Part shown: one piece after another, positions 1 to 64,000 of the stretch | How positions within the stretch are numbered: the first letter of the stretch is position 1 | How the letters are laid out: the number at the start of each line of letters is the position of its first letter | Source of the DNA: Callorhinus ursinus | Taxonomy: Eukaryota > Chordata > Mammalia > Carnivora > Otariidae | Assembly: GCF_003265705.1 (NCBI RefSeq) | Contig: NW_020312775.1 | Span: 3,986,822 to 4,050,821 of the forward strand | Direction: 5' to 3' | Length of the DNA: 64,000 nt | Translations under genes and position numbers: made by a program | Notes under the pieces: model-generated | Seen by the model: the letters and a program-made list of their open reading frames with translations, nothing else | Told to the model about the DNA's origin: nothing | Databases searched by the model: none

Positions 1-174
1 TTGGTTAAGCATCTGCCTTCAGCTCAGGTCATGATCCCAGAGTCCTGGGATCAAGTCCCGCATTGGGTTCCTTGCTCATCAGGGAGCATGCTTCTCCCTC
101 TGCCTGCTACTCCCCCTGCTTGTGCTCTCTCTCCCTCTCTCTGACAAATAAGTAAAAATAAAATCTTTAAAAAA
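1..174 (+). mobile_element. Can-SINE, cut by window edge
   Basis: A tRNA-Lys-derived carnivore SINE whose first bases lie outside the window. It begins inside the A box (ttggttaag), has the ggtcatgatcc and gggatcaagtccc blocks, a CT-rich tract, and ends in an A-rich tail with aaaatcttt. The body fits this SINE family clearly. The 5' target-site duplication cannot be seen. Confidence 0.93.
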
Positions 175-1075
175 ATGAGCAAAGGGAAAAAAGAAACAAC
201 ACTTAATTGGATACATTTAAAAAGAGGAGATCTAAGAGGAGAGTGAGGAAGGGTATACAGAAAGGTAAAAGGAAATCTCCCTGGTTTTTCTTAACTTTGT
301 TAAGAGAGTAAAAGAAATAAAAAATTATATGAAAGGTATATGTGGCAAATGATGCTATGATGTTAAATAAGATTTTAGTTCATTTATCATGCATTTACTG
401 AGTAAAGATTATATGCCAGATCCTGTCGTAGGGATAGAGAGGACAGAAAGAATCCATTGGGGTCATAGATGACTTTCACTAAAGCAGATTCAAGACTTGA
501 GGGCAGCATACAGATATCAGTGAGCCAAGGAGAGAATGGTACTGGAAGAGTGGATATAAAACAGAAAAATTCTAGAACTTTGATGGACTAAACTAGCATG
601 GAAGCCTTCATACTACAAACACCTAACAAGACTGGATAAAAGATAATCAAAATTTTAAATACATGTTTAAATATCTGTGCTCCCAAGAAACAAAAGGAAA
701 TCCCTATGTACCAGAGGAAACTGAAAGGTAGATTGGTAAGTACACAAAACAATACTTTGCCAGCCATGTAACATGAGCTAAGATGGGCATAGGATGCATA
801 TGCAAGGAGTAGAATCAAAAAAAAAAAAAAAGCCCATACTAACTAGGGGATTTGTTTTTAAACACCCATAAAAGGACTCTAAACAAGCTGTTGGCCCTAC
901 TCAAGGTGGAAGCAACAGAAATGAGATGTGTATGATTCTCGTAGACATAGAAAATCAGAATAGATCAGTAAAGAAACTGAACATACCATTTAAATACCTA
1001 TTCTTCTACATAGAAATACAATAATAATCATTAACAAAAATAATGACATGGTTTTAAGTTTTTTATTCAAACATC
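175..1075. other. AT-rich unique DNA with one ancient repeat trace
   Basis: No gene is visible. Around 380-480 the phrase 'ctgagtaaagattatatgccagatcctg...gggatagagaggacagaa' resembles an ancient mammalian repeat also seen near 2510, 5430, 12350, 20270, 20510, 21270 and 48590. I could not name its family. An A-run lies at 818-831. Short ORFs here have stops in all frames and no recognisable motif. Confidence 0.5.
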
Positions 1076-1091
1076 AAAGATTACTATAATA

Positions 1092-1222
1092 CCCTGGTGA
1101 TGGGTATTAAGGAGGGCACGTACTGCATGGAGCACTGGGTGTTATACGCAAACAATGAATCATGGAACACTACATCAAAAATTAATTATGTAATGTATGG
1201 TGATTAACATAACATAATAAAA
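1092..1222 (+). mobile_element. Carnivore L1, 3' end only
   Basis: A severely 5'-truncated LINE-1 consisting only of the last ~130 bp of the 3' UTR (ggtgatgggtattaaggagg ... tgattaacataacataataaa) plus a short A tail. The copy at 60611-60886 on the opposite strand carries the same sequence. It is flanked by a perfect 16-bp target-site duplication, aaagattactataata, at 1076-1091 and 1223-1238, so the insertion is recent and intact. Confidence 0.92.
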
Positions 1223-1254
1223 AAAGATTACTATAATATAATGTAATTTTCATT

Positions 1255-1335
1255 TCAGGCCAATCTCACTTACAAACATAGGTGCAAATCTACAAAATAA
1301 AGTTGCAGCAAACAGAATTAAGCAACAAATAGTAA
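1255..1335 (+). mobile_element. Old L1 reverse-transcriptase fragment
   Basis: The stretch 'ggccaatctcacttacaaac' followed by 'gtgcaaatctacaaaataaa' resembles the L1 ORF2 region encoding the R-P-I-S-L-x-N-x-x-A-K-I-L-x-K-x-L-A-N-R-I motif (compare 35985-36050 in L1-A). It is much diverged and about 80 bp long. The bounds are approximate. Confidence 0.45.
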
Positions 1336-1991
1336 AAGTAAGTAAATTGATAAATAAAATACAATCCTGATCAATTAAATTTTAACACTAATGTGTCTAG
1401 CATTTTACTATTTTTATTAACACTCCTGCCTCTCCTTACAACATATCTTTTTTTCTCATCATATCTACCTATAAAGATTGTTCTTTCAAATAGCATATAT
1501 AGTGATAGTGATTTTTTTTTTCTGTCAGGGTTCAAGTTAAGTTATGAGTTAGAAACTACCTAGAAATGTCCCACTCAACTGACTAGCTTAATGGGAAAGA
1601 CCTTTCTAGAAGTCCTTGTTCCTTCAATAAATTAACCAATAGGCTGTCAATATTTATTTTTAGAGGGGAGAAGAAACTGCATTTTAAAAATCATTAACAT
1701 GTTTTTCTCCCTAACAAAAACAAACAAACAAACAAACAAAAACTTTCTTCATCTAGATACCCACTAACATTTTACATTTGCAAGTGCCCAGATTAAAAAA
1801 AACTCTCGGAAAAATGTTAAGGAATATATGAATGCATATGAATATAAATTCTTATTGTGTAAAAACACATGTAGTTACACTACAGAAAAGCTACAATGTT
1901 CTCCCAATTTTATACTCAAGTGTAAACTACAGCAACTGTGCATGTTGGAGATAGACTCCTGCTTAATGCTACAATTTAAACCTCACATTCT
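1336..1991. other. AT-rich DNA, (CAAA)n tract
   Basis: No gene or known repeat is seen apart from a CAAA microsatellite at about 1715-1742. The open frame at 1828-2019 runs into the next SINE and has no recognisable motif, so I treat it as chance. Confidence 0.5.
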
Positions 1992-2181
1992 GGGGCGCCT
2001 GGGTGGCTCAGTTGGTTAAGCGACTGCCTTCTGCTCGGGTCATGATCCTGGAGTCCTGGGATCGAGTCCCGCATCGGGCTCCCCGCTCAGTGGGGAGTCT
2101 GCTTCTCCCCCTGACCCTTCCCCCTCTCGTGCTGTATTTCATTCTCTCTCTCAAATAAATAAAAAATCTTTAAAAAAAAAA
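1992..2181 (+). mobile_element. Can-SINE, full length
   Basis: Complete element starting ggggcgcctgggtggctcag, with A and B boxes, CT tract, AATAAA motifs and an A tail after aaaaatcttt. Near-identical flanks aaacctcacattct (1978-1991) and aaacctcatgttc (2180-2192) are the target-site duplication. They differ at two positions. Confidence 0.95.
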
Positions 2182-2692
2182 ACCTCATGTTCCATCAACT
2201 GTATTGGGTAGCCAGTTTGAAGAATAAATATTGTTTTTTCCCTTTGTGAAAGAAGTTAATTATGCTTTCATGACCACTTCTAAAATATTTGGAATGATGC
2301 CTCACATTTTCAAAACTTATGTCCACATGTTACAAACCTAAAGGCTCTGGATTTGGTTGACACATTGTAGGTCTTCATATTATATAGGAATATCCTAGTT
2401 AACTTGACAGAAAGTGATCATCATGCAGTCTTCATTTGTCTTTCTAAAATAAAAATTGTAAAACTGTTATTTAAGAGAAGATGGATAGCTTATTAAGATT
2501 GTATTGGTTAGTCAACATGTACTGAGCAAGCACCTACCAGACATGATGCTAAGTTTGGGGGATATAGCACATAAATCAGACCTCACCCTTACTTTCTAAA
2601 CTTCATAGATTGGAAACATTTCTTTAAGACTATTGGGAAAGGAACCCAATAGTGTGTCAATAAGGAGTGGATGATTAAGACATCCAAGACAA
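2182..2692. other. AT-rich DNA with ancient repeat trace
   Basis: No gene. Around 2510-2600 'actgagcaagcacctaccagacatgatgctaag' resembles the same ancient mammalian repeat noted at 380-480. The rest is AT-rich and unrecognised. Confidence 0.45.
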
Positions 2693-2890
2693 GGGCACCT
2701 GGATGGCTCAGTAGTTTAAGCTGCTGCCTTCAGCTCAGGTCATGATCCCAGGGTTATGAGATCGAGCCCTGCATTGGACTCCCTGCTCAGTAGGGAGCCT
2801 GCTTCTCCCTCTCCCTCTGCCTGCTGCTCCCCCCTGCTTGTGCTCTCTCTCTCTCTCTGTCAAATAAATAAATCAAATATATTTTAAAAA
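2693..2890 (+). mobile_element. Can-SINE, older copy
   Basis: Head gggcacctggatggctcagt, then ggtcatgatcccagggt, a CT tract and a caaataaataaatc tail ending in attttaaaaa. Several substitutions in the A and B boxes mark it as older than the 1992 copy. I did not find a clear target-site duplication. Confidence 0.92.
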
Positions 2891-3371
2891 ACCATACAAC
2901 ACATAAACTTGAAGCCTCAAGACTAAATAAAGTATAGCACAGATGTTAAATGGGTGAACACATAAAATTGTGTTATTATTTTTAATGGATAAATTTGAAA
3001 GCTTGAGGGTTGGGTTTTGGGAATAATTTAGATAAAATTCATTAGAATGTATTAAACTATTAGAGATTAAACTAGATTTAGAATGTAGAGTACCAGAGGT
3101 CATGTCTATTTCATTTGTTTTATTTGAGGGATACATTACAAACACAAAAGCATATAGAATGAAGAATTCATTGCATTTAAAAAACATTGAAGCCCTATTC
3201 TAGATAAGTGTACTTTACCCTCATTTGTAATAATAAAGAGAACTAAACTGCTCAAATTTTGTTGATAATTATAAAATTTTGCTAGCTCTTAAAAATTGTC
3301 TTCTAGTCCATTCTATTCATAGACTATACCACTTAAACTATAAAGGAAGACCACAGAATGAAAGAAATCTG

Positions 3372-3577
3372 TTTTTTTAGAGATGTATTTATTTATTTAT
3401 TTGAGAGAGAGAGAGAGTTGGGGGGAGGGTCAGAGGGAGAGGGAGAGAGAGAATCCCAAGCAGACTCCCTGCTGAGTACAGAGCCAGATGTGGGGCTCCA
3501 TCTCACAACCCTGAGATCATGACCTGAGCCAAAATCAAGAGTCAGCTGCTTAACCGACTAAGCCACCCAGGTGCCCC
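3372..3577 (-). mobile_element. Can-SINE, full length, minus strand
   Basis: Read on the minus strand it starts ggggcacctgggtggctta and ends in a CT tract, aaataaataaata and an A-rich tail. It belongs to the variant with 'ctcacaaccctgagatcatg' on the plus strand, which it shares with the copy at 40693-40904. The target-site duplication aagaaatctg is perfect (3362-3371 and 3578-3587). Confidence 0.95.
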
Positions 3578-3587
3578 AAGAAATCTG

Positions 3588-4843
3588 TTTTAATACCTTT
3601 GCATCATCATTTGCTAACTCTAGGCATGTGTTTATCTGTAGAATTTTTTCCCACTGTATTTATGTGGATGCTATGCTACCAATCTGTTCAGAATATTAAT
3701 CTCACAAGCCATAAGTACTGTAACAAAGGAGAGAGTTCATCTTAGTGTAAATTATGAATTTTTCCTCTGGTTGGAAATAATCTCAAATAATGCTCACATA
3801 TGAAAATAGAATATAGAAATTGCCTACAGTCTTATGAAAAAATTTGTATTAAAAACACAGAAATAAATTAGACTATTCCTAAGACTTTGTTTAATGGAAA
3901 GGATATTGAGGTGTATCTGGGGTAGTGAGAGCTCTGTTAAAAAGAACTTGTTGCTGTAATAATAGCTATTTGCTGTAATATTTTAGGGGAGAGTCTGAGA
4001 TTGCAGTGTTCCACACTTCAGAACATATGTAAAGTAATTCTTTTCCTGCTATCTTGCCATCAGGTGCTTTTACTTTGGTTTCTTGAATCAGATGTTATAC
4101 TCTGTGACTAGGTAGGTGACAGTGGTAGACTAAAATAGGTGTAGGTGTATCCCTTATAAGGGCTAAAATCATCCAACTTTTGCCAGTTACTGTTCAACTA
4201 AAAGTAGTATATACATCATCATGCAGGACTCCTGGGGCTTGGTTAAGTGGATTTCCAAATAACTTGTGTCTAACCCTGTAAGGACCAGTGCTTTTGTTTA
4301 AACTTCTTTTCCTGAGATGGATACTTTCCAAAAAGTATTGCATTCTATAAGATTATAAGTAACATAATTTAATCTCCTACTAATTACTTGGAGTTATCAT
4401 TATCAAATATATGACTACAGATATATATATTCAATTGCTAAATAACATCATAAAAGTACTGAAGCCAGGAACTCACTCTCTTGAAAAATTACTTTTATTG
4501 AACTGAGTTTTGGTTATTTTTCTTTCTCATAAAGCGGAAGAAAAGATTGTACAACAGGCTAATCTCCTGTGGGTGTAGCATGACCAATCCAATTGATTGT
4601 TGAATCAAAATCCAAAGAAGCCTTCTCCTAAGTCATTGTTTTACTTTCCAAAAAGCTTTACTGTTGCTATAATCCTCTTTTTGACTTGTCAGCAGCATTC
4701 TGAACATTATCTGATATTTTTTAGATATCACAATGTACCATAGTTTGCTCTTTCATTAGAACTATAACTCTTCAAATTGAAGAAAGAAGTCTTATGGCTG
4801 ATATGCTTACACAGTGATATACCTAAGGACTATTGAGATATAG
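3588..4843. other. AT-rich DNA, no recognised content
   Basis: I see no gene or assigned repeat. The sequence is AT-rich with stops in every frame. A short (TA)n tract lies near 4418-4430. Confidence 0.45.
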
Positions 4844-4861
4844 GTGGCTGTTCACCCCTCC

Positions 4862-4897
4862 ACCACACACACACACACACACACATACACACACACT
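4862..4897 (+). repeat. (CA)n microsatellite
   Basis: An interrupted CA dinucleotide run with one 'tacac' break. The surrounding open frame at 4844-5083 owes its Thr-His run to this repeat and is not a gene. Confidence 0.9.
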
Positions 4898-5089
4898 TCT
4901 ATCCCTTTCAGAGAGCTTGCTGCCTTAGTGTTTACAAGCCTTCTGAGAACTACTGACAACGAAATGACTATTAAACTCAGGAGACTACAGAGCATGCAAC
5001 AATATGATACCAATTATCTTTTTGTGACCAGCCTTCTTTGGTGTGAAAGTCTCCAGCATTTGTTTTCCTTTCTCTGTTCATGATTTCTC

Positions 5090-6700
5090 CATTTTTCCTA
5101 TGACTTCTATTCTTTTTTCAGATTTTTACCTGAAAGACTTTTTTCAGCTGATGAAATTTATTCTCTATTGATGAACCAACTAATCACAGTATGAGGGGTG
5201 ACCTGCTCTTGGCTCTTTACTGCATTCATTCCTGTTTATTGCACAACAGCTATTTATTTTCTGTAAGAGACAAATTTTCTTTCAGCACTCTTTTAGATAT
5301 TTACAATTTCTGGATGTCTGTAAAGCATTCCTCTACTTTCAAACGTATTCCCTTTTGATATTGTTTATTAATTTAAAATATGTATTGTAATGGTGACATA
5401 ATTAAATTAAATTAAAAATAAAAATAAAATACCTATTGTCTGCCATGTGTCATGCATTATGCTAAGTATTGGAGATAAAATTGAGAACAAGTTAGCTATG
5501 ATGACTTTCATATAGGTTCCAATCATGTGCAAAAGATAGAAAAATAGATATTGGCACTAAATTATAACACTGCATGTAGCTTTCTTCCTCTTTTATGCTA
5601 ACAATAAAATGTGGTGCCTAAGAAGTGACAAGGAGTTGCCACACCTTTGATACAGCAGCTCAGAATTCATTCTTACATTAATTTACAGGAGATTTTTGCT
5701 TCAGTTTGTTTTGGTTTTAACGGAAGTGCTAGACATGGACAAAGTTTTGTGACATTTCTCTTCTGTCTGTAACACTTTAGAAGGCACAATTTACATGGGA
5801 TTCCCTACAGTTAACAAACTGCTTTTTGGCTTTTATTTCACTTAATAGCCATAAACCTAAGAATAACCATATGGCATTTCCATTTTGATATTGTTTCCTT
5901 CAGAACCAGGTTTTGCTTCAGATTAAATGATTTGAATTTGGTTAATCCTACATTTCAAGAAAAATAATTGCATTTATAAGTACTCTTACTTAAAAACAAA
6001 AAGAAAAAAAAAACAGCCTTGAATTTAAGTTTGATTTGCCTTTATGTATTAGAAAAAAGTGAACATGCCCATACATAAACTCTTGCTTCTAACCTTTCTT
6101 TCTACTCCCATGTATTGCAGACACTTGTCATAGATATATTTATTTTCAGACATAATTTTTAATGATTGCATTTTATAGCCAAAAAGCAACTAGTAGGTTT
6201 TGAGATAATATCTGGAGCACCTTATAATTATATTCTTGAATGTATGAGTAGCTTGCTGAATTTAAAAGATGAAAAGAGTTTATAGTTCATCTCTGTGAAA
6301 AAAGGGTATATCAATAAAATTGATGTATCTTATGGGTGGTTTTAATATCACATATTCCTTAATTCTAGAGTCTTTCTGTCAAATCAAAAGGTAATGGAAA
6401 TACTAACATCTTAGTAGATTGATTATTAATTATAAGCCTTTTGTGTAGTAATTGAATCAAATAAGTATTTATTGAACATCCGTTGTATATCTGTGGCAAA
6501 ATATTGCTAGGAGCTGTAAATGATTAAGGATAAGATGTCTGGTAGATGATGCATTCAGAAAGGTAGTGACCTGAGAGAGAAAACTAAAATTCATGAAGCA
6601 TTGATGTATTATCTAAATTCTGCTCTAAATCTGCAGCTTAGATTTAAAGATAACCACACTCAATCTGACATAACTAATTGTGATTCTCGTAATTTTTAGG
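5090..6700. other. AT-rich DNA with two ancient repeat traces
   Basis: No gene. Two pieces resemble the unnamed ancient repeat of 380-480: about 5425-5545 (ctgccatgtgtcatgcattatgctaag) and 6455-6540 (tatttattgaacatccgttgtatatc). The rest is not recognised. Confidence 0.45.
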
Positions 6701-6714
6701 AGTAGTATAGTTGA

Positions 6715-6895
6715 TAGAAAAGTATTAAACCTGGATCTAGAGACTGGAATTTCAGCTGCAACTTTCTATACTTTAATCTTGGGCAAGTCACTCCAGCTCT
6801 TTGAGCTTTAATTTCTTTGTCTTTAGAAGAGAGAAGAATATAATTTGTCTTGTAAACCCCATGGGATGGCTGTGAGAATCATATGAAAGAATGCC
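6715..6895 (+). mobile_element. MIR SINE, ancient
   Basis: Matches the MIR core: a sequence like 'agactggaatttcag...' followed by 'cttgggcaagtcact', 'tttgagctttaatttctttg' and 'gatggctgtgagaatcatat'. It is well diverged, as expected for a pan-mammalian tRNA-derived SINE. Ends are approximate. Confidence 0.75.
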
Positions 6896-7150
6896 TTTTG
6901 TTATCTAAGGTTATGTCTATAAATGTAACATCTTGTTCACGTATTTATTTATTAACAAGTATATTGTGGTTGCTTTGGACTATTTACTTGAGATGAAAGA
7001 AATGTGGAATTCTCTTGTACTATTGCATAGCCTTTCCATCCCTTTTGCAGATTTGATCAAGCTTGTCATATTCTATAATCCATAATGGGCTCTACACTGC
7101 TATGTACTTTGTACTTTAAGGAAAGTACCTACAAGAATGGCTTCACATTT

Positions 7151-7332
7151 GGGTGCCTGGGTGGCTCAGTTGGTTAAGCGACTGCCTTCGGCTCAGGTCA
7201 TGATCCTGGAGCCCCGCATCAGACTCCCTGTTCAGCGGGGAGTCTGCTTCTCCTTCGGACCCTCCCCCCTCTCATGCTCTCTCTCTCTATCTCATTCTCT
7301 CTCTCAAATAAATAAATAAGATCTTAAAAAAA
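7151..7332 (+). mobile_element. Can-SINE, young, perfect 18-bp TSD
   Basis: Head gggtgcctgggtggctcagt, intact A box, shortened B-box region (ctggagccccgcatcagact lacks the usual gggatcgagtcc block), CT tract and an aaataaataaataagatctt tail. The target-site duplication aagaatggcttcacattt is perfect at 7133-7150 and 7333-7350. It carries an ATG, so two short open frames start with the same five codons (M-A-S-H-L), one on each side. Confidence 0.96.
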
Positions 7333-7350
7333 AAGAATGGCTTCACATTT

Positions 7351-10300
7351 GACTTATAGTTTCAAGTTTTCATTTTCTTCTAATGAACAGAAGGATGGGT
7401 GTTTCAGTGTGCCAAACACCTGCATGTCTTCTAAGCATAAAGTGAATGTGTCATATTCCTCCAAAAGTAGCAAAATACTATATTTTAAGAGATTAAGCCT
7501 AGTGGTGTTCTCTGCCCACAAGGATATGTATCGCTATTTAATTGCTAACAAATTTTCAACCTCTGTTTCTCTTCGGTCTTTATCCTGGAAAACTATGTGC
7601 ATAATTTATTTTTATGTTTAGTGGAAGTTACAACGCTAAGCACTAAGTGTTTTGATGCAAGAGTATAATTTACCCTTCTTCCAGCCAAAGAAATAAATAT
7701 CCTTTGACATCTGTGGTCTTCCTTTCATTATTCTTTTCCTTTTCTTGTTTCTCTTCTTCTTTTTTCATTGAAGTTATCTTTTCTGTAACCATCCCACTCT
7801 TCCCATACCCCAACCACCCCATGATTTTTTTGAGATTCAGATTTTTGTGTTTACTAAATTTTCTCCCTTTCCAATGCTTTCTACAATGTGTTTTTCTTTT
7901 GAAAATAAGACTTTAATTAAAATGAGATTATCTTCTGGGCATTGGAGTTTGCTTTGTTCTACTTGGTTTTGTTTTACTGCCTTTACAATATGGTGAGTCA
8001 AGAACATTTAAGTTGGGAAAATGAAACTGAATAATTTCCCCATCAATATTATCTACAATTTAATGTTTTCCAGTTCCAAATGATTCCAGTTTATCTTCTT
8101 TCTCCTTTTTTTTTCTTGCATGGGGGAAGAAGAGAAGAGGAAAAGAAAAAACAAGTAGAATCAAGAAGGTGTGGTGCCAAGGAATGCAACCCACTGCAAT
8201 GGAATGCTGACCATTTTGCCACCATTCTAGTAAAGGGTCAAGACTCCTGCAGAATCACTGATCTGGGGTTTGTCCATTTTGTTTCCAATATAATTTTCAT
8301 AGTTCTAAGAAGAATAAGGTGAAATATCCCCAAAGCTATATTGCCAGTAGGTACATTATTATATAATGGCAGGTTGTTCCCATAGGAGTGCCCTTCCTCA
8401 TGCAGTGCTGCAGTGCAGAGCTCAACCTATCCATGCAGTAACTTTACAGAGCTCTTCATTTAAAGGCTGCTGTGGATATGACTATAGCAAATGATGGTAT
8501 AGTTTCTAATTGAGAGTTTGCTTTCTGAATACATTTTTGCTATTTATTTCACTAACCAAGTGTGATCCTTCACAGTAGGAAAATTTTTTAATACCATTTT
8601 GAAAAATGATGCACAGTTCATTTGCACAGCTTGTATTCTCAAGAGCATCTTTTTGGAATACACATAAATACAAACATGTATGTAGACATTTGAAACAGTT
8701 AAGGGTTAAACTGTTGAGGGCACTCAGAGACACGAGAGAGGCAGAGATACTTAAAAATCATGAAAAGAGTAAGCATATTTAAATGAGTCAAAAATTGAAT
8801 AGCTTCTTTTTTTAAAGAAAAAAAAGAGAGGACATTTCATTAATATTTCTCCTAACTAAACAAAGGTTTTGGCATTTGAACCCTCAAAGCACAGACAATT
8901 GCATTTTCTTTTGCTAAAATGGATTCTGGTTCAATCTGATTCATTAGCTTTTTTCCTTTTCTCTTTCTTTAAAAAAAAAAAAACCACACATGTTCCTTTT
9001 AAAGATATACTTTCTTCCTCCCATGTGCCAGAGTAAATCTCTAGTTTGGAGGACTATTTAAGTACTGAATTTAAGTCTCGCCATCCCCATCAGTCCTATT
9101 CCTCTGACCTGTGCTAGATAACACAACAATGACCTGAACTGAAAGTTCTAAAACCCATAGAAACTTCTCCTGGCTGTGACTTACTCTCACTGACATTTTG
9201 ATGCTGATATACTGTAGATGAAATCCATAAATTCAATCCTAAATTTGTACTGAAAACTTAAATATGTCAGTAATGCCACATATATTTGTACAATAACAAT
9301 AATCACATTCACATTTTCAAGGAAAACATTTAAAAATACATTTCCTTCACAGTACTAAAAAAAAAAAAAAGAACATCAAAATCAGTATTCCAGCTTTGCT
9401 CTAAAAGAACTGAAGTGAGAGTAGCAGTCAGGGAGTGCTCTATGCTTTGCAAGTGCTGTCATCAATTATAAATCCTTAATCCAGCCCTTGATAGGCAGGT
9501 AAGGAAGAAATTGATTTTTGCAGATGTTTTGGTATAATGAAATACAGAATATAAGAAATGTGAGCATGTACACATATTTTCATAGATATAGGATTTTATT
9601 TATTTTTGTAACCAATTTAGTGCAAGGAAAATACTTACAGTGCATCCATCAAAAGTAGTAAAGGGGTGTTAAAAATGAATGTGTAGACCTCTGATATCAT
9701 CAGACACATTGAATACTGCTGCAGTTTATTACATGCCTGAGGACTTTAAAAGCAATCCAGCTATAGGCTCAATTTAGAAGAGCAAGGTGAGGTAAAGAGT
9801 TGCTCCTTTTACTTTCAAACAGTGTGTGTTTTAATGGTCACTTATACTGACTTAACCTGATTTGGTCAAACTCTGAAATGTCCGGTGCTATGACTCCAAC
9901 AAGAATGTCAGTTTGCAGCTAAGTGTAAATGAGCAAAACTTTATTCCAAATGTCCTTTAACCTTTACCCAATTTAGGAAGATACTATTGCTTTCCAGATT
10001 GATACTAGCTTTCATAAGAAACTTCATTGTCATTAATAAAAATTAAGCTTCTCAACAGACCATAGATTGCTATGCTTTTCCTTTTTGAAAGAGGTGTCTT
10101 CTGAGCTTTCATCTGTTAAAGATTATTTCCTCTTTGGAACTTGACCACTAGTCCTACAGTTGTGAGCGTTTAGGGAAGTGAATAATTTGCTTCAGGGGAA
10201 AAATTGTTTCTTATCCTGTTATGAAAAGATCTTGAGCTTTGTTCCCCATGACCCAGATTCCCATGACAACAGCAACAGTGACCTTGCCTTAAGGTCCAGG

Positions 10301-10399
10301 AGCAGATGAAGCGATCATACAGAATGAACTCAGATTTCTGGTGGATTTTTTCAGGTTCATTTTAATGTTTTAGCCTCAGATTTCTTTCTTCTAAAACAG
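7351..10399. other. Long AT-rich stretch without recognised elements
   Basis: About 3 kb with no gene, SINE or L1 that I can identify. It has A-runs (8970-8983, 9357-9371) and a pyrimidine-to-purine switch at 8100-8155. Open frames at 7337-7621, 7704-7916, 8080-8322 and 8506-8733 (minus) have no motif, and I saw no flanking splice pattern I would trust. It is the longest element-poor part of the window. Confidence 0.45.
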
Positions 10400-10413
10400 A
10401 TGATTACAATCCT

Positions 10414-10625
10414 TTTATTATTTTTTTTAACTTTTTAAAAAGATTTTATTTGTTTGAGAGAGTGAGAGAGACAGAGATTGAGAGAACGAGTGGGAGGAGA
10501 GGCAGTGGGAGAAGCAGAATCCCTGCAGAGCAGGGATCCCGACACAGGGCTTTATCCCAGGACCCTGGGATCATGACCTGAGCCGAAGGCAGATGCTTAA
10601 CCACCTGAGACACCCAGGCGCCCAA
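10414..10625 (-). mobile_element. Can-SINE, full length, minus strand
   Basis: On the minus strand it starts gggcgcctgggtgtctcagg and ends in a GA/CT tract and A-rich tail. The target-site duplication atgattacaatcct is perfect at 10400-10413 and 10626-10639. Confidence 0.95.
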
Positions 10626-10639
10626 ATGATTACAATCCT

Positions 10640-11524
10640 GGCAAAGGATATCTATAGATAGTATTCCTTATATCAGATCTACCCAAATAAAATGACAAAA
10701 TTTTCCCATTGGGACAGGAGTCAAGAGAGTGACAAAAAATCAGTTTGTAGGGACTTTGGCACCAAATACAGTCCAGGAAATTACTCCCAACCTCACTATT
10801 GTAATGGACTCTAAATTTTCAGCAACTGAAAACCACAATGCACCAGCCAATTGGTTATAAATTTAAAATACCAGAAAATGATTTCAGAGAAAGAAATTGC
10901 AGCCATGGAACAACATATTTCTAAGATCAATGGGACGTATCTGTCTTACTGGCATAGGATACACTTCTGGAAAATAAAGTAATGATCTTAGAAGGCAGAA
11001 CAGAGATTATTTTTAATATCTTCCTTCTACTCCATCTTAGAGGAATGGGATGAGAGTTAAACGTTTTAGGTCTCTTAGAGTTTTTAAGATGGAAGCTAAA
11101 AAATAACATTCATAATTAAAATCTTCCTGACTTTCAAATCTTTTGCATTTATGAAAAATGCATAGCATTTGTATCTGCTCAATGTATTATATTTATAGCA
11201 TTTGTATTTGAGAAATTCCCATTACAATAGTTTGTACTTCTTTCTATTATGCCTATACAATAAAGAAACATTAACACATGAAAACAAAATACTTCCTGGT
11301 TATCTAGCAAAAGTACAATAAAAATTGATAGACTCTGTAACAGGTCAATAAACCAAGGTTTTAACAATTACAAGAGCAAAGAGATTCCAATGTCAAGAAC
11401 ACTTTTAGGGAAATATCATGCTTTTCCTTTAAATTTTCAATCACACGAAGAGTGTTCTTGTTTGTCCCATCTTTTCTACAGAAGAACTTTTAAAAGAGGG
11501 TGACATTTGGAAAAACTAAAGGGC
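10640..11524. other. AT-rich DNA, nothing recognised
   Basis: No gene or assigned repeat seen. The minus-strand open frames at 10927-11109 and 11179-11367 lack motifs. Confidence 0.45.
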
Positions 11525-11552
11525 TGTTGTAGAGAGCAAAATGGAGTTTCTC

Positions 11553-11605
11553 ATGTCAAGCAGGAATCTGTGTCAAGCAAGGGCCTGTGTCAAGCAATGA
11601 TGCAA
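11553..11605 (+). repeat. Triplicated ~17-bp motif inside the LTR
   Basis: Three successive units built on 'gtcaagcaggaatctgt', 'gtcaagcaagggcctgt' and 'gtcaagcaatgatgc' lie near the 5' end of the putative LTR. Short direct repeats are common in the U3 enhancer region of LTRs. That role is inference here. Confidence 0.7.
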
Positions 11606-12117
11606 GAAGTTAAAGATACTGCAGCTATGAGATATCAACAGGACCAGCATCAGCTGACATCCCACAACTGATAACAAACAGAAACAGAGGAAGTTTGCAG
11701 GGGCCCCAAACTGATTAAATCCTTTGAAAAGGGGAGGGTTTTTGCAGCAAACAGACTGTTCAGACATGACCCCTCTATGTCTGACCACTTAAAAAAGGCA
11801 ACTCCACCAAAGGCTCTGCCCAGTTGATCTCCGAACAGAACTGAGATCCTTCACTGCTTGAACATCAGAAGCAGTTAATGCTGAGAGCTGACCTGGACTG
11901 GACCAAGACCTTATCTCAACTGCACACCCACAGACTGACTTTGTGTTTGGTTTGTCAACTTCTTACACCCTTCTGTTATCTTGTTTGTTGTGTGGTTTGT
12001 CTTATGTTCTGCTCTGTGTGCTATGTAAGAAGGCAAGTTTAATCACATGGTGAAATGTCCCTGAGTTTGGAATCTGGAACCTGCTTTATAATTGTGATTA
12101 ACTTTGCCTTATGACTG

Positions 12118-12123
12118 AATAAA
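12118..12123 (+). promoter_or_regulatory. AATAAA polyadenylation signal of the LTR
   Basis: A canonical AATAAA about 60 bp upstream of the proposed LTR end. It is followed by a GT-rich stretch (ttgtgtgtgtgcc) that would serve as the downstream element. Confidence 0.55.
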
Positions 12124-12180
12124 ACTGATATTATAGAAAGACACAAATTGTGTGTGTGCCTCCACAGCATGCTCATGACA

Positions 12181-13599
12181 GCTATCTACGTCTTTACAGA
12201 TTAAAACCAACATGTAAGATCTTTTCCAGAAGTTTGTAAGTAGTCATTTGTGTAGATTACCCAATATAAGTTAATTCCATACAATAACAAGTAAAACAAG
12301 TGAGCTCTTACATGCTAGACATTTTCTTTAGTACTTCATTCCACTTATTTAGTCTTTCATTCATGCCACAAATATGATTTGTTCAATATTTAATTATCAT
12401 ATTGGGCAGTATGTTTGACAGTAGGGATAGAGAGTAAAAATAAGGCAAGTCCCTGTCCCAGAGAAGCCTAGTCTTGTGGATGATAGAACCTAGAGGCACG
12501 ATTTGCCTTGTTCATTCCAAACTGATGAAATTAAGGCTTTGGGGGCTCAAATTTGCCCCTGGAGAATTCAAAGTAGAATCATGGATCAGTGACCACCTTG
12601 AGAAATTTATTAATAAGTAAAATGTTCTCAATACTTGATTTTGAAATTTGAAGAAAAACAGAATGAGCCCCATACAACCTGAATAAATTCTCTGAGCAAA
12701 GAGCAACCACTGCGGTACTGATCCATCTAATCACCAAGATTATAGGAGATCCCAAGAGAAAGGGGAGGTTTGTTTTAGGTAGGATTTTGCTACATAACAA
12801 TTGACTGAGGCCCTGTGGGCTTCTTCGCAGAGCTCTTTTCTCCATACAGAGGTATTTGATATGCGTTTAGTTCAGTTAGGTTTATTACCTATTTAAACCC
12901 TCCAGGTGGTGATATCAGTTGCAAAGATATAGAAATTCAATCACAGATTTTTTTTAATGCGATTTCAGTTTTTCCAACCTGTTGTACACTGCGTGTAGTT
13001 ACACATTTGGGGAAATATTGCCACTGAATGAAGTGTTGTAGAATCTTTACAGAGTGCTTATCTGATACTATTCAAATAATGGAAGCTCTGCTTAGCTCTA
13101 TAAGATAAGGGCACTCTAACCTTGCCTGTAGTGGCACATGTCTTTTTTAGAGGATGTACAAGCCTTGCATTGTAGGGAATTATGAAAAAAGGTGGATTTC
13201 TGCTAAGAGGCTCTTACCATTCAAATTTCCATTTGTCAAAGCAACTTTGGTGCATGAAAAGTTGTATTATGATGTATAAACCAGGTACACAGCATTTTAA
13301 AAATGTAAAACAAAAGCTTAATATTCCTTTGAAGATAGTGTGAGGGTTAAAATAAAAACATTAAAAAGGTTAAGCATAGTGAGGTATTTCCTGCTAAGGG
13401 GGGAGAAATGGTGTTACCAGTTAAAAGCTAAAAAGCTATCAAATTCATTTTATCTAAAAAATGGTGTCAAATTCAGTGTAGGTATTTAAGGATAAATTAT
13501 AATTCAGGGATTAATCAATCATCTTTTGATGAATTCACTCTGTTGCTAAATGATGGTTTTCTGTGGCTGTTTCACTTTATACTCTTTCTGTTTGCCTCT
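12181..13599. other. AT-rich DNA, one ancient repeat trace
   Basis: No gene recognised. Around 12350-12490 'catgccacaaatatgatttg...gtccctgtcccagagaagcc' looks like the unnamed ancient repeat. The 88-codon minus-strand frame at 12579-12845 shows no domain and overlaps another frame. Confidence 0.45.
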
Positions 13600-13620
13600 T
13601 TTTGTTTGTTTGTTTGTTTG
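13600..13620 (+). repeat. (TTTG)n tract
   Basis: A short TTTG tetranucleotide run directly before the first copy of the 57-bp duplicated module. It may have helped the duplication. Confidence 0.8.
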
Positions 13621-13674
13621 ATCCCAGGGCTAGCACTGATATTCAGCTGGCACACACCTATGTCATCATACAGG
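13618..13674 (+). repeat. 57-bp duplicated module, copy 1
   Basis: Identical over 57 bp to 14305-14361, about 690 bp away, with a SINE in between. It begins ttgatcccagggctagcact and ends tcatcatacagg. Confidence 0.95.
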
Positions 13675-13977
13675 TTGTTAAAACATTGAAATACTTAATA
13701 CCAGTTGATAAATGGCTGCTGCCCTGCACCACCCAAGTGTCACCCACTACCACAAGGTCTCTATACCCTCCTTCCACAGCTCCCATTCTCCTTAGGACTC
13801 TGTGACTAAAGGGGTAGGGCCTGGCAAAGTCAGGGATAGAGTGTTACTCCAGGATTCTTTCCCAGTGCTATTTCTGGCTTCTGTTCTGATGGGTTGGTGT
13901 CTGTGTTTTCCCAGTTGCTAAATATTTATGAGCCTCTCTTTTTCCTAGGTCTTCAGATTTAAAAGAGGTCCATCCAG

Positions 13978-14137
13978 GGGTACCTGTATGACTCAGTCAG
14001 TTAAGCATCCCACTCTTGATTTCAGCTCAGGTCATGATCTCAGGGTCCTGAGATCTAGCCATGGGTCGGGCTCCACATTGAGCATGGAGCCTACTTAAGA
14101 CTCTCTCTTTCCCTCTGCCCTTCTCTGCCCACTCATG

Positions 14138-14169
<32 letters not shown>

Positions 14170-14227
14170 TGCTCTCTCTCAGATAGATAGAAAGATAGAT
14201 AGATAGATAGATAGATGATAGATAGAT

Positions 14228-14272
<45 letters not shown>

Positions 14273-14280
14273 AAATAAAT
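13978..14280 (+). mobile_element. Can-SINE with GATA-expanded tail
   Basis: Head ggggtacctgtatgactcag, with ggtcatgatctcagggtcc, a long CT tract (14138-14166) and then a (GATA)n tail ending in aaaaataaat. Imperfect target-site duplications aaaagaggtccatccag (13961-13977) and aaaagaggttgatccag (14281-14297) flank it. Confidence 0.92.
14181..14271 (+). repeat. (GATA)n microsatellite in SINE tail
   Basis: About 22 GATA units with several ATGATA interruptions, grown from the 3' tail of the SINE. It reads as Tyr/Leu/Ser/Ile repeats on the minus strand, which explains the chance open frame at 14133-14372. Confidence 0.95.
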
Positions 14281-14304
14281 AAAAGAGGTTGATCCAGAGA
14301 TGTC

Positions 14305-14388
14305 TTGATCCCAGGGCTAGCACTGATATTCAGCTGGCACACACCTATGTCATCATACAGGCTGGCACACACCTATGTCATCATACAA
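14305..14388 (+). repeat. 57-bp module, copy 2, plus a 28-bp tandem echo
   Basis: 14305-14361 repeats 13618-13674 without a mismatch. The last 28 bp (14333-14360, gctggcacac...catacag) are then repeated in tandem at 14361-14388 with one difference at the final base. Confidence 0.95.
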
Positions 14389-14629
14389 GCAATATTTATT
14401 TTCAGTGGTTCCATTTGACCTTTCAGTAACTTCCCCTGCCTCCTGACTGTTCGGTCCAAGCTCCACCATTCCACCTAGCAAAACACCTGTCTTGTGCTCA
14501 AATATCTGAATCATTTTCTTGGATTATATTGATATTGGTTGATAATGTTTGAATGTGTTGTTTTCAAGACTGAATTTTAACAAATAATTCATGGAAAAAC
14601 AATATTTTAATACAAAGTAATAATAATAA

Positions 14630-14850
14630 CCATGTTCCAATAAATGTTTACATTTTTTGAAAGCCAAGCAATATATAGTTGTTTTAGATATACTAACTCT
14701 AATCTTTATAATCCACAGTTTACATATAAGCAAATTGAGTCTCAAGACCCTGAGTTAGTTGCCCAAAATCTTAAAGATAGTGAGAACCAAAGCTAGGATT
14801 CAAAATAAGGTCTGTCTCTGAAACTCATGCTTATATATCACCATGAGACT
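14630..14850 (-). mobile_element. MIR SINE, minus strand
   Basis: The plus strand shows the MIR reverse-complement pattern: 'aagcaaattgagtctcaaga', 'gttagttgcccaaaatctta' and 'ccaaagctaggattcaaaat'. It is ancient and diverged. Ends are approximate. Confidence 0.75.
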
Positions 14851-15148
14851 TAATAGAATTTGGGGCTAAGTAGCAAGATGGGGGGAAAAAGGCATTTTAG
14901 TGATTGGGGCTGAGAGGGAAGCAGTAATTTGAGTAATTCTACCGCTGAAATTAGATAATTAAGGAGATGCCTCCTCTACCTCCATCTAAGAACACACCTG
15001 AAGTTGAATTGGATCTGAACATTTAAAGAAAAAAAGTGTTTGCTACTTAATCACAAAATTATATACTTGTAGCTTTGAAATATACCTCATATATGATCTA
15101 AACTTTGTGACAAAATTGATAATCACAGATGCCTTTCAACAACTTCTT

Positions 15149-16351
15149 TTCTTCCTCCTTTTATTTTTTTGAATTGAACTATAGCTGATGCACAGTGTTA
15201 CATTAGTTTCAGGTGTACAACGTAGTGATTATGCTATGCTCAGAAGTATAGCTGTCACAGTACAATGTTATTACAGTACCATTAACTATATTCCCTATTA
15301 TGTATCTTTCATCCCCATGACTTACAAATTTCATAACTGGAAGCCTGTACCTCCCATTCCCCGTCATTCATTTTGCCATCCCCCCACTCCCCTCCCCCGA
15401 CAACCATCAGTTTGTTCTGATTTATTGATCTGTTTCAGCTTTCTGCTTTGATTTTTAGATTCCACATATAAGTGAAATCATATGGTATTTGTCTTTCTCT
15501 CTCTGACTTATTTCACTTAGCATTATACCCTTATACCCTCTAGGTCCATCTATGTTGCCACAAATGCCAAGATCTCATTTTTTAATAGATAAGTAATATT
15601 CCATTGTGTGTGTGTGTGTGTGCATGTGTTCCATTTCCTTTATCCATTCATCTATCAATGGACACTTAGGTTGCTTCCATATATTGGCTATTGTAAATAT
15701 GCTGCAATAAACATAGGAGTACATACATCTTTTTGATTTAGTGTTTTTGTTTTCTTTGTGTACTCAGTACTGAGATTACTGGATCATATGGTATTTCCAT
15801 TTTAATTTTTTAATATTGTTTTCCACAGTGGCTGCACCAATTTACATTTCCACCAACAGTGCATGATGGTTCCCTTTTCTCTACATCCTCATCAACACTT
15901 GTTATTTCTTGTCTTTTTGATACTAGCCATTCCAACTGGTGTAAAATGATACCTCATTGTGGTTTTGATTTGCCTTTCCCTGGTGATGAATGATGTTGAG
16001 AATCTTTTCATGTGTCTGTTAGCCATCTGGATGTCTTCAGAAAAGCGTCCATTCAGGTTCTCTGCCCATTTCTTAATCAGATTATTTGTGGGTTTTTTGG
16101 TGTTGAGTTACATAAGTTCTTTATATATTTTAGATAACAATACCTTATTAGATATATAATTTGTAATTATCGTCTTCTATTCACTAGGTTGCCATTTTGT
16201 TTTGTTGATGGTTACTTTCACTGTGTAAAAGCTTTTTATTTTGATATAGTCCCAATAGCTTATTTTTGTTTTGTTTCCCTTGCCTGAGGAGACATATCTA
16301 TAAAAATGTTGCTAAGGCCTATGTCAAAGAGATTACTACCTGTGCTTTCTC
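15149..16351 (-). mobile_element. LINE-1, 5'-truncated (L1-D)
   Basis: A minus-strand L1 of 1.2 kb containing the 3' UTR (on the plus strand 'acattagtttcaggtgtaca' and 'catccccatgacttacaaat') and the C-terminal part of ORF2 (antisense of the region encoding W-E-D-x-x-R and the typical 'cacttgttatttcttgtct' block). The perfect target-site duplication caacaacttctt at 15137-15148 and 16352-16363 fixes both ends. ORF2 is broken by frameshifts. Plus-strand open frames at 15188-15451 and 15959-16159 are antisense shadows. Confidence 0.93.
15605..15630 (+). repeat. (GT)n inside L1-D
   Basis: A GT dinucleotide run expanded within the antisense ORF2 region, where other L1 copies read ccattgtatatatatac (for example 53543). 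Confidence 0.85.
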
Positions 16352-16505
16352 CAACAACTTCTTGACTATTTTCAGTGATGAGACACTTTTTTCCTCATAA
16401 AGTAACCCATTCTGTCATTGGACATATTTGATTACTTAAAAAATTTTTTCCCATATGTGAAGCCTAGAATGACATATGGTAAATTGAAATCTTTCCAAGA
16501 ATTGT

Positions 16506-16565
16506 ATGTCTGTGTGTGTGTGTATATGTATAATGTATATATATATTATGTATGTATATGCTATA
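16506..16565 (+). repeat. Mixed TG/TA microsatellite
   Basis: A (TG)n run followed by (TA)n-rich sequence. The encoded Tyr/Thr/His run is low-complexity. Confidence 0.85.
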
Positions 16566-16660
16566 TAATAGAAAGAGAACAGTATATATAAATATATTTA
16601 CATGTTTCTTAAGTCTTCTCTTTACCAGATTAAACATCACAAATATTTTCAACTATTTCT

Positions 16661-16842
16661 TTTTTTTTAAGATTTTATTTATTTGACAGAGAAAGAGAGC
16701 ATGAGCAATGGGAGCAGCAGGCAGAAGGAGAAGCAGACTCCCCACTGAGCAGGGAGCCTCCTGCGGGACTCAATCCAGTGACTCCAGGATCATGACCCAA
16801 GCTGAAGGCAGTCGCTTAACCAACTGAGCCCCCCAGGCACCC
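16661..16842 (-). mobile_element. Can-SINE, full length, minus strand
   Basis: The minus-strand head is gggtgcctggggggctcagt. A CT tract and poly(A) follow. The target-site duplication tattttcaactatttct is perfect (16644-16660 and 16843-16859). Confidence 0.96.
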
Positions 16843-17130
16843 TATTTTCAACTATTTCTTATATAAAGTGAATTTTAGATAAAATATAATATTTAATGTG
16901 TCCATAATTGTTTCTCAAGATGTTCACTTGTTTTTTTTAAAGGCTATATAGTCAAATAAGTTTGTGAGATGTTGGATTAAATATATTTCCTGCAGAATTT
17001 TTATGATTCTTTGAGAAGTTCATATGCATTGTGTATCTGCAGTTATAGAACTAGACTCCAATTCCCCTGATTCTCAGTCCAGACACTTCTTATACATCCA
17101 CTAAATCCATGTTCTTCCTAAACTAAATGA

Positions 17131-17183
17131 GAAAAAGAGGGAGGGAGGTGGGGAGGGGCAGAGAAAGAAAGAGAGAGAGAGAG
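17131..17183 (+). repeat. Purine-rich low-complexity tract
   Basis: G/A-only stretches (gagggagggaggtggggagg, then gaaagagagagagagagagg). No gene here. Confidence 0.8.
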
Positions 17184-17499
17184 GTTTTGAGATTAAATCA
17201 GAACCATTAGGTTAGTGCTCTCTGGGGTTGGTTTTGAAAAGGCAAGTTGTAGGTGAGGTGTGCAAGATTGACAAATGTTTGAGAAGGTGGATTCATAAGT
17301 GTTTCTGGGAGTGTGTCCAAGCAGAACAGACATACTGAAGCATTTAGATTCATTGACAATGGTATGGGAACTAGCCTGGACCTAAAAAGTTTCTTCAAGA
17401 TCTCTTTATGGATCCTCTAATTTCAAATCAAACCCACTACTACTTTGTGCAAAAAGTCATTAGTAGAGTGTGGGATATAATAGCCTCTGAACTTTACTT

Positions 17500-18381
17500 A
17501 AAATGAACTTGGAGAAAAATTGACACCACCATACTTGATATTAGCAATTTGGCCAAACACATCTCCAGTGTATAACTTGGAAATTTCAGAAACTAAAGTA
17601 TGAGAACTTGACTTTGTGGTCCAACAAAAAAGCTCAAATATTTGGAGCTTCAGTTTTACCTCCACCAGCTAAAATGGAGGCTCTCATGTCATTTGAATCT
17701 AATCTTATGTTGATGAAGCCCTGAAATTTAAATTTATGACTCTACAAGGTTGGCTACCTACCAATGGAGAGAAATACCCATCTCTCATATGCACAACAAA
17801 GGGAGCCACCACTGTTAAGAGAATATTACAAGTGATGGCCCATATCAGATTTCAAACATAACTTACTAGTGGAGCTGTTTATGAATGACCAAGAAAGTGG
17901 TCATCAAAAAGTTGAGGAGCTGTATATTTTGAACAACTTGTTTTCACCATACAGCAGTGGTGTTATATATATGGGCAGCTCAAACTAACTGCCAGATGGG
18001 GCTACCTTATGGCTTCTTGGCCCTCCTTCCACTTAGTTTCCAACTTAGCTTTAGCCATTGCTTGTAAATTTATGTGTTATGGATGTGTTAATTGGACAGA
18101 TGAAAACTTTCCATTCAAGGATGGTGTTCACAAAAAATTGGTTTGGTTGAACAAAAGAAAAATCATGATAAAAATGATTAAAACTGCAAAAGCAGTTCTA
18201 GGAGGAACTACTTGCCAAATTGAGGGAGGAGAGACTAGGAAGATAACAGCTACTCCCCTAGTTATTATCAGTAACAATGACATGATGGTCACCTACAGTG
18301 GCAAATAACTTTATTTATTAACAAGCTTTAAGAAACAAACTGATTAAACTTAAGTTTGATGCTTGCTTAGCTGGTAAATAG
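17500..18381 (+). pseudogene. Endogenous dependoparvovirus-like Rep/NS1 relic
   Basis: Broken remains of a parvoviral replication protein (nickase plus SF3 helicase) integrated in the host genome. The clearest part is the 99-codon frame 18009-18308, with the helicase block Y-G-C-V-N-W-T-D-E-N-F-P-F, then a K-x-A-K-A-V-L-G-G block and a later T-P-L-V-I-I-S-N-N block, spaced as in dependoparvovirus Rep. Just upstream, around 18013-18035, G-P-P-S-T is followed by a stop where the Walker A lysine should be. Frame 17863-17985 carries Y-I-L-x-N-x-x-x-x-P-Y, matching the segment before the helicase. Frame 17703-17858 (E-A-L-K-F, then A-T-T-V-K-R) resembles the HUH nickase domain, but the metal-binding histidines are not visible. 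Frame 18322-18378 may continue the helicase. At least three frameshifts, several stops and a likely internal deletion near 17860 make it non-functional. The 17500 start is uncertain. Family assignment is from motif recognition. Confidence 0.75.
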
Positions 18382-18460
18382 GGAGTCACTTGTGTTCCCT
18401 ATATAATAGCAGTCTTCCAAGGACAAACACCTCTGTGATGATGGGTAGAGTCCTGCCATT

Positions 18461-18955
18461 GATCACATAATAGAGAGGCATGGTTCAAACTTTTATCTCG
18501 ATGATATGGCTTTACAAACCAGTGAATCAGTGTAAGTTGACACACTGATGGGATCCGAGGACTTTCTCACCTTTCTGGAAGATTTGCCTTCTCTCAAATT
18601 ACACATTTCTGCTTCTCCTGGCTTGATGGGCATGATCTCATTTGAATGGCTGAAAGACCCCTGAGACTGGGAACAAGCAAAATGAGAAGTAGTAAATTTT
18701 CTTAATCCCTATCAGCAAGGTTTGTTTTCTTGGGAGATCATTAAATATATCTTTGCTTCTACTCCTGTAGTACAGGTTGCACTAAGTACTATTTGGAATC
18801 GTTTTAAACACTTTGAAGAAGATTCCTGCCACTGGCTTACTGTGTGGAGTGATCTGTATTCTGCACTTGAGAGTGTAGAGCATTTATCAATTTCTGATCT
18901 TCATCAAGAAATTACTGAAAGGTATGGTCTACCAAGACTCCATTATGAATGTTAG
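18461..18955 (+). pseudogene. Unidentified degenerate coding-like segment
   Basis: One reading frame runs from 18461 to 18955 with only three internal stops (18533-18535 TAA, then a TGA near 18659 and a TGA near 18680) before ending at TAG 18953-18955. About 160 codons with so few stops is unusual in this AT-rich DNA. The last 77 codons (18722-18952) are fully open, acidic and aromatic-rich (residues such as F-E-E-D and W-L-T-V-W-S-D). I do not recognise a family. It lies just downstream of the Rep-like relic, where a capsid gene would be expected, but I see no capsid or phospholipase motif. It could be part of the same viral insert, another retrocopy, or chance. Confidence 0.35.
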
Positions 18956-19560
18956 CACTCAGTGGTTGCATGCCACACTGCTTCTGGTGAGTCTCATGCT
19001 GGGCAAGCCATCCTGAGTGGACTGGAGTGGAAGTAAACCCTTGAGAGAAAAGGGAAATAAGGAACATGTCTTATCTTATTTGAAATGTGAAGACAAAAGC
19101 CACATTGTTACAGAAAAAGTCACATTTATCTTTGAACACTGAGAGACCAGAAACAGATCAACTACCTGTTGCTAAGCCAAAACCAGATCTTATCTCAAAT
19201 ATGGCTCCTGTTGAACATGAAAATTCTAATTCTGTGCTTGTTGGCATATGGCTTCAGATGCACCCAAAAGGACCATGTAAGTTGTGGGCAAGTTTGGCAG
19301 TGACAGAGGTCTTCTGCATATTACTTCATAACCTGATATTCAGGTAATTATCTCACTTTAAGGCTGATGGACTTATTTTTGGCGAAATGATAGCTGCCCA
19401 TATGATAAAATTTAAGGAGCATCATGAAAGGCTTCCCATTTTCTCTACCAATCTTAACAAATTTGAAATCTCATGTTTGTGATTCATTCTTTTAGAAATA
19501 AGTCACTGTCTTACACAGAATAGTGAAAGATATATACTCGAGTGTCAAGATTTAATAAAA
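18956..19560. other. Repeat-free tail of the viral-relic island
   Basis: No known repeat. An 86-codon frame at 19087-19347 follows the segment above in a different frame. It is lysine- and proline-rich at first, then hydrophobic, with no domain I know. The downstream frame remains fairly open to about 19480. Whether it belongs to the viral insert is undecided. Confidence 0.35.
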
Positions 19561-19815
19561 TTAACATTTTGTACTGTTTCACCAAGATGTTCTCAGTGTT
19601 GTCAAGCTATCCTCCTATGTTTTCTTCTAAAGACACTAAGGAACAATTTGGAGATAACTGACATCTTAATAATAGTGAGTCTTCCAATCCATCAACATGG
19701 TATATCTCTCCATGTATTTAAACTTCTTCAATTTCTCTCTGCAATGTTTTCTAGTTTTCAGTGTACAAATCTTACACATCTTTTGTTAAACTTATCCCTG
19801 AGTATATAATATTTT

Positions 19816-20022
19816 ATTTTTTATTTTTTTAAAGATTTTTAAAAATTATTTATTTGAGAGAGAGAGAATGAGAGAGAGAAAGACCACAAGAGGGGGGAGG
19901 GTCAGGGGGAGAAGCAGATTCCCTGCTAAGCAGGGACCCCCATGTGGGACTCAATCCCGGGACTCCAGGATCATGACCTGAGCCGAAGGCAGTCGCTTAA
20001 CCAACTGAGCCACCCAGGTGCC
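19816..20022 (-). mobile_element. Can-SINE, full length, minus strand
   Basis: The minus-strand head is gggcacctgggtggctcagt. The tail reads as attttttt on the plus strand. Target-site duplications ctgagtatataatatttt (19798-19815) and ctgagtatatcatatttt (20023-20040) differ by one base. Confidence 0.95.
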
Positions 20023-20264
20023 CTGAGTATATCATATTTTAAATATCATAAATTGAATTGTTTTTACTTTTATTTTCCAATTGTTTGTTGCTTGTATATA
20101 AAAATATAGTTGATTTCTGTATTAAAAAAAGTCACTCTCATCTTAATAAAGGCTTTTTTGAAATGTGAATATTTCATCTGTTAATTTTAATATATTAAGG
20201 CAACAGCATCTTAGCATGGCTTGATTCATCATTTATTTTATTAACAGGTAATTATTATATATCT

Positions 20265-20780
20265 ATTATAGGCCAGGAAGTATAACAGGTGCTACAGATT
20301 ATATATAGACAAAGAAGACATACACTCTACTTCTAAAGAGTAAAAACAGTGGCAATAAGAGATATATACAGATACCTGTAATGAAAATTTGAAATTGATA
20401 AGTACTATAAGACAGATTCTAAGCATGATGCTAAAATTTTAGCGGGGAGTTCAATGGGTAGGATGATTCAATCTTTTACTTAGCCATTTTTTTAAAAAAG
20501 AAACATTTATAAAACACCTGCTATGTTCCAAGTATTATGCTGGATTTTGAGAAGATATAGATGGAAAAGATGGCCCCTGCCACCGAGGGGCTCAGATTAA
20601 AGGGAGCAGGTAAATGAATAAACAAAAACAATAAAATAAATAAAAACATAACAAATGTAAGAATAAAGTTGTTCAGAAGGAGCTTTGGCACCACAAAGGA
20701 AGGTCATCTGAGCTAGTCTAAGGTTAGGCAAAGATAGACCTTATAATGGGTGAAGCTTAATGGAGGAAAAAACTATAAAG
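20265..20780 (+). repeat. Ancient mammalian repeat, unnamed
   Basis: Two adjacent pieces (20265-20420 and 20505-20780) share the pattern 'tatgttccaagtattatgctgg ... ggcccctgccaccgaggggct ... aaataaataaaaacataac' with 48588-49205. The pattern is typical of an old mammalian repeat whose name I cannot fix by eye. The 108-codon plus frame 20828-21154 and the 134-codon minus frame 20773-21177 come from it and the purine tract. Confidence 0.5.
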
Positions 20781-21079
20781 CTGAGGACTGAAGGAGAGGG
20801 GGAAAATAAAGGTCACTGCAGGAAAGGATGACGGTTACTCCAAAGGGACAGAAACATGAAAGGGCATGGAGAATCCAGAAACTGAAAGAGTTCTGTATGC
20901 CCAGAGTCAAAAATACAAGTAGAATTAATGCAAGACATGAGATAATAAAGGTGATCAGGCTCACGATCATGAAAAACCTTGGATTTGTTCCTGAAAGTAA
21001 AAGAGAATCAAGCAGAAGTTTTATGACAAGGGAGAAATCCAATCCTGAAGATATCAGTGTAATTGCAGACTGGGAAAAC

Positions 21080-21150
21080 AGAGAGAGAAAAAGGGAGAAA
21101 GGAGATAGGGAGAGAGTGAGAGAAAGCAAGAGACTGAGAAAAAGGAAAGG
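21080..21150 (+). repeat. Purine-rich (GA)n tract
   Basis: A/G-rich low-complexity sequence (agagagagaaaaagggagaa). It encodes the Arg/Glu/Lys run on the plus strand and a Leu/Ser run on the minus strand. Both are artefacts. Confidence 0.8.
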
Positions 21151-21715
21151 CTGAAAACAAGACATTAAGGTGAGCAAGTCTTGGTGGGGCTTCCCATACT
21201 AGGAAGCAGTAGACAGCAATGAGAACCTGAAATTTAATCCATTCATTAAATAAAACAAAATTTTATTAAGTTACTAGAAAATGCTAAACATTGTTTTAAG
21301 TATTGGAGATATACTCTTTGCTTTCCTGGAACTCATAGCCTGGTGAGGGTGACAGACATTAACGAAAGAATCAAACAAAATGTATACTTACAAAATAAAA
21401 TAAGAGTTTATTAAAGAGAGGTACATGTACCATGAGACCATGTAACAGGTATATATGATTAAGTTCTTTGGTTGCAAGCAACCAAAGTTTATTTGGGTTA
21501 GCATAAGCAAAAATGAAAAGTATCACAAGGATTTGGGGCAACTCAGTGTAAAGAAGGAATGACTAATATATCCGGGGCCTGTGAAATAAGAAGCAGAGCA
21601 GCTTCATGTAGCAGGAAGTAATAATAGACAGGGTCTTCAGACAATTGGTTCAGTTTTCCATCTCTGCAATGCTGCTCAAGGTACACATTCCTGTGAGGGA
21701 GAGTCAGAATGGCCC

Positions 21716-21783
21716 AAGCATTATATGTGAAATACAAACCAAGGTTTTGAGTCCTAGATGTAATACTTATCAGTTATGTGACC
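21716..21783 (+). repeat. MIR fragment duplicate, copy 1
   Basis: A 68-bp piece of a MIR (aagcattatatgtgaaatac ... cagttatgtgacc) that matches 22873-22940 at all but five positions. Independent MIR copies are usually far more diverged, so this is a local duplication. Confidence 0.85.
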
Positions 21784-22599
21784 TGAGTCACAGTCCCATT
21801 ACTTGGTTAGGGAAAAGGAGATTACCTTGATTGATATTCCTACCAACACTCCATGCATGGGGAAAAGGAAGTTCTTAAGAAAACCAAGCTGTATTTCCCA
21901 GAAACAGAATGGTTGTTGTGCTGGTAAAAACAACAAATTTTCACTAAAAAAGAGAACTGGACTAAACCTCAGGGAAGGTTTCCTGGAAAGGAGTTACTGA
22001 ACTTAGATATGAAGGATAAGGAGGAATTAACTAGGGAAAGATTGGGTGTGCATGTCATTAGGAGGTAGCTTCTTAGTTATAGAGAAAGCACAGCATGTGC
22101 TTAGATGAAAGGCTAATTAAAGGCAAAATTTACTCCTTAAAAAATTGCCTTGTGGGTGCCCATTCAATATCATGCATGGATTATTCATTAGCAATCATCT
22201 CCATTATCATCAGCATCATCACTACCTCTAAGTATAAGACTAAAATACAGTCTATGAAAGTCAACAAAATTATCTGCCTGTTCTCTTTTCAAACATCTGC
22301 TACAGCCTTTAAGAAAGTGTTGGTGAGAGTCACTGTTCTATAGACTGATTTCTCCATGGTGTAGTCTATCACCCTCATCATCTCTTAGTGGAGGATTTTT
22401 TAAGAAGGAGATTATTGTAAACTGTGGGACAGTAAGGCATTTCTCCTCTTTGTCTATTATTGTACTGAGGAAGTAGATTTCACTATGCACCTTAGCATGT
22501 TAGAAATATATTCCTTTCTTTCTTTACTCTTTTGAACTGTGTAGATAATTACCCCTTGCTAAGCAAAAGTTACATCATTCTGGAGGCTGAAGCAGTTTC

Positions 22600-22860
22600 A
22601 CTACCACTTACTGTGTGATGATGAGCAAAGCAGTTTACTTGTCTCTGTTTAGGTTCCTTAGTTTATGCAAGTGGTTATGAAGCATACTCTGCAGAGACCT
22701 TACAAAAATTAATCATTTTTTTCTTATTTTATAAAAAGGAAAAGAAGACTCAGAGAAGTGTGAACTGCCCAAAATCTCATAGCTTCTTAGTGAGAGAGCT
22801 GGATTTAGAACTCAGGTCTGTCTTGGATTCATCATGCTTCTTCTTAGAGAACTTGGGTGT
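22600..22860. mobile_element. Two facing MIR fragments
   Basis: 22600-22665 reads in the plus MIR sense (ttactgtgtgatgatgagca, ttacttgtctctgtttaggt). 22690-22850 reads as the MIR complement (agactcagagaagtgtgaac, gctggatttagaactcaggt). They are separate ancient copies in opposite orientation. Confidence 0.65.
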
Positions 22861-22865
22861 ATAAT

Positions 22866-23070
22866 GCAAAGAAAGCATTATATGTGAAATAGAGACCAGG
22901 GTTTTGAGTCCTAGATGTAATACTTATTAGTTATGTAACCTTAAGCATCCACTTAACCTTTGCAAACCTCTCTTGCCTCATTTGTTAAATGAGGATAATG
23001 ATGCCTACACAACACCTTTTAGGGTCATTGTAAGGATCAAAAGAAGAGAACATACAAAAGGCTACTTTGC
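22866..23070 (+). mobile_element. MIR SINE
   Basis: Good MIR core: gttttgagtcctagatgtaa, acttaacctttgcaaacctc, aaatgaggataatgatgcct, then gggtcattgtaaggatcaaa. Its first 68 bp are duplicated at 21716-21783. Confidence 0.8.
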
Positions 23071-23805
23071 ACACCAGAAAGTGAAGTGCAAATATGTGGC
23101 ATTGCTTTATAAACTACATTTTGAAAAACTGGGAAATTAAAGCTCTGCAATGCTGAATAACTTACCTAAATTCACTAGGTCATTTTCTGTCTAAGGAGAT
23201 CTCCGAACTTAAAGCTCATTTCCCTTTCCTCTAAACTCTGCACTCTCCCTTTGTGTCTGGAAACACAAAGTGTCATATGCTAATTTTTTAAAAAACTCAT
23301 CTTTAATTAAGCACTACCTAGAGTGTTACAATATAGTAATAAATGTGTATTTCTTTATAATGAACTCTATTCCCAAATCCCCACCTTGTTAAAACTGGGC
23401 AAGAAAAAAAATTAGCTGTAATATGTAAACTAGTATACTGGAAAAAAATAATTAAGACCTTGTTAAAAATTCAATTTTGACCTTCAATTTAAAAAGGGGG
23501 AAAACATCTCCCAACGTCATTATGCAGCTTAGAAGCTAAGAAGTTCTCCTCCTATTGTAGCTAGTATTGATAACATTGACCTTGTATAACTTTCCTAATG
23601 AAATACAACTGTCCCACAGGGAAAAGAGAACTGACTAACAAGTCAGTTGACCCCTTGCCTCAGGTCAGCATTCCTAGGCTCTCATGTAGGTTGCAATGTC
23701 CTCATCCTAACTTTTCACTATTTCTCCTCCCTTATATCTTGCCAACATCATCTTCTTCACCATCTACCATCATTGCAGTCATCTTGATTCTCATCCTCAT
23801 CATTG
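23071..23805. other. No recognised element
   Basis: AT-rich DNA. 'aaactgggaaattaaagctctgcaatg' (23125-23165) and the text up to about 23230 may be another worn MIR. The open frame at 23598-23819 has no motif. Confidence 0.4.
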
Positions 23806-23809
23806 ATAA

Positions 23810-24130
23810 GATTTATTGAGCATTTATTACATCCCTGGAATGATATATAGTGCATAACATGCACTCTTTCATTCAAACCTTACAACATCTCCAAGCAGTA
23901 ACTATCATAATCATCTCAAGTTTTTAAGGGCAAGCAAGCACTGTGTGCCTCACACATTTTTGTATTCCTCAGAGTGCTTGCAAATGCAGGCCACTTCTAT
24001 TTTCTCCTCTGTAAAATAGAGATAACAATAGGTCTCTCCAAGTGTTGCTAAAAAGATTATATGAAACACCATAAAGCACCTAGTACTATGCCTGGCACAT
24101 AGTGCACCCTCAATAATATTTATTACTTAG
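23810..24130. mobile_element. Two MIR fragments in opposite orientation
   Basis: 23810-23925 is the MIR complement (atttattgagcatttattac, ttcattcaaaccttacaac). 23995-24130 is MIR in the plus sense (tctcctctgtaaaatagaga, then agtactatgcctggcacata and ccctcaataatatttattac). Confidence 0.7.
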
Positions 24131-24435
24131 ATTTGAATCAGAACATATGTTTATGATGGAGAGTAACCCCTAAAATCAGAAATTCAAAATTTTCTTAACC
24201 AGTTTAACTTCTCAGTGGTAACCTTGGGATATGTCAGACTCAGAAAATGCTGCTTCATAGGGTGTTTATTCCTTTCCAGAGACTCAAGCTAAACTCTATA
24301 CTCTTTATTCTCCATGGTACTAATGCAATTATCTGAAAAAGCTTCAATTGTAAAATAGTCACATATTGTAGAATTATACTTAGTAACACAAAAAGATTTT
24401 TAAATGAAGTATTAAGTTAAAATAAGTGTGCCCCC

Positions 24436-24500
24436 ATATATATGTGTGTATATGTATTTTTGCACATGCGTATATATGTGTGTATAGGTGTGTACATAAT
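24436..24500 (+). repeat. (TA)n/(TG)n microsatellite
   Basis: Irregular alternating purine-pyrimidine repeat (atatatatgtgtgtatatgt, gcgtatatatgtgtgtatag). Confidence 0.8.
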
Positions 24501-24575
24501 CACAGATAAGAGACTGGTTGAAATACATCAAAATACTAAGAGTGGATAATAGATGACTTTTATTAATTATCTTTT

Positions 24576-24779
24576 TAAAATTTTTTTTAAAATTTTATTT
24601 ATTTATTTATTTGGGAGAGAGAGCACAAGTGGGTGAGGGGGGCAGTGGGGAGGAGCAGGAGAGGGAGAAGCTGATTCCCCACTGAGCTGGGATCCCAAGG
24701 CAAGGTGGATCCCAGCACCCCAAGATCATGACCTGAGCCAAAGGCAGACGCTTAACTGACTGAGCCACCCAGGCATTCC
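24576..24779 (-). mobile_element. Can-SINE, minus strand
   Basis: The minus-strand head is ggaatgcctgggtggctcag. Target-site duplications tattaattatctttt (24561-24575) and tattatttatctttt (24780-24794) differ by one base. Confidence 0.94.
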
Positions 24780-24794
24780 TATTATTTATCTTTT

Positions 24795-25129
24795 AAAGAA
24801 ATCTCTGAACATTTTACAATGCACCTATATTATTTTCTATTTAATTTTTTTTTTATTTTGAAGGAAAGGAGGAAGGTAGGAAGAGAGGGAGAGAGTTTAA
24901 ATGATAGGCAGCCTATAAGTTCACTTCAGCAGACTCTAGATTTTCGATGTTTATATGCTCACAGCCCCATCCTGCATCTTCCAGAACCCTGTGACCATGA
25001 GAAGGCCACAGCAGAGCTAACTCTAGAGCTTCCTGCCATTTCCTTGTAAAACCATGAGTTTTTCTAACTGAGCAGGTAGAGAATCTTATTCATATTTAAA
25101 TCTGAGAGTATAATCTTGATAATAATTGT
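24795..25129. other. No recognised element
   Basis: Contains a T-run and a short purine tract (24860-24895). The open frame 24819-25049 starts in low-complexity sequence and has no known domain. Confidence 0.4.
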
Positions 25130-25490
25130 AGCTTAACATTACTGAGGGGTTTACTGTGGGCCAGTCTCTGCCACTCTCCATATATCCATTCATGCAATTC
25201 TCATAATAACCCCTGGAGTTAAGTTCTCTTCATTTAGTAAATACTAAGCTTTCACCCTTTAACTGGCACTGTTCAAAGCATTTGGTAAACAGTGAACAGA
25301 ACAAATATTCCTTGTAGAGCTTATATTCTAGTGGTGGAAGACAAATAATGTCTCTAATTTGTAAGTATACAAACTGAGGTACAGAGAGCTTAAGCACCTT
25401 TCTTAAGGTCACAGAGAGCAAGTTTTGGATCTGTGATTTGAACCCAACATTCCATCCCCAATATTTGCGTTCTTAACCATTACACTGCAA
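25130..25490 (-). mobile_element. MIR split by another ancient repeat
   Basis: 25130-25240 and 25355-25490 are consecutive parts of one MIR read on the minus strand (plus strand: 'tttactgtgggccagtctct', 'catgcaattctcataataac' and then 'caaactgaggtacagagagc', 'gtgatttgaacccaaca'). Between them, about 25245-25350 carries a different repeat piece ('ctggcactgttcaaagcatt', 'cttatattctagtggtggaa') like the unnamed family at 48588. Confidence 0.65.
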
Positions 25491-26033
25491 TTGGTTAAAA
25501 AGGAAGTCTCATTGGAGGGATTATCCAAAAGAAGTTATAGTGTGCAATTACTGAGACGAATCCTGGTCCTGAGTACAAATTCATGTTCCAACCTTGTATG
25601 TTATGCGTAAAAGAACCATTTTAAATTCCTTCACCTGAAAAAATGTTAGCTTTGAGATCAAATGCCATTTAGTTTGAATGAGACAGGGTAATCCCAAATT
25701 CCAAGTATTTTTAGATATGTCTATATTACTTATATGCCAGGAATATTCACTAAGGAATGTAGTAAGTTTGAAAATGTACTCTGTCTGATTTAATGTTCAA
25801 GTGGATGGGAAAGCAGGTTCTCAAAAAACTAAGTCTGACCAAGGTTTATAGAAACAGGAAAGAAAGACAAGGAAATGTGTATCCTCTCCTCCTACCTTGG
25901 AACCAAAGGTGGTTACTTCTCTTTCAGAGAAGTAGATTACATTCTTGTTGAATGTAATCTGAGCTGGTCTCTGGGACAGACTCTGGAACTGTGCCCAAAG
26001 AAAGTTCCTCTGTTCTCTACACAAAAGAGATGG
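25491..26033. other. No recognised element
   Basis: AT-rich DNA without an assigned repeat or gene. Overlapping open frames on both strands at 25821-26117 are unsupported, and one extends into the next SINE. Confidence 0.4.
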
Positions 26034-26045
26034 GGCTCAATATTT

Positions 26046-26255
26046 TTTTTAGATTTTTTATTTATTTATTTGAGAGAGGGAGGGACAGAGAGAGTGAGAA
26101 AGAGAGAGAGAGCATGAGTAGGGTGAGAGACAGAGGGAAAAGCAGACCTCCCCACTGAGCAGGGAGCCTGATGCTGGGTTCAATCCCAGGATCCCAGGAT
26201 CATGACCTGAGCCAAAGGCAGACGCTTAACCAACTGAGCCACCCAGGTGCCCCGA
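26046..26255 (-). mobile_element. Can-SINE, minus strand
   Basis: The minus-strand head is ggggcacctgggtggctcag. The target-site duplication ggctcaatattt is perfect (26034-26045 and 26256-26267). Confidence 0.95.
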
Positions 26256-26734
26256 GGCTCAATATTTGAGAAAGGTAGAATAAGCTGGATTGTGCCAGAG
26301 CACATTTATGTCTCTCCTAAACAATCAGTATGCTTATGTTTTGTTTAATTGAAAGGAAAAATATCCTGAAATAATGTATGAAAAATTAAGAGAACAAACC
26401 AAGACATTAAACTTCTAGCTGGACCTATTGTTTGGATTTACCTTGAGCCTTTAGATGATTTGAATGATTTAAACTTAAATTGTAAGTTAATTTCCATGAC
26501 TCAAAAAGCAGTTGAGTCTAGTATCCCCACATAAGTGGGTTTTGAACTAGAGCTAAAGAGGCTGAACACTATCATAGGCCCTTTTGAGTCCTGGGCTTGC
26601 CCAAATTGAGATATTTCAAATGAAATGGCTATAAGGAAAGGTAATGTTACAAACCACGTTTCCCCCAAGATTGCAAACAGTGAGTTTCTCAAAAGCTGGG
26701 ACCTCCAACTTCTCCATGGTTATAACCACTATAT

Positions 26735-26792
26735 GTCACATGGTTTCTGGCATATAGTAGGCTCTCAATAAATGTCTGTTAGATAAATAGCT
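26735..26792 (+). mobile_element. L2/MIR-type 3' tail
   Basis: The phrase 'ggtttctggcatatagtagg' followed by 'ctctcaataaatgtctgtta' is the common 3' end shared by L2 and MIR elements. Only the tail survives. Confidence 0.6.
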
Positions 26793-28129
26793 TAGTATAT
26801 ATTTTTGATTCCTTAAGCATGAATGAAGAAGATTTTTTAAGGGTTCTATATCTGTAGGAGCTTTTTATGGTATTTCTACAATATTCTTGAAAGAAGTAAA
26901 GGGGTATTTATAAACTCTGTCAGATTTATCAATAGGTAAAATAACTCTTGCTCCAAAAAGTCTGAGTTCTGTTCAAAGGGTAGATGAAGAATAACACCAA
27001 GGCAAAGCCTCTGGAAGAAACATAACATGAGTTGCAAGAAAGAGAAGTTAAAAGAAAACCATGATAATATATTATATGCATGGTGTTCCTTCAGTAATCT
27101 TGAAATAGTTCCCTTCTGAGGTACAAGCAACTTCCATCCTTTCCTCTCGCCTAGGGTTACAAAAGCTTTCAGAGATGGTTGGTGAGAAGCATGAGGCTGT
27201 GGGTAGCTGTTCTTTATTCCTCTTTCACACACAGTATCCTGTCTTTCTGACCCTGAGCTTGCTTTTTGTACACTGCTAGCAGACTGTGCAACAGAATAAT
27301 GGATTATTTTTCAGGGTCTCAATAGTGCTCTTTCTTACCATTTTCATTAAATTAATGAATGTCAGTCTTTGATCCAATGTAACTGAAGGTTAATTGGTAA
27401 GCTTTTTTCCGGGAGGGGTTGTCAGTATGGGAGTTGTCAGACCCTGCTGTGTGCTGCTGATAGCTGCAGCTATGGAGGAGACCAGGTAGAAGCAACCCGA
27501 TTAGCACTGGGATTACTTCATATATGATATAATCAGGCAAAGATACTACAACAATGAGGTGTCTGTCTTCCTTTGAAACAAGATACAAGAAATGGCAGAA
27601 AAGGAGGGCTAAGGAGACGGTGGAATGCTTCATGTGCAATCAATCTCCAGTGATCTTAGGAGAGTCTAATGGAATCTTGGTTCTACAGAGATGGCAATGC
27701 TAATTTTAATCAGACACATTATGAAGCAAATTAAACAAAATCACCTTAAACCCTTTTGAGACTAAGCTAAGGTATAAACAAGCAAACAGATACACAAAGA
27801 CTTTAATGTGTTCTGTAAAACCAACCAACATTCCAAACCACATATAAAAGCCTGTCCTCTTTTATAAACACAGTCTGGCAAACATTTGCCTCATCTCTTC
27901 TGAAATGTGCTGCATAGGCTAAACTATGAAAAATCAATCCTACTGGAAAGACTTGATTTACAACTTTTCTCAGTGGACAAGTAAAAGTATACCAAAAGGT
28001 TCAGAGTCACATTAACTCTGTCATGGCCGTTAGGATTTTACTTGATAAAGTGCTGCTGTTGCTCACTAAATGTGGACTTAGTGTCACTAAATATGCACTG
28101 TTGCTCACTAAATAAGCATTGTGTCACTT
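26793..28129. other. Unique DNA; one ORF of uncertain meaning
   Basis: No repeat recognised. A 95-codon minus-strand frame (27352-27639) starts with a signal-like hydrophobic stretch and has a second hydrophobic segment near residues 30-56. I could not recognise it, and its flanks show no exon structure I trust. Around 28050-28130 the word 'gctcactaaat' recurs three times. Confidence 0.4.
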
Positions 28130-28139
28130 AGTAAGTGGT

Positions 28140-28492
28140 TTAGACCATTTTAGGTTGCTATAACAAAATACCATAGACTGGGTTGTTTAAAAATGAGAGA
28201 AATTTATTTCTCACTCTTCTGGAGCTTAAGAAGTCCAAGATCAAGACACCACCATGATTGCCTTCTGGATAGGACCCTCTTCCTGCTTCATAGCTGGCAC
28301 CTCCTCTCTGTGTCCTCACATGGTGGAAGAGGCAAGAGACGTCTCTGGAGCCTCTTTCATGAGAGCATTAATCCCATTCATTAAGACTCTGCCTTCATGA
28401 CCTAACCACCTTTCAAAGACCTACTTCCACTTTAACGGTTAGGATTTCAACATAAATTTTAGAGATACACAAACATTCAGACTATAGCAGCA
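28140..28492 (+). mobile_element. Ancient mammalian repeat, family not assigned
   Basis: The text 'ggttgctataacaaaatacc', 'atagactgggttgtttaaaa', 'ctggagcttaagaagtccaa', 'tgtcctcacatggtggaaga' and 'ggatttcaacataaatttta' is a well-known repeated mammalian sequence. I recognise it as interspersed but cannot assign its class by eye. Confidence 0.6.
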
Positions 28493-28599
28493 AGTTGCTG
28501 GTGTAACACAAAAATCAACATATCCCAATAGCCTCCAAAAGTCAGTTTACTTTGGAAACTTCTCCAGTCCTATGAGGACTCCTTTGCCACCAGGAGAGG

Positions 28600-28658
28600 A
28601 ATGGCAGCTGCGGAGACAACAATAATTTTGCCAAAGTGACAAGAAGCCTTTAGCCATT
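28600..28658 (+). repeat. Duplicated segment, copy 1 left part
   Basis: Resembles 29988-30043 (aataattttgccaaagtgac versus aataattctgccaaagtgac). The copy continues after the SINE at 28866-28905 (ccattggtcctctttaaacc). Confidence 0.8.
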
Positions 28659-28865
28659 CTTCTTCTTTTTTTTTAAGATTTTATTTATTTATTTGTCAGA
28701 GAGAGAAAAAAAAGAGAGAGCACAAGCAGGAGGAGTGGCAGGCAAAGGGAGAAGCAGGCTCCCTACTGAGCAAGGAGCCCAGTGGGGACTCAATCACATG
28801 ACCCTGGGATCATGACCTTGAGCTGAATGCAGCTGCTTAACCCACTGAGCCACCCAGGCATCCCA
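28659..28865 (-). mobile_element. Can-SINE, minus strand
   Basis: The minus-strand head is gggatgcctgggtggctcag. The short target-site duplication agccatt lies at 28652-28658 and 28866-28872. The paralogous segment at 29988-30075 lacks the SINE and so shows the empty site. Confidence 0.94.
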
Positions 28866-29636
28866 AGCCATTGGTCCTCTTTAAACCCATTCACCATCCT
28901 CTTCCACAACATATTGCTTAGTTGCCTCAGCTATACTACCAAACATAACTACTATCTCTCCTCAGCACACAGAATGTGTTATTCTCCTATCATTACAACA
29001 CCATCAACCTCTACTTTTCTGCCAAACCAAACCTCTCCTTTGTCTCAAAATTCTGTTGGAGATTTACCTCCTGTAGCCAGTTTTCCCAGCTGGCCCTACA
29101 TAGATGGTCACTTCTACCTTCTAAACTTCCATTTTCTTCTCCATGGATTGTATCTCACTGATAAATGTTTATCTGGACAACTGCACAAATATCACACAAA
29201 CACACTCACATATACCCTCATATTCATTCATGTGTTTTTAGACCTACTGCTTTTAATAGACTATATTCTAATGTATTTCAGAAGTTTCTCTTAAGCTAGT
29301 AGTGGCTACCACATTTGCATTGCATTCACATTGGCTAAGAGTTTGAAAAAGAATGAATTTCTCAAAACAGAATCTTGTAAAAAAAATCAGCCAAGAAATC
29401 TTGTCTTTCCACTCTCATTTTTTTTACTTTTTTTTGTTCCTCATAAAACAACGCTCCCTAAGTCCACATCATTTTCCACATATTCCCTAAAAATCCCATT
29501 ATGCTTAAAGAGCTATTATTTCCTTTCTTGCCTCATAATTTTTGACAGTGGTATCACATATTATCTTTTTTAAGGCAAAACCAATTGTGGAGAGAAAGCT
29601 GCTATCTGCTCAGATCTAACTCACTAACTAAACCAA
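28866..29636. other. Unique DNA after the SINE
   Basis: 28866-28905 finishes duplicated segment copy 1. The remainder has no recognised repeat. The 155-codon frame 28827-29294 begins inside the SINE and reads Ser/Thr/His-rich sequence without any domain, so I do not call it a gene. Confidence 0.45.
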
Positions 29637-29715
29637 CATATATATGTATATATATATGGGGATATATATATATATATATACACACTCACACACACACGTG
29701 CACACACATATACCA
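29637..29715 (+). repeat. (TA)n(CA)n microsatellite
   Basis: Runs of atatat interrupted by tgg, then cacaca with a cgtg break. The minus-strand Tyr/Ile repeat is an artefact of it. Confidence 0.9.
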
Positions 29716-29987
29716 CCCATATATAACTTTGTGGTTGACAAAGAAATGTGTTTAGAATTGAACTTTTTACTGCACTATTCTGACACATGGAAATATATTT
29801 AGGTTTGAGCATTAAAGCTCTACATTTTTCTGGTAAAATTTTGTATGTAGAAATAAATATATATTGTTTAATGTAAATAGTTATAGATCTAATGCACACA
29901 GAAGCTAAATTCATGAACATAATTTCTATTCTTTATTCAAACCCCTGTATTACCAGGGATGTAATGCTGTGCTAGAACTCTGAAAGA

Positions 29988-30075
29988 TGATAGCTGCAAA
30001 GACAAAAATAATTCTGCCAAAGTGACAGGAAGCCCTTTAGCCATCGTGCCTCTTTGAACTCATTCACTTCTCATT
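29988..30075 (+). repeat. Duplicated segment, copy 2 (no SINE)
   Basis: Paralogue of 28600-28658 joined to 28866-28905, with scattered substitutions. It reads agccatcgtgcctctttgaa where copy 1 carries the SINE. Confidence 0.8.
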
Positions 30076-31674
30076 ATGAACCCCTGTGGCAGAATTTGAG
30101 TAAACCAACAACACTGACATGACTTCAAAAAAAAGGACAACACAAAAACTTGGAAATCTTGGAGGGTGAAATTGAATATTTGCCACATTCAGTAGGGATT
30201 CATGAGTAGTCTTCATGTCATCAAATGTACTATGTATGTTATTTGTTATTAAACACAAATCCTACTTTAAAGATATCAGTTATGTGTCACTTAATCTCTT
30301 CTATTTTAGAAAACAAGCAATTTCTGTTGAATTCCATTATATAGATTTCTATTAAACCCAAACAAAAATAGATAGAGATGACTGATTCCCTGAGCTAACA
30401 ATATTTGCTACTGAATTTTTCTCCAGTTATCATCAACCAGAGTAATTTTTGATCTTTAGAATTTTTCACAAGAATGTATCAAATTCATTTTCTACTATTG
30501 GCCTAACTACATTATGGAAATTTGAACATAGAGGGTAGAAATAGCACATGCTAAATCAATCTTCTTGGATTATTCATATTTATTCCTGTTTTGGGTATAT
30601 TTGGTATTGAGTCAGATTTTAATATAGTGCACACATTTTCATTTCCTCAGCCTGAATTTTAGGTCCACTCATTTTTAAATGTCTCTCTCACACACACCCT
30701 AACAAATGCATCCCCAATAATCATTTCAGATTGTATCCTTTCAAACTTCTATGGGCAGATCCACAGATTTTACGGTATCGAGGACATCATTAGGTTTGGC
30801 CATTTAGGGATAAATAAATGACAGAAAAGATGGGTGGTTGTCCTTAGCAACTACTGCATCACATGCTATTTGTGTTATCTTTGAGCTGCAGAGCATCACC
30901 TTCTTTTTAAGAAACACAAGCATGCACATATAGTACACCCCATGATGGTTTTCAGCTAATCACAATTCTAAAATAATTATAACATAAGAAGTGGTGCACA
31001 TATTCCTTTGGCTTCACTTTCCTGTTTATCATGCAGATATCCTCAAAATGTAACACCTAATTTTTTCTTGTTTTTAAGAAACAATTTCACTGAATAATAT
31101 TTTTATGGAGGGAATAAGAGGCAGTGGAGCATTAGATTTGATTGCAATAGCAGGCTGTTTAAAATAACAATAACTACTTCAGGCAATAATTTGAGAGACT
31201 TCCCAGTATAGAAATCTGGCTTTTAGATGATTTTCTCTCCAATTTTGTGATGTGTATCTTAATTTCTTTCTTCTTTAAAGGTCATAGCACAGTACTTGTT
31301 ATAAGGGGACATTGAAACAGAAACAGATTTTAATCCTAGGGATTGTGAACACAACCAAATGTTTCTAAAATTGTATAGGCCAAAAGGAGGTTTTTTTTGT
31401 GCAAATTTAGCTAATTAAACTTTTAATAGTCTCACCTCTGAGAATTGTTTAAGTATATACACTCTGTGGGTTAGATGACCTACCCGTCCCTTCAGAAAGG
31501 CAATTATCAAAAGGAATTGATTTTTTTAAAATTCAGATATTCCTGAGAACATTAGGCATTTCTCACTACAAAAATTAATATTCTTCAAAGTTCTCTGTAA
31601 AACAAAGACTGCCCTTGAGGAGATTTCTTTTTTTTCTTTAAGGTAAGGATACATTGATGAAGATTTATCACTTT
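30076..31674. other. AT-rich DNA, nothing recognised
   Basis: About 1.6 kb without a gene or assigned repeat. All frames are short. Confidence 0.45.
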
Positions 31675-31700
31675 AAGAATTTCTCTCCAAGGGGAAGGAG

Positions 31701-31709
31701 CAAGATGGC
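31701..31709 (+). promoter_or_regulatory. YY1-like site at L1-A 5' end
   Basis: caagatggc lies 15-23 bp inside the element, at the same place as the YY1 site that positions transcription start in human L1. The equivalent in L1-B reads caaaatggc, with one change. The role here is inferred from that parallel. Confidence 0.5.
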
Positions 31710-32823
31710 AAAGGAGTAGGAGACCTAAATTTCCTCTGGTCCCAGGAATTCTGCTAGATAGTTATCAAACCATTCAGAACACCTACAAACTCAACAGGAG
31801 ATCAAAGAAAAGAATACCAGCAACTCTCTGAATAGAAAAACGACCACTTTCTGGAAGGTAGGATGTGCAGAGAAGTGAATCTGAGGGGATATTTGGGAAC
31901 ATAGACCGCAGGAGGAAAGAGCCTCCTCAGCCAGCTACTAGCAAATGACAGAGCAGCAGAGCACAAAATCGGAATTTTTAGAGGAAGTCTGCTCTGCTGA
32001 GGGATGTCCCTCCAGTGGCTAAGTGGGGGGGGGGATAGAACCCTTGCTGGGACAGCATGGTCTCAGGACCCTCGGAGTCACAGAAAGACCAGGGGTGACT
32101 GAGTGTGGCAGAGCTCCCAGGTATTGGAGTGGGGAAGCCGGCTGCAAAGACGGAGCTGAGGAGTAGGCTGTCTGCTTGGGGTTGCCATAAACGATGATCT
32201 GTAGCACAGTCGGGCCACTACTCTTCAGACAGGGACCCAACAAGTGGTAGATCTGGGGAGACTCCCCTTCTTCCCCCAGGAGGAGTGGCATGGGAGCACA
32301 CCATAGGAATCTGCTGGGTTTGGAGACTCCAAATGGGGTTGTGTGTCAGAGACAGAAATGCTCGGTCACAGGCTGGGTGAGCATGGAGTGTGGCCAGAGA
32401 CCAGGGACACAGGAGTGATTGACTGCTTTCCTCTGAGGGTTCACTGAAGAGTGGGGCCCTGAGTTCTTGGCTCCTCTGGGATGAGAGATTGAGAGGGCAC
32501 CATTTTCACTCCTGTCCTCCAAAGCTGTACGGAAAGCTTTCAGGGAACAAAAACTACTGAGAGCAAACCCCAGCAGATTACTTAGCCTGGACCCTGGCAA
32601 GGGCAGTGCAATCCCGCCTCAGGCAAAGACATTTGAGAATTACTGAAACAGGCCCCTCCCCCAGAAAATCAGCAAGAAGATCCAGCCAAGACCAAGTTTA
32701 CAGATCAATGAGAATGGCAAAAAGCCAATGCTAGGAGAATACAGCACATAGAATTAATGGCTCTTTTCCCGTGATTCTTTAGTATTTCAAAGATAATTTT
32801 TAATTTTCTTTATTTTTCTCTTT

Positions 32824-33265
32824 TTCTATTTTTTAGTTGGATGTTTCTTCTTTCATTTTTCAACCATCTTATCAATTCTTTTTTTAAAATGTTTTTTAAT
32901 TTTTCATTTTTACCATCATATTCTATCTTTTCATTGTATTTAACTTATTTTTTGTATATATTTATAAGTATTTTTTCTTTAAAATTTTGGGATACAGTTT
33001 CTTCTAACAGACCAAAATATACCCTAAATCTAGTGTATGACGTTGTCCTAGTCTCCCACCTGGTCACACTCTCTCTTTTTTTAAATTTTTCTTTCATTCT
33101 TTTTTCAACCAACTTCTTATCAATTTCTTCTTTAAAATCCTTTTTAATTTTTATCTTTACAGTCATATTCTATCCCTTCATTGTATTTACCCTTATTTTT
33201 GTATATATATGTTTTTCTTTAAAATTTTGGGAAGCAATTTCTTCTAACAGACCAAAATATACCCA
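32824..33265 (+). repeat. Tandem ~240-bp units in L1-A 5' UTR
   Basis: Two T-rich units (about 32824-33024 and 33069-33265) share 'tctttaaaattttgggatac', then 'cttctaacagaccaaaatat'. The same pair appears in L1-B on the minus strand (58006-58072 and 58271-58345), so the repeat is part of the family's 5' UTR. Confidence 0.85.
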
Positions 33266-33432
33266 AAAGAGTGTGTGGCTCTGTTCTATTAAACAGCTTG
33301 ATCAAATATTTTCTCCTTTTCTTTCCCTCCCAGTTTCAGGTCCCTTCTGATTTGTTTAGTGTATATTTTTCTGGGTTCATTGTTACCCTTTAGCATTTTG
33401 TTCTCTCATTCATCTATTCTCCTCTGGACAAA

Positions 33433-34323
33433 ATGACAAGGCCAAAAAACTCACCTCAAAAAAAGAACAAGAGACAGTACCGACTGCCAGGGACTTAATC
33501 AATACAGACATTAGTAAGATGTCGAAACTAGAATTCAGAATGACAATTATAAAGGTACTAGCTGGATTGAGAAAAGCATAGAAGATACTAGAGAATCCCA
33601 TTCTGAGGAAATAAAAGAACTAAAACCTAACCAAGTCGAAATCAAAAAGACTATTAATGAGGTGCAATAAAAAATGGAGGCTCTCACTGCTAGGATAAGT
33701 GAGGCAGAAGAGAGAATTAGTGATATAAAAGACCAAATGATGGAGAATAAAGAAACTGAGAAAAAGAGAGATAAACAACTACTGGATCACGAGGGCAGAA
33801 TTCGAGAGATAAATGATACCATGAAGCAAAATGACATTAGAATAATTTGGATCCCAGAAGAAGAAGAAAGAGAGGGGCGAAGAAGGTATATTGGAGCAAA
33901 TTATAGCAGAGAACTTCCCTAATTTGGGGTAAGAAACAGGCATCAAAATCCAGGAGGCACAGAGAACCCCCCTCAAAATCAATAAAAATAGGTCAACACC
34001 TCGACATCTAATAGTAAAACTCAAAGTCACAGAGACAAAGAGAAATCCTGAAAGCAGCACAGGACACAAGGTCTGTAATGTACAATGGTAGAATCATTAG
34101 ATTGGCAGCAGACCTATCCACAGAGACCTGGCAGGCCAGAAAGGACTGGCATGATATATTCAGAGCACTAATTAAGAAAAATATGCAACCAAGAATACTA
34201 TATCCAGCTAGGCTGTCATTGAAAATAGAAGGAGAGATAAAAAGATTCCAGGACAAACAAAAACTAAAGGAATTTGTGAACACCAAACCAACCCTGCAAG
34301 AAATATTGAAAGGGGTCCTCTAT
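33433..34323 (+). pseudogene. L1-A ORF1 (RNA-binding protein), broken
   Basis: Remnant of the L1 ORF1 protein, a trimeric RNA chaperone that coats L1 RNA. The start ATG (33433) is preserved, but the frame stops within about 22 codons after a one-base shift. A coiled-coil stretch with heptad-like E/I/K residues is readable at 33674-33840. The start of the RRM-like domain follows, up to a frameshift near 33900. The C-terminal domain (T-W-Q-A-R-K-D-W-H-D-I-F, then L-Y-P-A-R-L-S) is open at 34078-34320. The expected stop (TAA in L1-B at 56838-56836) is TAT here at 34321-34323, so the C-terminal frame reads on into ORF2. Confidence 0.93.
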
Positions 34324-34404
34324 AAAAAGAAAGAGCCTAAAAGTAACATAGACCAGAAAGGAACAGACACAATATACAGTAACAGTCACCTTAGGGGTAA
34401 TACA

Positions 34405-37400
34405 ATGGCACTAAATTCATATCTTTCAATAGTTACCCTGAATGTAAATGGACTAAAAGCCCCATTTCAAAAGACACAGGGTATCAGATTGGATTAAAAA
34501 AACAAGACTCATCGATATGCTGTCTGCAAGAGACTCATTTTAGATGCAAAGACACCTCTAGATTGAAAGTGAGGGGGTGGAAAACAATTTACCATGCTAA
34601 TGGACATCAAAAGAAAGCTGGAGTGACAATCCTTATATCAGACAAATTAGATTTTAAACCAAAGACTATAATAAGAGATGAGGAAGGACACTACATTGTA
34701 CTTAAAGAGTCTATACAAGAAGATCTAACAATTGTAAATATCTATGCCCCTAACATGGGAATAGCCAATTATATAAGCCAGTTAATAACAAAACCAAAGA
34801 AATACATTGACAATAATACAATAATAGTGGGGGATTTTAACAACCCCCTCACTGAAAAAGACAGATCATCTAAGGAAAAGATCAACAAGGAAATAAAGAC
34901 TTTAGATGACACACTGGAACAGATGGACTTCACAGATATTTTCAGAACATTCCATCCCAAAGCAACAGAATGCACATTCTTCTCTAGTGCCCATGGAACA
35001 TTCTCCAGAATAGATCACCTCCTGGGTCACAAATCAGGTCTCAAACAGTACCAAAAGATTAGGATCATTCCCTGCATATTTTCGAATCACAATGCTTTGA
35101 ACCTAGAACTCAATCACAAGAGGAAAGTTGGAAAGAACTCAAGTACATGGAGGCTAAAGGGCATCCTACTAGAGAATGAATGGGTCAACCAGGATTTTAA
35201 AGAAGAATTTTAAAAAGTCATGGAAACAAATGAAAACACAACTGTTCAAAATCTTTGGGATGCAGCAAAGGCAGTCCTGAGAGGAAAGTATATAGCAATA
35301 CAAGCTTTTATCAAGAAACAAGAAAGGTCTCAAATACACAACCTAACCCTACACCTAAAGGAGCTTGAGGAAGAACAGCAAATAAAGCCTAAACCCAGCA
35401 GAAGAAGAGAAATAATAAAGATCAGAGCAGAAATCAATGAAATAGAAATCAAAAGAACAGTAGAACAGATCAGCAAAACTAGGAGCTGGTTCTTTGAAAG
35501 AATTAATAAGATTGATAAACCTCTGGCCAGACTTATCAAAAAGAAAAGAGAAATGACCCAAATAAATAAAATCATGAATGAAAGAGGAGAGATCACAACC
35601 AACACCAAAGAAATACAAACAATTATAAGAACATATTATGAGCAACTATATGCCAGCAAATTAGATAATCTGGAAGAAATGGATGTATTCCTAGAGACGT
35701 ATAAACTACCAAACTGAAGCAGAAAGAAATAGAAAACATGAACAGACTCATAACCAGTAAAGAAATAGAAATAGTAATCAAAAATCTCTCAACAAATAGA
35801 AGCCCAGGGTTAGATGGCTTCCCAGGGGAATTCTACCAAACATTTAAAGAAGAATTAATACCCATTCTTCTGAAACTGTTCCAAAAACTAGAAATGGAAG
35901 GAAAACTTCCAAACTCATTTTATGAGGCCACAATTACCTTGATCCCAAAACCAGACAAAGACCCCATCAAAAAGGAGAATTACAGACCAATATCCCTGAT
36001 GAACATGGATGCAAAAATTCCCCCCAAAATACTAGCCAATAGAATCCAACAGTACATTAAAAGGATTATTCACCACGACCAAGTGGGATGTATTCCTGGG
36101 CTGCAGGGTTGGTTCAACATCGCAAATCAATCAGTGTGATACAATACATTAGTAAAAGAAAGAACAAGAACCATATGATCCTCTAAATAGATGCAGAAAA
36201 AGCATTTGACAAAGTACATCCTTTCTTGATTAAAACTCTTCACAGTGTAAGGATAGCAGGTACATACCTCAATATCATAAAAGACATCTATGAAAAACCC
36301 ACAGTGAATATCATACTCAATGGGGGAAAACTGAGAGCTTTTCCCCTAGGGTCAGGAACATGACAGGGATGTCCACTATCACCGCTGCTCCTCAACATAG
36401 TATTAGAAGTCCTAGCCTCAGCAATCAGACAACAAAAAGAAATAAAAGGCATCCGAATCAGCAAAGAAGAAGTGAAACTCTCACTTTTGGCAGATGATAT
36501 GCTACTTTTTGTGGAAAACCCAAAACTCCACCCCAAAACTGCTAGAACTCATACAGCAATTCAGTGAAGTGGCAGTATATAAAATCAATGCACAGAAATC
36601 AGTTGCATTTCTATACACCAACAACAGGCAGAAGAAAGAAAAATTAAGGGGTCAATCCCATTTACAATTGCACCCAAAGCCATAAGATACCTAGGAATAA
36701 ATCTAACCAAAGATGCAAAGGATCTGTACTCAGAAAACTATAAAATACTCATGAAAGACATTGAGGAAGACACAAAGAAATGGAAAAACGTTCCATACTC
36801 ATGGATTGGAAGAACAAATATTGTGAAGATGTCAATGCTACCTAGAGCAATCTACACATTCAATGCAATCCCTATCAAAATACCATCCACTTTTTTCAAA
36901 GAAATGGAACAAATAATCCTAAAATTTGTATGGAACCAGAAAAGACCCCGAATAGCCAAAGGAATGTTGAAAAAGAAAAGCAAAGCTGGCGGCATCACAA
37001 TTCTGGACTTCCAGCTCTATTACAAACTGTCATCATCAAGACAGTATGGTACTGGCACAAAAACAGACACATAGATCAATGGAACAGAATGGAGAGCCCA
37101 GAAATGGACCCTCAATTCTATGGTCAACTAATCTTTGACAAAGCGGGAAAGAATGTCCAATGGAAAAAAGACAGTCTCTTCAACAATTGGTGTTGGAAAA
37201 ATTGGACAGACACATGCAGAAGAAAGAAACTGGACCATTTCCTTACACCACACACAAAAAGAGGCTCAAAATGGATGAAAGACCTAATTGTGAGATAGGA
37301 ACCCATCAAAATCCTTGAGGAGAACACAGGCAGCAACCTCTTTGACCTCAGCCGCACCAACTTGTTCCTAGAAATATCGCCAAAGGCAAGGGAAGGAAGG

Positions 37401-38250
37401 ACAAAAATGAACTATTGGGACTTCATCAAGATAAAAACTTTTGCACAGCAAAGGAAACAGTCAACAAAACCAACAGACAACCGACAGAATGGGAGAAGGT
37501 ATTTGCAGATGACATATCAGATAAAGGGCTAGTATCCAAAATCTATAAAGAACTTATCAAACTCAACACCCAAAGAGTAAATAATCCAATCAAGAAATGG
37601 GCAGAAGACACAAACAGACATTTTTGCAAAGAAGACATCCAAATGGCCAACAGACACATGAAAAAGTGTTCAAACTCACTTGGCATCAGAGAAATCCAAA
37701 TGAAAACCTCAATGAGGTACCACCTCACACCAGTCAGAATGGCTAAAATTAACAAGTCAGGAAACAACAGATTTTGGAAAGGATGCTGAGAGAGGGGAAC
37801 CCTCCTACACTGTTGGTGGGAATGCAAGCTGGTGCAACCATTCTGGAAAACAGTATGAAGGTTCCTCAAAATTTGAAAATAGAACTACTCTACGACCCAG
37901 CAGTTGCACTACTGGGTATTTACCCCAAAGATACAAATGAAGTGATCCAAAGGGGCACATGCACCCCAATGTTTATAGCAGCAACGTCCACAATAGCCAA
38001 ACTGTGGAAAGAGCCTAGATGTCCATCTACAGAAGAATGGATAAAGAAGATATATATATCACAGCTTCTATATTATATATATATAATTCTTCTATATTAT
38101 ATATACACACACACACAATGGAATATTATCCAGCCATCAGAAAAATGAAATCTTGCCATTTGCAACAATGTGGATGGAACTAGAGGGCATTATGCTAAGC
38201 AAAATAAGTTTTCAGAGAAAGACAGGTATCTTATGATCTCACTGATATGA
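34405..38250 (+). pseudogene. L1-A ORF2 (endonuclease / reverse transcriptase), broken
   Basis: Remnant of the L1 ORF2 protein, which nicks target DNA and reverse-transcribes L1 RNA. Order: APE-type endonuclease (start M-A-L-N-S-Y-L-S-I-V at 34405; Q-E-T near 34533; V-G-D-F-N near 34827; the S-D-H motif reads S-N-H at 35082-35090), linker (35220-35717), reverse transcriptase (35738-36139 with [10 protein letters not shown]; the F-A-D-D box reads L-A-D-D at 36487-36498) and the cysteine-rich C-terminus (near 37780-37830, interrupted by TGA). At least six frameshifts or stops split it. It ends at TGA 38248-38250. Length is close to the family norm of about 3.8 kb. A TA/CA repeat has expanded inside it at 38048-38118. 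Confidence 0.95.
38048..38118 (+). repeat. TA/CA microsatellite inside L1-A ORF2
   Basis: atatatatat and cacacacaca tracts with a repeated 'cttctatattatatat' lie where L1-B reads a short tatatatac. This is a local expansion after insertion. Confidence 0.85.
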
Positions 38251-38579
38251 AGAATTTGAGAAACAAGACAGAGGATCATAGAGGAAGGGAAGGAAAAATG
38301 AAACAAGACAATACAAGTGAATGAGAGAAACCATATGATCCTCTTAATCTAAGAAACAAACTGAGGGTTGCTGGAATGGAGAGGGGTGAGAGGGATGGGG
38401 TCGCTGGGTGATGGACATTGGGGAGTGTAGGCACTATGGTGAGCACTGTGAACTGTGTAAGACTGATGAATCACAGACCTGTACCCCTGAAACAAATAAT
38501 ACATTATGTTAATTTAAAAATTTAAAAAGAAGAATTTCTCTTCAGTGACAAATTGTGTAGTCATAGGGTCATTCACAAG

Positions 38580-38960
38580 TACTATTTTTCTCCTCCTTCT
38601 GATACATGATAGGATTGGATTCTATATTCTTCCTTTTTTGAGTTTAGTTGAAGTCATGTGACTTACTTTAGCCAATAAAATATGAGCAGATAGGACTTGG
38701 GTTACTTGATAGGTGAAGCCTTACAGACTGGTGCTCACTTGGCTACTTTTCTATTTCCTGCCTCCTCAGCTGTTGTGCAAGTACATGTGGAGACAGCTTC
38801 CATCAGCTCAGATTCCTGAGTTACTACTCTGAGTACAACCCAAACTTCAACTAAGATTTTAAGGGTTTCAAATTACTGCAACATCATCTAGCACAATTTC
38901 ATAAATATAAAGATGAAAAGGAAACAAACAAAAACCTTAATGTTACTGAAGTTTAATCAC
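38580..38960 (+). mobile_element. MaLR/MLT1-like LTR fragment
   Basis: Phrases such as 'catgtgacttactttagcca', 'ataaaatatgagcagatagg' and 'tcagctcagattcctgagtt' match the pattern of MLT1-class LTRs of ERVL-MaLR elements. It is old and partial. Confidence 0.55.
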
Positions 38961-38999
38961 TGCAAAGGAGGTTAGATTGTTTTTAATCCACCTTTGAGT

Positions 39000-39500
39000 T
39001 GCAAAGTTGAGGATAGGGTTGCATTTTCCCCACAGGAACCTTGTGGTAAATTACAAAAAAAAATGTCTCAGCCCTCCTTTTATCCATGCCCCTTGCCATG
39101 TTGTTTTTCAGTCTTTTACTCTGGCTCTGGGTTTAGCCATATGATCTCCTTTAGTATGCTAGCAAACATGAAACAAGAAGAGTCTTAAAAATGATAACAC
39201 TATTTGGTGTGCATTCTTTTTTCTTTCTCTTCCATTACCAACAGAACATGCCTGGGATAACCTATTCATTAGTGAGAAATGTGTGAACAAAATCAAGGTG
39301 CCCTCATCATCTCAACCAAGGTCAGCTTAAACAAGTGGACAGCCAGCCAAATCCTAGACAGATCAAAGAACCCAACCAAGATCAACAAAACTCCTAGAAA
39401 GTCATCCTAAGCACATGAACAGTAAACACTTGTATGCCAATGAGGTTTTGTGGTTTGTTTGTTGCAGAACATTATTGTGGATTTGGATAACTAATATATC
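39000..39500 (+). mobile_element. MLT1-like solo LTR (ERVL-MaLR)
   Basis: Reads 'ttgcattttccccacaggaa', 'tgctagcaaacatgaaacaa', 'gacagccagccaaatcctag' and 'ccaaccaagatcaacaaaac', and ends 'ggttttgtggtttgtttgtt' then 'gataactaata'. These are MLT1 LTR landmarks in the right order. No internal gag or pol is present. Confidence 0.7.
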
Positions 39501-40678
39501 CTCCTAACCCCTCATTCTCACTCTCATAGTTCTCTCTGAAACATCTTCTGGATAACTCCATATTTGCTGTTTCTTCACAAGTTTCCCTCCCTCCTCTCTC
39601 ATGAGAAACCACTTCTTTGGTACATACATGATACAAGTTACCTTTTACAAACTGGTGGTACTTGGTCTTTATCTTTCTAGCATTTTTTGTTCTATTATCA
39701 GGCATATTGGCTCTTCCTACCTAGCTACCCTCCCTGCCTAAACACTGGATAAAAAAGTCTTCTACTCAATTTGTATCTGTGTGTGTGTGTGTATGTGTGT
39801 GTGTAATACATACATTTTGGGAGATTCCTTACATGCAAAAGTGATCCAAACCTGTATACTTCTCATTGACCAATCAATTAATCTCCTCTCTTCTAATCTA
39901 GACAACTGGCTCAGTGGGAGAATTAATCCTATAAATTTATATTTCACCTAACACTGAAGTGACTATTATTTTCCTTTGCCCTACAACTGAAGGTAGGTTA
40001 AGTAAGGCAAGACACTGCCAGGAGACAAAAAGGATCTGACATTTCAGTAACTTATTTTCCAATTTGTTTACAGTTTGTTTTCTCTTCCAAAATTACATTA
40101 AAGTGATATTTAGTTGGCTGAGTTTACATATAAAAAGGAAAAATGTATTTCCAAAAATAATTATAAGCCAAAATACAGATTTAGAGTATCCCACAATTTA
40201 TTATTTTACAGATTTCTTAAGACTTCCTCAATCAACTATGGTATTATTAATTATAAAAATCTCTCCCTTGTCCAAAAAAGTGTTAAGAAGTGTTAAAATG
40301 AGATATTTTAGGTAAGTCAATACTATGCTGAATCAGCAATACTTCTGCCAGTCAGAGACCACCACCACATTATTTTAATACTTTTTGAAGGTATTAATCC
40401 TCAGGTTTATAATGTCTTTCAAGAACATGAACATGCTTTTTCTTTTCTCATTCATTTTGTCTTTATCTCTCTATCTTTCCATTAAGTGTGTATTGTAAGC
40501 TACTGGCCAATGTGGTTACTCTATAAGTAATTTTAGCCATTTTGTACCACATTTGGGGTAACATTACAAAAACCCAATCTTAAAAACAGAAATTCAAACC
40601 TTTAATGGGACAAAGGCTGAGGTTTTGTTTCTTCTGTTATGCTATCAGAGAGCAAACATAACTTTAAAGGGTCTTACT
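39501..40678. other. No recognised element except a (TG)n run
   Basis: A (TG)n microsatellite at 39777-39804. Otherwise AT-rich DNA without an assigned repeat. Overlapping plus frames near 40064-40315 and a minus frame at 39472-39705 have no motif. Confidence 0.45.
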
Positions 40679-40692
40679 CTGCTTGTATTTCT

Positions 40693-40904
40693 TTTTTTTT
40701 TAAAGATTTTATTTATTTATTTATTCATTTTAGAGAGAGAGAGAGAGCACTCCAGGGAAAGAGCAGAGGGAGAGAGAGAATCCCAAGCAGACTCCATGCT
40801 GAGTGCAGAGCCCAATGCAGGGCTCCATCTCACAACCCTGAGATCATAACCTGAGCCAAAACCAAGAGTCCAGTGCTCAACCGACTGAGTCACCCAGGCA
40901 ACCC
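40693..40904 (-). mobile_element. Can-SINE, minus strand
   Basis: Same variant as 3372-3577 (ctcacaaccctgagatcata on the plus strand). Target-site duplications ctgcttgtatttct (40679-40692) and ctgtttgcatttct (40905-40918) differ at two positions. Confidence 0.94.
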
Positions 40905-40918
40905 CTGTTTGCATTTCT

Positions 40919-42188
40919 GCTTCCAAATATATTTAACAGGTACATGGACAGTTTTGAATAATACACAAAATGTAATATTTTGCCTGACAATAATCTGTCA
41001 TTTATTCCTTGTAAATCCACTAAGTCTATCAAAGCAAATCACAATTTTGGAGCTCTGTTAAGCACTTTGCATTTTTAATAGTAAATCAGCACTTAGTTAT
41101 TTAACACAGGTGTTTCTATACTTGTGCTACTTTAGGAAAATTCAATGTTCGATGGCCCTCAAGCACTTCCACCTGTCGAGTGTATTGGTCCATTATTAGT
41201 ATACCGAATAAAATTACAAAATGTGTAAAATGTTAACTGATTAAAGACTAGAGGTTTTGTTTATTCTGATTCTGGTTAGATTTTTCTTGTCACTTCATTC
41301 ATGTTAAGCATATTTTTACCACCTTGGGGGAAAAAATGAAGTTGTTAATGATATATTTAGCAAGAAATACAGAGTTATATATTCAAATCAAGACTGCTTG
41401 AATTTAAAGAACAAATAGTTTTCTATGTTATAAATCTAATTTTGAAAAGAAATGAAGCAAGATAGAAAGCCAGAGACTATTGCAGGGATATAGTTCCATG
41501 CTATACTGTTCTAAACCATGCTGAGATGATAGTTCATTGCAAAGGGTTAAATGATTTAAAAATCACTCAAAAAACCCTTTGAGCACAAATAGCCCTAGAG
41601 AATGGGGGGGGGGAGCGGTGCTGTGCTTAGTATTGTGCTATGAGAAAATGCAAGGTCCTTGACCCTTCCAAAACTTTATCATTTAGTTTGGAATGCAAAA
41701 CTAATATGGGAAACAATTAGTGAACAAGTAGATGCTAAAGCTTCACAAATGAGGTGAAACTGGAGGTTAACTTTAGAAAACTTGAACAAAAAAAAAAGAT
41801 GATCTTAAATTTGGAGGGGAGAACAATTAGCATTAGCAAAGGCTTGAAGGGAAGAATAAATATGAAGAAGGCCTTGAAAATAATAGCTTGAGAGACTAGA
41901 AAAATGAGCTACTATCTTTGCTGTATTCAGAAGTTTGATTGTAGTAATTTTAATTACCATTTATTACTAAGCATTTTAAAATTTCCATTATAATTTCTTA
42001 TTTGTCTCATGACTGATTTAGAAATGTTTCTGATTTCTGAAAGTATCAGTGCCCTTTCTTCTTTTTTTGGTATTGATCCAACTTAATAGCATTATCATCA
42101 GAAATTAATCTGCATAATATCCATCCACTGAAATTTTTGGTAGCTTCTTTATGTCTAATATGTATTCAGTTTTCATGAATGTGTTGTT
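40919..42188. other. AT-rich DNA, ancient repeat trace
   Basis: No gene. A G-run (ggggggggg) lies near 41606. Around 41640-41900 the sequence resembles the unnamed ancient repeat ('tgcaaggtccttgacccttc'). The rest is not recognised. Confidence 0.4.
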
Positions 42189-42204
42189 AAGAAGAAAAGG
42201 CATA

Positions 42205-42407
42205 GGGGCGCCTGGGTGGCTCAGTTGGTTAAGCGACTGCCTTCGGCTCGGGTCATGATCCTGGAGTCCCGGGATCGAGTCCCGCATCGGGCTCCCTGCT
42301 CAGCGGGGAGTCTGCTTCTCCCTCGGACCCTCTTCCCTCTCATGCTGTCTCTCACTCTCTCTCTCTCTCAAATAAATAAATAAAATCTTTAAAAAAAAAA
42401 AAAAAAG
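42205..42407 (+). mobile_element. Can-SINE, youngest-looking copy
   Basis: Complete, close to the apparent consensus, with a 19-base A tail (one T interruption before it). The target-site duplication aagaagaaaaggcata is perfect (42189-42204 and 42408-42423). The tail holds AATAAA motifs and TCTTT, the layout of T+ SINEs that carry both a polyadenylation signal and a Pol III terminator. Confidence 0.97.
42217..42228 (+). promoter_or_regulatory. Pol III A box of the SINE
   Basis: TGGCTCAGTTGG fits the tRNA A-box pattern. The matching B box, GGATCGAGTCC, is at 42272-42282, about 45 bp downstream. Both look intact, so this copy could still be transcribed. That is inference. Confidence 0.75.
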
Positions 42408-42423
42408 AAGAAGAAAAGGCATA

Positions 42424-42850
42424 CCCTCTAACTGTTCAGTGCAGGGTGCAGGGTTTTATATACATAGATATCATATATCTGCCTATATATCTCCATTAAG
42501 TTAAATATATTATTTATGTTATCTAAGTTTTCTATAATTTTATTAAACTTTGTCTCCTTGACATATCAATTGAGAGAAGTCTGTTGAAAGTTTGCACTAA
42601 AATGATGGATTTGTATATTTTTCCCTGAAGTTCTGTTTTTGCTTTATAAATCTTGAAGCTATATTATTAGTTACATGCATATAATCTTTATCATCATGTA
42701 GTGACTCTCTTCACCTCTAATATTTTCTTATACTATCTTTTGTCCAGTATTAATATAACCATGCCAACTTCATTATATATATTATATATATTTTTTATTT
42801 ATATTTATTGAATATAGTTAGTAATTTTCTGGTATTTTTTAATCCTTTTA
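42424..42850. other. AT-rich DNA before L1-C
   Basis: TA-rich sequence with a (TA)n tract near 42773-42792. Phrases such as 'gagaagtctgttgaaagttt' and 'tttttccctgaagttctgtt' suggest an old L1 on the minus strand interrupted by L1-C and the SINE, but the fit is weak. Confidence 0.4.
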
Positions 42851-44367
42851 CCTTTTTCTTAAATTTTTTAATTTGACTATTTGACACACAATGTTACATT
42901 AGTTTCAGGTGTACAATTCAGTGATTTAACAAGGTTATACATTATGCTGTGTTCACAAGTGTAGTTACCATCTGTCCCATTACCTCACTATTACAATATC
43001 ATTAACTGTATTCCTTATGTTGTGCCTTTTAGTCCCTTGACTTATTCATTCCATAGCTGGAAATCTGTGTCTCCCTTTCCTCTTCATCCATTTTGCCCAA
43101 CCCCCAACCTCTCTCATCTCTAACAAACATCAGTTTGTTCTCTGTATTTATAAGTCTGATTCTGCTTTCCATTTTTTTACTCATTTTTTAAGACTTCACC
43201 TATGAGTGGAATCATATGGTATTTGTCTTTCTCAGTCTGACTTATTTCACTTAGCATAATACCCCCTAGGTCCATCCATGTTGTCTCAAATGGCATGACC
43301 GCATCCTTTTTATGGCTGCATAATATTCCATCATGTATATGTAGCACATTTTCCTTATCCATTTGTCTATTGATGGGCACTTGAGTTGCTTCCATCTCTT
43401 GGCTATTTTAAATAATGCTGCAATAAACATAGGGATGCATGTATCTTTTCAAATTAGTGTTTTTGTTTTCTCTGGGTAAATACCCAGTAGTGGAATTATT
43501 GTATCATATGGTATTTCTATTTTTAATTTTTTGAGGAAACCCCATACTATTTTTCACAGTGCCTGTACCAATTACATTCTCACCAACAGAGTATAAGGGT
43601 TCTTTTTTTTTTGCCAGATCCTTGTCAATACTTGTTATTGCTTGTCTTTTTTATTTTAGTCATTCTAACTGGTGTAAGGTGATATCTTAATGTGGTTTGG
43701 ATTTGCATTTCTCTAATGATTAGTGATGTTGAATATCTTTTCATATGTCTGTTAGCCATCTGTATGTCTTCTTTGGGAAAATGTCTGTTCATGTCTTCCG
43801 CCCATTTTTTAGTTGGATTGTTCATTTTCTTGGTATTGAGTTATAAAAGTTCTTTATATATTTTGGATATTAAGCCCTTATTGGATATACAATTTGCAAA
43901 TACCTTCTCCTATGTAGTAGGTTGTCTTTTTGTTTTGTTGGTGTGGTTTCCTCTGTGAGGCAAAAGCTTTTTAGTTTGGTGTAGTCCCAATAGTTTATTT
44001 TTGCTTTTGTTTCCCTTGCATCAGGAAACATATTTACAAATATGTCACTATGGCCAATGTCAAAAAAAATTACTGCATGTTCTCTTTTCTAGGATTTTTA
44101 TGGTTTCAGGTATCACATTTAGGTCTTTAATCCATTTCCAGTTTATTTTTGTGTATAGTGTTAGAAAATGGTCCAATTTCATTCTTTTTCATGTAGTTGA
44201 CCAGTTTTCCCAACACTTGTTGAACAGATTGTCTTTTCCTCATTGTATATTCTTGCCTCCTTTGTCATAGATTAATTGGCCATATGATTGTGGGTTTATT
44301 TCTGGCATCTCTATTCTGTTCCATTGATGTGTCTATTTTGATGCCAGTACCATAGCTGTTTTGATTA

Positions 44368-45359
44368 CTATGACTTTGTAGTATATCTTGAAATCTGGAA
44401 TTGTGATACCTCCAGCTTTGTTGGATATTGTGGAATTGTGTGTTGGATGTGTGGAATTGTGATACCTCCAGGATTGTTTTGGCTTTTCAGAGTCTTCTGT
44501 GGTTCCATACAAATTTTAGTGTTATTTGTCTTAATTTTGTAAAAGTGCTCTAGGTATTTTGATAGGTATTGCATTGAATCTGTATATTGCTTTGGATAAT
44601 ATGGACATTTTAACAATATTAATTCTTCCAGTTCATGAGCATAGATTTTCCATTTGTTTATGCCATCATCAATTTCTTTCATCAGTACTTTATAGTTCAG
44701 AGTACAGGTCTTTCATCTTTTTGGTTAAGTTTATTCCTATTTTATTTTTGTGTGTGTGTGCAATTATAAATGGTATTTTTTTATTTCTTTTTCTGCTGCA
44801 TCATTCTTAATGTAGAGAAATGCTACTGATTTCTGGGTATTAGTTTTGTATCATGTCACTTTACTGAATTTGTTAATTACTTCTAGTAATAAGCTAGTAA
44901 TAAAATAGTTTTTTGCTGGAGTCTTTAGAGTTTTTTATGTGCAATATCATGTCATCTGCAGATAGTGATGGTTTAACTTCTTTACCAATATGGATGCCTC
45001 TTTTTTCTTTTTCTAGTCTGCTTGCTGTGTCTGGGACTTCCAGTACCATGTTGACAGTGGATATCTTTGTCTTATTTCTGACTTTGGGAGGAAAACCCAG
45101 TTTTGTTTTTTTTTTCCATTGAGTATGATGTTAACTGTGGGTTTTCATATATGGCTTTTATTATGTTCAGGTATGTTCTGTCTAATCCCACTTTGTTGAA
45201 AGATTTTATCATGAATGGATGTTGAATCTTGTCAAATGTTTTTTCCAAATCTATTGAGATAATCATATGATTTTTATCATTCATTTTTTTAAAGCAATGT
45301 ATGATGTTGATTGATTTGCAAATATTAAACCATCCTTGCATCCCTGGAATAAATCCCAC
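44368..45359 (-). pseudogene. L1-C ORF2 fragments (RT core)
   Basis: Two readable minus-strand pieces: 45072-45359 carries the RT fingers-palm junction (G-M-Q-G-W-F-N-I, then S-I-D-L-E-K-T-F-D) and 44368-44682 a later ORF2 piece. The F-A-D-D box position is degraded near 44950. Not functional. Confidence 0.8.
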
Positions 45360-45506
45360 CTGATTGTGTGAATGACCTTTTCAATTTATTGTTGTATGCC
45401 ATTTGCTAATATTTTGTTGAGGATTTTGCATTTCTGTTCCTCAGAGATATTGGCCTATAGTTTTCTCTTTCTGTGATGTCTTTGGTTTTGGTATCAAGGT
45501 AATGCT

Positions 45507-45690
45507 GGTCTTGTAGAATGCATTTGGAAGCTTTCCTCCCTTTTCTATTTTTTGGAATAGTTTGAGGAGAATAAGTATTAACTCTTCCTTAAATGTCTGG
45601 TCTTGTAGAATATATCTGGAAGCTTTCCTTACTCTTCTATTTTTTGGAATAGTTTCAGGAAAATAGGTATTAACTCTTCCTTAAATATCT
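45507..45690 (+). repeat. 92-bp tandem duplication inside L1-C
   Basis: Two head-to-tail copies (45507-45598 and 45599-45690) begin ggtcttgtagaat and end ccttaaatrtct, with scattered differences. L1-A and L1-B have one copy at the matching place (for L1-B, 55693-55785), so it arose within this copy. Confidence 0.88.
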
Positions 45691-45764
45691 GACAGAATTC
45701 CCCCATGAACCTATCTGGTTCAATATTTTTATTTTTATTTTTATTTTTAAAATATCTATGTTTT

Positions 45765-46820
45765 TTATGTATTAGGCATAATACATAATAGTATTTAGAT
45801 TATTATTTTTTAACACACCTGACAATTTTAGTCTTTTAATGAGTGAGTTTAATTCAATAACATTTATTGCGACTCACTGAGATATTTGAACTTGAACTTG
45901 CTTCTACAATCTTTGTACTTTCCCTTTCTCCTGATAAACTTTAAAAGTAATAAAAGTAATAAAGTTCAATAACAAATTAATCAATAACAAAATTTCAAGG
46001 ACATTAGAATACTCACCTTAATCAGTGCCTTCTGACTTTCACAATAATGTTTTTTTCATTATTTTAGTTCTCTTTTCTTCAATATCACACATTGAATATT
46101 GTTTTTGTTATCATTTCATAAGGATATCTGTTTATATACTTACATGTCACTATTTTCTGTGCCCTTAATTTACTTTTTTCTATCACACATTACTTCTGTA
46201 CTTATTTCCTTCTACCTGAAGACACTCTTTAGAAGTTCTTGTGTTAAAAGTCTGTTGGTGATGAGCACTTTCATTTTTGGTTCATTTCAAAATGATGTTT
46301 TTCTAACCTTTTCATTGAGAAATAGTTTTCTGGATACCCAGTTGTAAATAGACAGTTATTTTCTTTCAGCAGTTTTAAGATTTTATTCCACTGTCTTGGA
46401 TTTCTTTGTTATACTTAAGACCTCTACTATTATTGTTATTTTCATTCCTTTGTAACTGGTTTTTCCTCTGGATTTTTATAAAATCTTTTTGCCTTTGATG
46501 TTCTGCAAGTGCACAATATCCCCAAATTGTGGATTCTTTTTTTAAATCAATTCTGGAATGTTTTTATCCATTATCTCTTTAAATACAGTTTTTCTCTGTT
46601 CTCTTTATTATTTTTTCTGGTATAGTTATTTATATTAGACTTTCTCATTCTATCCTACATGTCTCTAAAATCTCTAGGCTCACTCTGAGTAATATCATCT
46701 CAGTCACTATTTTTTTCCCCATAAGTTGTTTATAATCTGCACTAAACCCTATCCAGTTAACTTTTAATTTAACTATTTTACCATTTCTAAATGTTATATT
46801 TGGTAATTTATCAAATATTA
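45765..46820 (-). mobile_element. Older L1 (L1M-like), minus strand
   Basis: Reads like the complement of an old L1 5' part: 'gtttaattcaataacattta', 'gatttctttgttatacttaa', 'ctgtggattcttttt'-like text near 46525 and 'tccattatctctttaaatac'. It is much diverged. The SINE at 46834 interrupts it, and a remnant may go on to about 47130. Confidence 0.5.
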
Positions 46821-46833
46821 CTGGTCATTTTTG

Positions 46834-47027
46834 TTTTTTTTTAAAGATTTTATTTATTTTATAGAGAAAGACACAGTGAGAGAGGGAACACAAGCAGGGG
46901 GAGTGGGAGAGGGAGAAGCAGGCTTCCCGCTGAGCAGGGAGCCTGATGTGGGACTCGATCCCAGGACCCTGGGATCATCACCTGAGCCGAAGGCAGCCTC
47001 TTAATGACTGAGCCACCCAGGCGCCCC
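46834..47027 (-). mobile_element. Can-SINE, minus strand
   Basis: The minus-strand head is ggggcgcctgggtggctcag. The target-site duplication ttactggtcatttttg is perfect (46818-46833 and 47028-47043). Confidence 0.96.
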
Positions 47028-47237
47028 TTACTGGTCATTTTTGATCATTTATTGTTTGCTCTTTTGTATTTGACCTTTCATATCATTAAACATTTCATAT
47101 GTCAATATTTACAACACATAACATTTTTGAGGGTCTAAATTTGTTATATCTAAAGGAAAGTCAGGGATTTTAAGTCCATTCAAACTGCCCTTCAAATGTA
47201 AATTCTATGAACAAAAAGTATCAATTGTGGAAGAGGT

Positions 47238-47551
47238 AAGAAAATAAAACATATGAGCTTTTCTTAAGGAACTTACAAGATAATAACCTCCAGTCAACCA
47301 AAAGATGACTACAAGAAAGGACAGTCCATAAGCATTGAAGATATTTAACAGTATACCTAAATCTACAACGATAGGGTGGATTACCAAGAAAGAGCACAAT
47401 GAAAATTATGTCCAAATAATGATAAAATAATAAAACTAAAATAAATCAGGAGAACAGAGAAAGAATGCTGATTCAAGGGGTAGAACTAATTCATTGATTG
47501 CCTTATCTGTAGAAGCTAAGAGTGAAACAATGTCATTTTAAAATTGCAAGA
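47238..47551 (+). repeat. Inverted duplication, left arm
   Basis: About 315 bp that is the reverse complement of 50025-50341, with roughly 20 mismatches and one 4-base gap by eye (about 93% identity). It starts aagaaaataaaacatatgag and ends ttttaaaattgcaaga. The arm has no repeat identity I can name. Its left end has a weak L2-like look (cttaaggaacttacaagata). Confidence 0.92.
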
Positions 47552-47582
47552 CAAGTAATAGAACACAGTGGTGCACCAAAGG

Positions 47583-47608
47583 GTGTGTGTGTGTGTGTGT
47601 GTGTGTGA
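47583..47608 (+). repeat. (GT)13 microsatellite
   Basis: Pure GT run just inside the left arm of the inverted duplication. Confidence 0.95.
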
Positions 47609-48584
47609 ATAGTAAGAGTGGTCCATTTATGTGCCTGAAGGAAGGAGTGTTATATCACTGACATAGTTTAGAATTTCTAGTGCATGATAATAATAAAACA
47701 CAGATATATTCAGTTAGTATTGTTATTAAATTCCTTATAGACAATGTACTCCCTTATTTCTGTACCTAGGATGGGCCACTCCCACTGTTCCCACTTGATA
47801 TGCCACCAATAGCAGTATAAGCATACCAAACACTACATAAGTAAGCACCAAAAAATAATGATACTGCATAAAATTGATTGGTGGTAGGATGAGAAGAAAA
47901 TGATAAGGATCAGGAGATATGCTAATTTTATTATTGCTTTCAGTAGGAAACTAAGAGAGTTTGAAGAAAGAGAACCAAGGTATTATGTAAAGTCAGTATA
48001 AATATAATTGCTTGAACAAAAATACAAACTCTTTTAAGTGTCCAAGGATTTATAAAAAATAAAGGCAAACTGATCACATTGTGAAAGACTTAAAAACAAA
48101 AAAGATATAAAATACTATGACATTATAACATATCTGTTACATCACTACATGTAAATTGGCTAAATTTACAAATTAAAAGAGAAATGGTTTCTGATTTTAT
48201 TCAAAAAGTAAACCCAACTCATTTTTTATACAAAAAATATACATCAAAGTGATTGAAATAGACTGAAAATAAAAGGATGAACAAACTCATCCTGGGGACA
48301 GGCAAACATAGATAAACACAGCATAGATAATGGTCTTACAAGATAATGGTCTTAGACAAGATGATATTCAGTTTCAGTTGAGATGTGAAAATAGAATTCA
48401 AGATTATAGGGAGATTAGAAGAAAATTACTTGATAGCTAAGATGTAAAGATAACTATGTATTTGAGATATTTAGGCTGAATGAGAATTTTAGTATTATCT
48501 AGAAGATATACCTGGGCCAAGTGGAAAAATAACTTTGAACAGTTACGGGACCCCATCAAGTTCTTATCTCTTCCTTCCTTCTTT
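47609..48584. other. Spacer of the inverted duplication, unrecognised
   Basis: AT-rich sequence with no assigned repeat or gene. Confidence 0.4.
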
Positions 48585-49210
48585 TTCTAAATATTTACTG
48601 AGTACCAGCTATGTGTCAGGCACTGTTTTAGCCACTTGGAAATCAGCAGTAAATAAAACAGATAAAAATCATGGTTTTTACAAGTCTGCATTCTAGTAGA
48701 AGAGACTCCCAATAAAGGCTCCCAATAAAATATTTCTACTATTTTTACTTTAAATAAAGTGAAAGATAAAAATACTCCAAGAATAGATATAAGTATCAAG
48801 GAAGAAAACATAACAGGACAGTATGACAAAAGAATGTAGAGGACATTGCAATTTTAAATAGGGTGGCCAGAGAAGGCCTTGTTAGGAAGGTAACATTTGA
48901 GCAAAGACCTAAGGAAGTGAAAAACAAAATCAGCCAGCTATCTAAAGGAAGAGTGTTGAAAGGCAGAGGGAACAGTAGATGCAATCTCTAAGGTGGGTGA
49001 ATGTCTGGCAAATGTGAACACTGGTAAGAGGGCTAGTATGGCTGAAATTGAAGGAATAAGGGCAGGTGCAGAAGGAGATGAAGTGAGAGAAATAATGGGG
49101 AACGTGCAGCATAATCTGCAGGGCCTTGCAAACCATTATAAGGACATTGGTTTTTACGTTGAGTGAGATAGGCAGCCATTAGTGGGCTTTAATGAAAGAA
49201 GTGACTTAAT
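48585..49210 (+). repeat. Ancient mammalian repeat, longest copy
   Basis: The best copy of the unnamed family: 'gtgtcaggcactgttttagc', 'gcattctagtagaagagact', 'ttaaatagggtggccagaga', 'gaggcctt'-like text, 'gagcaaagacctaaggaagt', 'gggccttgcaaaccattata' and 'taatgaaagaagtgacttaa'. The pattern is widespread in mammalian genomes. Its class is not assigned here. Confidence 0.65.
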
Positions 49211-49439
49211 CTCTTGCTTATAAGCAGAAGAGAAAAAGAAGAAAAAAGAATCAAATTGGTAAAGAGAAAGGCATAATTAAGATCCTGTTATAAAACACTT
49301 AAAGCCAAAGTTTGCATTTTTCTACCTCATTAGTAAAACCATTGTAGTATATTTATAATACATAGAGTACAATATTTATAAAATGTTCATTCCATGATGA
49401 ATTAAGTTTACTACTGCTGAAAATTAAATGTAACATTCT

Positions 49440-49635
49440 AGAGCAATTATCAAACTTTAGGGTGCATCAGGATCACATGGAGGGTGGGTTAAAACATAGA
49501 TTTTTGGGCTCCACCCACCGAGTTTCTGATTTAGTCCTGCTGAGGTAAGACCTAAGAATTTGCATTTTTAACAAGTTCCTAGGTGAAGTCTGTGCTGCCG
49601 GCTCAGGGTTTGAACTTTGAGATCCACTGGTCTAG
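49440..49635 (+). mobile_element. MER5A-like hAT-Charlie element
   Basis: A short non-autonomous DNA transposon: 'tcaaactttagggtgcatca', 'atcacatggagggtgggtta', 'gggctccacccaccgagttt', 'aagaatttgcatttttaaca' and 'gaactttgagatccactggt'. The two ends are roughly inverted, as expected for MER5-type elements. Confidence 0.7.
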
Positions 49636-50024
49636 AATATATAATGCATGTAAGTATTGCAGAGATGGTCTGAGAATTATTGGCAATTTTTTGTAGTCCT
49701 TCTGAGGAAAAAGCCTTGTGTATTGACCGCCAATACTTAGAACCTCCAAAGTATTACATTCTCATTACTGACATCTGAAAATAAAATGATTGGGTCCTTT
49801 TGTGTTTATTTACCTACCATATGTTAATTAAAAAGTAAAGAAAGGCATAAACTTCCTTTTTATAAAAACCTGCTTAATTTTTAAAAAAATTCTGAAAGTG
49901 CTAATATCAAATTTTTGGAAGAGGTCAAAATATTTTACTATCAAGTCAAATGCATTCATACTACAAAATGCGTAAGCCAGCTAATTCTTATTATTAAACC
50001 TAGTTTTTTTATTGTTACTCTGAC

Positions 50025-50341
50025 TCTTGCAATTTTAAAATGACATTCTTTCACTCTTAGCTGTTATAGATAAGACAATCAATGAATCAGTTCTGCCCCT
50101 TGAATCAACATTCCTTCTCTGTTCTCCTGATTTCTTTTAGTTTTATTATTTTATCATTATTTGGACATATGTAATTTTCATTGTGCTCTGTCTTAGTAAT
50201 CCACCCTATGGTTGTAGATTTAAGTATACTGTTAAATATTTTCAATGCTCACTGACTGTCCTTTCTTGTAGTCATCTTTTGGTTGACTGGAGGTTATTAT
50301 CCTGTAAGTTCCTTAAGAAAAGCTCATATGTTTTATTTTCT
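50025..50341 (-). repeat. Inverted duplication, right arm
   Basis: Reverse complement of 47238-47551. It starts tcttgcaattttaaaatgac and ends gttttattttctga. The arms lie about 2.47 kb apart. Confidence 0.92.
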
Positions 50342-51839
50342 GACTCTACTCTCAGAAATTTATTAATAAGATTTCATTTTTATCATAATTATTCTGTCTC
50401 TGTTCTGAAGAGGAAATCGATAAGAGTTTACATGATATGTCATCTGGACAGTGATTCTTTTCATTAGTTTGTTTTTACTAATTATTATCCTTTTTAGAAT
50501 AAAATGTGTAAGAAACCAAATAAACTTTTCCAAGGAGTTTTTGCTGTGATTTTAAGATGGTGTACCTGGAAACAGTTGACTATTACTGGAATACTAACCA
50601 TATTAAGTGGGATTGATGTGCTAAAATTTTCAGTCCAAGAATTTTTCATAAATATTCTTTGCTATCAGCAAGGTGAATAGGAAAAGCATTTGGTATTGCA
50701 AAATTTTTAGGGATTTATTATTGTCAAGGAACATTTCTTTAGTTTTCTGGCTTTACAGATTTTCAGTTAACCAGTGAGGTTTGACATGTTAATTTGGTAT
50801 TTAGAAAATCAGCAACCAAGTGAGAAGCAGGATCAAAGCCAACAAAATAAATGTGGAAAAAAGGGAGAATGTCTTTAATAGTCTTACAAGTTTTGCGAGT
50901 TTATCAATTTCTTCCTGCAAGGAATGTTGGCAATTGACCTATTATGCCCTGAAAATGAAAGGTTAAATATATCTAGCTACATGTATATTTGTTTTCCAAA
51001 TCCCAAAGAAAACATAAGATAAAATAAGTCATTTAGACTCAGAATATGTGATCTATTAAATCTGTCAATTTGGTGAAAGATGGTTTCAGGATGCAAATAT
51101 CTTGTGACTGTGTTTGAAGTGAAAGAGGAGACAAATCAATTGGGCTTAGATTATTCCAAACCACTTTATTTTTAAAATGGTGCTTTTGGGAAGTTTTTAA
51201 AAATATTTTGTTTAAGTCTGAGGAGCATTCACTAAGAAGATGTACAGGTAATGACATGCTTTTATTTTTACTCTTTTTTTTTATTTGCACACTTACCTTT
51301 GAACTTCTGAAAGAATATTGATTATTTTAAATATGTAATTTCCTCAACTAAACAAAGATGATTTTAAACTGTCCGTATTTTCTGTATTCCACAGGTAAAG
51401 TTATTACAGTATATGAACATTTTAGATGCTACTCATTGCTGATGAGAACTGTTTTCTGATTTGTATATTTAAGTAATTTTAGTAATTACTAGTAAAGCTA
51501 GGTATATGGGTTCACTGAGAAGATTTGTGATCTTCCTGAATATGAGCCTTACTAATAAAATCTGAAATTTTTCCATGTATCTGGGCAGAAGCTATTAAAG
51601 CTGAATATCATCTGTGTTTTTTATATTTTCCCTATGTCTTACACATAGCAAGCACCAACAAATAAAAGATTGTGGAAAGAATGAATGCAAGATACTTCAA
51701 GTACTTAATGGATAAACCTTTAATAGACCTTAATACAATGGTGCTGTTGCTTTTTAAAATTATTATTTGTTATTTATGTGAGGGTGGTAGATCAGTCAGG
51801 AAGAGATATACGATTTTGCCAACAGTTGTGCATTGTGCA
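50342..51839. other. AT-rich DNA; one L2-like tail
   Basis: No gene. 51615-51690 ('cctatgtcttacacatagca', 'agcaccaacaaataaaagat') looks like a worn L2/MIR 3' end. The 83-codon minus frame 51039-51290 is unsupported. Confidence 0.45.
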
Positions 51840-52030
51840 ATATGTGTGCTTTGCAAATGTTAACTTGTTTAATCCTTATAACAACCATATGAGGTGACTA
51901 CCATTATTTTCTCCATTTTGCAGATGAGGAGACTGAGAAACAAAGATTAAGAACATTGCTGATGACAGAGCTAGGATCAAAACACATCTGGTTCCAGAGA
52001 ACATGCTGTGAACCATTTAAGCACACTGAT
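51840..52030 (-). mobile_element. MIR SINE, minus strand
   Basis: Plus strand shows 'ttaacttgtttaatccttat', 'aacaaccatatgaggtgact', 'cattttgcagatgaggagac' and 'gacagagctaggatcaaaac', the MIR complement in order. Confidence 0.82.
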
Positions 52031-52569
52031 TCCTTTCACAGTCTAGTCTGTCCATCTTCTATTGTGTAGGCCAGAGTGAGGACTTTGAGAATGCAAAGTA
52101 GGTGATCCCTGTTGTGGATAGCAGGAGAGTAAAATGTAGCTAGTGAAATGATTGTTTCTAACTTAGAGGTGAGGTCAAGGACTTTTGAAAGACTATATAG
52201 CCTAAGGCTTATTCAGAGAGAGAGAATAAGGTAGCTAGGAGAATTCATATAGAGGAGAGAATGATAAGAGTACTTCCAGAACAATTGAAGTAGCAAAGGA
52301 AGGCCCTTCACTCTTCCATTAACAACATTGTCATCATCACCATCATGATCATCATTATCATTTGTTTTGGAAAAGAAGGTATATACCAACAGAACTTTGA
52401 CCTTTTTAAAAATCATTTACAGAAGTCTCACCCAGCATTTTCTGCTTAATTTCACTGTTAAAAAGTTGGTCACATGACCACATCTAGATAGTAGGCTACA
52501 AGACATAAAGGGAGTTCTAGATGGGATTGGGATCAATCAACACTCTATAAAAAATAATAGTTCACAATG
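52031..52569. other. No recognised element
   Basis: Contains a short GAT/CAT-rich run (52330-52362) and otherwise unassigned DNA. Confidence 0.4.
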
Positions 52570-52920
52570 AAAACAAAACTTTATGTGTGGAGATTTCATT
52601 GCAACATTGTTCATAAGAGCAAAAATTGGAAATAACCCACCTATCCAATGATAATAAAAAAGTAAATCACTGTATACACTTACAATGGAAAATAAGCAAT
52701 CTTTAACAAGTTTATGAAGAGAAATGTTATAGAAAATTCTTATAATATTAAGTGAAATAAAGCAGTACATACTTCAGTACAAGATGTTAGCAGATCTCCT
52801 TAAGTTAGTAGGAAAATATGTGATTTTCAATATTTTTGTCATACTAATAATCAATATTTTCCAAGATTTTTACAATGATTGTTAATGTTCTTCATAACAA
52901 GTGTATTAACTAGTAGACTT
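52570..52920 (+). mobile_element. Old L1 (L1M/HAL1-like) 3' part
   Basis: 'catagcaacattgttcataa'-type text at 52595-52690 (read here as cattgcaacattgttcataa, then attggaaataacccacctat) matches the L1 ORF2 C-terminal segment, followed by an old 3' UTR. It is strongly diverged. Confidence 0.5.
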
Positions 52921-53009
52921 TCAAAATTAAATTTTGAAAACATTAAAAAACAACTTTGACTACACCAAGAAGGAAAAGAAAAGATTTATTGGATAGATAT
53001 TTTGTCAAA

Positions 53010-53340
53010 AGCAAAGGAAGACTAGAGAAACCAGGCCTCATGAAGAAAAGGAACCAGGACAGTTCTAAGTATTTCAGTTTTAGTTATTCTAGCACCATCT
53101 CACCAGGATACTTCTACTGATCTCTTAGATCCAGTTGTCTTAATTTCTGTGTATCACCACTCAAAAACCAAATTCTCAGGAAGGAAACTCTAATAAGCCT
53201 ACCTTGGGTCATAAACTAATCCTATGGCCAGAGGAGCAGAGTTCTGTCAATGACAACCCTATTGGAATTATGTGGAATAGGGAACGGGCTATTTCCCAAA
53301 GGAAAATATTATGGTCAGATAAAACAGCATGTGTAATACC
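53010..53340 (+). repeat. Possible ancient repeat, unassigned
   Basis: The phrases 'taatcctatggccagaggag', 'ttggaattatgtggaatagg' and 'tttcccaaaggaaaatatta' remind me of an old interspersed mammalian repeat. Low confidence. The 64-codon frame 53204-53398 falls in it. Confidence 0.35.
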
Positions 53341-53411
53341 AGCAGAAAAAGGTTTCTTTTTTAAAATATACTCAAGCAACAATCAGTTTGTTTCTTGAGA
53401 TTAAGAATTCC

Positions 53412-56400
53412 TCATATCAGTGAGGTCATATGATATATGTATTTATCTGATTGACTTATTTCGTTCAGCATAACACCCTCCAGTTCCATCCACGTCATTG
53501 CAAATGGCAAGATCTCATCCCTTTTGATGGCTGCATAATATTCCATTGTATATATATACCACTTCTCCTTTATCCATTCATCTGTCGATGGACATCTTGG
53601 CTCTTTCCACAGTTGGGCTATTGTGGACATTGCTGCTATAAACATTGGGGTGCATGTACCCCTTCGGATCCCTACATTTGTATCTTTAGGGTAAATACCC
53701 AGTAGTGCAGTTGCTAGATTGTATGATAGCTTTATTTTCAACTGTTTGAGGAACTTCCATACTGTTTTCCAGAGTGGTTGCACCAACTTGCATTCCCACC
53801 AACAGTGTAAGAGGGTTCCCCTTTCTCTGCATCCTCGCCAACATCTGTCATTTCCTGACTTGTTAATTTTAGTCATTCTGACCGGTGTGAGGTGGTATCT
53901 CATTGAGGTTTTGTTTGGATTTCCCTGATGCCGAGGGATGTTGAGCACTTTTTCATGTGTCTGTTGGCCATTTGGATGTCTTCTTTGGAAAAATGTCTGT
54001 TCATGTCTTCTGCCCATTTCTTGATTGGATTATTTGTTCTTTGGGAGTTGAGTTTGATAAGTTCTTTATAGATTTTGGATACTAGCCCTTTATCTGATAT
54101 GTCATTTGCAAATATCTTCTCCCATTCTGTCGTTTGTCTTTTGGTTTTGTTGACTATTTCTTTTGCTGTGCAAAAGCTTTTTATCTTGATGAAGTCCCAG
54201 TAGTTCATTTTTGCCCTTGCTTCCCTTGCCTTTGGTGATGTTTCTAAGAAGAAGTTGCTACGGCTGAGGTCGAAGAGGTTGCTGCCTGTGTTCTCCTTTA
54301 GGATATTGATGGACTCCTGTCTCACATTTGGGTCATTCAACTATTTTGAGTCTATTTTGGTGTGTGGTGTAAGGAAATGGTCCAGATTCATTCTTCTGCA
54401 TGTGGCTGTTCAATTTTCCCAACACCATTTGTTGAAGAGACTGTCTTTTTGCCATTGGACATTCTTTCCCACTTTGTCAAAGACTAGTTGACCATAGAAT
54501 TGAGGGTCCATTTCTGGGCTCTCCATTCTGTTCCATTGATATATGTGTCTGTTTTTGTGCCAGTACCATACTGTCTTAATGATGACATCTTTGTAATAGA
54601 GCTGGAAGTCCGGAATTGAGATGCCACCAGCTTTGCTTTCTTTTTCAACATTCCTTTGGATATTAGGGGTCTTTTCTGGTTCCATACAAATTTTAGGATT
54701 ATTTGTTCCAATTCTTTGAAAAAAGTGGATGGTATTTTGAAGGGGATTGCATTGAATGTGTAGATTGCTCTAGGTAGCATTGACATCTTCACAATATTTA
54801 TTCTTCCAATCCATGACTATGGAATGTTTTTCCATTTCTTTGTGTCTTCCTCAAATTCTTTCATGAGTATTTTATAGTTTTCTGAGTACAGATCCTTTGC
54901 CTCTTTGGTCAGATTTATTCCTAGGTATCTTATGGTTTTGGGCGCAATTGTAAATGGAATCGACTCCTTAATTTCTCTTTCTTCTGTCTTGTTGTTGGTG
55001 TATAGGAATGCCACTGATTTCTGTGCATTGATTTTATATCTTGCCACTTTACTGAATTCCTGTATGAGTTCTAGCAGTTTTGGGGTGGAGTTTTTTGGGT
55101 TTTCCACATAAAGTATCATATCATCTGCAAACAGTGAGAGTTTGACTTCTTCTTTGCCGATTTGGATGCCTTTTATTTCTTTTTGTTGTCTGATTGCTGT
55201 GGCTAGGACTTCTAATATTATGTTGAATAGCAGTGGTGAGAGTGGACATCCCTGCCGCGTTCCTGACCTCAGGGGGAAAGCTCTCAGTTTTTCCCCAATG
55301 AGAATGGTATTCACTGTAGGCTTTTCATAGATGGCTTTTATGATACTGAGGTATGTACCCTCTAACCCTATACTCTGAAGAGTTTTGATCAAAAAAGGAT
55401 GCTGTAGTTTGTCAAATGCTCTTTCTGCATCTATTGAGAGGATCATATGAACCTTGTTCTTTCTTTTGTTAATGTATTGTATCACGTTGATTGATTTGCG
55501 GATGTTGAACCAAACATGCAGCCCAGGGATAAATCCCACTTGGTCGTGGTGAATAATCCTTTTAATGTACTGTTGGATCCTATTGGCTAGTATTTTGGTG
55601 AGAATTTTTGCCTCCATGTTCATCAAGGATATTGGTCTGTAATTCTCCTTTTTGATGGGGTCTTTGTCTGGTTTTGGGATCAAGGTAATGGTGGTCTCAT
55701 AAAACGAGTTTGGAAGTTTTCCTTCCATTTCTATTTTTTGGAACAGTTTCAGGAGAATAGGTATTAATTCTTCTTTAAATGTTTGGTAGAATTCCCCTGG
55801 GAAGCCATCTGGCCCTGGGCTTTTGTTTTTGGGAAATTTTTGATGACTGCTTGTATTGCTATATACTTTCCTCTCCGACTGCCTTTGCTGCATCCCAAAG
55901 ATTTTGAACAGTTGTGTTTTCATTTTCATTTATTTCCATGATTTTTTTAAATTTTTCTTTAATTGCCTTGTTGACCCATTCATTCTTTAGTAGGATGTTC
56001 TTTAGCCTCCATGTATTTGAGTTCTTTCCAACTTGCCTCTTGTGATTGAGTTCTAGTTTCAAAGCACTGTGGTCTGAAAATACGCAGGGACTGATCCCAG
56101 TCTTTTGGTACCGGTTGAGACCTGATTTGTGACCTAGGATGTGATCTATTCTGGAGAATGTTCCATGCGCACTAGAGAAGAATGTGTATTCCGTTGCTTT
56201 GGGATGGAATGTTCTGAATATGTCTGTGAAGTCCATGTGGTCCAGTGTGTTATTTAATGTCTTTATTTCCTTGTTGATCTTTTGCTTAGATGATCTGTCC
56301 ATTTCATTGAGGAGGGTGTTAAAGTCCCCCACTATTATTGTATTGTTGTCAATGTGTTTCTTTGCTTTTGTTATTAATTTCCTTATATAATTGGCTGCCC

Positions 56401-56754
56401 CCATTTTGGGGGCATAGATAGTTACAGTTGTTAGATCTTCTTGTTGGATAGACCCTTTAAGTAGGATATAGTGTCCTTCCTCATCTCTTATTACAGTCTT
56501 TAGTTTAAAATCTAATTTGTCTGATATAGGGAATGTCACCCTACCTTCTTTTGATGTCCATTAGCATGGTAAATGGTTTTCTACCCCTTCACTTTCAAGG
56601 TGAGGGTGTCTTTGGGTCTAAAATGAGTCTCTTCCAGACAGCATATCGATGAGTCTTGTTTTTTTAATCCAATCTTATAGCCTGTGTCTTTTGATTGGGG
56701 CATTTAGCCATTTACATTCAGGGTAACTATTGAAAGATATGAATTTAGTGGCAT
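53412..56754 (-). pseudogene. L1-B ORF2 (endonuclease / reverse transcriptase), broken
   Basis: Long readable pieces of ORF2. 56539-55859 is most of the APE endonuclease, with V-G-D-F-N and an intact S-D-H near 56069-56077. 55929-54817 (370 codons) is the reverse transcriptase with [16 protein letters not shown], the [11 protein letters not shown] block and an intact F-A-D-D box at 55120-55131. 54792-53900 holds the following domain in shifted frames. 54017-53412 (201 codons) holds the cysteine-rich C-terminus (C-x-x-x-x-x-x-x-x-H-C-W-W-E-C). The start region has a one-base loss soon after the ATG at 56754, which gives a stop within about 17 codons. Total length is 3.34 kb against about 3.85 kb in L1-A because of the deletion near 55850. 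Confidence 0.95.
55835..55860 (-). other. Deletion junction in L1-B ORF2
   Basis: Here the sequence jumps from the block that in L1-A ends near 35314 (atagcaatacaagc) to the block near 35775 (atcaaaaatctctc). About 460 bp of the linker between endonuclease and reverse transcriptase is gone. Short shared sequence (a..atcaa) at the joint suggests microhomology. Confidence 0.85.
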
Positions 56755-56835
56755 TGTATTGCCTGTAACGTGACTGTTACTGTATATTGTCTGTGTTCCT
56801 TTCTGGTCTACGTTGCTTTTACGCTCTCTCTTTGC

Positions 56836-57731
56836 TTAGAGGACCCCTTTCAATATTTCTTGTAGGGTTGGTTTCATGTTTGCAAATTCCTTTAGTTTTT
56901 GTTTGTCCTGGAAGCTTTTTATTTCTCCTTCTATTTTCAATGACAGCCTAGCTGGATATAGTATTCTTGGCTGCATATTTTTCTCGTTTAGTGCTCTGAA
57001 GATATCATGCCAGTCCTTTCTGGCCTGCCAGGTCTCTCTGGTAGGTCTCTCGCCAATCTAATGTTTCTACCATTATAGGTTACATCTCTCTTCTCCCGAG
57101 TTGGTTTCACGATTTTCTCTTTGTCTCTGAGACTCGTAAGTTTTACTATTAGATGTTGGGGTGTTGACCTATTTTTATAGATTTTGAGAGGGGTTCTCTG
57201 TGCCTCCTGGATTTTGATGCCTGTTTCCTTCCCCACATTAGGGAAGTTCTCTGCTATAATTTGCCCCAATACAACTTCTGCCTCTCTCTCTCTTTCTTCT
57301 TCTTCTGGGATCCCAATTATTCTAAGGTTGTTTCGTCTTATGGTATTGCTTATCTCTCAAATTCTGCCCTCGTGATCCAGTAGTTGTTTATCTCTCTTTT
57401 TCTCAGCTTCTTTATTTTCCATCATTTGGTCTTCTATATCACTGATTCTCTCTTCTGCCTCATTTATCCTAGCAGTTAGCACCCCCATTTTTGATTGCAC
57501 CTCATTAATAGCCTTTTTGATTTCGACTTGGTTAGATATTAGTTCTTTTATTTCTCCAGAAAGGGTTTCTCTAATAACTTCCATGCTTTTTTCAAGCCCA
57601 CCTAGTATCTTTAAAATCATGATTCTGAACTCTTGGTCTGACATTGTACTAATGTCTGTACTGAGTAGGTCCCTGGCAGTCAGTACTACCTGTTCTTCTT
57701 TTTGTTGAGGTGATTTTTTCCATCTTGTCAT
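56836..57731 (-). pseudogene. L1-B ORF1 (RNA-binding protein), broken
   Basis: The start ATG lies at 57731, and the frame is open for about 124 codons (to 57357): basic N-terminus, then a coiled coil with heptad-spaced I/L residues. It ends where a CGA arginine codon has become TGA (minus strand, about 57359), a CpG-type change; the frame would otherwise continue into the RRM-like domain. 57269-56988 is the next readable piece (E-N-F-P-N, then a frameshift near 57055 that destroys the T-W-Q-A-R-K-D-W motif). The native stop TAA is at 56838-56836. Confidence 0.93.
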
Positions 57732-59562
57732 TTTGTCCAGAGGAGAATAGATGAATGAGAGAACAAAATGCAAAATTTTGTTACCCTAACAGGGTAACAA
57801 TGTCCCCAGAAAATATACTCTAAACAAATCAGAAAAGACCTGAAGCCAGGGGAAAAGGAAGGGAAAGAAAGAAAAAAAGAAATAGAAAAAAAAAGAAAAA
57901 GAAAAAGATAAAAACAATCAAAAACATAACATAACAAAAAGAAAAACCAGAATATGATCAAATATGATCAGGCTGGTGCACAGATCAATGCCACACACTA
58001 GATTTTGGGTGTATTTTGGTCTGTTAGAAGAAAGTGCCTCCCAAAATTTTAAAGAAAGAAAAACTTATATATGTACAAAAATAAGAGTTGATACAATGAA
58101 GGGATGGAATATGACTATAAAGATGAAAATTATAAAAAATTTTATAAAAGGCGTTGATAAGAAGTTGTTTGAAAAAGGAAAGAAGAGGATTTAAAAAAAA
58201 AAGAGAGAAAAAAAAAGGGGAGAGAATGTGATCAGGCAGGAGACCAGAACAAAGCCATGCACTAGAGATTTAGGGTATATTTTGATCTGTTAGAAGAAAC
58301 TGTATCTCAAAATTTTAAGGAGAGAACAACTTATATATGTATGCCAAAAATAAGGGAAACTACTATGAAGAGATAGAATATGACTCTAAAAATGAAAAAT
58401 AAAAAAATTTTTTTTTAAAAAGGGATTGATAAGATGTTGGTTGAAAAAGGGAAAAAGGAAAATTTTAAAAAAAGTTAAAAAAATTAACTTTGAAAGACTA
58501 AAGAATCATGGTAAAAAAAACATGGATTCTATGTGCAATATTTCCCTAGCTCTGGAGTTCTGCCATTCTCATTGATGGGTAAACTTGGTCTTGGCTGGCT
58601 GTTCTTGCTGATCTTCTGGGGGAGGGGCCTGTTGCGGTGTTTCCCAAATGACTGCTGGAGGCGGAATTTCCCCGCCCTTGCCGGGTCCGGGCTAAGTAAT
58701 CTGCTCGGGTTTGCTCTCGGGAGCTTTTGTTCCAGGCTAGCTTTTGGTACAGCTTTGGAGGACAAGAGTGAAAATCACAGCCTCCCAATCTCTGCCCCCG
58801 AGGAGCTGATAACTTGGGGCCCCACTCCTCAGTGCACCCCCAGAGAAAAGCAGTCAGTCACTCCCGTCTTCCCAGTCTCTGGCTGCACTCCATGCTCACC
58901 CGGCCTCTGACTGAACATTTCTATCTCTGGCACCCGACTCCGTGTGGAGTCTCCAAACCCAGCAGATCCCTGCGGTGCACTCCCGCGCTGCTCCTCCCAA
59001 GGGAGGAAGGGGAGTCTCCCTGGATCTGCGGCTTGTTGGGTCCCTGCTGGAGGAGCAGTGGCCCAACTGTGCCAGGGATCATGGTTTATGGCAACCCCAA
59101 GCTGAGAGCCCATGCCTCGGCTCCGCTTCTGCAGCCGGCTTCCCCACTCTGATACCCGGGAGCTCTGCCATACTCAGGCACCCCTGGTCGTTCTGTGACC
59201 CCGAGGGTCCTGAGACCACACTGTCCCGTGAGGGTTCCACCCCCCACTTAGCCACTGGAGCGATGTCCCTCAGTGGAGCCAACTTCTAAAAGTTCTGATT
59301 TTGTGCTCTGGGGCTCTATCACTTGCCAGAAGCGGCCGACAGAGGCCCCTCCCCCGCCATCTATTGCCTCAAATTCACTTCTCCACACGTCCTACCTTCC
59401 AGAAAGTGGTCTCTTTTCTGTTCAGAGAGTTGTTGCTCTTCTTTTCTTCGATCACCTGTTAAGTTCATAGGTTTTCAGAATGGTTTGATCCCTATCCAGC
59501 TGAATTCCTGAGACAAGAGAAAATTCAGGTCTCCTACTCCTCTGCCATTTTGCTCCACCCTG
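57732..59562 (-). promoter_or_regulatory. L1-B 5' UTR / internal promoter
   Basis: About 1.8 kb. 59562-58530 is GC- and CpG-richer than anything else in the window and matches the L1-A 5' UTR at 31687-32760. 58500-57740 is A-rich (minus: T-rich) with two tandem units. In L1 biology this region carries the Pol II promoter. Activity here is inferred. Several antisense (plus-strand) open frames lie over it: 58533-58910, 58814-59152 and 58942-59289. Confidence 0.85.
58006..58345 (-). repeat. Tandem units in L1-B 5' UTR
   Basis: Two units share 'tattttggtctgttagaaga' (58011) and 'tattttgatctgttagaaga' (58276), each followed by a diverged 'caaaattttaa' block and 'aacttatatatgta'. They are the counterpart of 32824-33265 in L1-A. 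Confidence 0.85.
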
Positions 59563-59565
59563 ATT

Positions 59566-59850
59566 AAATTAAATTTTTAATTCTATGATTTTCACTTTCT
59601 CTAAGGAATTTATTTCTTCCCTTAGCTTTGCCATTTCTTTCCCTTTGCTTTTCTTTGTGATATTTTCTTGTCCATTCCCTATTTTCTTGATTTAAAGCTA
59701 ATTCATGTTTTCTCCATTAGCTTTTGTTTAAAAATGAAAGCTTTTAAGGCTACACGTTTTTTCTAAATGAAGTTTTGGCAACATTGTCTAAGTTTTAATA
59801 GATTGAGCTCTCACTGCTATTAATTTATAATAGCTGTGTACATTTTTTTA
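59566..59850 (-). mobile_element. Old L1 fragment next to L1-B
   Basis: 'agcttttaaggctacacgtt', 'gaagttttggcaacattgtc' and 'gatagattgagctctcactg'-like text is the complement of an old L1 ORF2 endonuclease region. It continues after the SINE at about 60240-60300 (cttgatttggagggatttat). Confidence 0.6.
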
Positions 59851-59864
59851 AGTAAGTTAGCCAA

Positions 59865-60094
59865 CATTTTTTTAAGATTTTATTTATTTATTTGAGAGAG
59901 AGAGAGAACGAGCAGGAGGAGGGGCAGAGAAAGAGGGAGAGGGACAAGTAGACTCCCTACTGAGCACAGAACTGGACTAAAGGCTCAACTCAGGGTTCGA
60001 TGCTGGGCTTGATCCCAGGCTCAATCCCAGGACCCTGAGATCATGATCTGAGCCAAAGTCAGATGCTTAACTGACTGAGCCACTCAGGTGCCCC
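59865..60094 (-). mobile_element. Can-SINE, minus strand
   Basis: The minus-strand head is ggggcacctgagtggctcag. It is long because of an internal repeat of the 'tcgatgctgggcttgatccc' / 'aggctcaatcccagg' section. It is inserted in the old L1. The target-site duplication is unclear. Confidence 0.93.
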
Positions 60095-60354
60095 TGTATA
60101 CGTTATGTTTTTATATTCTCTTTGACCTAATCCTTATTTTAAATAGTCAAGGGATGATAATGATGATTCCTTAATAGTTATATATTTCATTGCTTAAACT
60201 ACAGATATCTAGATTTATTGTCTCTCATGAGACAATAAATTGTATAATTTTAACTTGATTTGGAGGGATTTATTGAGGCTTATTTTGGTTGCTTGTTTGA
60301 TTATTTGCTTTTTTTTTACATTTCATTTTCTGAAATTCAAATTTATTAATTTCT

Positions 60355-60610
60355 AAATATTGAAGTAGCTCTTACTTTATGCCAAGCACTGACCTAAGCA
60401 CATTAAAAATATTAACCAATTTCACCTTCCAATAACACTGTGAGGCATTTATTATTATTATTATTCTCATTTGACTGATGAGAAAACTAAGATAGAAGAG
60501 TATAAGTAACATACTTAAAGTCTCAGCTAGAAAGGAGCACAGCCAAATTTGGAACCCTGACGGTCTGGTTCAGGAGCCCCTACCCTTCGGCACAATGCTA
60601 CTCTACCTTT
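60355..60610 (-). mobile_element. MIR SINE, nearly complete, minus strand
   Basis: Plus strand: 'cttactttatgccaagcact', 'ctgtgaggcatttattatta', 'gactgatgagaaaactaaga', 'agtctcagctagaaaggagc' and 'cagccaaatttggaaccctg'. Most of the MIR consensus is there in reverse, with an (ATT)n run at 60449-60464. Confidence 0.85.
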
Positions 60611-60886
60611 CTTCTTTTTTTTTTTTTAATTTTTTTTATTGTTATGTTAATCACCATACATTACATCATTAGTTTTTGATGTAGTGTTCCATGATTCATT
60701 GTTTGTGCATAACACCGAGTGCTCCACGCAGAATGTGCCCTCTTTAATACCCATCACCAGGCTAACCCCTTCCACCACCCTCCTCCCCTCTAGAACCCTC
60801 AGTTTGTTATTCAGAGTCCATCGTCTCTCATGGTTCGTCTCCCCCTCTGACTTACTCCCCTTCATTCTTCCCCTCCTGCTATCTTC
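60611..60886 (-). mobile_element. Carnivore L1, 3' UTR only
   Basis: 5'-truncated L1 of about 275 bp. On the minus strand it ends ggtgattaacataacaataa plus poly(A), the same 3' end as 1092-1222, and extends farther upstream (accatgagagacgatggact). Similar pyrimidine-rich words (ctttcttctttttt and ctatcttcttcttt) at both ends may be the target-site duplication. Confidence 0.9.
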
Positions 60887-61224
60887 TTCTTTTTTCTTTT
60901 TTTTTGATTATTTGCTTTTTAATACTTAGAAATTTATAAGTTATATTCTTAAGAGGAGGTTTAACAAGTTCGCTAAGTTCTGATTTATGTTATCAAAATA
61001 TATTTTAAAAGTTTTGGTACTATAATTTCAAATTGCATATATAATACCTGTTTATACATGTTTTCTTATTGAGTTCATAAGAAGCAAATGTTATAAGGAT
61101 AAATATATAAAATAATATAGATAATATCAAATTTTTATAAATTTTTCATGTATGGTTGAAAAGATAATGCAATTTCTCTGAATTTTCTTTAAAATTGTTA
61201 CATTTTATTTTTGTGAGTTTGTCT

Positions 61225-61520
61225 ATTTGCCTACTTTATTTTTTATTTTGAAATGTGTCATACATACAATAGAATATATATAATATATATATATTTAATA
61301 TGTAATAACAAAATTAATTCCGTGTATACAGTACCCAATTTAAAGATTAAATATTATCAGTGCCTTTAAAGTTAGCTGCATGTCCTCCACGTCACAACAC
61401 CCATTTTTCCCCCAGAAGAAGCACAATCCTAAATTTTATGCTTGTTATTCCTTTGCTTTTGTCTATAAGTTAAAACTATAATATAATCTCTAAATAATAT
61501 TTCTTGCTTTTGGAAAGTTA
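61225..61520 (-). mobile_element. Possible L1ME-like 3' end
   Basis: Worn sequence with 'cccccagaagaagcacaatc' and 'taaattttatgcttgttatt', which recalls old L1ME 3' ends. A (TA)n run lies at 61275-61300. Confidence 0.4.
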
Positions 61521-62005
61521 TTATTTATTAAAATGAAAAAATTCTTCTATCTGTTGACTCAGTAGTCTCATGACCAGAAATATTCCTCAGAATGTTTAAT
61601 CTGCATTTAAGGTGGTCAATCCTATATCTGTCCATTTTTAGAGTTACATTTTCCCTTTTGTAAATTAATGGTTAATCTTCAGAGTGATACTTCGAAACTG
61701 TGTATATATCTATTCTCCAATAGCCTTACATTCACTGATGATCCTGCCTGAATCAATTATTATATTGTTAGATGTAAAATGGTGACTAAGTCTGTCATTT
61801 CTTCTATGCTTACTAGCTGTCATTATCTCTAAAGCAAAGCTTTCTTTCCCTCTCTCTTTTTGTGTACCATTATAGACTCATAGATTCTTTTTTATTTAAT
61901 ATATTACAATATATTACCATGCTCAGATTGTTCCAGAAATGGCTAGTGTGAGCCTTTTTTTTTGATACACTTCCATTATTCTTTGAATACTTCCTTGCTT
62001 TCTAG
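61521..62005. other. No recognised element
   Basis: AT-rich DNA; nothing assigned. Confidence 0.4.
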
Positions 62006-62013
62006 CACAACAT

Positions 62014-62201
62014 TTTTTTTTTAAGATTGTATTTATTTGACAGAGAGAGAGTGAGAGAGCACAAGCAGGGGGAGTGGCCAGCAGGAGAGGGAGAAGCAGG
62101 CTCCCCACTAAGCAGGGAGCCTAATGTGGGACTCTATCCCGGGACCCTAGGATCATGACCTGAAGGCAGATGCTTAACTGACTGAGCAACCCAGGCGCTC
62201 C
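62014..62201 (-). mobile_element. Can-SINE, minus strand
   Basis: The minus-strand head is gggagcgcctgggttgctca. A short target-site duplication around cacaacat/cacaacac flanks it. A few bases are missing near the B box (tgacctgaaggcag). Confidence 0.92.
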
Positions 62202-64000
62202 CACAACACATTGTTCTTATATAGGTTTATCCTGTGCTTTGTCTGCTCCAGATCTGGAATTTGTTATTTTTACAAGGAGATCCATTTTCTTTTATGGAGA
62301 ATAGTATTTAGAAATCAAGATCTGGGTATTAGGGTGCTTATTACTACTGGGGTCATTTTGCTTCTAGGATCTAGTTGACACTACAGAGAAGTATAGTCTT
62401 TAAGAAATCATGAGTTTATACTAGTATTCAAATGCAAATGTAACAGTAAAAGTTCTGCATTTTCTCCCATTGCATATTTATATCTCATTAGGGGACAATG
62501 TACAATTATTGATTTTGCCACGAGAAATGACTGGAAGACTTTCTATGTTATGGAATTTCTGAAATTTTTAACCATAATAAAGAAAGCACTTTCTCCTTCT
62601 GAGAGAATGTTAATAAGGTAGTGAGATTGAATTGTTGTTGTTGTTTTTTATTACAGCCAACAAGTCATGCTCCTTTAATGTACTGGTAACACATTTATTA
62701 TATATATATACTCATTATTTCTCTATTATTTTCTACACATATGCCTGGGAACCTTTATTAATGTTGTTTTACCATCTCATAATGAGGAGAAGTGAAATAT
62801 AATTTCAAAAGTTATTACTTTCAAGTGTTATTACAACTCTTTTACACAACAGAATACAACTGTCTTGTAATTTTAGTGAAATAGTATAATTAACCTATAT
62901 GTTTATTTTTTCTTGATGCAATTATGATCTCTTTTGTTGTTGTTGGTGGTGGTGGTGGTGGTTGTGTGGGGGAGAACCTAATAAGATATTCTGGCAGATT
63001 TTATGTTGGATTTTAAAAGGAAATTTTCAAGTTTTAAAACAAAGTCCAAAGTTTTATAAGTATCAGAAAATTCAAGGAGATGAAAAAAGTAGGTATTTCA
63101 ACTACAATATAAAAAAAAAAGACAAATGGAACTACACAACAAAATGAAATTCTGTATTTGATAAGCAAAGATAAAAGATCTCAGCAGGAGATTCAGCTAC
63201 AAACATAAAAGAGGTGACCATTATAAGAAGCATATTTGCATGAAATAAAAAATATTGAGAACCATAGTCTCAAATATATGATGGTAATAGGTTAAATAAA
63301 AGCATATATTGTATGTGTGATTTTTTGTATTTATATAACAAATGACAGAAAAATTTGTTTACAGTGGAGACATGCATCACAGAACATTACTTAGACAATC
63401 TTTTTATTACTTTACTATACATATCAACTTGTTTGATTATGTAATGAGGCAATCAGGAAAAGAAATTGAGTACAGTCCAGTCTTTTTTTCAGTCACCTTA
63501 AGAACTAAATTAAATTATTGGATTGATCATTCAGTGATAAACAAATCTGTAAATTATCCAGCTTGTGATCACAGATACACAAGTAGTGACAGTAAGGTAG
63601 TGCAATTATTATCTTATTGTCAAGGTCCGGTTAAACATTCTACTGAGGGAAGCTCCAGGTATTAGCTGTGTCTTTCTTAACCTTATCTAGGAATCTCCTC
63701 CTGTGTTCTTTTCCAAAGTTCATTTCAAAGAGGGAAGGAGACATAGAACAGAAAGAGAAAGAAAAAAAAAGAAAAAGGAAAAAAGAAACTAGGTAGAATT
63801 ATTTGTAGGCTGTAGAAGTTAGAAAAATAGATCCTAATAGCCATAAGTGTATTTATGTCATATATTTTCATGACACCTCTTAATCTTAACTGAATCTTAC
63901 ATTTTAAAATTAATCTGTTGTTCTTTCCTCCTTTAACTTATACTGTGTATGAAGTAACCAGCAAAATATCTTGGGAGGTACATTAACATTTTGCTGATAG
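62202..64000. other. AT-rich DNA, low-complexity tracts only
   Basis: No gene or assigned transposon. Contains a (TTG)n/(GGT)n tract at 62933-62966 and a purine tract at 63732-63788. The 107-codon plus frame 63342-63665 is the longest here. It has no motif I know, and I do not call it a gene. Confidence 0.45.

Follow-up and report, generated by a model that had tools for sequence, protein, structure and literature searches.

A broken parvoviral Rep helicase fragment, probably of dependoparvovirus-like origin, in the genome of Callorhinus ursinus

The window, the entire stretch of 64,000 nucleotides of Callorhinus ursinus DNA which was analysed, holds a short and broken fragment of a parvoviral Rep/NS1 gene on its plus strand. 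Very probably this fragment represents an endogenous parvoviral element, comprising part of the Rep/NS1 gene of an ancient dependoparvovirus-like virus which was integrated by chance, inherited and left to decay. Both the homology to Rep/NS1 proteins and the breakage are evident from the sequence comparisons, and the same comparisons suggest that, among parvoviruses, the ancestor was closest to the dependoparvoviruses. The relic is situated in a contig of 22,974,018 bases, with SINE- and L1-like repeats on either side, and the host DNA which surrounds it, taken together with its stops and frame breaks, identifies it as an endogenous viral element. Chance integration of the ancient virus into the germ line, presumably through non-homologous joining, would have been followed by inheritance of the Rep/NS1 copy and subsequently by its decay, with only the central part of the SF3 helicase domain still recognisable. 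The relic would most likely be without function and drifting.

The recognisable part is an open stretch of 130 codons (17916-18305, plus strand), which encodes a parvoviral SF3 helicase core and is terminated by a stop codon at 18306. The run of SF3 helicase landmarks which the first-pass annotation had described from the sequence is indeed present, with YGCVNWTDENFPF (18078-18116), KTAKAVLGG (18180-18206) and TPLVIISNN (18252-18278) occurring in order within this single open frame. A degenerate DNA pattern for GCVNWT[D/N]ENFP is found once in the window and in none of 100 shuffles. Parvo_NS1 (PF01057) is the sole Pfam match at E ≤ 1 for 17916-18305 (E 4.6e-22), with a score of 78.7 bits lying above the curated cut-off of 20 bits for this family. 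Comparison of the same stretch against the PDB gave eleven chains at E ≤ 10, and all eleven are named Rep or NS1. Nine of these, ranked first with 66.8-68.5 bits, are designated Rep40, Rep68 or, in one case, "DNA replication protein" (E 4.6e-18 to 1.6e-17 for the Rep40/Rep68 chains), and we take these nine chains (1u0j, 1s9h and others) to be Rep40/Rep68 of adeno-associated virus 2 (AAV2). The remaining two chains are non-structural protein 1 (50.9-53.4 bits). In this translated comparison, which had been proposed as a check in the first-pass annotation, the parvoviral match surpasses any host helicase in both Pfam and the PDB. The significantly aligned part comprises residues 39-129 (18030-18302; approximately 91 residues), and 36 of the 91 query residues are identical to Rep40/Rep68 in the printed PDB alignment. 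The relic shares the SF3 helicase core with AAV2 Rep40/Rep68, but lacks the intact Walker A and complete frame of these proteins, and a nickase domain could not be recognised in it.

The Walker A region is split by a change of frame. GPPST (18019-18033), which we take to be the start of the Walker A motif, is followed by a stop (18019-18036, plus strand) in a frame other than that of the helicase core, while the rest of the helicase is encoded in another; the broken Walker A had been correctly noted from the sequence. Similarly, the previously described Y-I-L-N-N...P-Y block could be located as YILNNLFSPY at 17923-17952, in the same frame as GPPST, but the 50-residue piece which carries it has no significant match. 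Because the Walker A is divided between two frames and the domain is interrupted by a stop codon, the relic would yield neither a working ATPase nor a working helicase. Absence of an intact Walker A is to be expected of a relic, and therefore excludes function but not descent. The frame breaks and stops also agree with the earlier proposal that the relic is long dead.

Whereas the relic was originally delimited at 17500-18381, the significant match reaches only over 18030-18302, which is the supported extent, possibly to be widened to 17836-18380. The open piece with the Y-I-L-N-N...P-Y block (17836-17985, plus strand), which has no significant match when taken alone, possibly represents Rep just before the Walker A on the basis of its position and frame. 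Matches of this piece to PF16355 (E 0.048) and TIGR01481 (E 0.077) lie under the curated cut-offs and were taken as chance. On the other side of the core, a 19-residue open piece (18322-18378, plus strand), which is too short for searches, may continue Rep, judging by its position. Pieces of an HUH nickase domain, which the first-pass annotation had placed upstream in another frame, could not be recovered. Six open pieces in this region (17375-17503, 17502-17600, 17545-17721, 17612-17710, 17703-17858 and 17732-17815) are without significant Pfam match, and three of the six, searched against the PDB along with 17836-17985, likewise gave no significant match (best E 0.6). Chains named "capsid protein VP1" were matched by 17703-17858 at only E 0.6 in the PDB, which was taken as chance. 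A nickase domain upstream may have decayed beyond recognition, or may have been lost by truncation, between which the searches do not discriminate. The stop-codon load of 17300-17835 equals the background, which is a weak test as that of 17836-18380 is also not significantly low (0.20 of background windows are as low). Downstream of the core, no capsid remains were found, with the tested pieces within 18378-19479 lacking a significant match in Pfam and the PDB. Successive longish open pieces across 18449-19480 were considered as capsid or another gene and were rejected, having no significant match and no significant reduction in stop load (stop loads as low occur in a fraction of 0.12 of the background for 18381-19480 and 0.06 for 18381-19658). 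A match of 19136-19300 to PF24858 (E 0.0041) falls under the curated cut-off and was taken as chance, as were the other weak PDB matches of flanking pieces (E 0.6 or more).

The window occupies C1:3986822-4050821 of the own 2.67-Gb genome. A PF01057 profile search of this genome, in which all nine candidates were scored, gave matches at two places, namely the window relic (77.2 bits) and C194:1669059-1669310 (L007; 69.6 bits), while none of the fourteen control genomes contains a match. This second relic incorporates four stops inside the matched stretch and scores 61.4 bits over 47 residues against AAV Rep, compared to 35.9 bits against other NS1. It resembles the window relic in being a broken Rep helicase core, with 43 % protein identity over 60 residues, and at the DNA level approximately 120 bases are alike at 75 %, with only short low-complexity stretches alike elsewhere. 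Of the two relics, the second more closely resembles AAV Rep, and it probably represents a separate insertion, of a different virus. For 16846-19506, a DNA search of the genome, which overlooks distant copies and failed to pick up the second relic, revealed no other close copy. With 16846-19658 as query, this search produced 43 match rows, with common words skipped, and the non-self matches involve only a purine-rich stretch (approximately 17128-17190) or positions 19507 and beyond.

Two matches were obtained in a protein collection, P0001 (87 residues) and P0002 (77 residues), which share 85 % identity over 81 residues and 71 % identity over 66 residues, respectively, with the window. P0001 follows the frame of the window on either side of the Walker A break, with both proteins changing frame shortly afterwards, and P0002 terminates at the same stop as the window relic. 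These proteins and the window relic would appear to descend from one copy which was already broken. As P0001 and P0002 differ from both places in the own genome, they probably derive from other genomes, and the same broken copy is probably held by other assemblies. Before the break, in the part which is not in the native frame, P0001 differs from the window in two of 37 residues, one being the first residue, while in the native part directly after the break three of 32 residues differ. This similar conservation before and after the break points to plain kinship and not to selection. When full-length relatives were sought, 148 candidates were scored and none reached E ≤ 0.001, in a search for which Rep40/68 was estimated to be detectable; proteins of this kind may be absent from the collection searched or fall outside the 148 candidates. 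Among the viral_contigs, three stretches were matched, none of which is a relative, and further searches there found none; the pattern matches in L001-L005 are without significant likeness.

The combination of motifs had been described as typical of dependoparvovirus Rep. This stands in so far as only Rep/NS1 proteins are matched, with Rep40/Rep68 first, and the genus Dependoparvovirus is probable for the window relic rather than shown. Rep40/68 lead the other NS1 proteins by 15 bits (68.5 vs 53.4), a moderate lead among the few genera represented in the PDB, while for the second relic, which aligns over half the length, the lead amounts to 25 bits (61.4 vs 35.9). These figures could also accommodate, as a tentative reading, an origin outside the dependoparvoviruses proper, in another parvovirus lineage or an extinct one, basal to the Erythro-Dependo-Tetra-Copi (EDTC) group, as the lead of the window relic is only 15 bits and that of the second relic is larger over a shorter match. 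Campbell et al. 2022 (PMC9707805) also give, in the text of their study, a Laurasiatherian calibration of 84-73 My only as 'EDTC', and describe two short Laurasiatherian Rep elements as unclassifiable, which is in keeping with a basal lineage. Nevertheless, the best match of the window relic is still Rep40/68, and few genera are sampled by solved structures. More speculatively, the window relic may derive from an extinct lineage placed at the base of the dependoparvoviruses, or of the entire EDTC group, which integrated before the laurasiatherian orders diverged and now lies in the same genome as a later and independent AAV-like insertion.

It is very improbable that selection has preserved the 130-residue stretch as a gene of the host, encoding for instance a dominant-negative anti-parvoviral protein. 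All 130 codons are still open and P0001 is in the same frame over 81 residues. Purifying selection was reported for a Scrotifera parvovirus Rep orthogroup in the text of Nino Barreat and Katzourakis 2024 (PMC11521997), where a degu Rep-like gene which inhibits a parvovirus is also mentioned. However, the non-native part before the break is as conserved as the native part after it, P0001 and P0002 soon change frame, and the window contains twenty-nine open stretches of at least 110 residues, eighteen of which lie within 34018-38148 or 53412-57785, placed as L1 copies. A non-viral origin, whether from a host or transposon helicase or by chance, is scarcely credible considering that the eleven PDB matches at E ≤ 10 all carry Rep or NS1 names (one as "DNA replication protein"), that Pfam returns Parvo_NS1 only at E ≤ 1, and that the shuffles never yielded the motif pattern.

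As a decayed dependoparvovirus-like insertion, which is the preferred reading, the window relic is of a kind already known, namely an ordinary endogenous parvoviral element, AAV-like, and the locus itself, unmatched to a published one, has probably been catalogued. Dependovirus-like elements of dog and panda were inferred to be orthologous and at least 42 My old by Belyi et al. 2010, as related in a review (PMC3205384) whose entry for dependovirus rep is +/- in cat, dog and panda. The window relic is likewise dependovirus-like and located in a carnivore, and may or may not be the same locus as the dog and panda elements of that review. Across 17 species, Katzourakis and Gifford 2010 (PMC2987831) count 58 elements of dependovirus-like kind in their text and 57 in their table, and the screen of 752 genomes described by Campbell et al. 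2022 (PMC9707805) yielded 80 dependoparvovirus loci, with the two Laurasiatheria Rep elements being too old and short to classify. Two Scrotifera parvovirus Rep elements of approximately 81 My are described in the text of Nino Barreat and Katzourakis 2024 (PMC11521997). The Laurasiatheria and Scrotifera elements in the texts of these two studies (PMC9707805, PMC11521997) are two short ancient fragments, and the own genome has two PF01057 places; this agreement in number, with the loci absent from the text, is suggestive of the window relic and the second relic being the published pair. Endogenous parvoviral relics supply minimum ages for virus lineages, and the window relic affords a second look at a short Rep fragment which is hard to classify, in a genome with two separate Rep insertions. 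The picture given by the studies cited here is unchanged by it.

In agreement with the first-pass annotation, which had observed that neither a Can-SINE nor an L1 has inserted in the relic, a search of 16862-19507 with the window's own copies as queries revealed no SINE and no L1. The names SINE and L1 are applied here by recognition, and we take the SINE-like repeats of the window to resemble Can-SINEs. To the left, and outside the relic, a SINE-like repeat (16665-16845, plus strand) is accompanied by an 18-base target duplication at 16644-16661 and 16843-16860, and an old L1-like fragment (15459-16352, minus strand) shares 71 % identity with the long L1-like copy which the window carries at 53-59 kb. 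To the right lies a dispersed and apparently retroposed unit (19513-20129, plus strand), which ends in an A run and has AAGTCACT at 19500-19507 and 20129-20136. The portions 19513-19816 and 20022-20129 of this unit occur at two other places in the genome (L009 and L010) with 94-97 % identity, and a SINE-like repeat (19820-20025) is located inside it. The dispersed unit is unrelated to Rep and confines any viral DNA to the left of approximately 19507. An old L1-like fragment forms part of the unit, into which the SINE-like repeat was inserted later. A single old L1 interrupted by the viral insert was considered for the collinear minus-strand fragments at 15459-16352 and 19659-19805 and was rejected, as the right fragment belongs to the dispersed unit. 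Rfam and tRNA scans across the window were empty. Elsewhere in the window, long L1-like copies, again by recognition, with sizeable open stretches are present at 34018-38148 (plus strand) and 53412-57785 (minus strand), and a tandem repeat at 45501-45691 consists of 2.1 copies of a 92-base unit with 89 % matches.
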